Shown here one piece after another: positions 1 through 64,000 of a stretch of 64,000 bases of DNA (the stretch's first letter is position 1; each line of letters starts with the position of its first letter). The DNA comes from a candidate division WOR-3 bacterium (GTDB lineage: Bacteria > Hydrothermota > Tepidihabitantia > Tepidihabitantales > Tepidihabitantaceae), in the NCBI GenBank assembly GCA_013177935.1, contig JABLXZ010000004.1, positions 248,001 through 312,000 on the forward strand, read 5' to 3'. The notes beneath the pieces are model-generated. The model was not told where the DNA came from and made no database searches. It saw nothing but the letters and a program-made list of their open reading frames with translations. The translations under genes were made by a program, and so were the position numbers.

Positions 1-2
1 TT

Positions 3-62
3 GACGATCGGCGCGACAAATCGGTTACGATGAAAGAAAAGGTGGCCAGGGTTAAAGATTAA
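3..62 (+). CDS. possible C-terminal tail of an unidentified gene
   Basis: Only this forward frame is open from the window edge to a TAA at 60-62; the other two hit stops within 35 bases. The roughly 19 residues are highly charged, like a cytoplasmic C-terminus. There is too little to identify a family, and the open frame could be chance. Confidence 0.22.
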   Translation, partial: DDRRDKSVTMKEKVARVKD

Positions 63-73
63 CCCCAGCCACC
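41..73 (-). terminator. rho-independent terminator, minus strand
   Basis: GGTGGC...GGGTTAA pairs with TTAACCC...GCCACC around an AGA loop, with one two-base internal mismatch. On the minus strand the hairpin is followed by TTTTCTTTC. It would end transcription from the small gene at 193-396. The plus side lacks a T-run. Confidence 0.6.
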
Positions 74-192
74 TTCGCCTTCACATCTCAACCACTCTAA
101 GCCATCCCATAATGACCCGGCAATAAACGCCACCCAATCTTCATTCGCCCTGGTTTGGTCGTATACCCAAAATGATGGCAACATCTTTACCT

Positions 193-396
193 CTATTTAC
201 CACCCAGGCCCGACATAATAATCCTGGTCTGCTCCACACGCTCCTGATAAACCTCACTCATCGCCTCGTTATCAAACTGCACCACCTCATCTCTTTTTCC
301 ATCACTCCGATGCGACCGAAAAAGCATCACCGCGGTTACGAGCAGCCCTATTCCCACCAAGAAACCTATCAACCGACCAAATCTTGTATCCAGCAT
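193..396 (-). CDS. small single-pass membrane protein
   Basis: A 67-residue protein of unknown function. Residues 6-26 form one hydrophobic helix (GRLIGFLVGIGLLVTAVMLF). A basic stretch and an acidic/polar tail follow, so it is probably anchored with the tail in the cytoplasm. An ATG at 411 in the same frame is less likely, because the bases right after it (AGAGGAGGT) form a Shine-Dalgarno about 6 nt before the ATG at 396, which is used here. It stands alone and is followed by a terminator at 41-73. No family was recognised. Confidence 0.55.
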   Translation of the reverse strand: MLDTRFGRLIGFLVGIGLLVTAVMLFRSHRSDGKRDEVVQFDNEAMSEVYQERVEQTRIIMSGLGGK

Positions 397-660
397 CTTA
401 CCTCCTCTCATTCGAAAAAATGTGCAGCATCTGTGCCATAATTAATAATATTAGCAAGTAATTATTTTACAATGAGTTACGAATTCAATTCCCAAAACTT
501 GAACCAGAACTGTCTCATCTGGCGATACACTCAGAATTATGATACACATCGAATAACAACTTTAACGCTTTGAAAATATTTAACTTATATCATTGTTAAC
601 GATAATGAGACACTAATTTTCTGTAATGAAACACATTTTCGTAACAACTTCAGGCAAAAC
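397..660. other. AT-rich gap between divergent genes
   Basis: No open frame of note. The only structure seen is an 8-bp inverted repeat, TGTCTCAT at 511-518 and ATGAGACA at 605-612, which could be paired sites for the regulator encoded just downstream. The minus-strand promoter of the 193-396 gene must lie here, but no clear box pair is seen. Confidence 0.4.
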
Positions 661-689
661 TTGACAAATGGTTAATTAATATCTATTCT
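661..689 (+). promoter_or_regulatory. leaderless promoter of the HTH gene
   Basis: TTGACA at 661-666, 17-bp spacer, TATTCT at 684-689. Transcription should start near 696, only about 4 nt before the ATG at 700. There is no Shine-Dalgarno. Confidence 0.75.
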
Positions 690-699
690 TAAATAGATA
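680..699. promoter_or_regulatory. putative autoregulatory operator
   Basis: Perfect inverted repeat TATCTATT-N4-AATAGATA lying over the -10 box, the predicted transcription start and the last base before the ATG of an XRE-type regulator gene. A protein bound here would block its own promoter. The operator role is inferred from position and symmetry. Confidence 0.55.
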
Positions 700-1362
700 A
701 TGAGCGGTTCAAAAAAGTATGCGCTTCAGGGGTTGGTTGCCCTTGGCTCTCGGCTCAGAGAGATTCGGATAAACGCTGGCATTTCTCAGATGAAGCTAGC
801 AGAACTGCTGGGCTTAAACCCTACCCACGGTTATAAGTACATCCTCAGATTAGAAAAGGGGCTGGTACCCAATCCAACATTACGGACCATTACCGGATTC
901 CTTGTCGCTTGTGGTGCCACCTGGAAAGACATCGCTGATGTTCTTCCCTCAATTGGAATAAATCCAGCAGCGGAGAGCAAACCCACCCCTTCCGAACCTG
1001 TGATAATTCCACCCACAAAATCTACAATAGAAGCCATTTCCTGGGGTGGGTCGCTACCCGAAGAAAGTGAGGAAAAGAAACTGTTTTCCGAACAGTTCTG
1101 GCGCCAGGTTAAAATTGCGCAGGACCATCTCTGGGACCTGCTTCGTATATCACACCAGACCGGCATCAAACGCCGGTACTACTTCACCTTTGTCCGCTCG
1201 GTCTGTGCCCTGATTACTCGATTCCGCACCGACAAGAAATCGCTGAACAGCGCGCTTGAGAAAATTTTTCTGCGGGCAACCAAACAAGGACTTGACCCTC
1301 AAATCCTCGAACAGATCAAACAGGTCTGCCTGAAAATCTTCGGCGCAGAAACCCCCGCCTGA
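700..1362 (+). CDS. XRE-family HTH transcriptional regulator
   Basis: 220 residues. Residues 14-70 match the XRE/Cro helix-turn-helix pattern (GSRLREIRINAGISQMKLAE, then a recognition-helix region and LEKG). A proline-rich linker (about 90-115) leads to a roughly 100-residue helical C-terminal domain that I do not recognise and that may sense a signal or dimerise. The gene has a leaderless promoter with a perfect inverted repeat across it, which suggests self-repression. Its stop overlaps the next start (TGATG), so it is translationally coupled to the large outer-membrane gene that follows and may control it. Fold confident; target unknown. Confidence 0.8.
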   Translation: MSGSKKYALQGLVALGSRLREIRINAGISQMKLAELLGLNPTHGYKYILRLEKGLVPNPTLRTITGFLVACGATWKDIADVLPSIGINPAAESKPTPSEPVIIPPTKSTIEAISWGGSLPEESEEKKLFSEQFWRQVKIAQDHLWDLLRISHQTGIKRRYYFTFVRSVCALITRFRTDKKSLNSALEKIFLRATKQGLDPQILEQIKQVCLKIFGAETPA

Positions 1363-4097
1363 TGTTTTTTCTTTTACTCGTAATCGCAGTTAACCCTCCG
1401 GTATCTTACAACATTGATGCCCATTTCCTTCCGCGCCATTCTATGTTATCCGGCAGTGCTACGATAACCTTCCGTAATATCTCCTCTGTACCCCAGCAAT
1501 CGCTTTACCTTTACCTCTACCCTAACGCCTTCCAACACCGCAAAACCCGAATGGCAACTGAACTGATTCAACAGGGCTCTTTTGAATGGGCAAGGCAACC
1601 AAAAAGGAGTCATGGTGCGCTTATCATCAAAGATGTCCGTTACAAAGATACACCGTTAAAGTTCCAAATCGACGAAACATTTATGGAAATCTTTCTGCCT
1701 TCCGCCCTTGCCCCTGAAGAGTCAATAACCTTGACGCTGTCTTTCACAATCCAAATCCCCGACTTAATACTCAATTTCGGCAGAAAGGGCGCTTTTTTTA
1801 TCTTAACTCGCTGGTACCCCCAGGTCGTTGCATTTGACCGGTTCGGCTGGCACCGTGGCGACTTTCACCCGCAAGGCGCACCGCCTGGTGCCTTTGCCGA
1901 CTACGAAGTCAAACTACACCTCCCGGAAAAGTGTGTTGTCGCCACAAATGGAGAGGTCTTAAATCTTTCTGACACCCTCTACTGTTTCCGGGCAGGAAAC
2001 CTCACCGACTTCGCATTGGTTATCGCTCCGGACCTCATCTCTTACAACGACTCAAAATCCGCCCCCACTCTCAATATATTCTTAACCCGCAACTTCAGCA
2101 CCCGTGCTCATCAAATTGTCCATCAGGTCCGTCTGATGAACACAGTCTTCACCCATTTCTTTGGCACACCTCCCTTGACGCAACTCACCATCGTTGTCGC
2201 GCCCGGCATCACTCAGACGCCCATCTCCGCTCCGGGACTCATCATCATCGGACAACAACCGCTGCCCTTTACCCGGCTCTGGGAAAAAACCCTTGCCCAG
2301 GAAATCGCCCGGCAGTTTTTTTCTTTCAACCCGGCACCGGATGCCTTTTGCGATCCGCTCCTTTCCAATGGCATCGCCGCCTATGCCGCTAACCGCTACC
2401 TTGAAACAGTTTACGGTGAAAACACCCTGCTTGACCTGCCGTTTTCTCTCCCGTTCCTCAACGGGTTGTCGGACACCTATCTCCACCGTATCTCCTTTTA
2501 CCTCGCCGCCACCAACAACCTGACCACATCTTTAACCCAACCTGTCGCCAAACCGCTTGCCACCGATGCAATTGTTACCTCCCAAGCCGTCCTTTTGCTG
2601 AAATCGCTCGAAAAGGAGATAGGCACCGCCCGCATCGACTCAGCGATTCGCCGCTATCTTGAACTCAACCGCGACCTCCACCCAACAACTCCGGCTTTCA
2701 TCGCATCCCTTACCCATATCGCTGGACCGGAAAAAGAGGTTATCGTAAACCGGCTTCTCAGCCAAAACGGCAAAGCCGATTTTGCCATCCGCCAGATTCG
2801 TCGTACTGACAACAACACTGAAATATCCATCGCGGCAAAGGATGCTTATCCTTTACCGGTCGAAATTAAAACCGTGTTTGCCGATGGCACATCCCGCATC
2901 GACACCATACCACTGGAAAACGGTTCTCTATCTCTCTCCCGGGAAAAGAAAATTGCCCATCTCGTCATCGACCCGCACGAAAAAATCCTTGACGCCAACC
3001 GCTGGAACAACCATTACCCCCGAAGAGTGGAAATCAAACCCATCTTTGCCCTGCCCAGTTTCGACGCCTATCAGCTATTTTATGGACCCTGGTTCTGGTT
3101 TGACAGCTATCGCGGATTTCAACCCGGAGTCTGGCTCGCCGGTAGAAAGTTGCTCGACACCGGACCATTAAAAGGCGAGCACAACTGGGTTATCCTGCAA
3201 AACTACGCCTCCCACAAATCCGACTGGCACACCGGCGTCAGCTATCAGACACCGATAATTTTTTACCCGTTTAAGTCCCGAATTTACTTCTCTGGTGACA
3301 ACTCCTTTCGCGACCGGGGCGTTCGGTTGTATCTTCTTAACGACTTTGGACCGGCATTGCGTCCACCCCAGACCGAGTTTGACTTCGGCTATCGAATTTA
3401 CGAGCTCCTTGACTCCTCAGGCCGTGACCCCCGTGCCTGGGAACTTGCCCGCATTGCCGAACTCCGGGCTCGCCTCGCCCATAATCTCCAATCTCCGCTT
3501 ATCAACCTCAACGGTGAACTGCTTTTCAATCAGGGGATTAAAAAACTGCTATCCCAGTTCCAGTACTCGAAAATCAGCCTTACCGAAAATTTCACCCTCT
3601 TCATTCCGGAAATCATCCCGGTTGCAATTCGGCTTTTTGCCGGCACCATATTCGGCACAACCCCGTCCCAGGAGGAGTTCTACCTTTCCGGTGGACTATC
3701 TTACACACCAGCCGAGCCTGTCTCCTGGGCTTACGAAGGTTTTGCCTCCGGACAGGAACACTGGCACTACGACGGCGATGTCAACTGTCGGGGCTACTAC
3801 GGTCAATACCGGCATGGCAAATTTGCCTATGGTATCAACATCCACATTCTGTTTCCCTCCACCACCTTTCGCTTTCCCCTTTCGGCACTGCAACCATTTT
3901 TTGACCTCGGCAATGTTGGTAACTCCTTAAGTCGCGAACTATTCTCGCCCTGCCTTGATGCTGGCATCCGGGTCAAACTGGGTCCCCTCTATGCCGACTT
4001 CCCTATTTGGAAGAGCAAACCCGAACCCGGTGAAAAACCCCTTGCCTTTCGCTGGTCTCTCGGTTTTAAACTCACCGACCTGACGAGCGGATTTTAA
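1362..4097 (+). CDS. inactive M1-peptidase-like protein fused to an outer-membrane beta-barrel
   Basis: 911 residues with an N-terminal signal-like segment (MFFLLLVIAV). Residues about 15-470 follow the M1 aminopeptidase layout, but the zinc site is gone. Where HEXXH is expected the sequence is QEIAR (313-317), and the downstream NEG reads SNG, placing N336 where the third ligand glutamate should be, with the usual 18-residue spacing. The last roughly 340 residues alternate hydrophobic and aromatic strands and end with FDLGNVG and a GIRVKLGPLYADFPIW-type strand, as in Omp85/surface-antigen barrels. It is probably an outer-membrane binding or assembly protein rather than an enzyme. Translation is coupled to the HTH gene through TGATG. 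Confidence 0.7.
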   Translation: MFFLLLVIAVNPPVSYNIDAHFLPRHSMLSGSATITFRNISSVPQQSLYLYLYPNAFQHRKTRMATELIQQGSFEWARQPKRSHGALIIKDVRYKDTPLKFQIDETFMEIFLPSALAPEESITLTLSFTIQIPDLILNFGRKGAFFILTRWYPQVVAFDRFGWHRGDFHPQGAPPGAFADYEVKLHLPEKCVVATNGEVLNLSDTLYCFRAGNLTDFALVIAPDLISYNDSKSAPTLNIFLTRNFSTRAHQIVHQVRLMNTVFTHFFGTPPLTQLTIVVAPGITQTPISAPGLIIIGQQPLPFTRLWEKTLAQEIARQFFSFNPAPDAFCDPLLSNGIAAYAANRYLETVYGENTLLDLPFSLPFLNGLSDTYLHRISFYLAATNNLTTSLTQPVAKPLATDAIVTSQAVLLLKSLEKEIGTARIDSAIRRYLELNRDLHPTTPAFIASLTHIAGPEKEVIVNRLLSQNGKADFAIRQIRRTDNNTEISIAAKDAYPLPVEIKTVFADGTSRIDTIPLENGSLSLSREKKIAHLVIDPHEKILDANRWNNHYPRRVEIKPIFALPSFDAYQLFYGPWFWFDSYRGFQPGVWLAGRKLLDTGPLKGEHNWVILQNYASHKSDWHTGVSYQTPIIFYPFKSRIYFSGDNSFRDRGVRLYLLNDFGPALRPPQTEFDFGYRIYELLDSSGRDPRAWELARIAELRARLAHNLQSPLINLNGELLFNQGIKKLLSQFQYSKISLTENFTLFIPEIIPVAIRLFAGTIFGTTPSQEEFYLSGGLSYTPAEPVSWAYEGFASGQEHWHYDGDVNCRGYYGQYRHGKFAYGINIHILFPSTTFRFPLSALQPFFDLGNVGNSLSRELFSPCLDAGIRVKLGPLYADFPIWKSKPEPGEKPLAFRWSLGFKLTDLTSGF

Positions 4098-4112
4098 CCA
4101 CCTTTTTGGTAA

Positions 4113-4141
4113 TTGGACAAATAGAGCAAAATTGGTAAAAT
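4113..4141 (+). promoter_or_regulatory. near-leaderless promoter of the MFS gene
   Basis: TTGGAC at 4113-4118, 17-bp spacer, TAAAAT at 4136-4141. The expected start near 4148 lies about 4 nt before the ATG at 4152, and no Shine-Dalgarno is present. Confidence 0.65.
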
Positions 4142-4151
4142 TTTCCTCTTG

Positions 4152-5390
4152 ATGTCGGAAGGCAAAAAAAACTCCACCATCACCTGGACCGCGACCTTTG
4201 CCGCGTTCAAATATCGCAACTACCGGCTCTACTGGCTGGGCAATATGGTGTCATTTATCGGCACCTGGATGCAGAACACCGCCAAAGGCTGGCTCGTCCT
4301 TTCAATAACCAACTCGCCATTCTTTGTCGGGCTCGACTCGACCCTGTCCTGGCTTGCGGTTTGGTTTATCTCGCTGCCCGCTGGTGTCCTTGCTGACCGG
4401 TTCAACAAGCGCAACCTGATGATTATCACCCAATCCGCCCTTGCCCTGTTTGCCCTGCTCCTTGCCCTCTTGACCTGGCTCCAAATCATCACCATCACCC
4501 ACATCCTGCTCATCTCCGGTTTTGCCGGTATCTTTGTTGCACTCAACGCGCCGGTCGCGCAAACGCTTGTCCCGGACCTGGTCGAAAGAAAAGATGTCCT
4601 TAACGCCATCGCCCTCAACTCTTCTATGTTCAACCTTGCCCGGCTGATTGGTCCGGCACTCGCCGGCTCGATACTGACATTCAGCGGTCCGGCGGTCTGC
4701 TTTGCGCTCAACTCGCTCAGTTTTCTTGCCATCATCGTCGCCCTGTTCTTTATTAAACTCAACACCCCGCCGCCACCGCAAACCAACGAGCCTTTTCTTC
4801 ATCGTGTCGGTTCCGGGTTGAAATTTGTAAAGTCCCACCCCGACATCCGGCTTTTGATGATAATGACCGGCATCTTCTCCTCGTTTGGCATCTGTTACAT
4901 ACCTTTAATGCCGGTAATCGCCCGCGATGTGCTCAATCTCGGTGCCCGGGGTTATGGCTTTTTGATGTCGGCGCTGGGTGCCGGCGCCCTGACCGGCGGT
5001 CTTACCCTCGCAACATTAAGTCGCACCCCGCACCGGGGCAAAATTCTCATCACCGGCACCTGCCTGTTGGGTATCCTGCTTCTTGTCCTCTCGTTTGTCC
5101 GCAACACCAATCTCGCCCTTGCCCTGTTTGTCTTCATCGGTTTCTGCCAGACCAGCGTCGCCGCCCTCACCAACACCCTGATTCAAACCCTCTCGCCGGA
5201 TAATATTCGGGGCAGGGCAATGAGCGTATTCAACATCTTTTTCAACGGTATGTTTCCGGTTGGTAGTTTAATTGCCGGTGCCCTGGCTCAGGCAAAGGGT
5301 GCACCCTTTGCCCTGTTTGTCAGCGGACTTTTGGTCCTCACCACCCTGTTAATAGTAACCGCAATCCGACCGCAATTACACCGGCTCTAA
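4152..5390 (+). CDS. MFS exporter (EntS/MFS_3-like)
   Basis: 412 residues with about twelve hydrophobic helices. The N-terminus (FRNYRLYW-like, then GTWMQNTAKGWLVL) and the cytoplasmic loop GVLADRFNKR are typical of the MFS_3 / enterobactin-exporter-like branch, which pumps small molecules out across the inner membrane. The substrate cannot be read from sequence. An upstream TTG at 4149 is in frame, but the ATG at 4152 fits the promoter better. It converges with the minus-strand gene whose stop lies 2 bp away. Confidence 0.85.
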   Translation: MSEGKKNSTITWTATFAAFKYRNYRLYWLGNMVSFIGTWMQNTAKGWLVLSITNSPFFVGLDSTLSWLAVWFISLPAGVLADRFNKRNLMIITQSALALFALLLALLTWLQIITITHILLISGFAGIFVALNAPVAQTLVPDLVERKDVLNAIALNSSMFNLARLIGPALAGSILTFSGPAVCFALNSLSFLAIIVALFFIKLNTPPPPQTNEPFLHRVGSGLKFVKSHPDIRLLMIMTGIFSSFGICYIPLMPVIARDVLNLGARGYGFLMSALGAGALTGGLTLATLSRTPHRGKILITGTCLLGILLLVLSFVRNTNLALALFVFIGFCQTSVAALTNTLIQTLSPDNIRGRAMSVFNIFFNGMFPVGSLIAGALAQAKGAPFALFVSGLLVLTTLLIVTAIRPQLHRL

Positions 5391-5392
5391 AA

Positions 5393-6157
5393 TTACTGAA
5401 CAACCACAAACTTATTCACCCGGAAACGGCTCTTAATAAAGTAAACCCCGGAACTCAACCGCCTCAGGTCAGTGCTACCGGACCCGAGTTTCATCACCCG
5501 TCGGCCTGTGGCATCTACCAGTTGCCCTTCGGTCCCCATCTTTGAGGATAAAAACCGGCTGCTTTTCACTACCGTAGCCCGCGGTTCTAACTCATTAAAC
5601 TGGTCGGTTAACAGCTCGGTCACACCAGTTCCATAACGCACCTTTGCCCGAATCAGATGGTCCGCCGCATCCATTCCCATCGGTGTCACCCAGCCCATAT
5701 CCGGGAAAAACCACCACTGCCGGGATATGGAATCAAAATGGTCATCAGTTGAAAAATGCATATCCCAAACATTCTTCTGCCACCAGACAATGTAAAAGTC
5801 ACCGGAGTCAAAAACCACCGGTTGTGTCAGGTCATAGTCCCGAAAACCCGGGGTTCGTGCCGGCGGCACATCGAGCCGCAGTTCATTATAGAGAATCGTT
5901 CCGGGCTTTCCGTCCGGACCGTCATCGTCGTAAATCCGGAGATAAATCTCTCTGCCACCACTGTAGTTGATTTCGGCTCTTGAACCGAGGACCTCACAGG
6001 GATACAGGGCAGGTGTAAACCGCACCGCCGCGCCAAACGAATCCCGGTCCGAGCACCACCAGGTGGTACTGATGCCGCTATCGTAAAAGATTAGCGAATC
6101 CTCCTGTGCCAGAACCAAAACCGGAATCAGGGCTAAAATCAGAACTGTAAACCGCAA
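5393..6157 (-). CDS. secreted protein with type IX-like C-terminal sorting domain
   Basis: 254 residues. A signal peptide covers residues 1-17 (ending LVLAQ). A beta-rich middle (about 20-175) holds DDDGPDGKPGT, a turn shared with the secreted protein at 9525-11243. The C-terminal 70 residues end in LSSGVYFIKSRFRVNKFVVVQ-like strands typical of Por/type IX sorting domains. Translation starts at TTG 6157, with AGGAGG 6 nt upstream. It lies 58 bp behind the glycosyltransferase gene and may share its transcript. Function unknown, probably a cell-surface or exported protein. Confidence 0.75.
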   Translation of the reverse strand: MRFTVLILALIPVLVLAQEDSLIFYDSGISTTWWCSDRDSFGAAVRFTPALYPCEVLGSRAEINYSGGREIYLRIYDDDGPDGKPGTILYNELRLDVPPARTPGFRDYDLTQPVVFDSGDFYIVWWQKNVWDMHFSTDDHFDSISRQWWFFPDMGWVTPMGMDAADHLIRAKVRYGTGVTELLTDQFNELEPRATVVKSSRFLSSKMGTEGQLVDATGRRVMKLGSGSTDLRRLSSGVYFIKSRFRVNKFVVVQ

Positions 6158-6215
6158 AAGTCACCTCCTGTTTTGGCAATTATATCTCTTCCCATTGTCC
6201 GGTCAAACCCCATCT

Positions 6216-8144
6216 TCAACGCAACTGGTTCAGCGCCTGACGCGCCTTCTCGTGCTTCGGGTCAAGCGTCAGAACCTTCTGCCACAGAATGTGCGCCGAG
6301 TCAACCTTGCCTTCATAGTAATAAGCCAAACCCAGAGAAAACAGCGCGGTGGTGAATGCCGGGTTCAAACTCAGCGCCCGCTGGTACAGACCCTTTGCTT
6401 CACCAAACCGGTGTTTCATCAGTGCGATATTACCAAGATTGTTCCACCCTTCCAGCCCATAAGGGTCCAGTTCCACCACTCGGCGAAACATCATCTCTGC
6501 TGTGTCAAGTTCACCGGTCCGGGCAAACACATTACCCGCTACGCCGTACGCATCCGGTTCGTCCGGATAAAGTTGCACCACCCTTTTTGCCAACTGCCGC
6601 GCCTGTTCCAACCTGCCCTCATCAAGATAAATCGTTGTTGCCAGACCAATGATGTTTGTTGCTGAGTCAATCTTGAGCGCCTGCTCGATTGCCATTTTTG
6701 CCTGTTTTAGTTTCCCGCTCTCGTAGTAACCGAGCGCCGCGGTAAAGTGATTCTGCGCCCGGTCCGCCCTTCTTCCTGCTCCAGCAATATTAAGGTTAAA
6801 TACGAGTAAAGCGATCAGAAAAATTAAGCCGGCGCGTACCCTTTCACTTCCTTTCACCAGGCGCCAGCGCCTTAATCCAACAACCGCGGCTAAAAGATAG
6901 AACGGCACTAGTGGCAGCCGGTAGCGCGCGGTGATGAAAAACGGCACGAATGAGAAACCGTAAACAGTGACAAAAAGATAAACCGGCAGCAATGTCCGCC
7001 ACTTTTCCCGGCTCAAATAAAAACCGGCAAGGGCAAGAGGCAAGACCAGTCCGAAAGGAAACTTGAAAAAGGGCAGGGAGAAAACGAGAAAGTTTAAAAA
7101 ACTGTAGCGCTTGAAAAAGTAGATGTCCCGGTTGTTAGAAACCTCATAACCGGCAAACAGCAGGTAAATCTTTTTCAGGGTCAAAATGAGCGCCCGGCCC
7201 GGACTGCGCTTCCAGAACTCCAGCCCCTTTGCCATCCAGTACCGGTCAATCTCCGCCCCTTTCAGAGTTCTACCCAGTGCCCGTTCCGCACCCACTTTGA
7301 CATCGTTGTAACCACCCCACCAGGAACCCCTTGTACCCGGCACAATTGCCGTAGTCCCATCCGAGTGCTCGTTGTTCCCGATGTAAAAGTTTGTCCCTGC
7401 CTGCCAGGCAATCAAAACCAGTTTGCCGCTCTTTACAAAGTTGCGGACCGAAACCGGCACAATCGGTAAGAGCACCGCCAGGAAAAACGGCACAACCCGA
7501 CGCCACCAGCCCGTGCGGTACCGCCATATAAACCAGAAAAAAAGGGCAACTAAAAACGCCAGTACATTGGGTCGGGCAAGCGCTGCCAGCCCGAAGATAA
7601 ACCCCGGTAAATACCAGTGGCGGTCCAACTTTTTGCTGATAAAGAAGGCAAGAAAACCGGCAAGGATGAGAAAAATTAAAAGAACCGGTATCAGCAACTC
7701 ACCATCAAAATAGATAAACAAAGGATAAACCGCCATCAGCAACCCCGCAGCCAACCCTGTCTGCCGGTCAAACAACCGCTTTCCCAGAAGAAACAACAGA
7801 CCGCAACTCAGCGCACCCAAAACCGCCTGCACCAGCCGGACAACAAAAAAATCAACCCCGAAAATCCTGTACAGCAGGGCAAGGAAAAATGGATAGAGTG
7901 GCGCCCTAAAATAGGCGTCAGTGATAAAATCAGTTCGGGCGACAATCGCCTGCGCCCACTGGTGATGGTAAAGCGCATCCATCTGGGGAGAGAAGAACAG
8001 AGGGTCGTTTGCCTTCGCCTGAAAAAGGTAAATAACCCGCAAAGTTATTGCCACCCCGAATATTAGAAGAAAACCGGGTAGTGCGCCCTTATCAACCGGT
8101 CGCACACCTGAAGGCTCAGGCATCACCTTTTTCTTACGTGCCAC
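6216..8144 (-). CDS. GT39/ArnT-like membrane glycosyltransferase with TPR domain
   Basis: 642 residues. The first roughly 430 form ten or more membrane helices of the dolichyl-phosphate-mannose mannosyltransferase (PMT/ArnT) type. They include an early loop with DALYHHQWAQAI and RAPLYPFFLALLYRIFG, the segment before and around the expected acidic catalytic region. Such enzymes move a sugar from a polyprenyl carrier to a protein or glycan on the outer face of the inner membrane. Residues about 450-642 are tetratricopeptide repeats (such as LDPYGLEGWNNLGNIALMKH) that probably hold the acceptor. GTG start from a leaderless promoter. Confidence 0.8.
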   Translation of the reverse strand: MARKKKVMPEPSGVRPVDKGALPGFLLIFGVAITLRVIYLFQAKANDPLFFSPQMDALYHHQWAQAIVARTDFITDAYFRAPLYPFFLALLYRIFGVDFFVVRLVQAVLGALSCGLLFLLGKRLFDRQTGLAAGLLMAVYPLFIYFDGELLIPVLLIFLILAGFLAFFISKKLDRHWYLPGFIFGLAALARPNVLAFLVALFFWFIWRYRTGWWRRVVPFFLAVLLPIVPVSVRNFVKSGKLVLIAWQAGTNFYIGNNEHSDGTTAIVPGTRGSWWGGYNDVKVGAERALGRTLKGAEIDRYWMAKGLEFWKRSPGRALILTLKKIYLLFAGYEVSNNRDIYFFKRYSFLNFLVFSLPFFKFPFGLVLPLALAGFYLSREKWRTLLPVYLFVTVYGFSFVPFFITARYRLPLVPFYLLAAVVGLRRWRLVKGSERVRAGLIFLIALLVFNLNIAGAGRRADRAQNHFTAALGYYESGKLKQAKMAIEQALKIDSATNIIGLATTIYLDEGRLEQARQLAKRVVQLYPDEPDAYGVAGNVFARTGELDTAEMMFRRVVELDPYGLEGWNNLGNIALMKHRFGEAKGLYQRALSLNPAFTTALFSLGLAYYYEGKVDSAHILWQKVLTLDPKHEKARQALNQLR

Positions 8145-8153
8145 CGGTTTTGA

Positions 8154-8180
8154 GTATTACCACTAACCGCCTGTTGTCAA
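8154..8180 (-). promoter_or_regulatory. leaderless promoter of the glycosyltransferase gene
   Basis: On the minus strand TTGACA (8180-8175), 15-bp spacer, TAATAC (8159-8154). The GTG start at 8144 lies 9 nt past the -10 box. No Shine-Dalgarno. The stretch 8181-8391 between this and the divergent promoter shows nothing else I can name. Confidence 0.65.
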
Positions 8181-8391
8181 GCACAAAACCGTAACTTCAC
8201 CCTTTTTCTGCCATCTTTCCCATCTTTTAGACCCAGAAAGAGAACTAAATTAACGCCCGAACTCACCTTTTTATCATAGCCACCCGCCTAACCTATCTTT
8301 TTACAAACAGTTGGCAACAATAAAAAATTTCCAGTTCTCGGTTTTGGGACAGACCCCTACCCCTCCTCGGAACTGTTACCGGTATCCCCCC

Positions 8392-8419
8392 TTGATTTCC
8401 CTTTGTGGTGTTTTATAAT
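8392..8419 (+). promoter_or_regulatory. leaderless promoter of the YggS-like gene
   Basis: TTGATT at 8392-8397, 16-bp spacer, perfect TATAAT at 8414-8419. The ATG at 8426 coincides with the expected transcription start. Confidence 0.75.
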
Positions 8420-8425
8420 CCCCTG

Positions 8426-9112
8426 ATGAGCATCGCTGAAAACCTGAAACACCTCACCCAGCGCATTGAAGCCGCCTGTGCCCGCTCCGGCCGTGACCCC
8501 AGAGAGATAACCATCGTTGCGGTAACCAAAACAAAACCGGTTGAACAGATTGTCGAGGCGATTGCAGCCGGCATCACCCATTTCGGTGAAAACCGGGTTC
8601 AGGAAGCGGCCGCCAAAATCCCCTCAATCAAGGCACCGGTGACCTGGCATCTTGTCGGTACCCTGCAAACTAACAAAGTGAAAAAGGCGCTGGAACTGTT
8701 CCACATTATTGAAAGCGTTGACTCCCTGCATCTGGCGCAGGAACTCGCACGCCGGGCTGAACAGTTAAACAAAACCGTCCCGGTCCTGATTGAAGTCAAC
8801 ACCTCCCAGGAACCAACCAAACATGGCGTGCCGCCTGCTAACCTGTTTGACCTGCTCGCCGCTGTCTTAAAACTACCCCAACTTAAACTTGAAGGGCTGA
8901 TGACGATTGGTCCGGGCTGGGCTGTTAACGACCCGGAGGCATCAAGACCTTGTTTTGAACTCCTTGCCCTTTTGCGCCAGGAGGCGCAACAAAAGTTCGG
9001 CATCGCCCTGCCTCATCTTTCAATGGGAATGAGTTCCGACTTTGAGATTGGGATTGAAACCGGTGCCACGCTCATCCGCATCGGCACCGCCCTGTTCGGA
9101 CCCCGGAGCTGA
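8426..9112 (+). CDS. pyridoxal-phosphate homeostasis protein (YggS/PLPBP family)
   Basis: 228 residues, the normal size for this TIM-barrel family. VAVTKTKP (about 31-38) carries the lysine that binds PLP as a Schiff base. HFGENRVQEA, WHLVGTLQTNK, GLMTIGP, LSMGMSSDFEIGIETGATLIRIG and the terminal LFGPR are signature segments in the right order. It buffers and delivers PLP in the cytoplasm and has no catalytic turnover of its own. The frame is open 21 nt further upstream, but the -10 box overlaps that stretch, so ATG 8426 is used. The zincin gene starts 2 bp after the stop. Confidence 0.93.
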   Translation: MSIAENLKHLTQRIEAACARSGRDPREITIVAVTKTKPVEQIVEAIAAGITHFGENRVQEAAAKIPSIKAPVTWHLVGTLQTNKVKKALELFHIIESVDSLHLAQELARRAEQLNKTVPVLIEVNTSQEPTKHGVPPANLFDLLAAVLKLPQLKLEGLMTIGPGWAVNDPEASRPCFELLALLRQEAQQKFGIALPHLSMGMSSDFEIGIETGATLIRIGTALFGPRS

Positions 9113-9113
9113 T

Positions 9114-9482
9114 TTGGACCAGGAGCAGTTTTTCCTTTTAGTAGAAGATGTTGTGCGCAACCTCCCGGAATTCTTCCGCAACCGTATCCACAACTTGAAT
9201 GTGATGGTGATGCCCCGGGCACCGGTTGAACTGGCAGAAAATCTCGGCAAAGACCCCTGGACAATTCTCGGTGTGTATCAGGGGGTGCCATTTAACCGCC
9301 GGGGACCGTTCTACGGCAATGTCCTGCCCGACACCATCGTCATCTTTCAGGAGCCAATCGAAGCCCGATGCCAGACGGAACAGGAAATCCGCGACCTGGT
9401 GCGCCGGGTCACAATTCACGAAATTGGCCACTACTTCGGCTTATCCGACGAACAACTGTACCGCCTGGAACAGGAAAAATAA
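9114..9482 (+). CDS. small zincin-type metallopeptidase family protein
   Basis: 122 residues of the PF06262-type family. The zinc motif HEIGHYFGLSDEQL near the C-terminus supplies HEXXH and a following aspartate. Upstream segments (LGVYQGVPF, YGNVLPDTIVIFQEPIE) also match. These are compact cytoplasmic or cell-envelope putative metalloproteases of unknown substrate. The start is set at TTG 9114, with GGAG inside the end of the previous gene about 5 nt away. Longer readings would overlap that gene in another frame. It forms a two-gene unit with the YggS-like gene and ends at a bidirectional terminator. Confidence 0.85.
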   Translation: MDQEQFFLLVEDVVRNLPEFFRNRIHNLNVMVMPRAPVELAENLGKDPWTILGVYQGVPFNRRGPFYGNVLPDTIVIFQEPIEARCQTEQEIRDLVRRVTIHEIGHYFGLSDEQLYRLEQEK

Positions 9483-9507
9483 AAGGGGGTCAATATTGAC
9501 CCCCTTT
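9482..9507. terminator. bidirectional rho-independent terminator
   Basis: A 26-bp perfect palindrome: AAAGGGGGTCAAT and its complement ATTGACCCCCTTT, with A-run and T-run ends. It sits between the stops of the convergent genes ending at 9482 and 9525. Confidence 0.85.
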
Positions 9508-9524
9508 AAAAGCGACTTTACCTC

Positions 9525-11243
9525 TTATCGGTTGACGGTCAGCTTGTGCGTTGTGGAACCAGCTGGGCTTTCCAGCCGCACCAGATAAATCCCTGCTGCC
9601 AGCGACTTCAGGTCAACCGCAACTCTGCCGGACCGGGCTTCGTCCGCCTGATACAGATTGCGCACCAGTCGGCCCGTGGCATCGTACAGCGCAAGCTGGA
9701 CCCGTGCGGGCTTCGGCACCTGCCAGCGGATTTCCACCTGGTCGGTTGCTGGATTGGTGAACACAAGCTGGGCGTTACGCAGATTCGGGTTGAACCCTTC
9801 TTCAACACCAACCCCACCCTGCACCGAAGCCGAGATGAAAAGTTCGCCATTGGTCCAGGGCATCCAGCTACCCGCCGCACCGTAATAACTGCGGTTGTTG
9901 CTGGTGTCGTCAGCGAGGCTTGAGGGATGACCCGATGAGTGCACCGGCGCCACTGCCACATAGAACTCACCCGAGGTGAAGATTAACAGCGAGTCCAAAT
10001 CATAGGCAATTACGCTGCCGGGCGCACCCGCAGGCGCCTCAAGGTCACCTGATTCATAAAGCAGGGTCGAACCATCACCCGAGTAGATTTTGAACCTGAA
10101 GGTGGAATCGGGCCAGGGGTAACTGGGATGGAGATAGAACTGGCTTCGAACCCTGCCCAGTCCTACCGGATACTGGACACCGAAGTCCGCCGGATTGAAC
10201 TTTGTTGCCCGCTCCGGACCTGCCCAGGTGAGCCAACGCGGGTTGTTAAAGTTCGCATACTCAATCCAGCGGGCAACGCTCAGGTCGTAAATTATCGTAT
10301 CGTCTGCCGGATACTGCTCGCCGGCTGCTTCGGTCCACACCTTAATCTGATAGTTACCGGTCACACTGGGAATACGCCATGCCGGAGAGAAGTTCATCTG
10401 CGCGGTCTGACCCCGCTGCAAAGCAGCGCTGGTCGTCATTGTGTCCTCATAGGTGTAACTCTGCGGACCGGTGATTTTTAGCCGCACCGGCGTGCCTAAT
10501 TGTAGCGGGTCGGTTCCTAAATTCTTAATTGTCGCCCGGATTGTCAAGTTGACATTCGGTAGCGTATCCATTGGCATATTGGTGGCAAACCAGAGCGTTG
10601 CGGCATCGGTCGTTGGCGGGTCCCACTCAACTACCGAACGAATCAACCACTCACCCCTTCGGGCGTCTTCGCTGAAAGCACCGCCCAGCAAACTCCACAT
10701 CCGGTGCGAAGGTGCGTTGTTCGCCGCATCAATCGAAAGTCCCGGACAGATTGGATAGGAGTCGACCTGAACATAGAAGATGTAGTAGTTCGTGCCCACA
10801 ATCGGTTCACCAATCGGGATGTAGTTCCACTGACCCCGGGTGATGTTCAGGGTTTCTGAATGCCAGATTTCGGTTCCAGGTGAACCACCTGGACCATCAT
10901 CAGCATAAACCTTAACCATCGCCCGTGTGCCACCCGGAACCGGCCAGCCCGAATAGAAGTGAATCAGCGCGCCACTCAGAGTGAAACTGCTCGCCGGACT
11001 GATAAACTTCACGCCCCAGCCATTACCGCCCTGATTCCAAGCCCAGGCGCTCGCCGGCATATTGTCGTCGTACTTGAATGTGTCGGTAACCGAGAGGAAA
11101 ACCTCAGGTGCCGGCGGAAAGATTCCATGCTCAGGCTCAGGAATCGTGTAATGATGGGTTGGTGTTGGGCTCAGCCAGCGCTCGCCACTGGCGAACGCCA
11201 GTCCAATACCCAGTGCCAGACATACTAACGCTACTTTACGCAT
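9525..11243 (-). CDS. secreted beta-rich protein with type IX-like sorting domain
   Basis: 572 residues from ATG 11243, which has GGAG upstream; longer in-frame readings lack it. The signal peptide is MRKVALVCLALGIGLAFASG. The body repeats a beta-sandwich theme: two segments with YADDGPGGSPGTEIW / IYSGDGSTLLYESGDLEAP frame a CARDB/Ig-like middle domain (about 235-330). The last 75 residues form a sorting domain (ARVQLALYDATGRLVRNLY, LAAGIYLVRLES, HKLTVNR). Likely exported and surface-anchored or released. The DDGP.G.PGT element is shared with the protein at 5393-6157, so the two may be related. Confidence 0.75.
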   Translation of the reverse strand: MRKVALVCLALGIGLAFASGERWLSPTPTHHYTIPEPEHGIFPPAPEVFLSVTDTFKYDDNMPASAWAWNQGGNGWGVKFISPASSFTLSGALIHFYSGWPVPGGTRAMVKVYADDGPGGSPGTEIWHSETLNITRGQWNYIPIGEPIVGTNYYIFYVQVDSYPICPGLSIDAANNAPSHRMWSLLGGAFSEDARRGEWLIRSVVEWDPPTTDAATLWFATNMPMDTLPNVNLTIRATIKNLGTDPLQLGTPVRLKITGPQSYTYEDTMTTSAALQRGQTAQMNFSPAWRIPSVTGNYQIKVWTEAAGEQYPADDTIIYDLSVARWIEYANFNNPRWLTWAGPERATKFNPADFGVQYPVGLGRVRSQFYLHPSYPWPDSTFRFKIYSGDGSTLLYESGDLEAPAGAPGSVIAYDLDSLLIFTSGEFYVAVAPVHSSGHPSSLADDTSNNRSYYGAAGSWMPWTNGELFISASVQGGVGVEEGFNPNLRNAQLVFTNPATDQVEIRWQVPKPARVQLALYDATGRLVRNLYQADEARSGRVAVDLKSLAAGIYLVRLESPAGSTTHKLTVNR

Positions 11244-11282
11244 CGCCACTCCTTTCGTTAATTTAAACGCCATTTTTTGAAT

Positions 11283-11333
11283 GCCGGTAATACACCGGCT
11301 TACAATCATAACACCCCAGTGATTGAAAGTCAA
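11283..11333 (-). promoter_or_regulatory. leadered promoter plus 5' hairpin for the 9525-11243 gene
   Basis: Minus-strand TTGACT (11333-11328), 17-bp spacer, TATGAT (11310-11305). The transcript starts near 11298, right at a GCCGGT-GTATT-ACCGGC hairpin (11299-11283) that would cap the 5' end. The leader is about 55 nt and carries a Shine-Dalgarno. Confidence 0.65.
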
Positions 11334-11348
11334 GCATTTATCGATTTA

Positions 11349-11376
11349 TTGACACCGCTGATGTACCGGCTAATAT
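11349..11376 (+). promoter_or_regulatory. leaderless promoter of the symporter unit
   Basis: TTGACA at 11349-11354, 16-bp spacer, TAATAT at 11371-11376. The predicted start near 11383 is 2 nt before the GTG of the small membrane protein at 11385. Confidence 0.7.
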
Positions 11377-11384
11377 AAGAACCT

Positions 11385-11498
11385 GTGAACGGACCATTTA
11401 ACTGCCCCTGGCTCACATTCGGGGCGGTCTTTGTGGCGCTCGGCAGCATCGTTGCCGCAATCGTCTGGGCGGTTTTCACCCATCTTGAGGACGATTAA
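11385..11498 (+). CDS. 37-residue membrane microprotein linked to the SSS symporter
   Basis: A short gene (GTG start, TAA stop) encoding one hydrophobic helix flanked by NGPFNCPWLT at the front and THLEDD at the end. Its stop abuts the ATG of the sodium/solute symporter (TAAATG), and it sits directly at the predicted transcription start. Small single-helix accessory proteins are known next to SSS-family symporters, and this fits that pattern. Role as a symporter subunit is inferred from position and form. Confidence 0.65.
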   Translation: MNGPFNCPWLTFGAVFVALGSIVAAIVWAVFTHLEDD

Positions 11499-12917
11499 AT
11501 GAGCCCCACGCTCATCTACGCCCTGATTTTATTCCTTTATCTCGCAACCCTTTTTGTGATTGGCGTCCTCACCAGCGCCCGGATGAAACGCTCGGCTGAA
11601 GGGTTTTATCTCGGCTCTCGCTCACTTGGACCCTGGGTCACCGCCTTCTCCTTTGTCGCCGCCTACTTTTCTTCGGTTGTCATTATCGGCGGTGGTGGTT
11701 TCGGTTACAAATACGGACTGGCAACACTCTGGATTGGTGCCACCAATGTCCTCGTCGGCACTCTCCTCGCCTGGATTGTCCTGGGTAAACGAACCCGCAC
11801 CCTGACCGCCAAACTCCACGCCCTTACCCTGCCTGACCTCATCGGTAAAAGGTACCATTCACCAGAAGCAAAACTGTTTGCCGCCTTCATCATCGGGCTT
11901 TTCCTTACCGTCTACAGCGTCTCAGTACTTCAGGGAATGGGACACTCCTTCTCGGTTCTGATGGATTTGCCCTACATTTATGGGTTATTGATTTCCGGTG
12001 TTGTCATCATCGTCTATGTCGCCCTGGGCGGTTACCTTGCTGTTGTCTGGACCGGATTCTTTCAAGCCTGGGTGATGATTATCGCCCTCATTCTACTAAC
12101 CGGAGCCTCGGTCCTTCGTGCCGGCGGTCTTAACCAGTTGTTTACCCGGCTGAGCGCAATCGAGGGCGGTAAATTTGTCCAGACCCCGGGTAGTTGGGGC
12201 TGGACTGGACTACTTTCCTATTCGGCGATTGTCAGTTTTGGGGTCTGGGGAATGCCGCAACTGGTCAGCCGGTTCTACTCCATCAAGACGGTTCGGGTTT
12301 TGAAACTGGGAACGGTTCTGGCAACCGCCGGTGCCGCAATGGCGCTTCTGCCCTATTTCAACGGCGCTGCAGCGCGCCTTTTCTTTCCCAGCCTTGCCAA
12401 TCCGGACCAGGCAATCCCCCACCTTGTGAAAACCGCCTTACCCCCTGCCGCTGCTGCCGTCTTCCTCACCGGCGTTGTTGCTGCCGGAATGTCAACATTT
12501 GCTGCCGTCCTCATCACCGCTGCCAGCGCGATTGTCAAGGACCTGCTGCGCGACAGCTTCGGTGCCCATTTTACCCCGGAAAAAGAGGTCACCATCTCCC
12601 GGCTTGTCGCTGCTGGCATCGGTACAATTGCCTTCCTCATCGCCATCAAACCACCGGCGATGATTCTCGTCATCACCGGTTTTTCCTGGGCGGTAATTGC
12701 CGCAACAACCCTCTGGCCCTACCTTTTTGGGCTCTACTGGCATCGACCCGGTCGGGTTGCCGCATTTACCTCAATGCTTGCCGGTAGCAGCACCGCCTTA
12801 ATCTGGATGGCATTGAAAAACCCGGGTCGTATCCACGGATTTATACCGGGAATTCTAGTCAGCCTCATCGTATTTGTGCTAATGGGGCTGATATTCCCGG
12901 CACGCCACAAACATTGA
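11499..12917 (+). CDS. sodium:solute symporter (SSS family)
   Basis: 472 residues with about thirteen membrane helices. The N-terminal part has the hallmark pattern of the family: FYLGSRSLGPWVTAFSFVAA, then FSSVVIIGGGGFGYKYGL. GVWGMPQLVSRFYSIKT in helix 6-7 is also typical. It would import a solute (sugar, amino or organic acid) with Na+ across the inner membrane; the substrate is not readable. It is translationally coupled to the 37-residue microprotein before it and followed 19 bp later by a secreted aminopeptidase. The pairing suggests uptake of peptide-digestion products. Confidence 0.88.
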   Translation: MSPTLIYALILFLYLATLFVIGVLTSARMKRSAEGFYLGSRSLGPWVTAFSFVAAYFSSVVIIGGGGFGYKYGLATLWIGATNVLVGTLLAWIVLGKRTRTLTAKLHALTLPDLIGKRYHSPEAKLFAAFIIGLFLTVYSVSVLQGMGHSFSVLMDLPYIYGLLISGVVIIVYVALGGYLAVVWTGFFQAWVMIIALILLTGASVLRAGGLNQLFTRLSAIEGGKFVQTPGSWGWTGLLSYSAIVSFGVWGMPQLVSRFYSIKTVRVLKLGTVLATAGAAMALLPYFNGAAARLFFPSLANPDQAIPHLVKTALPPAAAAVFLTGVVAAGMSTFAAVLITAASAIVKDLLRDSFGAHFTPEKEVTISRLVAAGIGTIAFLIAIKPPAMILVITGFSWAVIAATTLWPYLFGLYWHRPGRVAAFTSMLAGSSTALIWMALKNPGRIHGFIPGILVSLIVFVLMGLIFPARHKH

Positions 12918-12936
12918 AAAGAAAAAGGAGATAAAA

Positions 12937-14943
12937 ATGAAAAAATCTGCCTTGGTTTTGATTGTGATACTACTGGCTGGTGCCGGCTCTGCCCAGCCGT
13001 TAACTGAAGGCAAATTTCTGCCCTTCGAACCACCCATTTACACCTTTGCTGAATCGACCCACCACTTTGATGTCCGGCACTACACAATTGACCTTGACCT
13101 GCCGATGAACTCAAGGGCAATGAGCGGCCACACCCGAGTCGAACTTATCGCCCGGCATAACAACTTTGACACCTTCAGCCTTCACATGGTCAACCTCATC
13201 TGCGACTCCGTATACCGGGAAGGTAACACCTGCATCTTTACTCAGGGCAGCGGCCGCCTCCTTATCGACCTTGACCGGGAGTTTGCCAATGGCGAATCGC
13301 TTGCTGTTGACATTTACTATCACCGCAATTCCACGATTCAGAATCGCGGCTTCTTTTACTACAGCCGGGGAACACAGGGTATCCCGCACGCCATCTGCTA
13401 CTCTACTACCGAACCCTCTGATGCCCGCTACTGGTTCCCCTGCTTTGATGAACCCTGGGACAAAGCCGAACGGGGTTGTCGGGTCAACATCACCACACCG
13501 GACTCATTCTCAGGTTGTGCCAATGGTGTTCTTGACAGCATCTCCGTTGCCGGTGGCAAAAAGACCTGCTGGTGGACCCATCGTTATCCAATCAGCACCT
13601 ATCTCGTGACCTTTGCCGCCTCAAAATGGGCAACTTTCAAACAGTGGTTTTATCCGGCGCCTGGTGAATCGCTCTATATCCAGAACTTCATCTGGCCTGA
13701 AGACTCCAGCCTTGCGGTCAACGCCTTCCGCAATGTCCCGGATATGATGCGGTTCTTCTCCGATACCGCGCGTTATGGACCCTACCCCTTTGCCGACGAA
13801 AAGTATGGCCATGTTTGCGCCTATCCGTTCCAGTGGGGCGGGATGGAAAACCAGACTTTGACGATGGTCCACCGCTACTGGGTTCAGGTTGGCAATGACA
13901 ACGGCATCGCCCACGAACTTTCCCATCACTGGTGGGGTGATATGGTTACCTGTCTTGACTGGCGGAACATCTGGCTCAATGAAGGGTTTGCCACCTACTC
14001 GGACGAACTCTACACCTGGCATCAGCAGGGACTTGCCGCGTTCCATAACCTCATTCGCGACCGCGCCCAGGACTACTTTGACGAAGAGGCGCAGGACCCG
14101 CACCCGATATACAACCCGCCTGCGGGCCACGAATTTGACTGGGGCCACTCCTACTGCAAAGCAGCCTGGGTCCAGCATATGCTCCGCTATGTGCTTGGCG
14201 ACACCGTCTGGAACGCACCAGGCATATTCTTCCGTGCCCTGCGTGCCTACGGCGACAGTTTCCGCTTCAGTAACGCCAACACCGAAGACTACCGCCGAAT
14301 CCTTGAGCGAATGAGCGGCCTGGATTTGCGCTGGTTCTTTGACGAATGGGTTTACAACCTCGGTTATCCCAACTACCAGATTGGCTGGTATGCGCAGGAA
14401 ACGCAAGATGGCTGGCAGGTGATAATTGACCTTGCCCAGGACAATATGAACGGCGCCCCAACAACATTCCACATCCCGGTTGAAGTAAAAATCACCTTTG
14501 CCGGTGGTGACACTATCATCCGTTACCCGGTCACCGAAAACCCACAGCGCAATGTTTTCACCGTTCCGGCACAGCCCAGTGCCTTAGAGTTTGACCCGAA
14601 CGAATGGATTCTTGACCAGCACAATGTTATGGCTGGGCTTCAAACCGAACCGAACCAAAAACCCCGGTTCAGCCGGCACGAACTCAGCCTCCGCTCAACT
14701 CCGAACCGATGGCTCACCATTACCTATGCACTACCGCGAACCGAAAATGTCCGGCTCGAAATCTTTACCCCAACCGGCAGGAAGGTGAAAACACTGGTTA
14801 CGGGCACACAGCCCGGAGGTCACTATCGGCTCGAATGGCACCGTGTTGATGATTACGGCAACCGTGTTCCTGCCGGTACCTATTTAATCCAACTTACTGC
14901 CGGCGCCCAACGGCTGACAAAAAAGTTTGTACTGATGAATTAG
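12937..14943 (+). CDS. secreted M1 aminopeptidase with type IX-like sorting domain
   Basis: 668 residues. Signal peptide 1-19. Residues about 40-200 form the M1 N-terminal beta domain. The active site is intact: HELSH at 326-330 with the third zinc ligand in NEGFATYS (E349), 18 residues later, and a GGMEN exopeptidase motif just upstream. The C-terminal roughly 80 residues are a FlgD/Por-like domain ending GTYLIQL...KKFVL. It should remove N-terminal residues from peptides outside the inner membrane. Good Shine-Dalgarno (AAGGAG). It contrasts with the inactivated M1 homologue at 1362-4097. Confidence 0.92.
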   Translation: MKKSALVLIVILLAGAGSAQPLTEGKFLPFEPPIYTFAESTHHFDVRHYTIDLDLPMNSRAMSGHTRVELIARHNNFDTFSLHMVNLICDSVYREGNTCIFTQGSGRLLIDLDREFANGESLAVDIYYHRNSTIQNRGFFYYSRGTQGIPHAICYSTTEPSDARYWFPCFDEPWDKAERGCRVNITTPDSFSGCANGVLDSISVAGGKKTCWWTHRYPISTYLVTFAASKWATFKQWFYPAPGESLYIQNFIWPEDSSLAVNAFRNVPDMMRFFSDTARYGPYPFADEKYGHVCAYPFQWGGMENQTLTMVHRYWVQVGNDNGIAHELSHHWWGDMVTCLDWRNIWLNEGFATYSDELYTWHQQGLAAFHNLIRDRAQDYFDEEAQDPHPIYNPPAGHEFDWGHSYCKAAWVQHMLRYVLGDTVWNAPGIFFRALRAYGDSFRFSNANTEDYRRILERMSGLDLRWFFDEWVYNLGYPNYQIGWYAQETQDGWQVIIDLAQDNMNGAPTTFHIPVEVKITFAGGDTIIRYPVTENPQRNVFTVPAQPSALEFDPNEWILDQHNVMAGLQTEPNQKPRFSRHELSLRSTPNRWLTITYALPRTENVRLEIFTPTGRKVKTLVTGTQPGGHYRLEWHRVDDYGNRVPAGTYLIQLTAGAQRLTKKFVLMN

Positions 14944-14948
14944 CGGCT

Positions 14949-15428
14949 TTAACCCTCGTCCGGTTCGTCTTCGGGCACTGCAGCGGGTGTTGTTCCGGCA
15001 GCATCATCCGGAACCAAAACCAGTTCTATATTCCGTTTCTGTAACTTCTGTTTCAGGGGTTCGGTGAGCACCATCACCCGGAACTGCCTCCAGCGCCGCA
15101 ACTCATCGGGCTCATTTTCCAGTACCCAGCGAAATTGACTGAACACCCTGCCCTCTTTAACCGCCGCCTTCAGTTTTGCCTTCAAATCCGCCCGGCTTAC
15201 CGTTTCAATAAACCGGTGTATCATCTCAATCCCCTGGCTTCTTGTCTGAGGAACCAGTCGAACATACTTCTCCGGATTCGCCCGGACCCGAGCAAGAATC
15301 TCATCCCGGTTAAAACTGAAAACCGGAATCACATCACCGGTCTCCAAATCCAGATAATGGGCGGTCTCCTTCATCTGATTCGTCAGAGCAAAAAGCAGGT
15401 CCCGCTCCAGGACATAAACCTTACGCAC
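14949..15428 (-). CDS. UPF0158 family protein
   Basis: 159 residues. HYLDLETGDVIPV near residue 23 and the following charged helices with conserved aromatic residues match the UPF0158 family, which has no established function. The C-terminal 20 residues are acidic and probably disordered. Starts at GTG 15428, directly beneath a leaderless promoter. It converges on the aminopeptidase gene, with 5 bp between stops. Confidence 0.75.
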   Translation of the reverse strand: MRKVYVLERDLLFALTNQMKETAHYLDLETGDVIPVFSFNRDEILARVRANPEKYVRLVPQTRSQGIEMIHRFIETVSRADLKAKLKAAVKEGRVFSQFRWVLENEPDELRRWRQFRVMVLTEPLKQKLQKRNIELVLVPDDAAGTTPAAVPEDEPDEG

Positions 15429-15434
15429 CTGACA

Positions 15435-15462
15435 ATTTTAGCCACGGCCGCTCCCCAGTCAA
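15435..15462 (-). promoter_or_regulatory. leaderless promoter of the UPF0158 gene
   Basis: Minus-strand TTGACT (15462-15457), 16-bp spacer, TAAAAT (15440-15435), then 6 nt to the GTG at 15428. Confidence 0.75.
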
Positions 15463-15467
15463 ACTGA

Positions 15468-16535
15468 CTATCGCCAGTAAAATGGCGCTTCCGGATAAAA
15501 GTAAAATAGACCGTCCCGCAACTCAAGCCAGCCCATTTCACCCCGATACCGAAACCGGCAGACTAAACCGCTCAGACGCTGGGCGTTTTCCCGCAATCGT
15601 AACAATCGCCACTCGCCGTCCTGCAATGCGGCAAAACTCTTTGCCGGACCACCCGGCCTTGACCCGGGAACAAAAAAACCATAAGCCATTAGGGTATCTC
15701 CAACATTAAAAAGCTGCAACCGGCCTGCGGGCAAAACCTCCTCCTTAGAAAACCAGTCCCGCGTTGGAAAAGGCATAAAAGTAACCGCAAAAGAGTCCGG
15801 GCTTACCGCATAAACCGCACCGTAAACTCCTGGCTTTATCCTCTTCTCCTCGCTTCCCAATATCACCGGCATCCCGGGATAATCTTCCAGCCGTGCCGCA
15901 CCCAACAGTGAAAACCGGAAATCACCTTCACCCGTTGAAATCTCAACCGGCTTACCCTTCAATGCCAACCCACCATCCTGCCAAGCCAAAACCTTCACCA
16001 CCTGCCGCTTCCCCAGTGAATCAAAAACCGTCTCAAGGGTCACCAGTTCGGGAAAAGAGTCACCATCAACATCGGCGATTACCGCACCCTCAACCGTTCC
16101 TGCTGAAAATTCTACCGTTCGCTCCTCACCGTTCAACTCCAAAATCCGCACCGAATCCCCACCGACCAGAATAACCTCATAAAACCGGTCAAGGTCAAAA
16201 TCACCAACCGTTGCCACATCCGAACTCATTTTTGCACTCAGCACCTTCGGCTCAGCCATCAAACCTGACCGCCACACCGGCTCAAAACCCCGGGAACCAT
16301 ATCTAAGCAAAACCAGCCGGGAAACAACCACCTTCGCCCGTTCTTTATCATTAAGAGAAAACAGGCTCAATTCGCCCATCCGCTGTTCAACTACCACCTG
16401 GTCACTCGAATCAGAAAAAAAGGGTCCGGCGGTTAAACTTATCACCGATTCAACCGGACATCGGCCAAGAAGAAAAACTGTGTCCGGCACCGCAAGCGGG
16501 CTCAAAATTAGAGCAACACAGCTCAACCACACCAC
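15468..16535 (-). CDS. exported protein with FG-GAP/VCBS-like repeats
   Basis: 355 residues from GTG 16535. The start VVWLSCVALILSPLAV then reads as a signal peptide and falls on the predicted transcription start; a longer version from ATG 16589 is possible but would contain the promoter. Motifs such as VATVGDFDLDRFYEVILVGG and AVIADVDGDSFPELVTLE (about 110-170) are calcium-loop-like repeats of seven-bladed integrin-type propellers. No sorting domain is obvious at the C-terminus. Probably a periplasmic or surface beta-propeller of unknown ligand. Confidence 0.65.
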   Translation of the reverse strand: MVWLSCVALILSPLAVPDTVFLLGRCPVESVISLTAGPFFSDSSDQVVVEQRMGELSLFSLNDKERAKVVVSRLVLLRYGSRGFEPVWRSGLMAEPKVLSAKMSSDVATVGDFDLDRFYEVILVGGDSVRILELNGEERTVEFSAGTVEGAVIADVDGDSFPELVTLETVFDSLGKRQVVKVLAWQDGGLALKGKPVEISTGEGDFRFSLLGAARLEDYPGMPVILGSEEKRIKPGVYGAVYAVSPDSFAVTFMPFPTRDWFSKEEVLPAGRLQLFNVGDTLMAYGFFVPGSRPGGPAKSFAALQDGEWRLLRLRENAQRLSGLVCRFRYRGEMGWLELRDGLFYFYPEAPFYWR

Positions 16536-16540
16536 AGGAC

Positions 16541-16568
16541 AAAATACCGCTCCATAGAAAAATGTCAA
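16541..16568 (-). promoter_or_regulatory. leaderless promoter of the FG-GAP-like gene
   Basis: Minus-strand TTGACA (16568-16563), 16-bp spacer, TATTTT (16546-16541). GTG 16535 follows 5 nt after the -10 box. It back-to-back overlaps the tRNA promoter region. Confidence 0.6.
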
Positions 16569-16582
16569 CTCAATGAATCGGT

Positions 16583-16611
16583 TTGACATCGGGCACAGTT
16601 TCTTCTATTCT
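16583..16611 (+). promoter_or_regulatory. promoter of the tRNA-Ser gene
   Basis: TTGACA at 16583-16588, 17-bp spacer, TATTCT at 16606-16611. Predicted start near 16618, 11 nt before the mature tRNA. Confidence 0.65.
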
Positions 16612-16628
16612 CCTATAAAACCGGCAAC

Positions 16629-16719
<91 letters not shown>

Positions 16720-16753
16720 TTATGTAAATATCGCCTGCGGTAAAATCCCACCA

Positions 16754-16781
16754 TTTACAACCGATAAGCAGTGTCTATAAT
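16754..16781 (+). promoter_or_regulatory. possible leaderless promoter of the amidotransferase-like gene
   Basis: TTTACA at 16754-16759, 16-bp spacer, perfect TATAAT at 16776-16781. The expected start (about 16788) falls on an in-frame TTG at 16789 that opens a clean signal peptide. Confidence 0.55.
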
Positions 16782-16788
16782 TTTTCTG

Positions 16789-18294
16789 TTGCGGCGGTTC
16801 TTACAGTTCTGTGCGTTACTCTGTTTCGCGCTATTGTCCCCCACACCGGCAACCGAAGGTTTTTACAAAGACATCTTTATGGATGGCGGCACCGGCTTGA
16901 CCCATCGCCTGCGCCTCTACGCGGCAGAGAGTCTTGGTTTAACAATGGAACTTCTGGCGCACGATGACAGTGCTCTGATGCATTACATTATGGTTAATAA
17001 CCCCGATGATGCCAACGGCTACCTGCTTTATCCGGATGGTGCGCCACGTTTTCGGCTCCTTTACACCAATGGCGGCGACGCGGGCCGGCATGGCAGAGCG
17101 CTGGGCGACACGGGCCGACAGCGCATTCGTGACTTCTGTGCCCGGGGTGGAACTTACATCGGCACCTGTGCCGGCGCCTATCTTGCCGCCTTAAGCCATC
17201 AGGACACGGGCGTGTTCCCTTACTTCTATCATCTCTGGCCCGGCAGGGTAAAGGCGACCGGTATCACCTCATCTTCAACCGGACACTTTATCCCTGACTC
17301 CTCGCCCTTGTTGTCCTACTACAACTTTGGGGGCGACCATTACATCGCCAATGTCCCGCACAACGGTGGCTGCTTTGCCAATGAGTCCCTTGACTTTCCT
17401 CCGGAATCAGAGATCCTGCTCCGTTACGACACAACCGGACACCGGGCGCATCGTAAGGCAAGTTGCTGGGCGTGGAAAGGTGCGGACACCAGCGGCAGAA
17501 TTGTCCTTACCGGTTCCCATCCTGAAGGCTACAGTTACGGGGAACGGCTGCAGTTTATGATGGGTATGGTGCGTTATGCCCTTGATGGTCAGGGTGTGCC
17601 GCGGCTCAAAGGACTGCTCACAAACGGTGTGCCCCGGGTGATGAATCAGCCCACTGGTAGTGACCCGGCATTCATTATGATTGGTGACAAACAGTACCAC
17701 CACTTTGCCTGTGACATCCCACCCGGCTGCGAAACCCTTGCCGTATATTTAACCGGTGCCGAATCGACCGACTTTAATCTGTATCTGCATCCGGGCGAGT
17801 TCGCCTTCCGCTCTGTTGCGGAATATGCGGACACAAGCCCGGGCAATACCAAACTTCTGCGGGTAAACTATCCTATCTCGGGTCGCTGGTTTGTCGGCGT
17901 GGAGTGCGCCACCACGGTTGATGTGTCCGGTGACAGTTTTCCGGTCTATTCCGGTCGGGTTGATGTTCTGAACGGTGTGCCTTATACTGTTGTTGCCCGC
18001 TGGGGACCGATTGGCATCGCGGAAAATCCGAACCAGATGTTGGGCGCAGTCCGTTTATCTTCCAATCCGTTCCGCTTTGATATTACCATTACCTTTTCGG
18101 ACAATGTGTCGCAGGTGGCGATTGTTGACCCGGTAGGCAGAATCCGCGCCCGTTCGCATCAAGACGGCTTGACCATTTCTTCCGGTGTTGTCCGCTGGCA
18201 ACCCGGCAATAACATTGAACCCGGTGTTTACTACCTCCTGATGCGGACCGATGCCAAAACCAAAACGGTGCGCCTTGTGTATCCGGGGCGTTAA
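16789..18294 (+). CDS. secreted glutamine-amidotransferase-like protein with sorting domain
   Basis: 501 residues from TTG 16789; GTG 16771 is an alternative 6 codons longer. The signal peptide is RRFLQFCALLCFALLSPTPA. Residues about 25-260 resemble the amidotransferase-like BPL_N group: a conserved glycine-rich loop YTNGGDAGRHG and a nucleophile elbow GTYIGTCAGAYLA whose cysteine would be catalytic. A pre-peptidase-like beta domain follows (about 295-385), then a type IX-like sorting domain ending EPGVYYLLMRT. Being exported is unusual for an amidotransferase fold; it may act as a hydrolase or binding protein. Substrate unknown. Confidence 0.68.
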   Translation: MRRFLQFCALLCFALLSPTPATEGFYKDIFMDGGTGLTHRLRLYAAESLGLTMELLAHDDSALMHYIMVNNPDDANGYLLYPDGAPRFRLLYTNGGDAGRHGRALGDTGRQRIRDFCARGGTYIGTCAGAYLAALSHQDTGVFPYFYHLWPGRVKATGITSSSTGHFIPDSSPLLSYYNFGGDHYIANVPHNGGCFANESLDFPPESEILLRYDTTGHRAHRKASCWAWKGADTSGRIVLTGSHPEGYSYGERLQFMMGMVRYALDGQGVPRLKGLLTNGVPRVMNQPTGSDPAFIMIGDKQYHHFACDIPPGCETLAVYLTGAESTDFNLYLHPGEFAFRSVAEYADTSPGNTKLLRVNYPISGRWFVGVECATTVDVSGDSFPVYSGRVDVLNGVPYTVVARWGPIGIAENPNQMLGAVRLSSNPFRFDITITFSDNVSQVAIVDPVGRIRARSHQDGLTISSGVVRWQPGNNIEPGVYYLLMRTDAKTKTVRLVYPGR

Positions 18295-18359
18295 CCGTTT
18301 CTTAAACAGGGAGGATACTTCTCCGGCACCCTTTATTGGTTCCCATCAGTCTAATAGTT

Positions 18360-20774
18360 ATGGAACAGATAACCCATATTGACCCGGTCTGCGGTATGAC
18401 CGTAAAAGAGGGCGCCGAAGCAGGTAAATGGGAGTACAAGGGGAAAACATACTATTTCTGTAGCCTGAACTGCCTGAAACTTTTCCAGTCCGACCCGGAA
18501 CAGTACTTGAATCCCAACACAACAAAGACGATGGCGGCGCCAGTAAAAGGAAAAAAGACCGAGACCGCCATCTTGAGCGTCGGTGGTATGCACTGTGCCG
18601 GCTGTGCCCGAACCGTTGAAAAGACGTTAACCAGACTGCCCGGTGTTGTGCTCGCCCAGGTCAACTTCGCCGCGGAAGAAGCGATTGTCGAGTTTGACCC
18701 GAAGACCACGCCGGTGCACCAGTTCAAGAAGGCGCTCGCCGCTGCCGGTTACGAACTCCGCGAGTTAAAGGATGACCCCACCGCTATCACCAAAGAACTC
18801 ACCCGGGCAAAACGCCGGATGGTCTGGTCCTGGATTCTTGTTATTCCTCCGATGGTTTTGATGATTCTGCACCTTGCCGGGATTCTCCATCTGCCAATGC
18901 ATATAATGACCGCAATCGAACTCCTGTTTGGCATCGCGGTTCTTCTCGGTCCGGGTGCAAACACATTGAAAAGCGCCTTTAACTCGGTAAAGGTCGGTGC
19001 CGCATCAATGGATGTTTTAATCGCGCTTGGTACCATCGCCGCACTCGTATCGGGCATTGCGGTGCTTCTGGGCTTAAGGGTTGAAAACCTCGGCAGGGTT
19101 GCCGGCATGCTTTTAGCGGTTTATCTCACCGGCAGATTCCTTGAAGCCCGGGCAAAAGGCAAAGCCGCCGATGCAATTCGCAAACTGATGGCGCTGGGTG
19201 CCCGCACCGCTCGGGTCCATGTTAACGGAGAAGAAGTTGAAGTTCCGGTCAACCGATTGAAACCGGGTGACATTATGGTCGTGCGTCCTGGTGAGAAAAT
19301 CCCAACCGATGGTAAAATTGTTGAGGGTCAAACTACGATTGATGAGTCAATGGCAACCGGCGAATCACTGCCCGTGGAGCGTAAACCCGGAGACGAGGTA
19401 ATTGGCGCCACCATCAATCAGACCGGCTTTATCAAAGTCGCGGTTACCCGGGTGGGCAAAGACACCTTCCTTTCTCAGGTGATTCGTCTGGTTGAGGAGG
19501 CACAGAGCAAAAAAATCCCGATTCAGGCGCTTGCTGACCGCATCACCGCCTGGTTTGTACCGGTCATCATCAGCCTTGCCCTTTTGACCGCGCTATTGTG
19601 GTTCTTCTTTGCCCCAGCCCTTAAACCGGTCCTCATCTGGGCAAACACCTTTCTGCCCTGGGTCAGTCCTGAACTGTCGCGAGTTTCCCTTGCCCTGTTT
19701 GCCGGCATTGCGGTTCTCGTGATTGCCTGCCCCTGCGCCCTGGGCTTGGCAACACCAACCGCATTGATGGTGGCGAGTGGCGTTGCCGCAGCAAAGGGAA
19801 TCATATTTCGCTCCGGTGAGGCGCTGCAAACCCTGCGCCGGGTCAAGGCGATTGTATTTGACAAAACCGGCACCATAACCGCGGGCAAACCGCAGGTTGT
19901 GCAAATCGTACCAGTGTCCGGTGTAACAGAGGAGCACCTTCTTGCCCTTGCGGGCGCGGTCGAGCAGGGTTCTGAACATCTCCTGGCGCGGGCGGTTGTT
20001 CAGGCAGCAAAAGCGGCAAATGTCACGCCCCTGCCGGCAACCGAAATCACCGCTCAACCCGGGCTTGGTGTTACCGGTATGGTAGCAGACGAACTGGTCG
20101 CGGTGGGCAAATTAGAACTATTAAAACAACTCGGTATCGACCCGGCGCCATTAGAATCGCTTGCCCGCACCCTTGAAACAAACGGCACCCTGCTCTATGT
20201 GGCAACCAAACACCATCCCTTGGGCATTATCGTTGTCGCCGACACCCCAAAACCGGATTCAGCGCCGGCGATTGCTGAACTCAAAACCCTCGGCATCACG
20301 CCGATAATGCTCACCGGTGACAACCCGCAAACCGCGGCACTCATCGCCCGGCAGGTTGGGATTGACCGCTTCATCGCGGGAGTTCTTCCCGCCGAAAAGA
20401 AAAGTACCATCGAAAAACTGCGTGCTGAATTCAACACGGTGGCAATGGTCGGCGACGGCATCAACGACGCGCCCGCGCTCAAAGCGGCTGATGTCGGCAT
20501 CGCCATCGGCACCGGTACCGATGTCGCAATCGCCGCCTCGGATGTCACCCTGATTCGCGGCGAACTCAGCGGTGTGATCAAGGCGGTAAAACTGTCCCGC
20601 GCCACATTCAAAAAGATTAAGCAAAATCTGTTCTGGGCGCTATTCTACAACCTGCTGGCAATCCCGCTGGCGATTCTCGGTTTACTCCACCCGTTAATTG
20701 CCGAAGCGGCGATGGCGCTCTCCTCCATCAATGTTGTCACCAACTCCCTGCGTCTGCGCCGCACACCACTCTGA
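18360..20774 (+). CDS. copA: copper-exporting P1B-type ATPase with YHS domain
   Basis: 804 residues. An N-terminal YHS metal-binding domain (DPVCGM, C11) is followed by an HMA domain with GGMHCAGC (C79, C82). Eight membrane helices follow, with the transport motif CPC (457-459), the phosphatase motif TGES, phosphorylation site DKTGT (D501) and the hinge [20 protein letters not shown]. It pumps Cu(I) out of the cytoplasm using ATP. ATG 18360 is chosen; an in-frame TTG at 18336 adds 8 residues, and neither has a strong Shine-Dalgarno. YHS plus a single HMA in one protein is an uncommon but known arrangement. Confidence 0.93.
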
Positions 20775-20780
20775 TTACTC

Positions 20781-20808
20781 TTGACAAAATAGAAATTACA
20801 CAGATAAT
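20781..20808 (+). promoter_or_regulatory. leadered promoter of the BNR-like gene
   Basis: TTGACA at 20781-20786, 16-bp spacer, GATAAT at 20803-20808. The leader is about 18 nt with AGGAGG at 20822-20827, 5 nt before ATG 20833. It is only 7 bp after the copA stop. Confidence 0.7.
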
Positions 20809-20832
20809 TTATCCTGTAAACAGGAGGTTTAA

Positions 20833-22289
20833 ATGAGACCCTACCGGCAAGCAATACTAATGATTTTCTGTCTTATTGCCGCCGGAGCACAGGCTGACAT
20901 TCGGATTCAGCCCAGCAGTCCGGACTTTCTGATTGCCGAAGATTTTGCCGATGGCATGCTTATTGTGCAGACATTTACCAACCCGCCCCGAATAGACACA
21001 CTATTCCTTTCAACCGACAATGGTGAAACCTGGGAATGGTTTGGCGCGGGTGAAAGTAGCGACACCCTGCTTACCTATGTGTTCTCTTTTGCCAGTGATG
21101 GCGACTCCTCATTTTTCTACGCCCTTTTCGACTGTTCTGATGAACTACCTCACAACCTCTGGTTGGAAATGATAAATCGTATAAGCAGTATTGGCTTTTT
21201 CGGTTATATCCAGCCTGATGAAGTCAATGCCCATTACGCATCGGGCTGTACCGACCATTTCCGGTCCGGGCACTGGATTTACATCTGTGTTGTTGACACT
21301 AACCCACCAACCCCAGCAATAGCCCTGATGTTTCTCCGAAGCACCGATTACGGCAATGATTGGTTCCCGCTTGTTGACAGTTACCCGATACTGGTCCGTG
21401 ACCCTCACCTTGCCGCGGGTGCCGGACATCGGATTTACTTTGCCGGGGTCACGGGTAATAGTAACGACACACTAATCATCTGGACCAACTTAGACCGACT
21501 GGACCCGGCGCAATGGGTGCGCTACACGATGAGTACGGACGGCGACCGGATTGAAGCCCCGCTTCTTGCGGCATCTTTTAACCCGGTTGACTCGCTGGCA
21601 ACCGTCTGGTGTGCGTATGCGCGTAACCGCAACAACTCGGGCAACTGGGACATTGAGTGTGTTTACTCTACGGATGGCGGTATCAACTGGAGCGAACCTG
21701 TCGCACTTGCCGGAAGCCCCAATTTTGAAGAACGGTACTTTGACTTAAAACCCAACCGCCACTTCAACCGGATGAGGTTGCCATCGCCTATATCGCCAGT
21801 CAAGCCGGTGATAACTCCGTTTACCTGCGCCTTGGTACCGCCTCTCAACCCAATGTCTGGACCGAACCGCAAAAAGTCAACGCCCACAACGCTCAGCCGG
21901 GCAAAAATGTTAGGCCGCGAATCTGTTACCTTCCTCTGGCGCCAGAGCGTTCACCCGGCGTGGTATATGTCGCAGAAAATGGCAACGGAGTTTACTGGAC
22001 CACCTACTGCCAGGGCATCGAGGAAAAACCAGCTTACGCCGCTTCGCATCTGAGAGTTGTTCCGACGGTGGGACCGGGACCGTTTCGAATTGTCGGGTTA
22101 AAATCTGATGAGACGATGACCGTAACCGACATCTCAGGACGGGTTGTGCGCCGGCTTGTTACTACCGGTAACACCGCTATCTGGGATGGTAGAGACAACA
22201 ACGGCAATCGGGTCGCACCGGGTGTTTACCTCATCAGAGGCAAAAACCAACGACCGCGGAGCGTAATTTACACCGGAGAAAACGATTAA
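20833..22289 (+). pseudogene. BNR/sialidase-like secreted protein, frameshifted
   Basis: The reading frame from ATG 20833 gives a signal peptide and BNR (Asp-box) repeats (STDNGETW, STDYGNDW, STDGGINW) up to about 21750. It then turns into low-quality sequence and stops at 22053. The frame one base back continues the same protein (DEVAIAYIAS through VVYVAENGNGVYWTT) and ends with a type IX-like sorting domain (VTDISGRVVRRL, GNRVAPGVYLI) at 22289. A single lost base, most simply in the AAAA at 21747-21750, explains this. It could be a real recent pseudogene, a sequencing error, or programmed -1 shifting; no classical slippery heptamer is seen. Intact, it would be a roughly 485-residue exported propeller, paralogous to 24386-26089. 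Confidence 0.8.
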
Positions 22290-23182
22290 CTAAGGCACAC
22301 ATTCTCTTCGGACTTGCAGGCGCCACACTCCAGTTCAAAGGTCGTATGGGTAATTCCGAACTTTTCCCGCAGGGCGCAGTCCAAGCCCGCGAGCAACGAA
22401 TGAAATTCGCTTACCCGTCCATCATTCACCACCAGATGCGCCATCAGTGCCCGTTCCTCTTCGCCCAAGGTCCAGATGTGGAGGTCGTGAATTCCCGTGA
22501 CCACCGGCGAATAGTTCAAAATAAAATCCCGCACCTCCTGAAACTTCAGGTCCCGCGGGGTTGAGTCAATCAGGATACTAACCGACTGCCGGAACACGCG
22601 CCAGATGCCAAAAAGTACCAGTACGCTGACCCCGATGGAAAGTAACGGGTCAACAGAAGACCAGCCGGTAAAATGAATCACTATCCCGCCCACGAGCACC
22701 GCAACAAATCCAAAAAGGTCGTCAAGGAGATGCCACATCGCCGCCCGGATGTTTAACGAACCGCGATGCCGGGAAAGAACCAAAACCGCGCTACCGTTGA
22801 CGACGATGCCTAAAACCGCCATTGCCACAAGTAACGAACTTCTCACCGGTTCGGGATGCAACAGCCGCAAAACCGCCTCGCGGATGACAAAAAAGGTGAA
22901 CACCCCGAGTCCAAGCGCATTGGCAAACGCCACTAAAATCCGTACCTTGCGGTAACCAAAGGTCCGGCGCTGGTTAGGTGGTAAAAGCGCCAGCCGCCAG
23001 CCCAGATAAGAAATCGCCAGCGCCACCGCATCACCGGCATCGTGCAGGGCGCTCGCCAGCAGTACCAGCGAATTGGCAAGAAATCCGACGAGCGCCTCAA
23101 CCAGGGCAAACATCAAGTTCAAAACCAGCGAAATGAGCAAACTCCGCCCCTGCCGGTTTGAACCGTGATTGTGTCCAGCCAT
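22286..23182 (-). CDS. cation diffusion facilitator (CzcD/ZitB-like)
   Basis: 298 residues with six membrane helices. Metal-site patterns occur in helix 2 (SALHDAGDAVALAIS) and helix 5 (WHLLDDLFGFVAV), as in Zn2+/Cd2+/Fe2+ efflux CDF proteins. The cytoplasmic C-terminal domain (about 205-298) carries DLHIWTLGEEERALMAHLVV and a cysteine-bearing tail CGACKSEENVC that may bind metal. It exports divalent metals in exchange for protons. ATG start from a leaderless promoter. Its stop overlaps the end of the convergent BNR gene by 4 bp. Lying close to the copper ATPase, it may form part of a metal-resistance neighbourhood. Confidence 0.9.
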   Translation of the reverse strand: MAGHNHGSNRQGRSLLISLVLNLMFALVEALVGFLANSLVLLASALHDAGDAVALAISYLGWRLALLPPNQRRTFGYRKVRILVAFANALGLGVFTFFVIREAVLRLLHPEPVRSSLLVAMAVLGIVVNGSAVLVLSRHRGSLNIRAAMWHLLDDLFGFVAVLVGGIVIHFTGWSSVDPLLSIGVSVLVLFGIWRVFRQSVSILIDSTPRDLKFQEVRDFILNYSPVVTGIHDLHIWTLGEEERALMAHLVVNDGRVSEFHSLLAGLDCALREKFGITHTTFELECGACKSEENVCLS

Positions 23183-23188
23183 CGGTTA

Positions 23189-23217
23189 ATAATAAGAAAA
23201 AATCGCCGCCCTGCAAA
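23189..23217 (-). promoter_or_regulatory. leaderless promoter of the CDF gene
   Basis: Minus-strand TTTGCA (23217-23212), 17-bp spacer, TATTAT (23194-23189), then 6 nt to ATG 23182. Confidence 0.6.
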
Positions 23218-23249
23218 GGACAGCGACCAAGTTTAAAATCCTTTTTACT

Positions 23250-24074
23250 CTATAGCCCGCGAATCTTTTCCCGAAAGGTCAGCGCCTCGGTTTCGCTCAC
23301 CGCAATCCGGTTAATAAAATGGTTTACCTGAGGCTCACGCAGCAGGTAATTGCCATTGACAACCAGCGCCCCGCGCTCTGCCCATTCGTGAATTACCAAA
23401 TCGTCCCGTTTTAACTCGAGATAGGTGCGAAAGTCGTTGGTCGGTTTCATCGTGTCCGGATTGAGCACAAACGCAACCAGAACAAAAGGGTCCCGTTTCA
23501 AACTGAACATTAGTGCCGGTGGATTGCCATTCATTGGTGGAAGAATCTCAAGCCCGGTTATGTTCTCTCCAGTAAGAATCTGCCGGAGGTTAAGTTCCGG
23601 TGTAAAACCAAACCGCACCGCAATTATCCCCATCCCGACATTCTGTATCTCGGTGCCCTTTTCTCCGGTCTTTAGCGACCGTACCATCCGAATACGAAAT
23701 GTCGCGACATCCTGAATCGCTAAAAGTTCCCGGAAGATAATCCAGGTCATTATTGCGGCAAGTCCGTTCTGCCGGTACCGCTCTTTAATACCCGCATCCC
23801 AGAGGATTATACCTTTTCCAGGTGGGTCTCGTTCAATTGACACAATGCCAATCTGGTTCTTGTCGTCGTAAAGAGAAACCGTCGCCGAGTGCCGTAAAAT
23901 CTCGGTTTTGACACCGAGGATTTTGCCGGCAAGACCGCCTTCAAGGATTCGGATAGTCTCGTAATCCAGCCATTCGAACCTTGGCCCTACCTTGGCTGGC
24001 TCCCAGTTAAAAGTGGCGGCGCGCCCGCTTAAACGCCGGGTCAACGCTCCACTGTCAACGGTCTTTATTGCCAT
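23250..24074 (-). CDS. GNAT-like protein of unknown function
   Basis: 274 residues, cytoplasmic (no signal or helices). Residues about 85-125 (GIVSIERDPPGKGIILWDAG, then IKERYRQNGLAAIMTWIIFR) resemble motif A of GNAT acetyltransferases, where a basic/Gly loop before a helix binds acetyl-CoA, though the Q/RxxGxG/A signature is only partial (RQNGLA). The rest is not recognised. It starts at ATG 24074 with AAGGAGG 6 nt upstream. It is preceded by a structured leader of about 210 nt under a consensus promoter, so its expression may be controlled post-transcriptionally. Confidence 0.5.
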   Translation of the reverse strand: MAIKTVDSGALTRRLSGRAATFNWEPAKVGPRFEWLDYETIRILEGGLAGKILGVKTEILRHSATVSLYDDKNQIGIVSIERDPPGKGIILWDAGIKERYRQNGLAAIMTWIIFRELLAIQDVATFRIRMVRSLKTGEKGTEIQNVGMGIIAVRFGFTPELNLRQILTGENITGLEILPPMNGNPPALMFSLKRDPFVLVAFVLNPDTMKPTNDFRTYLELKRDDLVIHEWAERGALVVNGNYLLREPQVNHFINRIAVSETEALTFREKIRGL

Positions 24075-24286
24075 CTCAAGCCTCCTTAAAAGTTAATCTA
24101 ACCTACCATCCGGCAACAGAGTCGGGGATTATTCCCCAGAACTGCGCCCAACTAACCATTGAGCACAGCCCCTACACTGCTCTGCGCCTGGACGGGCTTT
24201 AACCGGCTATTTTGGGAAATCGCTTAATCAGTTCAGGCTAATGCCAGCATCTTAAACCGATTCCCCTTAACGGGGTTAGCCCTACC
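24075..24286 (-). ncRNA. candidate structured leader RNA or small RNA
   Basis: The transcript from the promoter at 24321-24293 runs about 210 nt with no good open frame before the GNAT-like gene. It can form several stems: CCCC-GTTAA-GGGG near its 5' end, GGCTAA with TTAGCC about 35 nt apart, GAGCA with TGCTC, and GGGGA-ATAA-TCCCC (24136-24123). CTAACC near the 5' end can pair with either of two GGTTAG copies downstream, giving alternative folds as expected of a riboswitch. I do not recognise it as any known class. There is no internal T-run terminator. Confidence 0.5.
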
Positions 24287-24292
24287 GCTTTT

Positions 24293-24321
24293 ATTATAGA
24301 CTTAAAATCGGTCTCTGTCAA
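24293..24321 (-). promoter_or_regulatory. consensus promoter for the structured leader
   Basis: Minus-strand TTGACA (24321-24316), 17-bp spacer, TATAAT (24298-24293). Both boxes match the full sigma-70 consensus. Confidence 0.8.
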
Positions 24322-24341
24322 CTTTTTTATTGTAAAAGAAA

Positions 24342-24365
24342 GGGCAGAGCCGGCTGGCTCTGCCC
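24342..24365 (-). terminator. rho-independent terminator of the BNR protein gene
   Basis: GGGCAGAGCC and GGCTCTGCCC pair around a four-base loop. On the minus strand TTTCTTTT follows. It separates the 24386-26089 gene from the next minus-strand promoter. Confidence 0.85.
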
Positions 24366-24385
24366 GCAAGTTCATTTTGTTGTCT

Positions 24386-26089
24386 TTACCGGGAAACCAC
24401 AATCTGTCCGGTATAAGTTGCCCTGCCCGTGCTTAAGCGGTACAGGTAAACACCAGCCGGAACATCTTTACAGTTCCAGACCGCTTGATGAGTTCCGGGT
24501 TCTGCCTTAACTTGTGCCAGGACCGCCACCGGTCGCCCTAAAACATCGTGCACGGTCAGCACGACATCGTGCGACTGATTAAGCGTCCAGTTAATTACCG
24601 CTCGATTTCCCGCCGGATTGGGCTTGACAACAACAACCGGTGCGACCCCGGTTTGATGTCGCTCCTTGACACCGGTCAAATCAAATGCGTCAAACCAGAG
24701 GTCGGATGGACCAACACCGGCATAAAGCACCGTGGAATAGCTGCTCGCGCCAACCGTTTTCCAGCCCGCGGCGGGTGCAAAGTTGCCCGCATGCCTATGG
24801 TCATTGACCTTGATCGGCGTTGCCCAGTTGGTATCACCCCAGCACCAGGTAAACATCAAAGATTCTGAAGGCACAATCGCATAGCAAACCGTTGGCGTTC
24901 CATCACGCCAGAGCGGAGCAATGCTCGGCATCACCTCATTGTTGTCGGTGTCCGCGTGTCCGATACCATCATCACCGCCATAGTTCCAGGTGGCGCCGTT
25001 GTCGGTCGAATAGTAGTAAAAAACTCCTTCGCCCCTACCATTGACCAGTTCCATATTCCGAACATGAACCAGCCAGACTGTCGGCACGTCTCTTCTTGCC
25101 GCTGCCACGCCATCGTAAACCCGAACGAATGGAACACCTACCTGAATAGAAGAGAGCCAGGTCGTACCCCGGTCGGTGCTAATCTTTACCCGGAACGACG
25201 CCGAATCAACTGAACTCTGCCGTTTGTCAAGTAGAAAAACAAATATCCGGTTATTGTTGCCACAGCAGATGTCCGGTTTGGGAGGTACCTGGTTGTCCGC
25301 AACTTCGCTGTTCCCCGCCTCTGCCCAGTTTACGCCGTAATTGGTTGACCGGTAGGTGTAAACATTATATTGGCCATTGCGTAACTCAAATGTCACATAA
25401 AGGTAATAAGGGTTGCCAAAATCCCGGCAGGCAGAAAGGTTCACAATCGTATCGCTGTCCGCCTTAACGGGAAATACCACTCCACCACCTGAGGGCCGAA
25501 AACGAGCACAGTAAATATCACCGTTGCCGGCTGAGGTCCGCAGAAACAGAAATACGAAACTGGAGTCGCCTTCCGCGACCACAAGTTCCAGTGAACTCAG
25601 CACATTACCGGTATGAGCAACATAGTTCCAGGGTGCCCAGGTATTGCCACCGTCGGTTGAACGATAAATTCGGGCGGTATCACCACTCGACACCACAAAA
25701 GCGGCGTACAGGATACCGGTTTGACTCTGGTCATACGCAATCATCCGCTCCGACCTTATCGGAGACGGGCTTCTAAGCGCCCCGGCATAAACCTGAACAT
25801 CCGGTCCCCAGAGCGGCTGGGCTTCCCCTTCCAATCCACCGTGGTCCACAACTTCTCCGACCTGAGGTGGCTCATAATAGACCGGTAACGCTGGTGTAGG
25901 ACGATATCCTGCAGGTATGTCACCTTCGGTTACCACTCGGGTTGGCGCAGAAATTTCTGATGAACCGGACGACGCGAACGATGCAATATCATTGTACCGA
26001 ACGGCACCGACCGCATTCTGGTCTGCCTGTGCCTGGAATCCGATACCGGCTAAAAGTATCAGGCTTGCTATTAAAATTAGCCTCTTCAT
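24386..26089 (-). CDS. secreted BNR-repeat (sialidase-fold) protein with sorting domain
   Basis: 567 residues. Signal peptide about 1-22. At least four Asp-box motifs are spread through a six-bladed propeller region (about 90-450): STDGGNTW, STNYGVNW, STDRGTTW and STDNGATW. The last 85 residues form a type IX-like sorting domain (VVLTVHDVLGRPVAVLAQ, VPAGVYLYRLST, GQIVVSR). Catalytic arginines of true sialidases are not evident, so it is more likely a binding or structural propeller on the surface. It starts at ATG with AGGAG and follows a leader of about 95 nt. Confidence 0.8.
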   Translation of the reverse strand: MKRLILIASLILLAGIGFQAQADQNAVGAVRYNDIASFASSGSSEISAPTRVVTEGDIPAGYRPTPALPVYYEPPQVGEVVDHGGLEGEAQPLWGPDVQVYAGALRSPSPIRSERMIAYDQSQTGILYAAFVVSSGDTARIYRSTDGGNTWAPWNYVAHTGNVLSSLELVVAEGDSSFVFLFLRTSAGNGDIYCARFRPSGGGVVFPVKADSDTIVNLSACRDFGNPYYLYVTFELRNGQYNVYTYRSTNYGVNWAEAGNSEVADNQVPPKPDICCGNNNRIFVFLLDKRQSSVDSASFRVKISTDRGTTWLSSIQVGVPFVRVYDGVAAARRDVPTVWLVHVRNMELVNGRGEGVFYYYSTDNGATWNYGGDDGIGHADTDNNEVMPSIAPLWRDGTPTVCYAIVPSESLMFTWCWGDTNWATPIKVNDHRHAGNFAPAAGWKTVGASSYSTVLYAGVGPSDLWFDAFDLTGVKERHQTGVAPVVVVKPNPAGNRAVINWTLNQSHDVVLTVHDVLGRPVAVLAQVKAEPGTHQAVWNCKDVPAGVYLYRLSTGRATYTGQIVVSR

Positions 26090-26189
26090 ACTATCTCCTT
26101 CTATTTATACTCTCTGACACCTTCCGGTAAGTTCGTCATTTGTTGGTGGTGATTCAAACTGGGAACGGACCGGACCAGCGTCTATGTTA

Positions 26190-26218
26190 ATTTTAATCGA
26201 AAACTGTACCTATGTCAA
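26190..26218 (-). promoter_or_regulatory. leadered promoter of the BNR protein gene
   Basis: Minus-strand TTGACA (26218-26213), 17-bp spacer, TAAAAT (26195-26190); start near 26183, leader about 94 nt. Confidence 0.75.
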
Positions 26219-26349
26219 ACAACATCACGGTATTCCTCTCCTAACCACTCCTTAACCTCGAAAAACCTGCCGGTTTTCACCTTGCCGCCAGCTATCAACG
26301 AAAACCGGATGTCGGAGTTTAAACCACAGGGAAAACCAACCACCCAAGA

Positions 26350-26478
26350 ATTTCCCATACCATTCCCATAACTACCCCGGGGTTGGGTAGGGAAAATTTC
26401 CGGAATAATGGCTAACATATTCAATCCAAATACCTTATGTAAAAACCGGCTTTTTCGGGCGTTATACTTTAAAGTATA
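26350..26478. repeat. dispersed repeat element, copy 1
   Basis: A roughly 130-bp element found again at 46750-46881. Its left part (ATTTCCCATACCAT, then AACTACCCCGGGGTTGGG and AGGGAAA) can fold into an imperfect hairpin closed by TTTCCC/GGGAAA. Its right end is a 16-bp perfect palindrome TATACTTTAAAGTATA (26463-26478). The two blocks are about 113 bp apart in both copies. The 26090-26614 gap around it holds no convincing gene. Confidence 0.8.
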
Positions 26479-26566
26479 CAGAAACTGAAACCGCATTCTA
26501 TCCGGTTACTGTTCAGGAATTCGGTTAAGAACCAACAACACAGTTTGACCGGTCTTGCCAATTTTA

Positions 26567-26594
26567 TTGACCGGTTAACCAAAAACGGTACACT
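26567..26594 (+). promoter_or_regulatory. probable promoter of the nitroreductase gene
   Basis: TTGACC at 26567-26572, 16-bp spacer, TACACT at 26589-26594. Start near 26601. It lies 88 bp after the palindrome of repeat copy 1. Confidence 0.5.
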
Positions 26595-26614
26595 TACCGG
26601 TAATGGAGGTTAAA

Positions 26615-27175
26615 ATGACCGTATTAGAAGCAATTAACTCACGCCGGGCTTACCGGTCACTGGCACCAATTGAAGTCAATGAAAATTTGATTCGCGACCT
26701 GACCCGCAGTGCCCAGCTCGCGCCCACCTGTTTCAACAACCAGCCGGCACGGTTTGTCTTTGTTTACGACCCCAAAACCCTTGAGCAACTCAAACCCGCT
26801 TTCAGCAAGGGGAATGAATGGTGCTATGCCGCCTCAATTGTGGTTGCGGTTTTTGCCGAAAAGGAGGCGGACTGCATCATTCACGACCGGGAGTATTACC
26901 TGTTTGACACCGGAATGCAGACCGCCTTTCTGATTCTGCGGGCAACCGAACTGGGACTGGTTGCCCATCCGATTGCCGGTTATAGCCCGAAAAAGGTGCG
27001 CGAAGTTTTGAACATCCCGGAACGGTTTAACATCATCACCCTGATTCTGATTGGCAAACACGCCGACACCATCAGCCCGGTTCTCTCCGAAAAGCAGGTT
27101 GAATGGGAAAAAACCCGGCCTGAACGGCTCCCTCAGGATAAGGTACTTTTTTTTAACCGTTATACCGGAGATTGA
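26615..27175 (+). CDS. nitroreductase-family flavoprotein
   Basis: 186 residues. The N-terminus MTVLEAINSRRAYRSLAP with SRR for FMN phosphate, the LAPTCFNNQPARFVFV strand-helix, and a C-terminal GLVAHPIAGY segment are typical of NAD(P)H-dependent FMN nitroreductases. It probably reduces quinones, nitro compounds or flavins in the cytoplasm. ATG 26615 has GGAGGT 6 nt upstream; an ATG at 26603, 12 nt earlier, could be used if the transcript is leaderless. It starts a run of small membrane-protein genes. Confidence 0.88.
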   Translation: MTVLEAINSRRAYRSLAPIEVNENLIRDLTRSAQLAPTCFNNQPARFVFVYDPKTLEQLKPAFSKGNEWCYAASIVVAVFAEKEADCIIHDREYYLFDTGMQTAFLILRATELGLVAHPIAGYSPKKVREVLNIPERFNIITLILIGKHADTISPVLSEKQVEWEKTRPERLPQDKVLFFNRYTGD

Positions 27176-27178
27176 GCG

Positions 27179-27421
27179 ATGCGGCGACTGCGCAAGGCAC
27201 ACATCTATGTCGGCATGGTTCTTGCGCCCTTTGTTCTATTAACCGCTCTGACCGGCGTACTGATTCTACTGTTTCAGCGGTTCCACGAACTTTTACACCT
27301 GCACGCCTGGTTCCGCTGGGGCGGTGTAGTGATTGGTATCGGGCTGATATTTATGATGCTCTCCGGTGTTATCCTTCGCCTGAAAGAGGTGTTGAGCCGA
27401 AAACGAAAAAAGCCGCAGTAA
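27179..27421 (+). CDS. small two-helix membrane protein, PepSY-TM-like
   Basis: 80 residues with two hydrophobic helices (about 12-32 and 45-65). LRKAHIYVGMVLAPFVLLTA resembles the first helix of PepSY-associated membrane proteins, with its conserved histidine. It may be a cut-down member of that family; no partner domain is present. The gene begins 3 bp after the nitroreductase stop, so the two are probably co-transcribed. Some PepSY-TM proteins relate to redox or iron uptake, which would fit the flavoprotein neighbour, but this is inference. Confidence 0.6.
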   Translation: MRRLRKAHIYVGMVLAPFVLLTALTGVLILLFQRFHELLHLHAWFRWGGVVIGIGLIFMMLSGVILRLKEVLSRKRKKPQ

Positions 27422-27428
27422 CATTAAT

Positions 27429-28013
27429 ATGGAACCATCCCGGATTACCCTTGTTGCCATCCTCGCCACCGTTCTCGGGCTTCTGGTCTGCTTTTTTGGG
27501 TATCGCCTGCTCCGCTTCACCCTTGTTGTGATTGGCCTGGCGCTGGGCGCCTACTTGGGCAGTATCATAAGTTTAACCCTGAGCATCACCGGACCGGTAA
27601 CGATAATTGTCATCGTTGTCCTCGCAATTGTCTGTGCCCTGTTGATGTCATTGCTGTTCAAACTGGGCATTTTCCTGCTCGGTGCTGCCGGCACAGTTTT
27701 GCTCTGCCGCGCGCTGCTGCCGGCAACCGGTGGCTATCACCTCTTAATCATCGGACTTGCCGGCATTCTCGGTGGCATTCTCGCCCTTTTCATCAGTCGG
27801 CCGGTGCTTTGCCTGTTGACCGCATTTATCGGCTCCTACTCCACAATCACCGGCATCTTCGCCCTGCTTAAAGGATATAATTTGCTGAACTGGCGCGGCT
27901 CAAGTTCACCGGTGATGGCGCTCTCCTGGATTGGACTCGGCATTCTGGGTTTTCTTGTCCAGATTCTCCCTGCCCGAAAGAGAAAAAAGAACTCCGTGCC
28001 GGATAACGAATAA
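27429..28013 (+). CDS. DUF4203-like multipass membrane protein
   Basis: 194 residues, almost entirely hydrophobic, with about six to seven helices and glycine-rich turns such as LGAYLGS and GILGGILALF. This fits the DUF4203 / TMEM198-type group, whose function is unknown. A basic tail ARKRKKN lies in the cytoplasm. It begins 7 bp after the previous gene, giving a likely operon of nitroreductase, PepSY-TM-like and this gene. Confidence 0.6.
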   Translation: MEPSRITLVAILATVLGLLVCFFGYRLLRFTLVVIGLALGAYLGSIISLTLSITGPVTIIVIVVLAIVCALLMSLLFKLGIFLLGAAGTVLLCRALLPATGGYHLLIIGLAGILGGILALFISRPVLCLLTAFIGSYSTITGIFALLKGYNLLNWRGSSSPVMALSWIGLGILGFLVQILPARKRKKNSVPDNE

Positions 28014-28038
28014 CACCAAAGGTTCTTTCCTTATCGGT

Positions 28039-28066
28039 TTGACTTCAACAACCGGTCCGGTAAAAT
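28039..28066 (+). promoter_or_regulatory. leaderless promoter of the RseC-like gene
   Basis: TTGACT at 28039-28044, 16-bp spacer, TAAAAT at 28061-28066, then 5 nt to ATG 28072. Confidence 0.75.
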
Positions 28067-28071
28067 TTTTT

Positions 28072-28593
28072 ATGCCCGAGGAACCTGTCTCAACCGTTCC
28101 GGAAGAGCCCGGCGTGGTCAAAACGGTCAAGGGTGACCGGGCTGAAGTTGAAGTCGTCCCTTCTGACTCCTGCCGGCATTGTGGCGCCGCCCATCTCTGC
28201 AACTGGTCCTGCGAGCGCACCCGCACCATCGTTGCCCGGAACCCGATTGGTGCTAAACCCGGAGAGCAAGTCTATATCCAGCATGAAGAAAAAGAACGGC
28301 TCCGCTCCAGCCTGTTGATATTCGGTCTGCCCGCCCTGCTGATGATTGCCGGCGTCGTCATCGGCACCACCCTTCTCAACGACCTCGGTGCTGCCGCTCT
28401 TGCCGGCATCGGGCTTTTAATCGCCATTGGTATCGTCCGGATTTTCGAACACCGCCGGGCACATTCGGGCACCGGGTTACCGGTAATTACCCGCCGAGCA
28501 GTTGAAACTCAAACCACAGGAGGTCAAGATGAAAAAACTTTTGATAAGTCTGCTTGTTGTCCTGAGCACCCTAATGATGGCGCAAGGGGGTGA
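28072..28593 (+). CDS. RseC/MucC-like positive regulator
   Basis: 173 residues. An N-terminal domain has four cysteines (C34, C37, C43, C47 in SDSCRHCGAAHLCNWSC), two membrane helices (about 82-103 and 107-127) and a variable tail: the RseC/RsxC-associated SoxR-reducing layout (PF04246). Family members modulate envelope-stress sigma factors or Rnf electron transport. Earlier in-frame starts exist, but the leaderless promoter fixes ATG 28072. The last 21 codons overlap the start of the next gene in another frame, and the tail they encode looks unconserved. Confidence 0.75.
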   Translation: MPEEPVSTVPEEPGVVKTVKGDRAEVEVVPSDSCRHCGAAHLCNWSCERTRTIVARNPIGAKPGEQVYIQHEEKERLRSSLLIFGLPALLMIAGVVIGTTLLNDLGAAALAGIGLLIAIGIVRIFEHRRAHSGTGLPVITRRAVETQTTGGQDEKTFDKSACCPEHPNDGARG

Positions 28594-29452
28594 TATGCCC
28601 CAATTTAAGAACCCCGAACACAGCAGCGCCCAGTTCTGGAAGGATGTAAAGTTTGTCCCGGACACCCTTTCCGCTGCGGCAAACCGGGGCACCTATCACG
28701 GCTGGTTCCGTCAGGACAATATCGATGTGAGCCGACTGGATTCGGGCATAATTCGAGCGCGGGTTGAAGGGAAATGGCAGGAGTTCCAGCTTGTCGTCGT
28801 GCCCGAGGGTTTTATCCAGTGGAACTTCAGCCGGCGCCTTGCCCAGTTAGGGAAAATCCGGGAAATGATGAAAAACCAGAGCGGCGATATGCCCGAACTT
28901 GCCGGACCGCACAACGGCATCGTTGCCACGCACGGCTTGAAACGCAACGACTCTTACTTCTCCCTGAACAATGCGGTCAAAGGGATGGGCTGGCTCCCGA
29001 AAAAGGAAAAACTGCCCGAAATGATTGCCCTGTTGCAGCGCTCCTGGAACGACTCAATGGAACGCAAGATTGCCATCCTTGAAAGCCTGTACCAGCGGGG
29101 CGTGGAACTTTTTGACCTGACCAAACAGACTTCGCTCGAACTGTACTCGAACCCCGGGTTCGAAACCCATACCTTTTTAAATCAGATGACCGACCCGGGC
29201 GTCGCGATTGTCTTCCTCGACCTGCCCAAATCTTATGAGTTGCGCGCCATCGCCCAGATGCTCCACCCTGAAGACCCGAATCTAACCGAATATGAGAAGC
29301 AGGTTGTTGACTATATCAATCTCGTCCACGACTACTTTCACGGCGAATCGCCCCGAAAATCAATCGCCGTGCTCTACCACATCGTGCAGGTGTTTGACAA
29401 CTCGCCCGGGAGATGGCGCGGTCAACGCGTTGCACCGCCATTCGAAAAGTAA
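28529..29452 (+). CDS. exported protein of unknown function
   Basis: 307 residues from ATG 28529 with AGGAGGT 5-6 nt upstream. Signal peptide MKKLLISLLVVLSTLMMAQG. The rest is soluble, mixed alpha/beta, rich in charged residues and without cysteines, membrane helices or a sorting domain, so it is likely periplasmic. HGWFRQDNIDVSRL and YFHGESPRKSIAVLYHIV could be conserved patches. I do not recognise the family. It overlaps rseC by 65 bp and precedes an ECF sigma factor gene. Confidence 0.6.
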   Translation: MKKLLISLLVVLSTLMMAQGGDMPQFKNPEHSSAQFWKDVKFVPDTLSAAANRGTYHGWFRQDNIDVSRLDSGIIRARVEGKWQEFQLVVVPEGFIQWNFSRRLAQLGKIREMMKNQSGDMPELAGPHNGIVATHGLKRNDSYFSLNNAVKGMGWLPKKEKLPEMIALLQRSWNDSMERKIAILESLYQRGVELFDLTKQTSLELYSNPGFETHTFLNQMTDPGVAIVFLDLPKSYELRAIAQMLHPEDPNLTEYEKQVVDYINLVHDYFHGESPRKSIAVLYHIVQVFDNSPGRWRGQRVAPPFEK

Positions 29453-29471
29453 AAACCAACAGCGTGGCTAA

Positions 29472-29504
29472 TTGACAACCTCTCGGCAATAAATATCTTA
29501 TAAT
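29472..29504 (+). promoter_or_regulatory. leaderless promoter of the ECF sigma factor gene
   Basis: TTGACA at 29472-29477 with TATCTT at 29494-29499 (16-bp spacer), overlapping a perfect TATAAT at 29499-29504 (21-bp spacer). Either choice starts transcription at or within 3 nt of the GTG at 29508. Confidence 0.65.
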
Positions 29505-29507
29505 TTA

Positions 29508-30113
29508 GTGGCAAAAAGCAAGAGTCTACAGTTAGCGGTACCGGGCTTACCGGTTTCGGATGATGAACTGGTGCGCCGGGCACAGCGGGGCAAAACCGAG
29601 GCGTTTGAAGAACTGGTCCGGCGCTACGAGCATAAGGTGTACAACATCACCTACCGACTGCTCGGCAATGAAGAGGATGCCACCGAAGCCCTGCAGGACA
29701 CATTCCTCCGTGCCTACCGTTCCATCTCCCGGTTTAAGTTCAAATCCAGTTTCTACACCTGGCTCTACCGTATCGCCACCAATGTCAGCCTTACCAAACT
29801 GCGCCGGCGCAAAACCCAGGAAACCGTTTCCCTTGACGAACCGATAAAAGACACCGACGACCTGAAGTACGACATCCCGGACTCTCGTTCAACTCCCGAA
29901 CAGGCGTTTGAACAGAAGCGCCTGCGGGAAAGGCTGCAGGAGGCAATCGCTAAGTTGCCCGAAGAGTACCGAACCGTGGTTGTGATGCGCGACCTTGAAG
30001 GGTTGAGTAATGAAGAGGTCAGTGCAACGCTGGGAATAACTGTCCCGGCGGTGAAGTCGCGCCTTCATCGCGGCCGAATGGCGCTGCGCGAGCAACTGGC
30101 GCGCTATCTCTAA
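29508..30113 (+). CDS. ECF sigma factor (RpoE/SigW-like)
   Basis: 201 residues. Region 2 (about 25-95: RRAQRGKTEAFEELVRRYEH, NEEDATEALQDTFLRAYRSI, FYTWLYRIATN) and region 4 (about 140-195: LPEEYRTVVVMRDLEGLSNE, then VSATLGITVPAVKSRLHRGR) are complete. It directs RNA polymerase to a stress regulon. GTG start with no Shine-Dalgarno, directly at the predicted transcription start. The zinc-binding anti-sigma gene starts 9 bp downstream, as usual for this family. Confidence 0.93.
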   Translation: MAKSKSLQLAVPGLPVSDDELVRRAQRGKTEAFEELVRRYEHKVYNITYRLLGNEEDATEALQDTFLRAYRSISRFKFKSSFYTWLYRIATNVSLTKLRRRKTQETVSLDEPIKDTDDLKYDIPDSRSTPEQAFEQKRLRERLQEAIAKLPEEYRTVVVMRDLEGLSNEEVSATLGITVPAVKSRLHRGRMALREQLARYL

Positions 30114-30122
30114 AGGAGCGCT

Positions 30123-30383
30123 ATGAGAAAGAAAAAAACACAAATCTGCGACTGCACCGAACTAAAAGCCTGGGCAGCACTTTATGTTGAAGGCGAGGCA
30201 CCGGCAACGATTAGACAACACCTCTTGCTCCATATCCAGACCTGCCGCGCCTGTGCCCAGCTGGTCCGCAGCCTGCAACGCACCGTCGATTTCTGTCGCC
30301 TCCAGCCCGGTTGTCATATGCCGGCGCAGGCACACGAAAAACTTTGGGACACGCTCAATAAACATCTGAAACGAAAAAAATAA
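30123..30383 (+). CDS. soluble ZAS-type anti-sigma factor
   Basis: 86 residues. The zinc-binding anti-sigma motif is intact: H37-x3-C41-x2-C44 in HIQTCRACAQLV, with C9 and C11 upstream as further ligands. There is no membrane helix, so unlike RseA it would hold the ECF sigma factor in the cytoplasm and may respond directly to thiol oxidation or zinc loss. Shine-Dalgarno AAAGGAG precedes the ATG. The pair precedes mnmA, which is unusual. Confidence 0.85.
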   Translation: MRKKKTQICDCTELKAWAALYVEGEAPATIRQHLLLHIQTCRACAQLVRSLQRTVDFCRLQPGCHMPAQAHEKLWDTLNKHLKRKK

Positions 30384-30398
30384 CTGCGGCGGAAACTG

Positions 30399-31472
30399 AT
30401 GCGGGTTGTTGTTGCAATGTCGGGCGGTGTTGACTCTTCGGTCGCCGCCGCGCTCCTGAAAGAGCAGGGCTACGAAGTAATCGGCATCACGATGCGGCTC
30501 TACGACGAAACCCGGGCAGACACTCCTAATTCCAGCTGCTGTGGTTCCGAAGCGATAACCAGCGCCCGGCGTGCCGCGTACATTCTCAACATTCCCTTCT
30601 ACACCATTGACCTCCGCCCTCAGTTCCAGAAGCAGGTCATTGAACATTTCATCACCGAGTACGCTCAGGGCAGGACACCCAACCCCTGTCTGCGCTGCAA
30701 CCAGTTGATAAAGTTCGGCGTCCTGCGGGAAAAGGCACGGCACCTTGACGTCCGATTCATCGCCACGGGCCATCACGCCCGGCTAAAAAAAGACCCGCAG
30801 GGGTTGTGGCACCTTTACAGAGGGGTTGACAAAAACAAAGACCAGTCTTACTTCCTTTACACCCTGACCCAGGAACAGATGGCAGAACTTTTGCTGCCGA
30901 TTGGCGAATATACCAAGGAAGAAGTCCGGGAACTTGCCGCCCGTTTCGGCCTTCCCAATGCCCGGCGTCCGGAAAGTCAGGAGATATGTTTTGTGCCCGA
31001 CAACGACTACGCCGCCTTTTTGAAACAGATTCGTCCGGAAATTTTCCAGCCCGGACCCATCTACGACACAGGCGGGAATCTGCTCGGCGAACATTCCGGT
31101 ATCGCCCACTTCACTATCGGTCAGCGCAAAGGCTTAAAAATCGCCTTTGGTGAACGCCGTTATGTGGTCAAAATTGACCCAATGCGCAATGCAGTTATCA
31201 TTGGTTCGGAACAGGATGTGTACCACCGGGTCGTAAACGCCTCAGACGCTTCCTGGACCTCTGGTAAACCACCGGAGAATAAGACCCGGGTCTGGGCAAA
31301 AGTTCGTTATCAAGGCACTGGTTCCTGGGCTGAGGTTGAAATTCAGCCCGAAAATCGGGTCCGGGTTGTGTTTGAACAGCCCCAATGGGCACCAACACCT
31401 GGTCAGGCGATTGTTTTCTGGCAGAATGACGAGGTGCTGGGCGGGGCAACGATTGAAAGCAGTGAAAAATAA
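30399..31472 (+). CDS. mnmA: tRNA-specific 2-thiouridylase MnmA
   Basis: 357 residues, normal length. AMSGGVDSSVAAALL (residues 5-19) is the PP-loop that adenylates uridine 34. TPNPCLRCNQ carries the first catalytic cysteine and SQEICFV the second, forming the persulfide relay. A C-terminal beta-barrel (about 265-357) completes the fold. It makes s2U34 in tRNA-Lys, Glu and Gln. It begins 15 bp after the anti-sigma gene and 9 bp before the MuiA-like gene. With trmFO two genes away, this is a small tRNA-modification cluster within a stress-sigma operon. Confidence 0.95.
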   Translation: MRVVVAMSGGVDSSVAAALLKEQGYEVIGITMRLYDETRADTPNSSCCGSEAITSARRAAYILNIPFYTIDLRPQFQKQVIEHFITEYAQGRTPNPCLRCNQLIKFGVLREKARHLDVRFIATGHHARLKKDPQGLWHLYRGVDKNKDQSYFLYTLTQEQMAELLLPIGEYTKEEVRELAARFGLPNARRPESQEICFVPDNDYAAFLKQIRPEIFQPGPIYDTGGNLLGEHSGIAHFTIGQRKGLKIAFGERRYVVKIDPMRNAVIIGSEQDVYHRVVNASDASWTSGKPPENKTRVWAKVRYQGTGSWAEVEIQPENRVRVVFEQPQWAPTPGQAIVFWQNDEVLGGATIESSEK

Positions 31473-31481
31473 GGAGGTCTA

Positions 31482-33053
31482 ATGAATTTAATCATCAGCC
31501 TGCTCTTGGGTATGACCGTTTCCGCAAAAATTGACACGGTTATCGTCTATTCCAATCAGGTGGTGGTTGTGCGCACCGCTTCGGTCACCCTGAACGGCTC
31601 TACCGAAATCACTCTACCTGGTCTGCCCGGCGCCCTTGATAACAACTCGGTCCGGGTGCGGGCACCAGGGTTACGCATCGGTGAGGTGCAAATAAAGCCG
31701 GGTTATCTTGCCGAACCAACTCCGGAGGTCAAAAGGCTGGAGAACCGGGTGCGGGCGCTGGAAGACAGTTTAAGAATTCTGGAGGATGAAGCGGCGGTGC
31801 TCAAGGCAAAGGAGGATTTTCTTAATTCAATAAAACTTGGTACGCCCGAAATCATCGCGCGTGAACTGCGCGAGGGTAAGGTTGCGCCGGAGTCGTGGCG
31901 CGGTGCCCTGAACTTTGTTGCAGAGGAGTTAACGAAAGTAAAAATCCGTGCCATTACCCTTTCCCGGGAGCAAACCGAGACAAGAAAACGGCTTGATGCG
32001 GCGCGGCAGGAGCTAACTGATGCCCGTGCCCTGATTGAGAACCGTAAACTGTTGCGGTTTGTTGCCGAAGGCGAACCCGGTTCTTACCGGCTTGTTATCG
32101 CCTATTCATTACCCCGGGCAGCAAACTGGCAACCCTATTACGAACTGCGGGCAAAACCGGGTACCGACCAGGTTGAGGCTAACTACTTTGCCCGACTCAG
32201 CCAGCGTACCGGCGAAGACTGGGAAGATGTCAAAATTATCCTCTCCACCGCAACACCAAGCCGTGAACTCCAGCCCCCGCAACCTTATCCCTGGTACCTC
32301 TGGTTGATTGAAGAAACTCCACCGCGCGCGGTCCGTGCTGAAGCAGGATATGCCTCGGAATCTGCTGCTCCAGAAGACGCCCTGAAAGCGGCACCCGCAC
32401 CCGGTGGCGAAGAGATATCGACGGTGGAAACTGGCGTGTCCATCCAGTATGTTATTCCCGGTCGGGTGAACCTGAAGTCCGGGGAGCAGGCAAAAAAACT
32501 GCCCTTGAAACAGATTACCCTGCCTGCCCGTTTTGAGTACTACACCCTGCCCCGTGCCTCGGAAAAGGCGTTTCTCACCGCGCAACTCGCCAACACCTCT
32601 GACCTCATTCTGCTCAGCGGTGAAGCCAGCACCTATGTCGGTGACGAGTACACCGGCACAACCGCCATCGCTACGGTCGCACCCCAAGAGTCGCTCGAAC
32701 TCGGCTTTGGTATTGACGAACGCATCAAGGTGAAACGGGAACTGGTCAAAACCTTCAAGACCCGCACCGGATTTTTGAACAAAACCGAACGGCTCCAGTT
32801 TATCTATCGCACCACTGTTGAAAATTACAACCCGAAACCGATTAAAATCAAAATTGTGGAACAGGTTCCGGTCTCCCAGCAGAAGGAGATTAAAGTTACC
32901 ATCACCCGGCTGGAACCAAAACCGAGCGAGCAGGATGAAGCGCAGGGTACATTAACCTACACCACCGAAATCCCGTCGGGCAACAAATTTGAAATCAACC
33001 TTGAGTACAATGTTGAATACCCTGCAGGGAAAAGGGTAAACGGGTTGTATTAG
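31482..33053 (+). CDS. MuiA-like DUF4139 protein
   Basis: 523 residues with signal peptide (MNLIISLLLGMTVSA). An N-terminal DUF4140-like strand domain (about 18-80) precedes a coiled coil (about 82-200, ENRVRALEDSLRILEDEA), then a DUF4139 beta-rich domain to the end, typically seen as LVIAYSLPRAANWQPYYELR here. Members are called mucoidy-inhibitor-like proteins; function is unclear, likely envelope-associated. Strong AAGGAGG. It sits between mnmA and trmFO on one likely transcript. Confidence 0.82.
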   Translation: MNLIISLLLGMTVSAKIDTVIVYSNQVVVVRTASVTLNGSTEITLPGLPGALDNNSVRVRAPGLRIGEVQIKPGYLAEPTPEVKRLENRVRALEDSLRILEDEAAVLKAKEDFLNSIKLGTPEIIARELREGKVAPESWRGALNFVAEELTKVKIRAITLSREQTETRKRLDAARQELTDARALIENRKLLRFVAEGEPGSYRLVIAYSLPRAANWQPYYELRAKPGTDQVEANYFARLSQRTGEDWEDVKIILSTATPSRELQPPQPYPWYLWLIEETPPRAVRAEAGYASESAAPEDALKAAPAPGGEEISTVETGVSIQYVIPGRVNLKSGEQAKKLPLKQITLPARFEYYTLPRASEKAFLTAQLANTSDLILLSGEASTYVGDEYTGTTAIATVAPQESLELGFGIDERIKVKRELVKTFKTRTGFLNKTERLQFIYRTTVENYNPKPIKIKIVEQVPVSQQKEIKVTITRLEPKPSEQDEAQGTLTYTTEIPSGNKFEINLEYNVEYPAGKRVNGLY

Positions 33054-33061
33054 TCCGGTTG

Positions 33062-34360
33062 ATGGTCACGGTAATTGGTGCCGGTTTGGCAGGCTGCGAA
33101 GCGGCACTCCAGTGTCGCCGTCTTGGTGTTCTGGTCCGGCTCTACGAAATGCGCCCCCTGGTAATGACACCGGCGCATCAGACCGGTGATGTTGCCGAAC
33201 TGGTCTGCTCTAACTCTCTGAAGTCCGAAGAGACAACCAATGCCCACGGCTTGCTCAAAGCCGAGTTGAAAATCTACGGTTCATTTCTCTTTGAGTGTGC
33301 GGAAAGGACACGGGTGCCGGGCGGTAAGGCGCTCGTTGTTGACCGGAAAAAGTTCTCCCTTGAAGTGGAAAAAGCGCTGCAACAGGCGGGAGTTGAACTA
33401 ATCCGTCACGAACTCGCGGTGCCACCAGAAACCCCCACCATCATCGCAGCCGGTCCGCTTGCTTCACCCGCAATAACCCAGTTTCTCAGCGAATTCCTTG
33501 GTGCCCAGCAACTGTTCTTCTACGATGCGATTGCGCCCATCGTCGCTGCCGAATCGTTGAACTTCGAAAAAATGTTTGCCGCATCCCGCTATGGCAAAGG
33601 CGACGACTACCTAAACTGCCCCTTAACCGAACCGGAGTACAACCGTCTGGTAGAAGAACTTGCCCGCGGTGAACTGTACCCGGCGCACGACTTTGACCGG
33701 GTCCCCTTCTTTGAAGGTTGCCTGCCCATCGAAGAACTTGCCCGGCGCGACCGGCTTGCCCTTGCCTTTGGTCCCTTAAAACCGGTTGGACTCATCGACC
33801 CCCGTACCGGCAAAATGCCCTTTGCGGTTGTCCAGTTGCGCAAAGAAAACCAGGTGGGCACAATGTTTAACCTTGTCGGATTTCAGACCCGACTGAAACG
33901 CGGCGAACAGGAGCGTATCTTCCGCCTTATCCCGGGATTGGAACGCGCCCAGTTTCTCCGCTACGGCAGCATCCACCGCAACACCTTCTTAAACAGTCCC
34001 GAACTACTTTTACCCACCCTCCAGACGAAAAAAAGACCAGACCTTTTTATCGCCGGTCAACTCACCGGTGTTGAAGGCTATGTTGAATCAATCGCCACCG
34101 GCTTTTTAGCCGGCATCAATGCCGCGCGCCTTATTCAGAACAAACCTCCTCTTGTTTTACCCGAAACCACCGTCCTCGGTGCGCTCCTGAAATACATCAC
34201 CACTCCCAACCCGGATTTCCAGCCAATGAACGCCAACTTTGGCATCCTGCCCCCCATTAACACCAGTGCCCGGGGCTTAAAAAGGCGCACCCTTCTTGCC
34301 CAGCGCGCCCTGAATGCAGCACACGCCTGGGCGAAAAAACATTTTGACATTGACGCTTAA
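33062..34360 (+). CDS. trmFO: tRNA U54 C5-methyltransferase TrmFO
   Basis: 432 residues. The N-terminal FAD motif VTVIGAGLAGCEAALQ, the segment AELVCSNSLKSEETTNAHGL with the catalytic cysteine, and GVEGYVESIATGFLAGINAA near the C-terminus are diagnostic. It uses methylene-tetrahydrofolate and FADH2 to make ribothymidine 54 in tRNA. ATG 33062 is used; an overlapping TTG at 33059 is possible. The folP gene, needed for folate supply, is elsewhere in the window. Confidence 0.95.
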   Translation: MVTVIGAGLAGCEAALQCRRLGVLVRLYEMRPLVMTPAHQTGDVAELVCSNSLKSEETTNAHGLLKAELKIYGSFLFECAERTRVPGGKALVVDRKKFSLEVEKALQQAGVELIRHELAVPPETPTIIAAGPLASPAITQFLSEFLGAQQLFFYDAIAPIVAAESLNFEKMFAASRYGKGDDYLNCPLTEPEYNRLVEELARGELYPAHDFDRVPFFEGCLPIEELARRDRLALAFGPLKPVGLIDPRTGKMPFAVVQLRKENQVGTMFNLVGFQTRLKRGEQERIFRLIPGLERAQFLRYGSIHRNTFLNSPELLLPTLQTKKRPDLFIAGQLTGVEGYVESIATGFLAGINAARLIQNKPPLVLPETTVLGALLKYITTPNPDFQPMNANFGILPPINTSARGLKRRTLLAQRALNAAHAWAKKHFDIDA

Positions 34361-34371
34361 AGGAGTAAAAT
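34344..34371 (+). promoter_or_regulatory. leaderless promoter of ndk inside the trmFO end
   Basis: TTGACA at 34344-34349, 16-bp spacer, TAAAAT at 34366-34371, then 9 nt to ATG 34381. An AGGAG at 34361-34365 is 15 nt from the ATG, too far to serve it well. Confidence 0.6.
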
Positions 34372-34380
34372 TTAATATTA

Positions 34381-34812
34381 ATGGCGCGACAGCCGGAAAA
34401 AACCCTCCTTGTTATTAAACCCGATGCGGTTAAAAAGGGGCACATCGGCGCGATTATCTCCCGCCTGGAACAGGCGGAATTTAAGATTACCGGAATGGTG
34501 ATGAAACAACTGAGCCGCGCCGAAGCCGAAGGGTTTTATGCCATCCACCGCGGCAAAGACTTTTTTGCCGGACTCGTGGAGTTCATTACCTCGGGACCGG
34601 TGGTAGCGCTTTTGATTGAAGGTGAATGCTGTCAACAGCGCCTCCGGGAATTTGTCGGTGCTACCGACCCGGCACAGGCAAAACCAGGAACCATCCGCGC
34701 CGAGTTTGGTACTTCGGTCCGGATGAATGCGGTCCACGCCTCCAATCCCGAAGAAGATGTCAACCGGGAGATAAATTTTTTCTTCCCGGACCAAAACCAA
34801 AACCCCAGGTAA
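34381..34812 (+). CDS. ndk: nucleoside diphosphate kinase
   Basis: 143 residues, full length. It starts ARQPEKTLLVIKPDAVKKGH. NAVHASNPEEDVNREINFFF carries the active-site histidine that is transiently phosphorylated. It equilibrates NTP pools. The protease gene with its own Shine-Dalgarno starts 11 bp after the stop, so the two may share a transcript. Confidence 0.94.
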   Translation: MARQPEKTLLVIKPDAVKKGHIGAIISRLEQAEFKITGMVMKQLSRAEAEGFYAIHRGKDFFAGLVEFITSGPVVALLIEGECCQQRLREFVGATDPAQAKPGTIRAEFGTSVRMNAVHASNPEEDVNREINFFFPDQNQNPR

Positions 34813-34823
34813 AAGGAGAGAGA

Positions 34824-37800
34824 ATGAAGAAGAACTTGTCAGGTTGCAAGATGCTCCAATTTTGGGGGCTTCTAATGTTTTTGCCGGTTGTACTGTTCGC
34901 CGGCACAATAACCCAGACTATAGAGTTCAATGCCGGAGACCTCTATATCACCGAAGCGAACGGTTATGATGTTGTTCAGATACCGAGATTCGCCTCGACC
35001 GCGGAACCGGGTAAACCGTCACTGCCCATCGCCCCGTTCAATGTTGTTGTACCGGCTAACGCCTCGGTGACGGCGGTTCGGGTCGTTCCCGAACAGGTAC
35101 TGGAACTGCCCGGTGTTTACCGCGTTCATCCTGCCCAGCCACCGGTCCCGCTTTCGGCAAAGAACCCGCTTGCATTTGTTCCGCCCGACCCGGTTGTTTA
35201 CTCAACACCGGCGAACTATCCCGAAGCCGATTACGAATGGAACGGCTACACCGGCACAATGATGGGCTGGCGGGTGTGCCCTTTTGCGGTCTATCCTATG
35301 CATTGGAACCCTGTTACCGGCAAACTCACGCTTTACCGCCGGGTAAAGGTCTATGTCGATTACGAAGCGGGTGCAGTAACACCACCGACCTTAACCGAAC
35401 GGCAGATTGAGCATTTTGCGCCGGCGGTGGCAAGTGTTGTTGTCAACCCTGAAGCGGTCAAGCGGTTTGCCCCGCCTCAACGGTTGCGCGACAATATGGA
35501 CTGCGACTACTGCATCATCACCAGTTCCTCCCTGGCTCCAAATTTCCAGAGTTTTGCCGAATGGCGCACCAAAAAGGGCTACTACACCCGAATTTTCAAA
35601 ACCGACTCCATCAACAGTGTTTATCCCGGACGGGACCTGCAGGAAAAAATCCGCAATTTTATCATTGACTACTGGCAGAACCACGGCTTAATCCAGGTTC
35701 TCTTAGCCGGTGATAACTCAATTGTTCCGGCACGCCGCGGTTATGTTAATGTTTCTGGCACTGCTGACTACATCCCGGCTGATGTTTACTACGCCGACCT
35801 GCAGTGGTCCTGGGACGGCAACCGCAACAACATCTTCGGTGAAGTCGGCGGTGATACGGTCGACCTGTTTTACGACCTGTTCATCGGTCGTGCTTCGGTG
35901 GACAATGCCACCCAGGTCACCACTTTTGTCAATAAAACCCTCTACTACGAAAAAACCCCGACCACCGACTACCTGCAAAAGATGCTTTTGCCCTATGTGG
36001 AACTGTGGACCGGCTACTCGGGCAGAATCGTGTCCGACACCATCGCCGCCAAAACACCCTCCGGCTGGGCTGACCGTTACATCGCAAACCCAACCAGCAC
36101 CACCCCGATGCGTGACTCGATCAACGCCGGTTTTCACTTCTGTCATGTTGCGGCTCACGGCGATGACTACGGCTTCTACACCCAATCCGGCACACCCATC
36201 TACACCACCACCGTTGCCCGTAACCAGACGAACTCCACCCGACCGGTGATATTGAACTCAATCGCCTGTATCTCCGGCAACTTTGAAGCCTCAGACTGCC
36301 TCGCCGAAGAACTGGTCAACAACGCCAATGGCGGCGCGGTCGCAACCATTATGAACTCCCGCTATGGCTGGGGCACACCGCCGTCAATGGGTCCTTCGGA
36401 GAAACTGGACTGTATGTTTTACGACTACTACTTTTTGGGCGACACGGTCGAAATCGGCCGCAACCACTGCTCGAGCAAAGGGGTTTACGGCTATATGGCG
36501 CAGAGTCAACCGCTCTGGCGCTGGTGCTACTATGAGTTAAACCTGTTCGGTGACCCGGCGCTACCAATGTGGAACGGCGTTCCCAGCACAATGGCCGTCC
36601 AGAACCAGGACACCACCACCACCGGCGCCCAGACTTTCCAGGTCACGGTAACCAGCGGTGGCAACCCGGTTGTCGGCGCTCTGGTCTGCCTCTACAAACC
36701 GGGTGAACTCCACGAAGTTGGCCGCACCGACGGTTCCGGCGTTGCCCGCGTTACGATTAACCCTATCACCCCGGGCACAATGTATCTGACCATCACCCGC
36801 AAGCAGTTTCTGCCGGTGGAAAAGACGGTCACGGTCATTTCCGGTGCCCCCCAACCCTACATCTCAATTCTGCGCACCTATGTTGACGACGGTGCCAATA
36901 ACCAGCTGGACCCGGGTGAAACCGCCGACCTCTATGTCACCTTAAAAAATCTCGGCAACGCCAGTGCAACCAATGTCAACGGTACGCTCCGCACCGCTTC
37001 GGCTTACATCACCCGGATTGACTCAACCAGCGCCTATGGCAACCTGAATTCCGGTGACACGGCGCGCGGCGACCGGTACCGCTTGAGCGCCAGCGCCTCT
37101 ACCCCACCCGGCACTCAAATCTCCTTCACCCTTCACATCACCAGCAGCGAAGGCACCTGGGACCAGCCTTTCACCCTAACTGTGGGCACACCACAGCAAC
37201 CCGGCGCCGTTACCCTTGACCATGACACCGGCTACTGTCGACTTACCGTCACCGCCCTCGGCTCAATCGGCTTCACCGAACCACCTTCTGCCGACCCGGG
37301 CTCGGGATTCTCTTATCCCAAGAGTTCCGCCTCCAGCCTTTACTACGCCAGTTTCCTTCTGGGTAACAGCACCAGTTACATCGCTGACCGGTTTTATGGC
37401 CAGCCCGCATCCAGTTACAACACCGACTTCCGGATTGTTGACTCCCTGCGGCCAGTAACGCCTCCTCAAGCCGGCGCTGAGCAGTTCCGGGCGGTCATCA
37501 GTGATGCAGGCCACACCACCCCGAAAAATATCCGGGTAACTCAGAACTCCTATATGGATGCGAGAAGCGGCTACGACGACTTCGTCGTTCTGGTTTACGA
37601 CATCCAGAACCAGGGTTCCAGTGCGGTGAACGGGCTTTATGCCGGTATCATTGCCGACTTTGATGTTGGTTCCAATTCCGCCTCCAATACCGTAACCTCG
37701 AACGAAACTAAACGGTTCTCCTTTATGCGCTCCTCGTCCAGTGCCAACCCCTGTGTCGGGGTTAAAATTCTTGCCCCGCAATCTTTTGCCAACCTGTGCG

Positions 37801-38351
37801 CCATTGACCACGCCCGCTATGTCTATCCCGACTCCGCAATGACCGAAGGGATGAAGCTCCGCATCCTTAACGGTACAATCAATCAACGCAACTCGAACCG
37901 GGCTTATGACTGGTCGGTTGGTGTTTCGGTAGGTCCGTTTGACCTGAACCCGGGAAGCAGTTATCGGGTCGCGTTTGCCTTTGTCGGTGGCTCTTCTGAG
38001 GCGAACTTCGAGGCGAACGCTGACAGCGCCCAGAACTGGTTTGACAACAATGTCGGCATTGCGGACGAAGAAGGAACCCAGCCGGGAAGGAATATCCCTA
38101 ATATCATCTGTCAGCCCAACCCCTTCTCCCATTCGGTCGCAATCCGCTACCATCTCACTCGAACCGGAAGAGTCCAGGCAGAAGTTTTTGACATCAGCGG
38201 CCGGACTGTTGCCACCCTTTTTGACCAGGTTGTGGAACCCGGTGAAATAAGACTCAACTGGGATGCCAGTCAGGTGGCAAATGGTGTTTACATCCTGCGG
38301 TTAACTTCACCCGATGGATGGAAAACTCAGAAACTGATTGTCAAACGGTAA
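34824..38351 (+). CDS. gingipain-like C25 cysteine protease with sorting domain
   Basis: 1175 residues from ATG 34824 (AAGGAG upstream); a longer frame from 34626 only overlaps ndk. Signal peptide about 1-27. A propeptide-like region runs to about 215. The C25 catalytic domain (about 225-600) has the histidine in CHVAAHGDD (H445) and the cysteine in NSIACISGNFE (C482). Ig-like and CARDB domains (DPGETADLYVTLKNLGNA) and a second beta region follow. The last 85 residues are a type IX-like sorting domain (VFDISGRTVATLFDQ, GVYILRLTSP). It is expected to be an exported endopeptidase. Confidence 0.9.
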   Translation: MKKNLSGCKMLQFWGLLMFLPVVLFAGTITQTIEFNAGDLYITEANGYDVVQIPRFASTAEPGKPSLPIAPFNVVVPANASVTAVRVVPEQVLELPGVYRVHPAQPPVPLSAKNPLAFVPPDPVVYSTPANYPEADYEWNGYTGTMMGWRVCPFAVYPMHWNPVTGKLTLYRRVKVYVDYEAGAVTPPTLTERQIEHFAPAVASVVVNPEAVKRFAPPQRLRDNMDCDYCIITSSSLAPNFQSFAEWRTKKGYYTRIFKTDSINSVYPGRDLQEKIRNFIIDYWQNHGLIQVLLAGDNSIVPARRGYVNVSGTADYIPADVYYADLQWSWDGNRNNIFGEVGGDTVDLFYDLFIGRASVDNATQVTTFVNKTLYYEKTPTTDYLQKMLLPYVELWTGYSGRIVSDTIAAKTPSGWADRYIANPTSTTPMRDSINAGFHFCHVAAHGDDYGFYTQSGTPIYTTTVARNQTNSTRPVILNSIACISGNFEASDCLAEELVNNANGGAVATIMNSRYGWGTPPSMGPSEKLDCMFYDYYFLGDTVEIGRNHCSSKGVYGYMAQSQPLWRWCYYELNLFGDPALPMWNGVPSTMAVQNQDTTTTGAQTFQVTVTSGGNPVVGALVCLYKPGELHEVGRTDGSGVARVTINPITPGTMYLTITRKQFLPVEKTVTVISGAPQPYISILRTYVDDGANNQLDPGETADLYVTLKNLGNASATNVNGTLRTASAYITRIDSTSAYGNLNSGDTARGDRYRLSASASTPPGTQISFTLHITSSEGTWDQPFTLTVGTPQQPGAVTLDHDTGYCRLTVTALGSIGFTEPPSADPGSGFSYPKSSASSLYYASFLLGNSTSYIADRFYGQPASSYNTDFRIVDSLRPVTPPQAGAEQFRAVISDAGHTTPKNIRVTQNSYMDARSGYDDFVVLVYDIQNQGSSAVNGLYAGIIADFDVGSNSASNTVTSNETKRFSFMRSSSSANPCVGVKILAPQSFANLCAIDHARYVYPDSAMTEGMKLRILNGTINQRNSNRAYDWSVGVSVGPFDLNPGSSYRVAFAFVGGSSEANFEANADSAQNWFDNNVGIADEEGTQPGRNIPNIICQPNPFSHSVAIRYHLTRTGRVQAEVFDISGRTVATLFDQVVEPGEIRLNWDASQVANGVYILRLTSPDGWKTQKLIVKR

Positions 38352-38367
38352 AAGAGCGTCAAACGCA

Positions 38368-38400
38368 ATGCGGCGTCCGAAATGGACGCCGCATTTTTTT
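38368..38400 (+). terminator. rho-independent terminator
   Basis: ATGCGGCGTCC and GGACGCCGCAT pair perfectly over 11 bp around GAAAT, followed by a run of seven T. It ends transcription after the C25 protease and faces the convergent FG-GAP gene. Confidence 0.92.
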
Positions 38401-38416
38401 ATCCCACTTCGAACTC

Positions 38417-40144
38417 TTACCTGACAACTATCAGTTTGTCCAGATGGCTTAACCGGGAAGTCCGGACAAAGTAAACCCCGGGCTCAAGCGCCGAAGGCAA
38501 TGTTGTGCCCTGCGGTCCAACCCTGAGCACCGCAACCACCCTGCCGGAACGGTCGTAGAGCGATACCGGCACCGGTTTTTCGGGCGCGGGCACAAAATAA
38601 ACATTCATCCCCGCCCTCACACAACTGGGCACCAGGCGCTGGACAACCGTTTTATTACGCTTTTCTTCGCTCACCCCGACTGTAGGTTTTTGATAAAGAC
38701 CGGTCCGCGCCATATCAAATTGATAAGTAGGCCATTCCCATGCCATTCGATTGAAAGGTACACCGGTCTCCCAGACTGTAACCGCCATCGTTGTGGCATT
38801 GTCGTAGGAAACCGTAACGATGTCCAGCGAGTCGTCACCATCAACATCGGCAACCGTCGCACCATTTAGATAAGTCCAGCCATAAGTCCGCAAAGGAAAG
38901 CCGGCAACCGGTGTGCCATCGTGATGAACCGCATAAAGATAACCTGAGGTGTCGGCACTGGTCATCAGGTTGCTGGTAAACAAAACCTCCATATCACCAT
39001 CGCCATCAACATCCGCCACCGTGATATTCCCCTCTGCCGCATCACCACCCGCTTGGACAACCGGAAACCCGTTCAAAACCGAACCGTCGTCATCAAACCC
39101 GTACAAAACCGCTGCGGCACCGCCCATAATCCCGGAAAGCCCGCACAGCACCTTCAAATCGTCATTCCGATAAAGGTCGGCAACCGTGGGCGGACAATAG
39201 GTCCAGCGGGGAAAAGCGTAGGGCCAGCCGTTAACCTGCGTCCCATCGTGACGGAATACCGCGGTCCCGGAAGAACTGCCATGATAGGCAATGACGATTT
39301 CGAGGGTATCATCATTGTCAATATCCGCCAGTGCCGGTGATTGATAGGAAAAAGAACCACCGTTCGGATTTGTCAAGGGCCAGCCCGGCAAAAGGGTACC
39401 GTCGGGGTGCAAGACATAGAGCGCATTGTACGAGGCGTAGACAATCTCCGGTTCACCATCAAGGTTGATATCGCCGACCGCAGCACCGAGCGCCGGCACA
39501 TGGCTCAGAGAACAGGGCCAGGCACCAGGTTGCTCAACCCCGTTATGACGCAACACATGGAGATGGCCAATGGGCCAGTCGCGCTCACCGACGATGATTT
39601 CGAGCGTATCGTCGCCATCGATATCGGCAAGGGTCGGGCTGTCGGCAAAGTTTCCATTTACCAGTCCGGTAAAGGGCCAGCCGCTTTTGACCGTTCCGTT
39701 CTCCGCAAACACATAGACCGCACCACCCGAAGTCATTCCCCGGGTGCAGATGGCGATTTCGTATTCGCCGTCGCGGTCAATATCACCCACCGCCGCCGCA
39801 TACTGTCCCATCCCGGAAAAAGTTCTGGGCCAGCCCGGATAGTAACTGCCATCAGCGCGCCAAACATGAAGCTGACCGGCGGGCGATGGCATAATCACCT
39901 CAAGGCTTCCGTCACCGTCAAAGTCGGCAAGGGCAGCACCTCTACAGGGTGAAAATGTACTGTTACTTTGCACCTTCTTGGGCCAGCCGGGCATAATCCG
40001 AATCTCATCGCTGCCTGCTACAGGTTCGGATATCATAACCTCCTGCCAGGTTGCCATCCCTGGTAAGGTGGCTTCTGGCCCGGTCATTTCAATCCGCCAC
40101 GCTGGTGTTGTGGCGATAACGGTCAGCAAGAAAAATATCTGCAT
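38417..40144 (-). CDS. secreted FG-GAP/VCBS propeller protein with sorting domain
   Basis: 575 residues. Short signal MQIFFLLTVIATTPA. Seven or more repeats with calcium-loop motifs (ALADFDGDGSLEVIM, AVGDIDRDGEYEIAI, TLADIDGDDTLEIIV, AVGDINLDGEPEIVY, VADVDGDGDMEVLFT) fill about 65-480. A C-terminal sorting domain (VSLYDRSGRVVAVL, EPGVYFVRTSR, KLIVVR) ends it. Likely an exported calcium-dependent beta-propeller. Its ATG overlaps the hypA stop (TAATG) with AGGAGGAG upstream, so it is the last gene of the rocD-folP-cdaA-DUF2723-hypA operon. Confidence 0.82.
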   Translation of the reverse strand: MQIFFLLTVIATTPAWRIEMTGPEATLPGMATWQEVMISEPVAGSDEIRIMPGWPKKVQSNSTFSPCRGAALADFDGDGSLEVIMPSPAGQLHVWRADGSYYPGWPRTFSGMGQYAAAVGDIDRDGEYEIAICTRGMTSGGAVYVFAENGTVKSGWPFTGLVNGNFADSPTLADIDGDDTLEIIVGERDWPIGHLHVLRHNGVEQPGAWPCSLSHVPALGAAVGDINLDGEPEIVYASYNALYVLHPDGTLLPGWPLTNPNGGSFSYQSPALADIDNDDTLEIVIAYHGSSSGTAVFRHDGTQVNGWPYAFPRWTYCPPTVADLYRNDDLKVLCGLSGIMGGAAAVLYGFDDDGSVLNGFPVVQAGGDAAEGNITVADVDGDGDMEVLFTSNLMTSADTSGYLYAVHHDGTPVAGFPLRTYGWTYLNGATVADVDGDDSLDIVTVSYDNATTMAVTVWETGVPFNRMAWEWPTYQFDMARTGLYQKPTVGVSEEKRNKTVVQRLVPSCVRAGMNVYFVPAPEKPVPVSLYDRSGRVVAVLRVGPQGTTLPSALEPGVYFVRTSRLSHLDKLIVVR

Positions 40145-40482
40145 TACTCCTCCTTTTCAATCTCGATACCTTCTATTACCAGTTCATCGCCGCCGGTGAT
40201 TTCGCCCCCGGCATTACAGGAGCACATCTCCTCAACTGCGGAAAAAACCCTGCCACATTTCGGACAACGGATTTGTAAGGGGGTACGCTGAAACTCCAGC
40301 ACTGCGCCGGCAGCGAGTGTACCATCTTTCATCTGGTCAAAGTAAAACTGAACACACTCCGGCACAACCGAAGATTTTTCGCCAATCAACAGTTTAATCC
40401 GGGTTATCCGGCTCGCACCCTGTCGCCTGCCTTCGGCAAGCGCCTCGTTTAGCAAACTTCGGGTGATGGCAAACTCATGCAT
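40144..40482 (-). CDS. hypA: hydrogenase/urease nickel-insertion protein HypA
   Basis: 112 residues, standard length. MHEFAITRSLL supplies the N-terminal nickel site (H2, E3). The zinc site uses C73 and C76 (CPKC) with C87 and C89 (CSC instead of the more usual CPxC). GGDELVIEGIEIE is the typical ending. HypA delivers Ni to [NiFe]-hydrogenase or, in some bacteria, urease. No other hyp or hydrogenase genes are in this window, so its client lies elsewhere. It starts 1 bp after the DUF2723 stop. Confidence 0.9.
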   Translation of the reverse strand: MHEFAITRSLLNEALAEGRRQGASRITRIKLLIGEKSSVVPECVQFYFDQMKDGTLAAGAVLEFQRTPLQIRCPKCGRVFSAVEEMCSCNAGGEITGGDELVIEGIEIEKEE

Positions 40483-40483
40483 T

Positions 40484-43366
40484 CTACTGCAACTGGCGCA
40501 ACAGCTGTTCGGCATTGAAGTCGCTGGGATGCCGGCGCAGCCAGTCTGATAGCAAAGCCCGGGCTTTGTCAACGCTGTGCATATCCTCAACATAGAACCG
40601 GTACAGGAGTTGAACCAGTTGCCACTCATTCGGTGCCAGCGCCAGCGCCTGGAGGTACATCTTTTCCGCCTCCGGGTAGTTGCCCATCGCCTGGCTGATG
40701 AAACCGCGCTGGAGGAACAGTTCCAGTCGCAGTCGTGGCTCATCACCCGCGTATCTTTGTGCCGAGTCAATCGCCGTCAGCGCAACCTCATACTGACGAT
40801 TGAGCGCTGCATAGCGGGATAAATGGTAAAACAGCAGCATCTTCTGGGTCGGTTCCAGTTCAAACTTAAGCGCGGGCATAAGCGCCTGCTGCGCCGCCTG
40901 ATTGTCCCCAGCCCGGGCATAGGCGTTGGCAAGCAGAAGGTGGCTATGGGCATAGGTCGTAAACAACCCGCGGGTATTTTCGTCCTTTTCCACCCTCGGG
41001 TCGAGCATCGACTTCAACTTAAACTTCTCGGTCAAAAGTACCCGGGTACGCAGTGTATCAACCATCTCCTCATCCGGTATCGAACTGCGTTCCGCCACAA
41101 CCCGGCGCACCAAACCTTCCAGCCGGAGATAAGGCTCACAATCAACCGTATTGTCCGGTGATACCGTTGTCGCAAAGTAAACCGGGCTCTTGGGATTGTA
41201 ACCCGGACCAAACACCTTCGCCATAAACTGCTCAGAAGGAGCTTCGTAGTCTTCGGGCCATTTCAGTTTTATGCCCCCGGCGGTCGCGATGATATTGCGA
41301 ATCATTATGTCCTTCAGCAGGACGGTGCGGTTGTTTCGGGCAACATAACCCAGGGGTAGCCGCTCAATCTCCTCTTCGGTAAAGGAAATCGGTGCGCCCC
41401 ACCTTTTAAGTTGTTTGCAAAACCACGGCGTATTCAACAGCGAAAGGTTGGCAACCGCCACATTCTTTCCGAAATTGGGGTCGTTGTTTGCCACGAGCGA
41501 CGGCACGGTTTGCATAAACCACAAAGGGAAGGTGTCGTTGTCACCATTGGTAAACAGTACCGCCTTCTCCCCTTCACAGCAGACCAGCATATTGTAACCG
41601 TACTCCGCCGGTATCCAGTTGTGACGCCGTGTTACCCCTTTGTAATTCAGGAACATCGGCACAAACCCGAAACCCAAAACCAGTCCCGCAATCACCGGCA
41701 TCGGCACCGCTACCCGTCGGGTTTTAAGTTCCTGGTCAACCCACTTCATAAAGGCGTAAACCCCGGTGCCGATAAAAATCGTGTAAAACACAAACGAAAA
41801 GGCAAAAAAGTAGTCCCGTTCGCGCACCTCCCGGAACCTCAATTCCGGTCGCGGGTCTGAAGGTGAAAACTTCAGATTCAAATAGGTCAAAAGTCCGATT
41901 GATGCCACAATAAAGGCAACAAAGATTAAGGCAAACGACTTTTTGTCCCGTTTAAACTGGTGCCACATTCCCCAGAGTCCAAGGAGCGGCGGTATCAACC
42001 CTAATATCCCCTGCCAGCCCAGACGGAGAAAGATGCGCGGGATGTTTGTAATCAAAACATCAAGGTACCTTTCGTTACCCCACTGCCAGAGAAAGTAGCG
42101 GATGTAGAAGGCGACCTGCTCAATATAGGCGCGGAGCAGCCCGAACGCCGGATTCTGATTCCGGCGCCAATCATCCTCGGTGTAGAACTGGGTCTTGCGC
42201 GGCAAAAGCCGCATCGGGTCGTACTGCTCCCGCTTCAAAACCGAGACAAAGTCGCGCCAGCGGGTCGGCTCAACTTCGTTGATGCTCGGGTAGTGCCGGG
42301 CGCGAATCAGCATAATGAACTGAACCGTGCCAGCAAGGAGTACCAGCCCGAGCAAAAGCCCAACATAACGGGGTTGCAATTTCTTTTTGGTATGCAGCCA
42401 GTACAGATAGCCGGCAAAAGCGACAACAAAGGCAACAAGCAGCGCCGGTGACTTAACCCAGCGCTCAATCAGGGCAACGGTGGGCGATGCTAGGAAGAGC
42501 ACGACATCGTCCATAATCTTCTGTCCGGCACCAATCCAGGCAACCAGGAAAACCAGTGCCAAAAGCCCCAGCCCATAGATGAGCGACACATTGCGCTCTG
42601 AACGCTCCATTATCCGAATCGCATAGTAGGTGCCCACCAGCATCAAAGGAACCACGATGAAGGTGCCCGCAGACAGACCCAGTTCATTGACGGTCAGAAT
42701 CAAAAGATAACCAACCGCAAACTCAATGAACCGCAGATGAATCACCGCCTGGCGGTCAACTAACAGCGCAAACACCAGCACCGCAAACACGACAAGCATC
42801 GGCGTGAAATGGATTCCGGTCGCAACAAAAAGGAGAAAGATGGCAGCAAGAATCTGACGGTTGTCACCGGTTTTGTTCTCCCTGCCCTCGCGCCAGACCA
42901 GCGCCATATAAAGCACCGAGAGGGCAATGACCACGCAGGGACCGTAAACTTCGGCTTCAACACAGTTGTCCCAGTAGGAGTAGCCAAAACCGCACATCAA
43001 AGCGGCAAATATCCCGGCGATGTGGGGCAGATACCAGCGCCGGTTCTTCTCCTCAGCGCTGTGCTGGGAAAGCAACCGGACAACAATCAAATAGAGTAAC
43101 CCGCACGAGAAGGCGCCAAACAGAGTCGGTATCAAATTCACCCGGAAGGCGATTTCCTTGCCAATGGGCAAAAGGGTGAAAATCCTTCCCAGCATCACAA
43201 AAAGCGGTGTGCCTGGTGGATGGGGAATACCGGCGATATAAGAAACCGCAATCAGTTCCGCACAGTCCCAGAACGATGCGGTTGGCGCCACGCTGTAAAG
43301 GTAAACCGCCAGGACGGTCAGAAAAATCGCAACAAAGAAAATCAGTCGCCATCGTGATTCATTCAT
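40484..43366 (-). CDS. DUF2723 membrane glycosyltransferase-like protein with TPRs
   Basis: 960 residues. The N-terminus (YLYSVAPTASFWDCAELIAV, then IAGIPHPPGTPLFVMLGRIF) is the hallmark of DUF2723, related to PMT-type transferases and proposed to act as protein O-mannosyltransferases in Bacteroidetes-like bacteria. About a dozen membrane helices fill residues 1-560. A soluble C-terminal half ends in TPRs (about 810-950, FLQRGFISQAMGNYPEAEKM). It probably glycosylates exported proteins from lipid-linked sugar. Starts 3 bp after cdaA. Confidence 0.85.
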   Translation of the reverse strand: MNESRWRLIFFVAIFLTVLAVYLYSVAPTASFWDCAELIAVSYIAGIPHPPGTPLFVMLGRIFTLLPIGKEIAFRVNLIPTLFGAFSCGLLYLIVVRLLSQHSAEEKNRRWYLPHIAGIFAALMCGFGYSYWDNCVEAEVYGPCVVIALSVLYMALVWREGRENKTGDNRQILAAIFLLFVATGIHFTPMLVVFAVLVFALLVDRQAVIHLRFIEFAVGYLLILTVNELGLSAGTFIVVPLMLVGTYYAIRIMERSERNVSLIYGLGLLALVFLVAWIGAGQKIMDDVVLFLASPTVALIERWVKSPALLVAFVVAFAGYLYWLHTKKKLQPRYVGLLLGLVLLAGTVQFIMLIRARHYPSINEVEPTRWRDFVSVLKREQYDPMRLLPRKTQFYTEDDWRRNQNPAFGLLRAYIEQVAFYIRYFLWQWGNERYLDVLITNIPRIFLRLGWQGILGLIPPLLGLWGMWHQFKRDKKSFALIFVAFIVASIGLLTYLNLKFSPSDPRPELRFREVRERDYFFAFSFVFYTIFIGTGVYAFMKWVDQELKTRRVAVPMPVIAGLVLGFGFVPMFLNYKGVTRRHNWIPAEYGYNMLVCCEGEKAVLFTNGDNDTFPLWFMQTVPSLVANNDPNFGKNVAVANLSLLNTPWFCKQLKRWGAPISFTEEEIERLPLGYVARNNRTVLLKDIMIRNIIATAGGIKLKWPEDYEAPSEQFMAKVFGPGYNPKSPVYFATTVSPDNTVDCEPYLRLEGLVRRVVAERSSIPDEEMVDTLRTRVLLTEKFKLKSMLDPRVEKDENTRGLFTTYAHSHLLLANAYARAGDNQAAQQALMPALKFELEPTQKMLLFYHLSRYAALNRQYEVALTAIDSAQRYAGDEPRLRLELFLQRGFISQAMGNYPEAEKMYLQALALAPNEWQLVQLLYRFYVEDMHSVDKARALLSDWLRRHPSDFNAEQLLRQLQ

Positions 43367-43369
43367 TTT

Positions 43370-44116
43370 TTAACTCTCCTTTAATAGTGCCTGCATCAGA
43401 TTATACTTTAACTGCGATGGTGTCAAATTGATTAGCAACCTGCCCCGCTGGGCAAAACTGATATTGCCGGTCGTTTCTGAAACGACAATCGCAATCGCAT
43501 CGGTCACGGTTGTAATCCCGGCCGCAGCGCGGTGCCGCATACCCAGCCCGGGTTCGGTCTCACCCAGCGGTAAGGTGCAACTCGCCGCAATTATCTGACC
43601 GGCGCTGATGATGACCGCACCGTCGTGCAACGGCGAAGGCGGGGTGAAGATGGAAACAAGCAAAGGGGCGGAAACCCTTGCCTCAAGCCGGGTGCCGGTC
43701 TCGGCATACTCGCGCAAACCGATTTCCCGTTCCAGAACAATCAAGGCGCCCAGTTTTTTCTCCTTCATCTGTGCCGCCGCGGCAACCAGTTCATCAACCA
43801 TTGTTGCGTCCGCCGTAGGCCGGAATAAAAACCGCACCGGCCGGGTACGGCCAAAGCGGGACAGCAGGTTCCTGATTTCCGGCTGGAAGATGATGACAAA
43901 GGCAACGAGCCAGACCGTGGTCAGGGAACTGACAATCAAACCCAGCGCCTTAAAGTCAAGCCAGCGGGCGATGGCACCAATCACTAAAAGAAAAATTAGC
44001 GCATAGAGCATCCGGATTGCCCGGGTGCCGCGCAGAAAACGCAAAAAGTAGTAGGCAAGTAAAGCAACGAGGATGATGTCAATGACATCAACAAACCGAA
44101 ACCGGAAAAACCACAT
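43370..44116 (-). CDS. cdaA: diadenylate cyclase CdaA
   Basis: 248 residues. Three membrane helices (about 10-78) are followed by the DAC domain with its catalytic DGA (165-167, in PLHDGAVII) and RHR (194-196, in GMRHRAA). It makes cyclic di-AMP from two ATP at the inner membrane, a second messenger for osmotic and cell-wall balance. Usual partners (ybbR/cdaR, glmM) are absent; instead folP lies 2 bp upstream, an order also common in Bacteroidetes. Confidence 0.95.
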   Translation of the reverse strand: MWFFRFRFVDVIDIILVALLAYYFLRFLRGTRAIRMLYALIFLLVIGAIARWLDFKALGLIVSSLTTVWLVAFVIIFQPEIRNLLSRFGRTRPVRFLFRPTADATMVDELVAAAAQMKEKKLGALIVLEREIGLREYAETGTRLEARVSAPLLVSIFTPPSPLHDGAVIISAGQIIAASCTLPLGETEPGLGMRHRAAAGITTVTDAIAIVVSETTGNISFAQRGRLLINLTPSQLKYNLMQALLKES

Positions 44117-44118
44117 AA

Positions 44119-45342
44119 CTACCGTGCTGTTTGCGACCCACCGCTTTTGGGCGGTGGATAAACCGCATCCTTTAGCGCCAGTGCCCGGCGCAAAGCCTTG
44201 ACATCGTGTACCCGCACAATATCGGCGCCGTTCAGCGCGCCAATCACACAGGCAGCAATCGTGCCCTCCAGCCTTTCTTCAACCGGCAGGTTCAGAACCG
44301 CACCGATAAAAGACTTGCGCGAGGGCCCGATGACAATCGGTTTGCCGAGCGTCCGCAACTCCTTTAACCGCCGCAGAATCTCCAGATTGTGCCCAGCGGT
44401 CTTGCCAAAGCCAATCCCCGGGTCAACAAGAATTTTATCCGGCGCGATTCCAGCAGCAACACCCAGTTTTATCGACCGGGCAAGACCATCAACAATCTCC
44501 GCCATCAAATCCTGATACACCGGATTTTTCTGCATTGTTCTGGGCTTACCCTTGATGTGCATCACGATTATCGGCACATTAGCCTGCGCCACCACCTTTG
44601 CCAGCCGCCGGTCAAATCTCAGTCCGGAAATGTCGTTTATCATTCCGGCACCGGCGTCAAGCACCGCTTCGGCAACCCGCGCACTGGTGGTGTCAACCGA
44701 GATTGGTACCTTCACCTTACGGGCAAGTTGCTTTAACACCGGCAGCAGTCGGCGCAACTGCTCCTTTTCCGGCACCGGTTTTGAACCGGGCCGGGTTGAC
44801 TCCGCACCGATGTCAATAATATCCGCGCCATCTTCACTCAGCCTTATCCCCTGCTCAATTGCCCTTTCCGGCTCAAAGTACCTGCCGCCATCATAAAACG
44901 AGTCCGGGGTGACATTCAAAATCCCCATTATCAAAACCCGTTTACCGAGCTCAAACTTCTTCCTGCCCACGGTCAACCCCGAGACCGGCGGCATAAAATT
45001 CGTCCCTAATTCGCTCAAAAACGGCACCAGCCTCCGGGCACACTCGGGCTGATGCCGGAGCCGCTGGCAAATATCCTCAATCTGCCGTTCGGTAGCAAAC
45101 AGAATCGCATCGGTCTCGCGCACTTTGCCGTTAATTGCGTTCCTATGCACCGCACAGTCCGCGCCCGCAACCAGTGCAGTTTGCTTCAAAATGTTGGCAC
45201 CGGCAACCGACAGCCCGCTGATTTTCAGCGCCCGCACCGTGCTCTTGGCACGAAAAATCTCCCACGCTGCCGGGTCAACACCAACTCGTGCTAACTCCTG
45301 ATAAAGGTCCTGGGGATGGCTGATATCAAGGAGCCGAATCAT
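44119..45342 (-). CDS. folP: dihydropteroate synthase with N-terminal extension
   Basis: 407 residues, about 130 longer than the E. coli enzyme. The catalytic TIM-barrel begins near residue 135 with LIMGILNVTPDSFYDGG, and continues through IIDIGAESTRPGS, PISVDTTSARVAEA, GMINDISGLRF and GPSRKSFIGAVL. It condenses p-aminobenzoate with the pterin diphosphate in folate synthesis. The N-terminal 130 residues are an uncharacterised mixed alpha/beta extension. ATG 45342 overlaps an alternative GTG at 45345. It is in a tight minus-strand operon after the ornithine aminotransferase gene. Confidence 0.92.
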   Translation of the reverse strand: MIRLLDISHPQDLYQELARVGVDPAAWEIFRAKSTVRALKISGLSVAGANILKQTALVAGADCAVHRNAINGKVRETDAILFATERQIEDICQRLRHQPECARRLVPFLSELGTNFMPPVSGLTVGRKKFELGKRVLIMGILNVTPDSFYDGGRYFEPERAIEQGIRLSEDGADIIDIGAESTRPGSKPVPEKEQLRRLLPVLKQLARKVKVPISVDTTSARVAEAVLDAGAGMINDISGLRFDRRLAKVVAQANVPIIVMHIKGKPRTMQKNPVYQDLMAEIVDGLARSIKLGVAAGIAPDKILVDPGIGFGKTAGHNLEILRRLKELRTLGKPIVIGPSRKSFIGAVLNLPVEERLEGTIAACVIGALNGADIVRVHDVKALRRALALKDAVYPPPKSGGSQTAR

Positions 45343-45354
45343 CACCCGCTACTT

Positions 45355-46554
45355 CTACCCTTTCAGCACCTGGCTAATTCTTTCCAGCGCCCAGTCAATC
45401 TCCTCCTTCTTGATTACCAGCGGCGGGGCAAACCGAATCACCTTCTCGTGCGTATCCTTGGCAAGGATGCCCAGTTTGAGCAGTTTTTCGCAATATACCC
45501 GCGCTGGTCCGGCTTCCGGCTTCAACTCCACACCGATAAACAAACCCCGGCCCCTGACTTCTGCCACCAGCGGTGAATTCAGTTTCTTCAGTTCGGAAAG
45601 AAAGTATGCACCCAGCTCGGCTGACCGTTCGGGCAGTTTCTCCTCAAGAATCACCTCAACCGCCGCTTTACCAACCGCGCAGGCAAGCGGATTTCCACCA
45701 AATGTTGAACCGTGATTGCCCGGCACAAACGCATCCATCACCGCATCGGGTCCGCAAACCGCCGAAACCGGCATACAGCCACCACCAAGCGCCTTGCCCA
45801 AAATCAAAAGGTCAGGCTTGACATCCTCATACTGGTAACAGAAAAGTTTGCCGGTCCGTCCCATTCCGGTCTGAATCTCGTCTAGAATAAACAGCACCCG
45901 ATTCTCCTGGCACACCTCCTGCGCCGCCTTCAGATACCCCTTATCCGGCACAATGATGCCGCCCTCACCCTGAATCGGCTCAACAAGAAAACCGACCGTA
46001 TTCTGATTAATCGCCCGCTTTAAGGCGTCAATGTCATTATAGGGAATCACCTTAAAACCAGGGGTAAAAGGACCAAAACCATCCTGATAAAGCGGTTCGG
46101 TCGAGAAACTGATGATGGTAATTGTCCTGCCATGAAAATTGTTGGCGCAGACAACTATCTCCGCCTGATTCGGCGCAACACCCTTTTTCGTATAACCCCA
46201 GCGCCGGGCACACTTAATCGCCGTCTCCACCCCTTCGGCACCGGAGTTCATCAAAAGCACTCGGTCCTGACCGGTAATTTCACACAGCAGTTTACAGAAC
46301 GGTCCTAACTGGTCGTTGTGAAACGCCCTTGAAGTCAAACACAGCCGGTTCATCTGCTCGCTCAGCGCCTTCAGGATTTTTGGATGGCGATGACCCTGAT
46401 TCAGCGCCGAATAAGACGACAGCATATCAAGATACCGGTTCCCATCAACATCCTCCACCCAAACACCTTCTCCCCGGGTTAAAACCACGGGCAGCGGATG
46501 GTAGTTGTGCGCAGCATAACGCTCAACGAGTTCAATATGCTCCTTAGTATTCAA
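45355..46554 (-). CDS. rocD: ornithine-oxo-acid aminotransferase (RocD-like)
   Basis: 399 residues. Class-III aminotransferase: YLDMLSSYSALNQGHRHPKI at the N-terminus, NSGAEGVETAIKCARRWGYT (PLP phosphate site), FILDEIQTGMGRTGK with the PLP aspartate, and LLILGKALGGGCMPVSAV with the Schiff-base lysine. The overall pattern, especially YSALNQGHRHP and NNFHGRTITIISFS, favours ornithine delta-aminotransferase over acetylornithine aminotransferase. TTG start with GGAG 6 nt upstream. First gene of a six-gene operon. Confidence 0.88.
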   Translation of the reverse strand: MNTKEHIELVERYAAHNYHPLPVVLTRGEGVWVEDVDGNRYLDMLSSYSALNQGHRHPKILKALSEQMNRLCLTSRAFHNDQLGPFCKLLCEITGQDRVLLMNSGAEGVETAIKCARRWGYTKKGVAPNQAEIVVCANNFHGRTITIISFSTEPLYQDGFGPFTPGFKVIPYNDIDALKRAINQNTVGFLVEPIQGEGGIIVPDKGYLKAAQEVCQENRVLFILDEIQTGMGRTGKLFCYQYEDVKPDLLILGKALGGGCMPVSAVCGPDAVMDAFVPGNHGSTFGGNPLACAVGKAAVEVILEEKLPERSAELGAYFLSELKKLNSPLVAEVRGRGLFIGVELKPEAGPARVYCEKLLKLGILAKDTHEKVIRFAPPLVIKKEEIDWALERISQVLKG

Positions 46555-46586
46555 ATGAAACTCCTTTCCAGTTAAACTCTTATCTC

Positions 46587-46614
46587 ATTTTAGCCTGAAA
46601 CCGTAATCAGTCAA
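46587..46614 (-). promoter_or_regulatory. promoter of the rocD-folP-cdaA operon
   Basis: Minus-strand TTGACT (46614-46609), 16-bp spacer, TAAAAT (46592-46587); start near 46580 and a 26-nt leader with a Shine-Dalgarno. Confidence 0.75.
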
Positions 46615-46749
46615 TTGAAGGTCTTACCCATTCCTGCCTGAAACCGAATGACAAACAAGAATGGTACCAATCAGATAACTGTCCTTTTAAACCCGGTGCT
46701 AAAATACCATCCTGAACTTGGCATCAGATTTACCACCGTTAAAACACCA

Positions 46750-46881
46750 ATTTCCCATACCATCCCGGAAACTACCCCGGGGTTGGGCAGGGAAATTTCG
46801 TTCCAATTTACTAACACCCGAATTTTCAAACTGTTATGTTAGGATACCAACCCCGGCGTTGTATACTTTAAAGTATACAAC
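46750..46881. repeat. dispersed repeat element, copy 2
   Basis: Second copy of the element at 26350-26478, same orientation. ATTTCCCATACCAT and ACTACCCCGGGGTTGGG are retained, and the hairpin arms TTTCCC/GGGAAA are kept even though the loop side has lost bases. The terminal palindrome is longer here: 24 bp (46858-46881), centred on TATACTTTAAAGTATA. The rest of the 46555-46958 gap holds only promoters. Confidence 0.8.
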
Positions 46882-46925
46882 CTACCGGGTAATTTATCGG
46901 CAGCAACAACCTTTTCGGTATATGG

Positions 46926-46953
46926 TTGAAGTTAATCTTATGCTCGCTAAAAT
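46926..46953 (+). promoter_or_regulatory. leaderless promoter of the nuclease gene
   Basis: TTGAAG at 46926-46931, 16-bp spacer, TAAAAT at 46948-46953, then 5 nt to GTG 46959. Confidence 0.6.
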
Positions 46954-46958
46954 TGAGT

Positions 46959-47747
46959 GTGCGACGACTGATTACCGTTTGTCTGTTGTCCTTCTGCCTT
47001 CTGAGCGCAACCGCAAATTCACCCTTACACCCTTATGGCGCACCTGACCCGTCTGAACCAAACCTAAAAGTACTGCACTATCGGGCGTTTGACTGCGGAT
47101 ACCTGCCCCGGGTAAAAACTTCCCTCTGGGTCTCTTACCTTTACCATCGCGCAACCGCACTTAACCGACCCCGATATCGGGGTAAGTTTATGCCCGACAC
47201 CTTCCGGCTCAAAAAGTCCGAAGCCGCATTCCCGGCGGTTTACGAATCTGTGCCCGGATTTATTCGCCATCAACTGGACAAGGGTCATCTCGCACCCGAT
47301 GCCGCGATTAAGGTGTTTGGCACCGAGGCGCAAAAGGAAACCTACTTCCTCACCAACATCATCCCCCAGTTTGCCAATACCAACCGGTTTATCTGGGCAG
47401 CGCTCGAGAAAAACATCCGGGATTGGGCAGGTTCAAAAGACACCGTCTGGGTAACGGTTGGACCGGTCTTTTATCCTGGTCAGGACACCTTCTGGCTCGG
47501 TACCCATCAGGTGCCGATTCCCCATGCCTGTTATTGCGTGGTGTTCAAAAGACCGGCAAAACTTATCGCCTTTGTCGTCCCGAACGACTCAATTCGGCGC
47601 ACCGGCAAACACCTGCCCCGGTTTCTCGTCAGTGTGGACTCGGTAGAGAAGTTGACCGGTCTTGACCTCTTTCCCGGTCTGCCGCCTGTCCTCGAACAAA
47701 AGGTGGAACCGGCAAAACCGAAAAAGATGTGGCAATTTCGTCCTTAG
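46959..47747 (+). CDS. secreted DNA/RNA non-specific endonuclease (NUC1-like)
   Basis: 262 residues from GTG 46959, giving a clean signal peptide (RRLITVCLLSFCLLSATA). The catalytic motif is DKGHLAPD (D107-H110), a variant of the usual DRGH, with the metal-binding asparagine in TNIIPQ about 30 residues later. This is the beta-beta-alpha-metal fold of Serratia nuclease and EndoG. It would cut DNA and RNA outside the cytoplasm for nutrient use or competition. A longer frame from TTG 46926 would translate the promoter. Confidence 0.88.
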   Translation: MRRLITVCLLSFCLLSATANSPLHPYGAPDPSEPNLKVLHYRAFDCGYLPRVKTSLWVSYLYHRATALNRPRYRGKFMPDTFRLKKSEAAFPAVYESVPGFIRHQLDKGHLAPDAAIKVFGTEAQKETYFLTNIIPQFANTNRFIWAALEKNIRDWAGSKDTVWVTVGPVFYPGQDTFWLGTHQVPIPHACYCVVFKRPAKLIAFVVPNDSIRRTGKHLPRFLVSVDSVEKLTGLDLFPGLPPVLEQKVEPAKPKKMWQFRP

Positions 47748-48000
47748 CCACAATACCGGGAAAATCGAGCATTCCGACACTCTTGCGGCGCGCCCTTCTT
47801 TGCTCCAGCCGTTGCCGGTCTGAATAGTGATGTTTACCACCCCTCATTTCTCACCCCCATATAATTATAACATAAATTTCCGCATCTGGCAACAACCCTG
47901 CACCTCAAACCACCAGCAAAGAGCAGAGAAACCTTCTTCTTAATTTCTTTTCCCGCCTTTGCCGGAATTCACCTTTTCCCTTTTCTTGATTCTTATTCTC

Positions 48001-48150
48001 CCCGCCCTTGAAGTAATTTTCTTGTCTTTATCCCCCTTTGAAGTGTTTTTTATCTTTATTCCTGCCCTTGAAGGTTTTTTCTTGTTTTTATCCCCGTCTT
48101 CGAAGGGTTTTTATCTTTTTCCCGCCCTTGAAGGGAGGGGAAAAAGGGGA
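48001..48150. repeat. 60-bp tandem repeat of hairpin/T-tract units
   Basis: Two aligned 60-bp units (48001-48060 and 48061-48120) and part of a third. Each unit is itself two ~30-bp halves built as CCCTTGAAGG-type mini-hairpins followed by a run of T. AAG cores sit at 48011, 48041, 48071, 48103 and 48131. The plus strand is strongly pyrimidine-rich. An open frame through it would encode only a repetitive hydrophobic peptide and is not called. The 47748-48257 gap has no gene. Confidence 0.8.
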
Positions 48151-48257
48151 GGGTGAGAATGGAGGGAAGAGTGAAAAAATGTAGTGTGCTCCGTTTAAAC
48201 TCGTCTCAAAAACTACCTTAGCCTCGCTTTTGCCCTATCTGGCTTCCGCGCTTCTAC

Positions 48258-49121
48258 TTATCTCCCTTTCACAATTAACTTCTCGGTCCGCTTACCCGCC
48301 TGCACAAAATACACCCCGGACTTTATGTTATCAAGTTGGATTGTGACTATATTCTCTTTGCAATCCTCACCCTCTCTGTCATTGCGAGGGCGTGAGCCCG
48401 AAGCAATCTCTTTAACCAGCCTGCCATCACAGTCATAAATTTTAATTCGGTCCACACCCTCACTTAACCGAATAGTAAACGATGACCGCGCCGGATTCGG
48501 ATAGACCACTAAGCCGTTGCGCGCCGAAGGCGAAGCAATCCCCTTTTCTTCTCCCGGCGGTACAAACTGATAAATCTGAAGTCCAGCATCCCAATCAGCC
48601 ACATAGACATAAGAACCAGACACATAAACACCATAAGTATAGCGTGGTGTATCATAATTGCCTATCTCCTGCGGATTTCTCGGGTCTGACACATCAATCA
48701 CACGAAGCCCAGAATAATCAGCAACATAGGCATAAGAACCCGATACATAAACACCATAAGCAGAGTATGGTGTATCGTAAGAACCCAATTTTGAAGGCGA
48801 GTTCGGATTTGTAACATCCCAGATTTCAAGACCTGCCTGTCCATCAGCAATATAAAGAAGATTGCTGCGATAAAAGAACCCTTCAACGAAACCTCCTGTA
48901 TGAATCGCCTCAGACACCTTTACCGGCTGTGAAGGGTTTGACACATCAAGGACATACACGCCGCCACCGGAACCGCAAAACACAAGGTTTCTTGCTGAAT
49001 CACAGGTTGCCGCCTGAGAAGGACCAAAGGGCCAGTTGCCGATAAGCCGCACATTCAAAGAGTCGGCAAATGCCGGTACCAAAAACAGCACCAGAACAAA
49101 GAGCAGAACTTTATATTTCAT
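48258..49121 (-). CDS. secreted LVIVD-repeat protein with sorting domain
   Basis: 287 residues. Signal peptide about 1-19 (ending PAFA). Three to four LVIVD-type blades (YVLDVSNPSQPVKVSE, LEIWDVTNPNSPSKLGS, LRVIDVSDPRNPQEIGN), interleaved with GVYVSGSYAYVAD strands, form a small propeller. The C-terminal sorting domain (IKIYDCDGRLVKEI, IKSGVYFVQAGK, KLIVKGR) is interrupted by about 17 extra residues encoded by a palindromic repeat at 48379-48410. Good Shine-Dalgarno (AAGGGAGG). Confidence 0.8.
   Translation of the reverse strand: MKYKVLLFVLVLFLVPAFADSLNVRLIGNWPFGPSQAATCDSARNLVFCGSGGGVYVLDVSNPSQPVKVSEAIHTGGFVEGFFYRSNLLYIADGQAGLEIWDVTNPNSPSKLGSYDTPYSAYGVYVSGSYAYVADYSGLRVIDVSDPRNPQEIGNYDTPRYTYGVYVSGSYVYVADWDAGLQIYQFVPPGEEKGIASPSARNGLVVYPNPARSSFTIRLSEGVDRIKIYDCDGRLVKEIASGSRPRNDREGEDCKENIVTIQLDNIKSGVYFVQAGKRTEKLIVKGR
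48379..48410 (-). repeat. palindromic repeat inserted in frame in the LVIVD gene
   Basis: TCATTGCGAGGGCGTGAGCC then CGAAGCAATCTC. ATTGC at one end pairs with GCAAT at the other, and GGGC with GCCC inside. This ATTGCGAG...GAAGCAAT form is a dispersed palindromic repeat seen in many bacterial genomes. Here it adds residues to the sorting domain without breaking the frame. Confidence 0.75.
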
Positions 49122-49190
49122 ACTGCCTCCCTTTTGTTTGTTTTGGCGAACCTCAACTGATGCCCGGCATCGTTATCACCTTGACAGCTG

Positions 49191-49219
49191 ACTATAACAA
49201 ACCGCCACCAGCCTGTCAA
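49191..49219 (-). promoter_or_regulatory. leadered promoter of the LVIVD gene
   Basis: Minus-strand TTGACA (49219-49214), 17-bp spacer, TATAGT (49196-49191); leader about 63 nt with AAGGGAGG. Confidence 0.7.
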
Positions 49220-49288
49220 CCCCTCACAAGTCAAAAACAGGTAAACCGGCACCGTTCTCAAGAAAGACCGCCGGAAAAAACACTTAAT

Positions 49289-49317
49289 TTGACTGAAACC
49301 CGCGGTTTGTTTATTAT
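49289..49317 (+). promoter_or_regulatory. leadered promoter of the serA operon
   Basis: TTGACT at 49289-49294, 17-bp spacer, TATTAT at 49312-49317; leader about 32 nt with GGGAG. Confidence 0.7.
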
Positions 49318-49355
49318 AAATCAGGCTGTTAACACCAAACCAAGGGAGTTAAAAT

Positions 49356-50258
49356 ATGAAAGTAATCATTACCGACCCAATCGCCCCGGAAGGGGTTCAG
49401 ATTTTGCGTTCTGCCGGCTTTACCGTTGATGAAAAGCCGGGCATTGCACCTGATGAGTTGTTAAAGGTAATTCCCGAATACGATGCCATCATCGTCCGCA
49501 GCGCTACCAAGGTCACCGCCGATGTGATTCAGGCGGGCAAGAACCTCAAAGTCATTGGCCGTGCCGGTGTTGGCTTGGACAATGTGGACAAAAAGGCGGC
49601 TGATGCCCGCGGCATCAAAGTGGTGAATACGCCCGAGGCAACCTCAATTTCGGTTGCCGAACTGGCACTGGGAATGATGTTCGCCTGTGCCCGTTCCATT
49701 CCGCAGGCAACCGCGTCCTTACGCGCCGGAAAGTGGGAGAAGAAGGCGTTCCACGGTATCGAACTGTACGGCAAAACTTTGGGCATCATCGGTGCTGGTC
49801 GCATCGGCTCTGAACTGGCAAAAAGAGCCCTGGCACTCGGGATGAAGGTGCTGGTAAACCGTCTTTCCGATAAGCCGGTACAGTATGGCGAAGCCTGCGA
49901 CCTTGACCGTTTGTTAAAAGAGTCCGACTTCATCTCCCTCCACATCCCGAAAACCGATAAGACCTATCACCTCCTCAACAAAGAGGCGTTTGCGAAGATG
50001 AAGAAAGGCGTAATCATCATCAACTGTGCCCGGGGTGGAGTGATTGATGAGGCGGCGCTTTACGAAGCGATTCAGTCCGGGATTGTAGCGATGGCGGCGC
50101 TGGATGTGTTTGAAAAGGAACCGCTTGATGACTTCAAACTGTTCTCTCTACCCCAGGTAATTGGCACCCCCCACATCGGCGCCCAGACCAGAGAGGGACA
50201 GCTGCGCGCCGGCGTCCAGATTGCCGAAAAGGTCCGGGATGCATTGAAGGGGGCATAA
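49356..50258 (+). CDS. serA: D-3-phosphoglycerate dehydrogenase, short form
   Basis: 300 residues. NAD-binding GAGRIG (146-151), catalytic R226 in NCARGG, E255 and H273 in TPHIGAQT are all present. It oxidises 3-phosphoglycerate in the first step of serine synthesis. It lacks the C-terminal ACT domain of larger SerA proteins, so serine feedback is probably absent or different. Shine-Dalgarno GGGAG precedes the ATG. Its stop overlaps the DUF1015 start (TAATG), a pairing seen in many bacteria. Confidence 0.88.
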   Translation: MKVIITDPIAPEGVQILRSAGFTVDEKPGIAPDELLKVIPEYDAIIVRSATKVTADVIQAGKNLKVIGRAGVGLDNVDKKAADARGIKVVNTPEATSISVAELALGMMFACARSIPQATASLRAGKWEKKAFHGIELYGKTLGIIGAGRIGSELAKRALALGMKVLVNRLSDKPVQYGEACDLDRLLKESDFISLHIPKTDKTYHLLNKEAFAKMKKGVIIINCARGGVIDEAALYEAIQSGIVAMAALDVFEKEPLDDFKLFSLPQVIGTPHIGAQTREGQLRAGVQIAEKVRDALKGA

Positions 50259-51544
50259 TGGCGGATGTCCGACCATTTCCGGCAATCCATTACAACCTGA
50301 CGAAGATTGGCGACCTCAGTAAGGTGATTACCCAGCCTTACGACAAGGTCACACCCGAGATGCGCGAACGGTATCTGAAACAGCACCAGTTCAGTTTCAT
50401 CAATCTCATCCTGCCCAAAAGCGATGACCCGTATTCATTTTCGGCAAACACCTGTCACCGCTGGCTTGAGCAAGGCATTCTTGTGCGCAAAACCAAACCC
50501 GCTTTCTACATCCTTGAAGAGGAGTTTGAAATTGAAGGCAAAAGAATGCGGCGCAAAGGGTTCATCGGTGCCATCCGGGTTGAAGAGTTTGAAAAAGGAA
50601 CCGTCCTGCCTCACGAGTTTACCCATTCCGGACCAAAGGCGGACCGGTTAGCACTTTTGCGCGCCACGAAAAAAGACTACGAGCAGATATTCTTCCTCTA
50701 TCCCGACCCGAAAGGTGAAATTGAACGGTTGCTGGACAGCAAAAAAGGTGCTGAGCCCGAGCTGATTGCCACCGATGAGTTTAATGTTGTCCACCGGCTC
50801 TGGCAGGTCAATGACCAGGACTGGATTAATGCCTTGCACCAGGCGATGCGGGAACAGGTGGTATTGATTGCCGATGGCCACCACCGTTATGAGACCGCAC
50901 TCAACTACCGCCGGGAGATGGAACAGAAGGGAAATGTACCCGCCAATGCTGCGCTTAGGTTCAAAACCGCTGCCTTCTTCAAAATCACCGACCCCGGACT
51001 CGTAATTCTGCCCACCCACCGCTTGCTGAAAACAATAAACATTTCGCCCGATGAGGCGCTCTCCCGCCTGAACAACCTGTTTGAAGTTAAACCGGTATCT
51101 GACCAGAGCGCAAAGTCCGAACTGGAAAAACACAAAACTGAGCATGCGTTTGTTGTCTATTTTGGCAGGGGCAAAAGTTATCTGCTTATCTTACGCAACC
51201 TTCAGGCGGCGAAAGCTCTGCTACCCGCAGAAAAGAGCCCGGAGTACAAAGAACTGGATGTGGCGCTCCTCCACGCCTTAATAATCGATAATGTATTTGG
51301 CATCAAACCGGCTGAAACCGAAAACCGGGTGCTATATGAACGGTACTGGCACGACACCGTTGCCCGCGTTGACTCCGGCGAAGCCGCCTGTGCCCTGTTC
51401 CTCAACCCAACACGGCCCGAACAGGTGCAGAAACTGGCAGAAAAGATGGAGCGGATGCCCCAAAAGTCAACCGACTTTTTCCCGAAACTGATTTCCGGAA
51501 TGGTCTTTATGGATGTGGCGGAAACGGAGGTGCTTCCGGATTAG
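50258..51544 (+). CDS. DUF1015 family protein
   Basis: 428 residues. The N-terminus VRPFPAIHYN...VITQPYDKV and the central VLIADGHHRYETALNYRREM are hallmark DUF1015 segments. The family often lies beside serA, sometimes with serC, hinting at a role in serine or phosphoserine metabolism, but no activity is established. Cytoplasmic, no membrane helices. Translationally coupled to serA at the start and to the GTPase at the end (TAGATG). Confidence 0.88.
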   Translation: MADVRPFPAIHYNLTKIGDLSKVITQPYDKVTPEMRERYLKQHQFSFINLILPKSDDPYSFSANTCHRWLEQGILVRKTKPAFYILEEEFEIEGKRMRRKGFIGAIRVEEFEKGTVLPHEFTHSGPKADRLALLRATKKDYEQIFFLYPDPKGEIERLLDSKKGAEPELIATDEFNVVHRLWQVNDQDWINALHQAMREQVVLIADGHHRYETALNYRREMEQKGNVPANAALRFKTAAFFKITDPGLVILPTHRLLKTINISPDEALSRLNNLFEVKPVSDQSAKSELEKHKTEHAFVVYFGRGKSYLLILRNLQAAKALLPAEKSPEYKELDVALLHALIIDNVFGIKPAETENRVLYERYWHDTVARVDSGEAACALFLNPTRPEQVQKLAEKMERMPQKSTDFFPKLISGMVFMDVAETEVLPD

Positions 51545-52507
51545 ATGCCGGCAAACTTAACACCTGAGTTCAAGCAAGCCGAAGAGCGGTTCCGTCAGGC
51601 AAAAACGCCCGAAGAAAAACTGCTCTGCCTTGAAGAGATGCTTGCAACCATCCCCAAGCACAAAGGCACCGAAAAGATGCAGGCGGACATCAAAAGCCGC
51701 ATCGCCCGGCTGCGCCGCGAACTTTCTGAAGGCAAAGGTGGTGGCAAACGTTCTGACTGGTTCCATATTGAAAAACAGGGCGCGGGTCAGGTGGCGGTAT
51801 TTGGTCCGCCCAACTGCGGCAAATCTGCCCTAGTGCGGAAGTTGACCGGTTTAAACACCGAGGTCGCCGCCTACCCTTTTACCACCACCCGACCGATGGC
51901 AGGAATGATGCGGTTTGAAGAAATCCAGATTCAACTGATTGACACGCCACCCCTTGAAAAAGATTCCCCTGCCTGGCTCTTTCACATCCTGCGCACCGCG
52001 GATGCGCTCGTCTGGCTCATTGACCTGAGCGACGACACTTTGCTTGAAACCACCGAACAGGTTGAGCAACTTTTAATCCAGAACCGCATCATCGGACCCG
52101 AAGCTTATCGCCAGCCACCTTTACTGCGGGTTGGCACCAAGGTTGATGCCCCTGGTGCTCTGGACCGGCTTGCGGTGCTGAAAGAACTGCTGGGCGAAAT
52201 TCCATTGCTTCTCGTCTCAGTTGAGACCAAACAGGGACTGGATGAGTTTCGCCGTGCCGCCTTCACCAGTTTGAACATCATCCGCGTTTACACCAAAAAA
52301 CCGGGCAAACCGCCTGATTTGCAGGACCCGGTAATTCTCAAAAATCCGGCAACGGTGATTGACGCCGCCTACTATCTCCACAAAGACTTTGCCCGCAAAC
52401 TTTCCTATGCCCGGCTCTGGAACGCAAGCGGCTTTTCGGGCCAGCGCGTGGAACGGGAGCATATCCTTACCGACAAGGACATCGTCGAATTTCATATTCA
52501 GGAATAG
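51545..52507 (+). CDS. DRG/Obg-like GTPase with TGS domain
   Basis: 320 residues. A helical N-terminal region (1-75) precedes a G domain: P-loop GPPNCGKS (87-94), switch I AYPFTTTRP, DTPP where DTPG is usual, and TKVD in place of NKxD. A TGS domain forms the C-terminal 80 residues (IRVYTKKPGKPP through DKDIVEFHI). This resembles the DRG-type ribosome- or RNA-linked GTPases of archaea and eukaryotes and their scattered bacterial relatives. No Shine-Dalgarno; coupled to the DUF1015 stop. Confidence 0.82.
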   Translation: MPANLTPEFKQAEERFRQAKTPEEKLLCLEEMLATIPKHKGTEKMQADIKSRIARLRRELSEGKGGGKRSDWFHIEKQGAGQVAVFGPPNCGKSALVRKLTGLNTEVAAYPFTTTRPMAGMMRFEEIQIQLIDTPPLEKDSPAWLFHILRTADALVWLIDLSDDTLLETTEQVEQLLIQNRIIGPEAYRQPPLLRVGTKVDAPGALDRLAVLKELLGEIPLLLVSVETKQGLDEFRRAAFTSLNIIRVYTKKPGKPPDLQDPVILKNPATVIDAAYYLHKDFARKLSYARLWNASGFSGQRVEREHILTDKDIVEFHIQE

Positions 52508-52623
52508 CTTCGCTGGGAACCACCGGTTTAAATCTTGCTGCCTCAGAAATTGCTAAAACTGTCCGCCTTCCGCTGTCGGCAGCAATGTAGAACTGATAAA
52601 CACTTCTCCGCGTAATCCACCTA

Positions 52624-52673
52624 TTGACAATTGTCAACAAACTGATTATAATAAACATGGTGCTCAATTGAGC
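52624..52673 (+). promoter_or_regulatory. perfect consensus promoter with two palindromic sites
   Basis: TTGACA at 52624-52629, 17-bp spacer, TATAAT at 52647-52652. The -35 box is part of a 14-bp perfect palindrome TTGACAATTGTCAA (52624-52637). A second perfect palindrome GCTCAATTGAGC (52662-52673) begins about 3 nt after the predicted start. Both centre on CAATTG. A four-codon ATG-GTG-CTC-AAT-TGA mini-frame begins at 52657, at the transcription start. Confidence 0.7.
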
Positions 52674-52693
52674 TTGTTGACCGAGGAACCTTT

Positions 52694-53221
52694 ATGAGAC
52701 TGTCTCTTTCATTCATTCTGAATCTCACCGTACCCCTTCCCCTTTTAGCCCCGATGACCTGGAGCGAAGCAACAATGTGTGCGCCCTGGGACCCGAAGTG
52801 CGGTCATACCTCAGTGGTTTATGACGATAAAATCTGGGTTATGGGAGGATGGTTCTATAGTGAATCAACAATGATAGTATTATTAAACGATGTCTGGTAT
52901 TCCACCAGTTTGAATGAAATTAGCGAGCGTAACCCCGCGCAAAAAGGTTTAATAACTGACCTGGAAATCGGTACCAATCCATTCAGGAGCGGAACTATAA
53001 TAGCCTATAATCTGACAAAACCAAGAGCGGTGCAACTAAACATTTATGACAGTCTTGGAAAAGAGGTTGCGATTCTGTTTAAGGACAGGCAAGGGAGCGG
53101 GGCTCATAAGATAAAATGGAATGGCACTGATGCGGCAGGCAAAACAATCCCTGCCGGCACCTATTTCCTCCACTTAAAGACACCCGCTCGTACAGTAATA
53201 AAGAAGATAGTAAAACTTTAA
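52694..53221 (+). CDS. shortened Kelch-like secreted protein with sorting domain
   Basis: 175 residues. A signal-like start (about 1-20) is followed by about one Kelch motif (HTSVVYDDKIWVMGGWFYSE, then LNDVWYST). It then runs straight into a sorting domain (VQLNIYDSLGKEVAILFK, IPAGTYFLHLKT, KKIVKL). Kelch propellers normally need five to seven repeats, so this looks like the remnant of a larger gene after internal deletion, though it is still an intact frame. GAGGAAC lies before the ATG. First gene of the AT-rich cluster, under a consensus promoter. Confidence 0.65.
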   Translation: MRLSLSFILNLTVPLPLLAPMTWSEATMCAPWDPKCGHTSVVYDDKIWVMGGWFYSESTMIVLLNDVWYSTSLNEISERNPAQKGLITDLEIGTNPFRSGTIIAYNLTKPRAVQLNIYDSLGKEVAILFKDRQGSGAHKIKWNGTDAAGKTIPAGTYFLHLKTPARTVIKKIVKL

Positions 53222-53236
53222 TAAAATGAGGAAGAA

Positions 53237-56200
53237 ATGAAAAAAGTGTATCTTACCGTTCTTCCGTTTCTTGTTTTATTCATATTAGTTTCCTTTCGCT
53301 CCCTTTATGGAACTATTTACTACTGGGATTTGTTTGAGCGAAATTCGCTCACGCCCTGGACCGAACAAATTCAGGGTTCTGGCGTGGTGACTTTAGAGGG
53401 CGAACCAGATAACTTAATATATTCTGCTCATCAAAGACATGGAGAAAAGAGTATAAAAGTAAGAGACGGCGACGATACTTCTTACGCAAGCGCCAGTTGT
53501 CCTTTCCCCTCTCTGGCCGATCAAGAAAGAGAATTTATGGTTGAATTTTATTTTTATATCCCTTCTGCCACTTCTTCGGGAAATTGGGATTTGTTGAGGG
53601 ACCTCTTTCTATACAAACCATCAAGAAACAACGGACCGGCAAATATCTCAATCGTTTTGGTGCAACCATTTGATTCTTCTAACGGAAAAAAATACTGGAG
53701 ACTAAGAATTGAAGATGGCCAGGGTGCCCATTCTATTTCCTATCCAGAAAGTTTGAGTTTTTGGCATAGATTTCAAATTCACCAGTTAGAATCTGGTGTT
53801 GTAAATCTGTGGATAAATGGAGATTCAATTGGTAGTTTTATCTCCTCAAGTTCCACCTTGCCGCCTGATAAGATTACCATTGGCACATTGGAAGGAATGC
53901 AGAATGGAACCGCCTTTTGGGACGATTTTATTATAACCACGCCTCCACAGAATGCAAAGCACCCAAGAGTTTATTTTGACTCTCTCTTTATTCCAGAGTT
54001 AAGGAATCGAAGAACTAATGCAGATTCAACACCGATTGGCGTAAGTTATAAAACCTTGTGGGATAGACGAAGAAAATGGTTAGATTCGTTAGCGGCGGAT
54101 ATTCCTGACCAAAACGGCTACTTCCTCAACTATCCTTATTATGAGCCTCCCGGGAAACGGACAACTCATCCACCCGACACGCTCGTAAAGTGGGACTTCA
54201 TCGCAATGAGATGGGAACGAAGGATGGAGTTGGCAGCCTTTGTTTTAAAAATTGATTCAGAAAACTCACCAGGTCTGTTTGATACTTTACGACCTTGTCT
54301 AAGGGCAATAACAAAGTGGCAACGATGGGTTAATCCGATAGATACACCATTTAACAACCTGCCTTTCCCACCTTTTGAATATTGTGGTCATTCAACCGCT
54401 TTTATCACTCGGGGGGTAGCGGTTGTCTATGACTTAATCTACGATAGGTTGTCAAATTACGAACGAATGTCAATCCAAAATATCATCCTCACTCACGGAA
54501 TCGGGCAAATCTATCTCGGGCTTAAAAAGGGCATTTATTACCGAGAGGGCTGGTATTGGACCAATTGGGGATGTTTATATGCCTCGGCATTAGGAATCGC
54601 CTGCTTATCGCTTGATGATAGTGTGACAATCCCGCAATACTGGAATTTCGTCCGCAACGAATTTTTAACAAAACTTTTATCACCTACTGATCAGGGAGGC
54701 ACTTTTGACCCACTCGGCACCAGTGATGAAGGGCTTTCTTATGGTACATTTAGCGTTCAATCCCTTGCCCGGTTGGCTGAGGCGATGAAAAATGTCCTCG
54801 GCGACCATTCTTTATACGCAGAACCCTATCTTAGAGAATATATCAACGGGTTTATTCATCTTTTAGTCTCCGGCTGGAATAACATGGTTATGTTTGGAGA
54901 TGTGCAGTTGGGGTATGGCGTTAGGGGCATACCGGCAGATGCCTTTTATATCCTTACTAAATATTACCAAAGTGAACTTGGACAATGGCTATTGGGAAAA
55001 TTGGTTCAATACGATGAGTTACAAGGGAACGATCGGATTTGGGGATGGCCCATTTCTTATCTGCCTCATTTTATATGCTTAGATGCTACCCTTCAGGTTA
55101 AAGAACCCAAGGAAGTACTGAATCTCACTAGGTATTTTAACCAGATAGGTTGGATAAGTTCTCGTACTGATTGGAGCGATAATGGTCTAGTAGTGGCCTT
55201 TAAATCTGGACCCTGTTATACTGGGCATGGCTACCACCAGGATAATAATAATTTCGTAATAGGGAAAAAGGGGTGGTGGCTTGTCACCGACCGAGGTTAT
55301 CGGACAGGTGATATAAGCCATTATCACAATGTTCTTACTGTAGATAATCAGGGTCAAGCATCACAGCCGCCGCGTGACGGAAGAATAACTGCTTTTGATA
55401 CATCTTGTGCTGATGCCCAATTTATCTTTTTAAAAGGCGACGCATATAATAGTTATTCATATAACTACTATGGTAATCCTTTACTAAGGTGGTGGTTGCG
55501 GAGTGGCGTTTTGGTAAAAAAACCGGTGCAATGTTTTATTCTCTATGATGATATAAAAAGTGATGTTCCGAGAAATTTAGACTGGCGATTGCGCCCCGAA
55601 TACCGCACAGCTTATTATGGTGGTGACAGCATTCTCATGCCAGGAAGACTCTTAGTAAAATTCCTTCTTCCTGACACCCCCAGAATTGAATGGGATATAG
55701 ATACCATCCCGCGACCACATTATTCTACTGAGGCGTTTCTGGAAAATTACGGATGTCTGCTTGATACTATTGAGAGCGACGGAGATGCGCATTCTGTTTT
55801 TAATGTCGCTCCGAATCGCAGTGACACTTCTGTTTACCGGGCACAATATCTTACCGTTTTTCTCCCCCTCCGCGGCACAACACGACCCCCTATTGTTAGA
55901 ATTGACGGCTCAACAATGGTCGGGGCTCTTGTCAAAAATAGTGCTGTAATGTTCAGTAAATTAGGGCCAGGACTTCCAGTTGATGAGGTGCAATTTCAGC
56001 TCGAGGCTTCTCAGGCAGAAACGGCAGACATTTTTCTCGTTGATTTATTACCGAACTCCTCCTACACTCTCTTTGTGTTCAATGAGGATGACAGTTTAAT
56101 ATCTTCTAATGTCTATCCAACTACCTCAGAGGGTTGTCTTTATTTTAGAGCCTTGATAGATGGGAGAAATACTATCCTTATATCTTCTAAAGAATTCTGT

Positions 56201-58006
56201 GACTCTAAAGGAACCCACCCAAATCAGGGTCGGCATCTAACGAGAGCGGTCAACACCTCAGATTTACAATGGGTATATCAAGAGTATGGCACTATTTGTC
56301 GGCAAACGATGGGGGATAGACTCATTTTACCGCCGGAATACATTATTACAAGAGGAAAAAACCCATCAATTGCGAAAGCGCCAGCCGCACTCTCTTGGAT
56401 ATGTTATACCACGAGTGATTCGCAGAACTGTGTTCTTGAAAGGTGCGATGGAACTTGGAAAAAGGTGAATATATTCTCATCTTCAACGAGTGAGATTGGT
56501 GCACCTTCTTTAGTTTTATCCCAGATTAGAGAGATGGATGCGCCGCCCCCACACCAGCTCATAGGTGAGATGGGTTATGTTGTTTATACCATCAATCGGT
56601 TGACAGGTCCAGGGAATTTCAATTACCTTTATTTCAGCGCTTTTGACAGTGAGAACGTTTACTATTCGGTTGTCCTGGATAGCGGTGATGTTGTAACCCC
56701 TTCCATTGCAATCACTCCGGGTGATTATCTGCATATTGCCTGGTGTAAGGATAACAGGGTGTATTACCAGACGACCCTGCAGCCAATCACACCTAACCAG
56801 GTAAGACAGGGACAGCAACCAGTCTGGTCAGCAAAAGTTCCGGTTTCAACACCAACTACGCCAATTACTGAACCCGCCTCCAACCCTTTCATTGAGGCGC
56901 AGGGGGAGTGGGTTTATGTTACCTGGCGTGGACCGAATGAGGAGGGCGATTCAACGAAGGGCGAAGTCTGGCAGCGAAAGGGAAAGATACAGCCGGGCAC
57001 AACTCCTGATTGGTATCGTCCGTGGAATCTCAGCCGGTCCCCGTTGCGCGAATCCAATTATCCCACACAATCAACCGGGACCGCAGTTGTCTGGCAGGAG
57101 CAACTGCCCAATAACTGGGAAATCTTTGCTAACATAAAGGACCAGATAGTCAATATCTCCAATACCCCCAAAAACTCCTTCTATCCTCATACCAATCTTC
57201 AGCCCGCACCACCTTATGTCCCTTTAGAATGGCGGCTCTTTACAGTCTGGACCGAGGAGTCCATCCCAGAAAGGTTATACCGGATAAAATATGGAAATTA
57301 CTTCTTCGGGAGACCGCCTGAGCCTGACCCGGCATTGGATGTCATCTGCGGCGAGCCAGAGCCTTCTGTTTACTGCGTTAAAAGAGATGGCTATCTCGCT
57401 ACCTTTCCTGCTGACTACGGCAACGAAGAACTGATATATCGTCTGCCTTATCTCCATCCTGACAAATACTACCTTCTTTCGCTGGTTAGTTGTCGGGATT
57501 CCGTATGTTACGAGGCAGAGGTCGTCCTTGGCGATTTGGTGCTTGATACAATCAGTTATGCCCTTTCTACTTCTGAGACACTGGAGGTAGAAATTCCCTT
57601 CGGTATTTATGACAGCACCTCTGTGGTTCTAATGGTCAAGAAAATAACCGGAACCTCCTGTGCGGTTAGTAATATAAGGTTATACGAATATGAAGTCATA
57701 CCCGATGATTCATCTGATGGTTCGCAGAGTCTGGCTTCGCTAAAGTTTGGGCGGACTGAACTTTACCCACCTTTCCCTAACCCGGCTCTAAGGGAGACAA
57801 CAATAAAATACCAGTTAACCCAAATGGGTGATGTTTCACTTTCGCTCTTTGATATTTCTGGCAGAGAGGTAAAAAGGCTGGTGCGAGAGAAAAAGAGAGC
57901 CGGTATTTATACGGTACGATTGAACAGCGACAATCTTCCTTCTGGTGTTTACTTCATCCGCCTGAAGACTGTAAATTTTACCAAGAAGTTAGTTATTGCA
58001 AAATAA
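53237..58006 (+). CDS. secreted heparinase II/III-like polysaccharide lyase with sorting domain
   Basis: 1589 residues. Signal peptide about 1-25. A LamG-like beta-sandwich (about 30-235) precedes a helical toroid (about 250-620) and a heparinase II/III-type beta domain starting at YHQDNNNFVIGKKGWWLVTD (H667). The following SHYHNVLTVD matches the family's metal/substrate strand. After about 1000 come propeller-like repeats, and the end is a type IX-like sorting domain (LSLFDISGREVKRLVREK, LPSGVYFIRLKT). It should cleave an acidic polysaccharide by beta-elimination outside the cell. The first two-thirds is clearly AT-richer than the rest of the window, with many AGA and TTA codons, suggesting acquisition. 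Confidence 0.8.
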   Translation: MKKVYLTVLPFLVLFILVSFRSLYGTIYYWDLFERNSLTPWTEQIQGSGVVTLEGEPDNLIYSAHQRHGEKSIKVRDGDDTSYASASCPFPSLADQEREFMVEFYFYIPSATSSGNWDLLRDLFLYKPSRNNGPANISIVLVQPFDSSNGKKYWRLRIEDGQGAHSISYPESLSFWHRFQIHQLESGVVNLWINGDSIGSFISSSSTLPPDKITIGTLEGMQNGTAFWDDFIITTPPQNAKHPRVYFDSLFIPELRNRRTNADSTPIGVSYKTLWDRRRKWLDSLAADIPDQNGYFLNYPYYEPPGKRTTHPPDTLVKWDFIAMRWERRMELAAFVLKIDSENSPGLFDTLRPCLRAITKWQRWVNPIDTPFNNLPFPPFEYCGHSTAFITRGVAVVYDLIYDRLSNYERMSIQNIILTHGIGQIYLGLKKGIYYREGWYWTNWGCLYASALGIACLSLDDSVTIPQYWNFVRNEFLTKLLSPTDQGGTFDPLGTSDEGLSYGTFSVQSLARLAEAMKNVLGDHSLYAEPYLREYINGFIHLLVSGWNNMVMFGDVQLGYGVRGIPADAFYILTKYYQSELGQWLLGKLVQYDELQGNDRIWGWPISYLPHFICLDATLQVKEPKEVLNLTRYFNQIGWISSRTDWSDNGLVVAFKSGPCYTGHGYHQDNNNFVIGKKGWWLVTDRGYRTGDISHYHNVLTVDNQGQASQPPRDGRITAFDTSCADAQFIFLKGDAYNSYSYNYYGNPLLRWWLRSGVLVKKPVQCFILYDDIKSDVPRNLDWRLRPEYRTAYYGGDSILMPGRLLVKFLLPDTPRIEWDIDTIPRPHYSTEAFLENYGCLLDTIESDGDAHSVFNVAPNRSDTSVYRAQYLTVFLPLRGTTRPPIVRIDGSTMVGALVKNSAVMFSKLGPGLPVDEVQFQLEASQAETADIFLVDLLPNSSYTLFVFNEDDSLISSNVYPTTSEGCLYFRALIDGRNTILISSKEFCDSKGTHPNQGRHLTRAVNTSDLQWVYQEYGTICRQTMGDRLILPPEYIITRGKNPSIAKAPAALSWICYTTSDSQNCVLERCDGTWKKVNIFSSSTSEIGAPSLVLSQIREMDAPPPHQLIGEMGYVVYTINRLTGPGNFNYLYFSAFDSENVYYSVVLDSGDVVTPSIAITPGDYLHIAWCKDNRVYYQTTLQPITPNQVRQGQQPVWSAKVPVSTPTTPITEPASNPFIEAQGEWVYVTWRGPNEEGDSTKGEVWQRKGKIQPGTTPDWYRPWNLSRSPLRESNYPTQSTGTAVVWQEQLPNNWEIFANIKDQIVNISNTPKNSFYPHTNLQPAPPYVPLEWRLFTVWTEESIPERLYRIKYGNYFFGRPPEPDPALDVICGEPEPSVYCVKRDGYLATFPADYGNEELIYRLPYLHPDKYYLLSLVSCRDSVCYEAEVVLGDLVLDTISYALSTSETLEVEIPFGIYDSTSVVLMVKKITGTSCAVSNIRLYEYEVIPDDSSDGSQSLASLKFGRTELYPPFPNPALRETTIKYQLTQMGDVSLSLFDISGREVKRLVREKKRAGIYTVRLNSDNLPSGVYFIRLKTVNFTKKLVIAK

Positions 58007-59770
58007 GTGTCAAAACTTATTTCCTTATTACTTTTTCCTTCAATTCTTCTGGCACAGATTGGGTTATGGCGCATCAAACGGACTGTGTATCTGCCTTACG
58101 GTTTGGGAGGTGCTTATATCCTCTGTGCTGATACCGACCACAACGGATTCAACGAGATAATATTCCGCACCCGGTTTCTCTGGCAAATTTATGAACACTT
58201 TCCTTTCAATAACTATCAACAGGTATACGCTGATACCGGCGCCTATCCTTATCCACCGGGCATAGAAACCGGAAATTTTGAACCCTATGATGTTGGTTTT
58301 CTTGACCAGGATGGTTTCACCGATTTGGTGGGACCGAACATAAGAAATGCCAATGACTCACTTTATAATGTGGTAACAATCCAGGAAAGTCCGGACTCTT
58401 CTTCCTATCCGGAGAGTTTGTCCTGGTGGTATAAAATCACACCAGACTTAACTGTGCTATCAAATCCTTTCTACATCACAAATGATTTAGATGATGATAC
58501 AAAAAAAGAGATTCTTGCTGGGGTGCCTAACCTACAGATTGGAGCTGGAATATGGGAAAATGTCGCCAATAACCAGAATGAATTAGTTTGGCATCGCGCT
58601 TCGGAAGACGGATTTTCTTTTGCTTACGGCGATTTTGATGAGGACGGGCATAAGGAATTTGTAACCGCCGGTTTAGGTTCTCTGGGCAGAGTTTTTATCT
58701 ACGAAAATACCGGTGACAATCAGTATGAACTGGTTAGGGTTGACACCGTGCGCATCCCCAACGGCTCGGATGTGTTTTCCGGTCAGGATGTGGATGGCGA
58801 TGGTAAACCAGAGTTCTTAGTTGGCTTTGCCTGGTATCTTGGCGGTCCCTTTGACTTTTATCTTTATATGTGGGAGGCAACCGGTAACAACAGTTATGAG
58901 CGCACCCTTATTGACCGGATTACCGATGTGGAGTGCTCAGACCTGCGAAGCAAATGCGGTGATATTGACGGCGATGGCGTTGAGGAAGTGGTCTGGTCAA
59001 TAGGTGCCAAGGTGATGGTCTATTCTGCCACGGGCAACAATCAGTTTCAACAGGTCTGGTTGTGGCGGAATGACCATGGCGGTCAGTACCCGCACAGTAT
59101 GGTAAATATTTATGACATGAACGGCAACGGCTATAACGAAATTGTCGTGAGCGGCGAGAATAAGACCTCAATTTTTGAGGTTGAGGCGGTAAGGGTGTTA
59201 AGTCCCAATGGCGGTGAAAACCTTTCGGGCAGAAGTCAGGTTCTAATCAAATGGCATAAGTTTTTCCCGCCAAGATGCGATTCGCTCTCTTTGTTTTACT
59301 CCCTGAATAATGGCAGAACTTATGAGACAATTGCCACCGGTATTCCCGGAAGCGATAGTACCTATCTCTGGACTGTGCCCAACATCGCTTCCGATTCCGG
59401 CAAAGTGAAAATCATCACCTATGGTCCGGGCTGGCAGTTTGATGAATCGGATAGGGTATTCCGGATTGTGCCGGTTGGGGTGGAAGAGCAGACCCCGGGC
59501 AGTATCAGCGACTGGTCGCTTACGGTATCGCCAAATCCCGCTTCAGGTCGGATAAAGGTCTGCTATGATGTCCCGAGCCGGTCAACTGTCAGACTGGGAC
59601 TGTATGACGCTGCTGGACGTCTTGTTGCCCTCCTTGCCTCAAGCACGCACACAGCCGGCAGATACAGAATCAATCTCGGTGAAAAAGCCCTACTACCCCG
59701 AGGTGTTTACCTTATTCGCCTGGAAACTAACAGCCATTTCTTTACCGAAAAGGTCATTGTGGCGCAGTGA
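58007..59770 (+). CDS. secreted FG-GAP propeller protein with sorting domain
   Basis: 587 residues. GTG start immediately after the lyase stop. Signal peptide about 1-16 (LLLFPSILLA). FG-GAP-like motifs (CADTDHNGFNEIIF, AYGDFDEDGHKEFVT, SGQDVDGDGKPEFLV, KCGDIDGDGVEEVVW, NIYDMNGNGYNEIVV) span about 30-385. A small Ig-like domain follows (VLSPNGGENLSGRSQVLIKW), and the protein ends in a sorting domain (VRLGLYDAAGRLVALLAS, LPRGVYLIRLET). Coupled to the lyase, it may bind the same polysaccharide. Confidence 0.8.
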   Translation: MSKLISLLLFPSILLAQIGLWRIKRTVYLPYGLGGAYILCADTDHNGFNEIIFRTRFLWQIYEHFPFNNYQQVYADTGAYPYPPGIETGNFEPYDVGFLDQDGFTDLVGPNIRNANDSLYNVVTIQESPDSSSYPESLSWWYKITPDLTVLSNPFYITNDLDDDTKKEILAGVPNLQIGAGIWENVANNQNELVWHRASEDGFSFAYGDFDEDGHKEFVTAGLGSLGRVFIYENTGDNQYELVRVDTVRIPNGSDVFSGQDVDGDGKPEFLVGFAWYLGGPFDFYLYMWEATGNNSYERTLIDRITDVECSDLRSKCGDIDGDGVEEVVWSIGAKVMVYSATGNNQFQQVWLWRNDHGGQYPHSMVNIYDMNGNGYNEIVVSGENKTSIFEVEAVRVLSPNGGENLSGRSQVLIKWHKFFPPRCDSLSLFYSLNNGRTYETIATGIPGSDSTYLWTVPNIASDSGKVKIITYGPGWQFDESDRVFRIVPVGVEEQTPGSISDWSLTVSPNPASGRIKVCYDVPSRSTVRLGLYDAAGRLVALLASSTHTAGRYRINLGEKALLPRGVYLIRLETNSHFFTEKVIVAQ

Positions 59771-59803
59771 TGTAGTTGCTACCGCGTTAGGGACCAACCG
59801 ATA

Positions 59804-61618
59804 TTATTTAAATAAGGCGGTACTGCCCGGCGGGTGCAGGTACTCGTAAATCTTTTCCGCCAGACTCCTGCCGATGCCTCTAACCCGGGCGATGTCATCA
59901 ACACCAGCCCCACGCAGTTTGTTAAGCGAACCAAAGTGCTGTAGCAACGCCTGCCGCCGTACCGTGCCAATTCCCGGAATCCTGTCCAGTTCCGACTCCA
60001 CCAGTTTCTTACTGCGCAGTTTCCGGTGGAAGGTGATGGCAAAACGGTGCGACTCGTCCCGAATCCGCTTTAAAAGTTTTAGCGCTGCTGAGGTCACGGG
60101 AATCGAAATCTCCCTGCCGTCAATGTAAAACAGGGTGTCGGTCCGTTTTGCCAGTCCGAGAATCGGAATCTCCTGGTCAAACTGATGATAAGCCTTGATT
60201 GCTGCCGAAAGTTGCCCTTTGCCACCATCAACCAGTACCAGGTCGGGCAACGGCAGGTTTTTCTCCAGCAGCCCGCGCACCCGCCGCGCCAGCACCTCCT
60301 CCATCATCGCAAAGTCGTTTGGTCCGGAAACGGTTCTAATCTTAAACAGCCGGTACTGGCTCTTTAACGGCTTGCCGTCGCGGAAAACCACCACCGAACC
60401 AACCGCATTACTGCCCTGCGTATTGGAGATGTCAACCCCTTCAATCAACCGTGGTGGTGTTGCCAGCCCGAGGATTTCTGCCAGTTGCCGGCTGCCTTCC
60501 GGAATACGCTCCACCACCGGCACCGCTTCAGCCAGTGCCTTTTCCGCATTGCGCTGTGCCAGTTCAACCAGTTTCCGTTTTTCCCCGCGTTGCGGCGCGC
60601 TGATTTCCACCCGGCGCCTTCTTTTCTCCCAGAACAGGTGCTCAAAAAGTTCTCCGCCCGCAATCGGTGCCGGCAGGACAATCTCATCCGGCAGGTCCGC
60701 GGTGTGGGTGTAAACCGACCGCAAAAGACCTTCGAGCAACTCTTCCTCTGATGTGTCTCTTGTGGCACTGAGCAAATACTCCTCCCGGGCAACAATCTTA
60801 CCTTCCCGAATCCGGAACAGCACCGCCGCCGCACTTTTGTCTGCCCGTGCCAGTCCAATCACATCCCGGGCGGTTTTGTCAGCAGTAACCACCTGTTGAT
60901 TGCGGACAATCTCGCGCAATGCCAGCAACTGGTCACGCAGAATCGCCGCCTGCTCGTAGCGCTGCTGTTCTGCCGCTTCCCACATCCGCCTTTCCAGTTC
61001 GGTAATCAACTTCTCATTGTTGCCCGAGAGAAACTCAATCACATCTTGCACCAGTTGCCGGTACACCTCAGGATTGACACTGCCCCGACAAGGTCCGAGA
61101 CACCGCCTCATCTGGAAGTTGAGGCACGGCTCTTTCTGATTCGGGTCGGGCAATGTGCGCTTGCAGGTCCGGATGCGGAAGATGCGTTTGACCGCCCGCA
61201 ATGCCCGGCGTAACTCCCGGGCGCTGGTGTAAGGACCGAACAAAACCGCGCCATCCGGCTTGATATTGCGAGTAACAAAAATCCGGGGAAACGGCTCGTT
61301 AACAGTGATTTTAAGATAAGGGTACTTCTTGTCATCACGCAGCCGGACATTGTAGCGGGGCTTTTTTATCTTGATTAAACTCTCTTCTAAAAGTAGCGCC
61401 TCAACCTCAGAACGGGTAATGATGGTCTCAATGTCACTTATCCGGCGGACCAGCGCCGCAAGCCGGGGTTCCTTTTGCGGACCAAGATAGGCGCGTAACC
61501 GCTCCCGCAACACCCGCGCCTTACCAATGTAGATGACCCTGCCTTTGTCGTCCTTCAGGAGGTAAACACCGGGTTCGGTCGGTGCTTGCGTAATTTTCTC
61601 GGCAACACTGCCTTTCAT
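59804..61618 (-). CDS. uvrC: excinuclease ABC subunit C
   Basis: 604 residues. The GIY-YIG endonuclease domain is at the start (GVYLLKDDKGRVIYIGKA, 17-34). A cysteine cluster region (CLNFQMRRCLGPCRG) and a UVR motif (about 205-240) follow. Then the RNase-H-like C-terminal endonuclease (GVDISNTQGSNAVGSVVVF, LVLVDGGKGQLSAA) and a helix-hairpin-helix pair end the protein. It makes both incisions in nucleotide excision repair. It starts 36 bp after rtcB, so DNA and RNA repair genes share a probable transcript. Confidence 0.96.
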   Translation of the reverse strand: MKGSVAEKITQAPTEPGVYLLKDDKGRVIYIGKARVLRERLRAYLGPQKEPRLAALVRRISDIETIITRSEVEALLLEESLIKIKKPRYNVRLRDDKKYPYLKITVNEPFPRIFVTRNIKPDGAVLFGPYTSARELRRALRAVKRIFRIRTCKRTLPDPNQKEPCLNFQMRRCLGPCRGSVNPEVYRQLVQDVIEFLSGNNEKLITELERRMWEAAEQQRYEQAAILRDQLLALREIVRNQQVVTADKTARDVIGLARADKSAAAVLFRIREGKIVAREEYLLSATRDTSEEELLEGLLRSVYTHTADLPDEIVLPAPIAGGELFEHLFWEKRRRRVEISAPQRGEKRKLVELAQRNAEKALAEAVPVVERIPEGSRQLAEILGLATPPRLIEGVDISNTQGSNAVGSVVVFRDGKPLKSQYRLFKIRTVSGPNDFAMMEEVLARRVRGLLEKNLPLPDLVLVDGGKGQLSAAIKAYHQFDQEIPILGLAKRTDTLFYIDGREISIPVTSAALKLLKRIRDESHRFAITFHRKLRSKKLVESELDRIPGIGTVRRQALLQHFGSLNKLRGAGVDDIARVRGIGRSLAEKIYEYLHPPGSTALFK

Positions 61619-61654
61619 AACCGGCTCGCCTTTGGCGCAAACTGCTGGCTACGC

Positions 61655-63112
61655 TTAGCCCTTGACGACACCTAACGGCTTCATCCGCGCCACCTTGCGG
61701 GCAATGCCCGCCCGATGGCACACATCGACCACTTTGTCAACATCTTTATAGGCGTCCGGCACCTCCTCGTTCAAAACCTCCCGGCTCGCTGCCATAACCA
61801 AAATCCCCTGGGCGCGCAGTTCTGCTGCGACATCGCGCTTTTTCGTCTCCTCAAGCGCCCGGGTTCTTGACCACACCCGGCCCGCGCCATGACAGGCAGA
61901 GCCGAAGGTTTCCTGCGCCGCCTTTTCGGTGCCGAGTAGCAGGTAAGAACTGGTCCCCATATCACCGGGAATCAGAACCGGCTGTCCCAGATGCCGATAT
62001 TTCTCCGGCAATGCCGGATGCCCGGGTGGAAATGCCCGTGTTGCTCCCTTCCGGTGCACGCACAGTTTCATCTTTTTGCCATTAACCTCGTGCTCCTCAA
62101 TCTTGGCGATGTTGTGCGCTACATCGTAAACCTGACTCATCCCCAGCCGCTCAATCGGAATCCCAAGCACCTGAGAAAACGCCTCGCGTACCCAATGAGT
62201 AATCGCCTGGCGATTTGCCCAGGCGTAGTTTGCCGCTGCAACCATTGCCCCAAAGTACTTCTTTCCTTCGGGCGAGTCAAGAGGAGCACAGGCAAGTTGC
62301 CGGTCAACGAGATGAATCCCGTACTTGTGCGCTGCGGCAACCAGACTGCGCACATTGTCGTCGCAAATCTGATAACCTAAACCCCGGGAGCCGGTGTGTA
62401 TCATCACCGTAATTTGCCCCTGATAAATGCCCAGTTCTGCTGCCGCCTTCGGGTCATAGATTTCCACCACCTCCTGAATCTCGAGGAAATGGTTGCCCGC
62501 ACCCAGCGTTCCCAATTGCGGCATACCCCGTTCCAGCGCCCGTGCCGACACACCCGCCAGATCAGCACCCTTCATCTCGCCCTGTTCCTCAGTATACTCC
62601 AAATCTTCGGGCGTTCCATAACCCTGTTCCACCGCCCAGCGCGCTCCTTTGGTCAAAACCTCAGCAACTGTGTTCTGCGAAATCCGGATTTTCCCTTTGG
62701 AACCAACACCCGAGGGAACATTGTAAAAAATCGCCCGCACCAGTTTTTCCAGCAGTTCGGGCTTTAAATCCTTACGCTCAAGGCTGGTGCGCAAAAGTCG
62801 CACCCCGCAGTTGATATCATAACCAACACCACCGGGCGAAATCACACCCTGATTCAGGTCAAAGGCGGCAACTCCACCAATTGCAAAACCGTAACCCCAG
62901 TGAATATCCGGCATCGCCAGCGATTTACCGACAATGCCCGGTAGCGTCGCGACATTGGCAACCTGCTCTGGTGCCTGGTCCGCCTTGATGTCTTCCAGCA
63001 GATTGGCGTCAGCATAAATAATACCATCAACCCGCATCTCCGGTTTATAACTACGGGGAATCAAAACCCGGGTATCGTCCAGTTTCTCTAACGGTCCATT
63101 CCATCCTGCCAT
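61655..63112 (-). CDS. rtcB: RNA-splicing ligase RtcB
   Basis: 485 residues. The metal and GMP-binding core is complete: GGVGYDINCGVRLL (D99, C102), GAGNHFLEIQ, HTGSRGLGYQ, KGATRAFPPGHP and CHGAGR with the guanylylated histidine further on. It joins 2',3'-cyclic phosphate or 3'-phosphate RNA ends to 5'-OH ends in tRNA splicing or RNA repair. No archease gene is adjacent. ATG 63112 stands 6 nt after a perfect -10 box (leaderless). Confidence 0.96.
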   Translation of the reverse strand: MAGWNGPLEKLDDTRVLIPRSYKPEMRVDGIIYADANLLEDIKADQAPEQVANVATLPGIVGKSLAMPDIHWGYGFAIGGVAAFDLNQGVISPGGVGYDINCGVRLLRTSLERKDLKPELLEKLVRAIFYNVPSGVGSKGKIRISQNTVAEVLTKGARWAVEQGYGTPEDLEYTEEQGEMKGADLAGVSARALERGMPQLGTLGAGNHFLEIQEVVEIYDPKAAAELGIYQGQITVMIHTGSRGLGYQICDDNVRSLVAAAHKYGIHLVDRQLACAPLDSPEGKKYFGAMVAAANYAWANRQAITHWVREAFSQVLGIPIERLGMSQVYDVAHNIAKIEEHEVNGKKMKLCVHRKGATRAFPPGHPALPEKYRHLGQPVLIPGDMGTSSYLLLGTEKAAQETFGSACHGAGRVWSRTRALEETKKRDVAAELRAQGILVMAASREVLNEEVPDAYKDVDKVVDVCHRAGIARKVARMKPLGVVKG

Positions 63113-63118
63113 AAAAAT

Positions 63119-63147
63119 ATTATAAAATGATATCTCTTTTCCGTCAA
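63119..63147 (-). promoter_or_regulatory. leaderless promoter of rtcB
   Basis: Minus-strand TTGACG (63147-63142), 17-bp spacer, TATAAT (63124-63119), then 6 nt to ATG 63112. Confidence 0.8.
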
Positions 63148-63179
63148 TCGTGCCTCAGTTCAAACTATCAATCCTTTTG

Positions 63180-63208
63180 TTGACCCTTTACCTGATATTA
63201 GATAAAAT
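63180..63208 (+). promoter_or_regulatory. leadered promoter of the in-frame-TGA gene
   Basis: TTGACC at 63180-63185, 17-bp spacer, TAAAAT at 63203-63208; leader about 17 nt with GGAGG at 63221-63225 and ATG at 63232. Confidence 0.7.
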
Positions 63209-63231
63209 CTTTTTGTAAAAGGAGGCACGGT

Positions 63232-64000
63232 ATGCGTTTTACTGTCTGTATGCTTATCCTCGCTCTTGTGTCGGGCATCGGTCTAAGCCAGGAACTACTA
63301 ATCAATGGCAACTTTGAACAGGAGTTGTCTGTTGGCTGGACTTATACCGATAGCGGCCTCGGCACCCATCAGGTACTGCGCGGCACCGAATATCAACCGG
63401 ACCCGGACTACGAAGCCTGGGTTTATCAGTACGACAACCCGGGCTGGACCCGTTTAAGTCAAAAGGTCGATGTCCCTGGTGTCGCCCTGAACCTCTCATT
63501 CTGGGCAAAGTTTGCCCAAAGCGGTGGCACATCAACCTGCTGGCCCGCCGCCTGCTTTCAGGTATGCTACTACGATATCAACGACAACCGCCTGGGTGAA
63601 ACCCGCTACTACTACTCCACCTACGCCACCTGGACACCAACCCCGACATTGAGTCTCTACCGCATCACCAATCCGGACTGGAACCAGTACGAGTTAAACA
63701 TTGCTGATGAACTTGCCGCCAATCTACCCGGTGTCAACCCGGATGATATTGCCAAAGTCGAGGTTGCGCTCTGGAGTTACACCTATTCGGGCTGAGGCAC
63801 TCCAGTGGCGGAGGTCTCCGCCGATGATATTTCCTTAATTAACTACAATCAGGGTCCCTACATTCTGCTCAGTACCAGAACCGTTCTCGACTCACCTCCG
63901 GGCGGCAACAACAATGGCAGATTTGACCCGGGTGAAACCGGCGGCTTGATTGTTGCCCTGCGCAACATCGGTAATCAGGGTGTGGACAATGTCAGTGCCA
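63232..64000 (+). CDS. secreted beta-rich protein with an in-frame TGA; runs past the window edge
   Basis: Signal peptide about 1-19 (ending GIGLSQ). Residues about 20-185 form a carbohydrate-binding-like beta-sandwich (LLINGNFEQELSVGWTY). At codon 188 the frame meets TGA (63793-63795), then stays open for 68 more codons to the window end. The continuation (GTPVAEVSADDISLINYNQG, then NNNGRFDPGETGGLIVALRN) is the natural end of that domain and the start of a CARDB-like domain. So the TGA is not a true gene end: it is a nonsense change, a sequencing error, or recoded. TGA is a normal stop in neighbouring genes. A hairpin placed like a bacterial SECIS follows. Confidence 0.75.
63793..63822 (+). 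promoter_or_regulatory. SECIS-like hairpin after in-frame TGA
   Basis: TGA at 63793-63795, an 11-nt gap, then GGCGG-AGGTCT-CCGCC (63807-63822). The apical hexamer AGGUCU and the 11-nt spacing are the same as in the E. coli fdhF SECIS. It lacks the bulged U of that element. The hairpin also encodes plausible conserved residues, so it could be chance. Confidence 0.45.

Follow-up and report, generated by a model that had tools for sequence, protein, structure and literature searches.

The in-frame UGA codon of an exported β-sandwich protein encoded by a candidate division WOR-3 bacterium almost certainly inserts selenocysteine (Sec), judging from sequence comparison. The codon lies near the end of the window, the stretch of 64,000 nucleotides analysed here (G000:C4:248001-312000 of a 1.96 Mb genome). 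A selenoprotein had been proposed in an initial annotation of this DNA, and the proposal has held up: the codon is conserved across homologues, the hairpin behind it covaries and the genome encodes the Sec machinery. Taken as a whole, the best explanation, to which we assign a probability of roughly 0.8, is a selenoprotein of an apparently undescribed family whose Sec would serve as a selenol/thiol redox centre at the cell surface. For redox chemistry as the role of Sec, considered by itself, the odds are about even.

A gene that continues past UGA

The initial annotation let the frame run through TGA for 68 further codons. The frame is indeed open and in frame with the start codon, and it extends much further than the window shows: more than 450 codons follow the TGA before the frame ends beyond the window (L007:5158). 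The gene thus continues for about 1,160 bases past the window, to about C4:313157, and comprises 641 codons when UGA is counted as Sec. The read-through product begins with a signal peptide, followed by the sandwich domain, a middle region and a type A sorting domain of the type IX secretion system (T9SS); the features within the window are collected in Table 1. In profile searches the sorting domain scored 31.9 bits against TIGR04183 (cut-off 23) and 29.7 against PF13860 (cut-off 27). The window protein thereby carries the C-terminal domain that marks T9SS type A cargo, and its tail passes the curated cut-off of these proteins, unlike the short members of the family, which have no tail. Comparison with five relatives gave dN/dS values of 0.07-0.13 before the UGA and 0.10-0.15 after it, the latter over about 450 codons. 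The gene is flanked by rtcB/uvrC and a queH-like gene, names assigned by reading the sequences, and does not lie in a cluster of sel and Omp28-like genes.

Table 1. Features of the putative selenoprotein gene in the window
Feature	Position	Strand	Remarks
Putative selenoprotein gene, part in the window	63232..64000	+	ATG at 63232 to window end; in-frame TGA at 63793-63795
Predicted signal peptide, ~19 residues, MRFTVCMLILALVSGIGLS	63232..63288	+	Read from the translation; homologues also start with a hydrophobic leader
Predicted Sec-containing β-sandwich domain, CBM-like jelly roll, ~190 residues	63289..63867	+	AlphaFold2, Foldseek
Cys103 (TCWP), candidate redox partner for Sec188 in the clade that lacks a C-U pair	63538..63540	+	Alternation with neighbouring Cys (see text)
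UGA, probable Sec codon, residue 188	63793..63795	+	UGA in the same column of homologues; selA, selB, selC and selD present
Spacer from UGA to outermost stem pair	63796..63806	+	Measured to the Ala codon, 12 nt here and 12, 15, 18 or 21 nt in homologues
Probable SECIS hairpin	63807..63822	+	Stem 63807-63812 with 63817-63822; apical loop GGUC 63813-63816; five inner pairs conserved
Start of C-terminal region	63868..64000	+	Ends past the window as T9SS type A sorting domain, residues 566-639

Conservation of the UGA codon

With the read-through domain as query, a first search returned about 95 homologues from 100 relatives, the most distant at about 33% identity. Of those extending to the site, nearly all have a frame that is open except for a single in-frame UGA. 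Reading the DNA base by base initially covered 93 distinct sites; more distant and short forms behave alike. In total, UGA stands at the site in 114 of the 115 distinct homologues that cover it, from WOR-3, Eisenbacteria and Thermoanaerobaculales. The family is present in 50 of the 147 genomes searched in the phylum, with no further non-UGA member among those covering the site, and a search of Eisenbacteria yielded four members with both UGA and hairpin. Short members that have no sorting tail, some of which resemble lipoproteins, also keep the two elements.

The distribution was also surveyed by scanning the DNA of a genome collection of 84,980 species for the hairpin word. Family members were recovered from WOR-3/Stahlbacteria, two bins labelled 'Cloacimonadota', Eisenbacteria and Thermoanaerobaculales, and each of them that holds the site has UGA just upstream. 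Unrelated chance matches, mostly in high-GC genomes, lack a UGA at the equivalent position, and viral contigs scanned for the pattern gave one chance match.

Cys homologues aligned to the Sec, a usual though not obligatory mark of a selenoprotein, were not found in this family, apart from one possible case. This is the sole member without UGA (L110:2110-2712, minus strand), which reads TSCPPPF and whose DNA, GTCAGAGTCCTGGCG, still permits a similar stem; it may have lost Sec and become a Cys form that retains a SECIS relic.

The hairpin behind the codon

The initial annotation had also noted a SECIS-like hairpin shortly after the TGA. Its letters are G63807-GCGGA63812 and TCCGC63821-C63822 around a GGTC loop, giving a stem of 5-6 bp that starts 11-12 nt past the UGA. 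In common with the bacterial consensus and the SECIS of E. coli fdhF, it has a GC stem with a small GGU-holding loop within 16-37 nt of the UGA, and its A-GGUC-U apex is also that of fdhF. It differs from the fdhF element in its shorter stem and in having no bulged U, and the protein is unrelated to formate dehydrogenase. The missing bulged U had been held against a SECIS, an objection that falls away, as one is not required by the published consensus for bacteria. The hairpin lies inside the published limits for bacterial SECIS elements, namely a loop of 3-9 nt, a stem of 4-16 bp, a G within the first two loop positions and 16-37 nt from UGA to the apical loop (PMC13188914).

On its own the window hairpin stands out only moderately (z -2.4, equalled by 7 of 200 shuffles), and chance should produce the strict pattern of UGA plus hairpin about 0.3 times in a random sequence of 64 kb. 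The proof rests on the conserved UGA and on covarying stems. The family consensus is GCn-xx-[A/G]GU[C/U]-yy-nGC, 12-21 nt behind the UGA and inside the codons of A-x-V-y-A, and all five stem pairs are formed in each of the 113 members scored. When the 3' codon was shuffled among members, the three variable pairs were kept at a mean of 86% and a maximum of 89%. The covariation score was 0.556 compared with 0.185 after shuffling, a value reached in none of 500 shuffles, with 24 double-change cells; several positions show all four Watson-Crick pairs, G-C, A-U, U-A and C-G. The peptides encoded by the hairpin include AKVFA, AEVSA, ARVLA, AQVCA and AWVYA, in which the residue pairs K-F, E-S, R-L, Q-C and W-Y follow base pairing and not chemistry. 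At least 14 changes of this residue pair have occurred on the tree, and every extant state is still paired. Here, the structure of an RNA dictates amino acids of a protein domain. A chance combination of UGA and hairpin is excluded.

A covariance model built from the family hairpin found only two confident matches in the window's own genome, both in family genes; the second gene (L107, G000:C1:117130-117846) has the motif NCUG and the same hairpin. Elsewhere in the window, a UGA at 41429-41433 on the minus strand is followed by a hairpin CCTGA-AGTT-TCAGG, which fits a loose version of the pattern and is probably due to chance.

Selenocysteine machinery

All four genes that the initial annotation had proposed to look for are present in the genome: selB (C3:104567, 383 bits), selA (C3:174650, 568 bits), selC (74 bits, anticodon UCA) and selD, the last in two copies. 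One selD (L011:1501-2409; G000:C3:106492) adjoins selB and itself has an in-frame UGA at the Sec site of SelD ('CAGU'); the other (C2:440593) has no UGA and adjoins a Cys form of an Omp28-like protein. A search of the same genome for PF01314 gave no match.

A UGA member and selA occur together in 44 of the 100 relatives and are both absent from 39; 12 have selA only, and five have a UGA member but no full selA. Fisher's test for this co-occurrence gives p 7e-12 when kinship among the genomes is ignored. Of those five genomes, selB is above the cut-off in three and partial in two, the latter two being fragmented assemblies. The two genomes tested from Eisenbacteria and Thermoanaerobaculales have selA, and genomes without Sec machinery contain no gene of the family and no Cys forms of it. 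In two genomes the selA match is split in two inside a single long open frame, possibly owing to an insert in the protein (G023:C59:75237-76658, 497 aa; G027:C107:2815-4281, 513 aa).

Other readings of the codon

One objection is that the UGA is a mutated or miscalled TGG, CGA or GGA, that is, a pseudogene or an artefact. The gene has a single in-frame stop that is one base away from Trp, Arg or Gly codons, and the initial annotation had noted that a change from TGG or CGA would account for it as well. The homologues do not bear this out: they carry UGA in the same column and none has Trp, Arg or Gly there, the hairpin is conserved and the region downstream is under purifying selection. A base-call error is untenable because there are 114 independent homologues, some from single-contig genomes, and we consider this objection to have a negligible chance of being right. 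An equally negligible chance attaches to a recoded genetic code in which UGA stands for an ordinary amino acid throughout the lineage. Any recoding would give an open frame through UGA, but UGA terminates 7 of the 36 long open reading frames in the window, the gene has a single UGA column with a hairpin directly after it, and the genome encodes the full Sec machinery. Pseudogene, sequencing error and genome-wide recoding are thus ruled out by the homologues, the dN/dS values and the UGA-terminated frames.

A hairpin might also promote readthrough with a normal residue, yielding a short secreted and a long anchored form by programmed leaky termination. A stop codon with a stem-loop behind it is a known arrangement for readthrough, and in long members the UGA lies between most of the sandwich and the sorting tail. 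However, the codon precedes the end of the sandwich by about 20 residues, so that stopping there would remove the last strand as assigned by DSSP; members without a tail retain both UGA and hairpin, the hairpin fits the bacterial SECIS model and the family tracks selA. Leaky termination is therefore very improbable, and insertion of Sec remains the preferred reading of the codon.

Fold and possible role of the Sec domain

AlphaFold2 predicts the window domain as a β-sandwich with a mean pLDDT of 94.9 and a pTM of 0.90 (pLDDT 95.8 for a second member), and in the model Sec188 is located in the loop that connects the final two strands assigned by DSSP. The predicted structure has the jelly-roll β-sandwich of carbohydrate-binding modules (CBMs), and Foldseek retrieved CBM11, CBM16, CBM61 and related sandwiches from the PDB. 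Identity to CBM4_9, CBM11, CBM16 and CBM61 amounts to 13-18%. No Pfam or NCBIfam family passed in profile searches with the Sec domain, a sequence search of the PDB gave one weak match only, and the window domain did not reach the curated cut-off of CBM_4_9, to which 5 of 42 members showed weak matches. The 2026 inventory (PMC13188914) gives no Sec for any of these CBMs, and we do not claim that the window domain binds sugars.

The absence of a nearby redox cysteine had been raised against a selenoprotein. This is correct for the residues beside Sec in the window protein but not for the family, more than half of which (63-64 of about 115 members) has a Cys directly before Sec, forming a C-U pair. 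Other clades have G-U, T-U, D-U or S-U at this place and carry a Cys before a conserved Trp, which is Cys103 in the window protein, or in CPW, and in most members a further Cys occupies one of a small set of positions. The Cys at alignment position 96, corresponding to Cys103, alternates with the adjacent Cys when all rows are counted (Fisher p 2.6e-9). We dropped this alternation as evidence for a partner: it reflects few evolutionary events and is unsupported once ancestry is considered.

The expected course of events starts from established knowledge: SelB with Sec-tRNA would bind the hairpin, Sec would be inserted at the UGA, and the protein is predicted to be exported by its signal peptide and T9SS-type tail. 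Sec would be exposed on a loop of the sandwich, whose fold is of the carbohydrate-binding type, and could then form a selenol/thiol redox centre at the cell surface. It might be resolved by the adjacent Cys in C-U members and possibly by Cys103 or the Cys of CPW in others, perhaps in cooperation with exported UxxC Omp28-like proteins and a TlpA-like thioredoxin that cluster with the family in other genomes. Against a redox centre stand the fold, which is that of a binding module, the lack of any catalytic motif known from redox enzymes and the inconstant partner Cys.

Binding of a soft metal or an organometal is the main functional rival because the C-U motif is common to SaoL, SaoC, HgcA and MbdU. 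In these proteins of other families Cys and Sec are likewise adjacent; they serve mostly in organometal biochemistry, SaoL being MerB-like and MbdU metal-binding (PMC13188914). A binding-type fold and a Sec that is hardly ever replaced by Cys would suit a ligand, but C-U is confined to part of the family and the genes found nearby are of thioredoxin type, which leaves this role unlikely though serious. We judge it improbable that the Sec forms a structural selenylsulfide stapling the last hairpin of the sandwich. The modelled position of Sec in the loop joining the last two strands would allow such a staple, disulfides are frequent in exported proteins and most members do have another Cys; a plain disulfide would serve equally well, however, and the near-absence of Cys forms would stay unexplained. 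Compared with both of these roles, a surface selenol/thiol redox centre remains our preferred proposal.

Probable selenoproteins around selA and selB

Although the window gene stands apart, five other genomes have a family gene near selA, and near selB where covered (G055, G057, G051, G023 and G039; L227, L228, L229, L230 and L232). These sel clusters also encode exported proteins with in-frame UGA, namely Omp28-like UxxC proteins with T9SS domains and Omp28-like UxxC lipoproteins, and in several there is also a thioredoxin resembling ResA/TlpA, as well as a DUF6029 protein. In the T9SS group the UGAs are followed by hairpins such as CCAGYGGUACRCUGG. The Omp28-like proteins match the NCBI model 'Omp28-related selenoprotein' (NF045500, hypothetical protein GOS_C) below its cut-off. 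This is an outer-membrane-family selenoprotein whose distant relatives adjoin the sandwich family; its members are UxxC proteins of the Omp28 family and show no sequence relation to the β-sandwich.

Two further observations concern other proteins. In the sel cluster of G057 an exported Ig-like T9SS protein (L228:5712-6440, minus strand) has UGA within 'WCIGGSUSPPGV', and homologues without UGA and with Cys nearby occur in the window's own genome beside selD (L010) and in L237; this looks like another selenoprotein family, one with Cys forms. An Eisenbacteria contig (L151, minus strand, about 3388) encodes a peroxiredoxin-like selenoprotein, 'TFVUPTE' followed by a hairpin, from a known family.

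Implications

Exported selenoproteins as such are already known. The 2026 catalogue of 119 prokaryotic selenoprotein families does not include the sandwich family, which matches none of its entries by domain (PMC13188914). The literature searched contained no bacterial T9SS selenoprotein and nothing relevant on selenoproteins of WOR-3 or on carbohydrate-binding proteins of candidate phyla. Within the collections and open-access literature covered, the family is apparently undescribed, and it would add at least 114 members, spread phylum-wide and beyond, with Sec on a binding fold for which none had been listed and in exported proteins. Since the family is nearly without Cys forms, methods that rely on Cys/Sec pairs would tend to discard it, a limit that the deep-Sep authors state themselves (PMC12013277). 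Standard gene calling, in turn, truncates every member at the UGA.

A recent genome survey of these uncultured bacteria makes no mention of selenium (PMC12542636). The findings point to a selenium redox system at their cell surface, whose proposed members are the β-sandwich family, the UxxC Omp28-like T9SS proteins and lipoproteins, and the Ig-like UGA protein, encoded beside selA-selB, a TlpA-like thioredoxin and DUF6029. We tentatively suggest, at slightly less than even odds, that WOR-3 bacteria and their relatives run a dedicated surface selenol system of this kind, in which the sandwich family would be lost together with the Sec trait and not converted to Cys.
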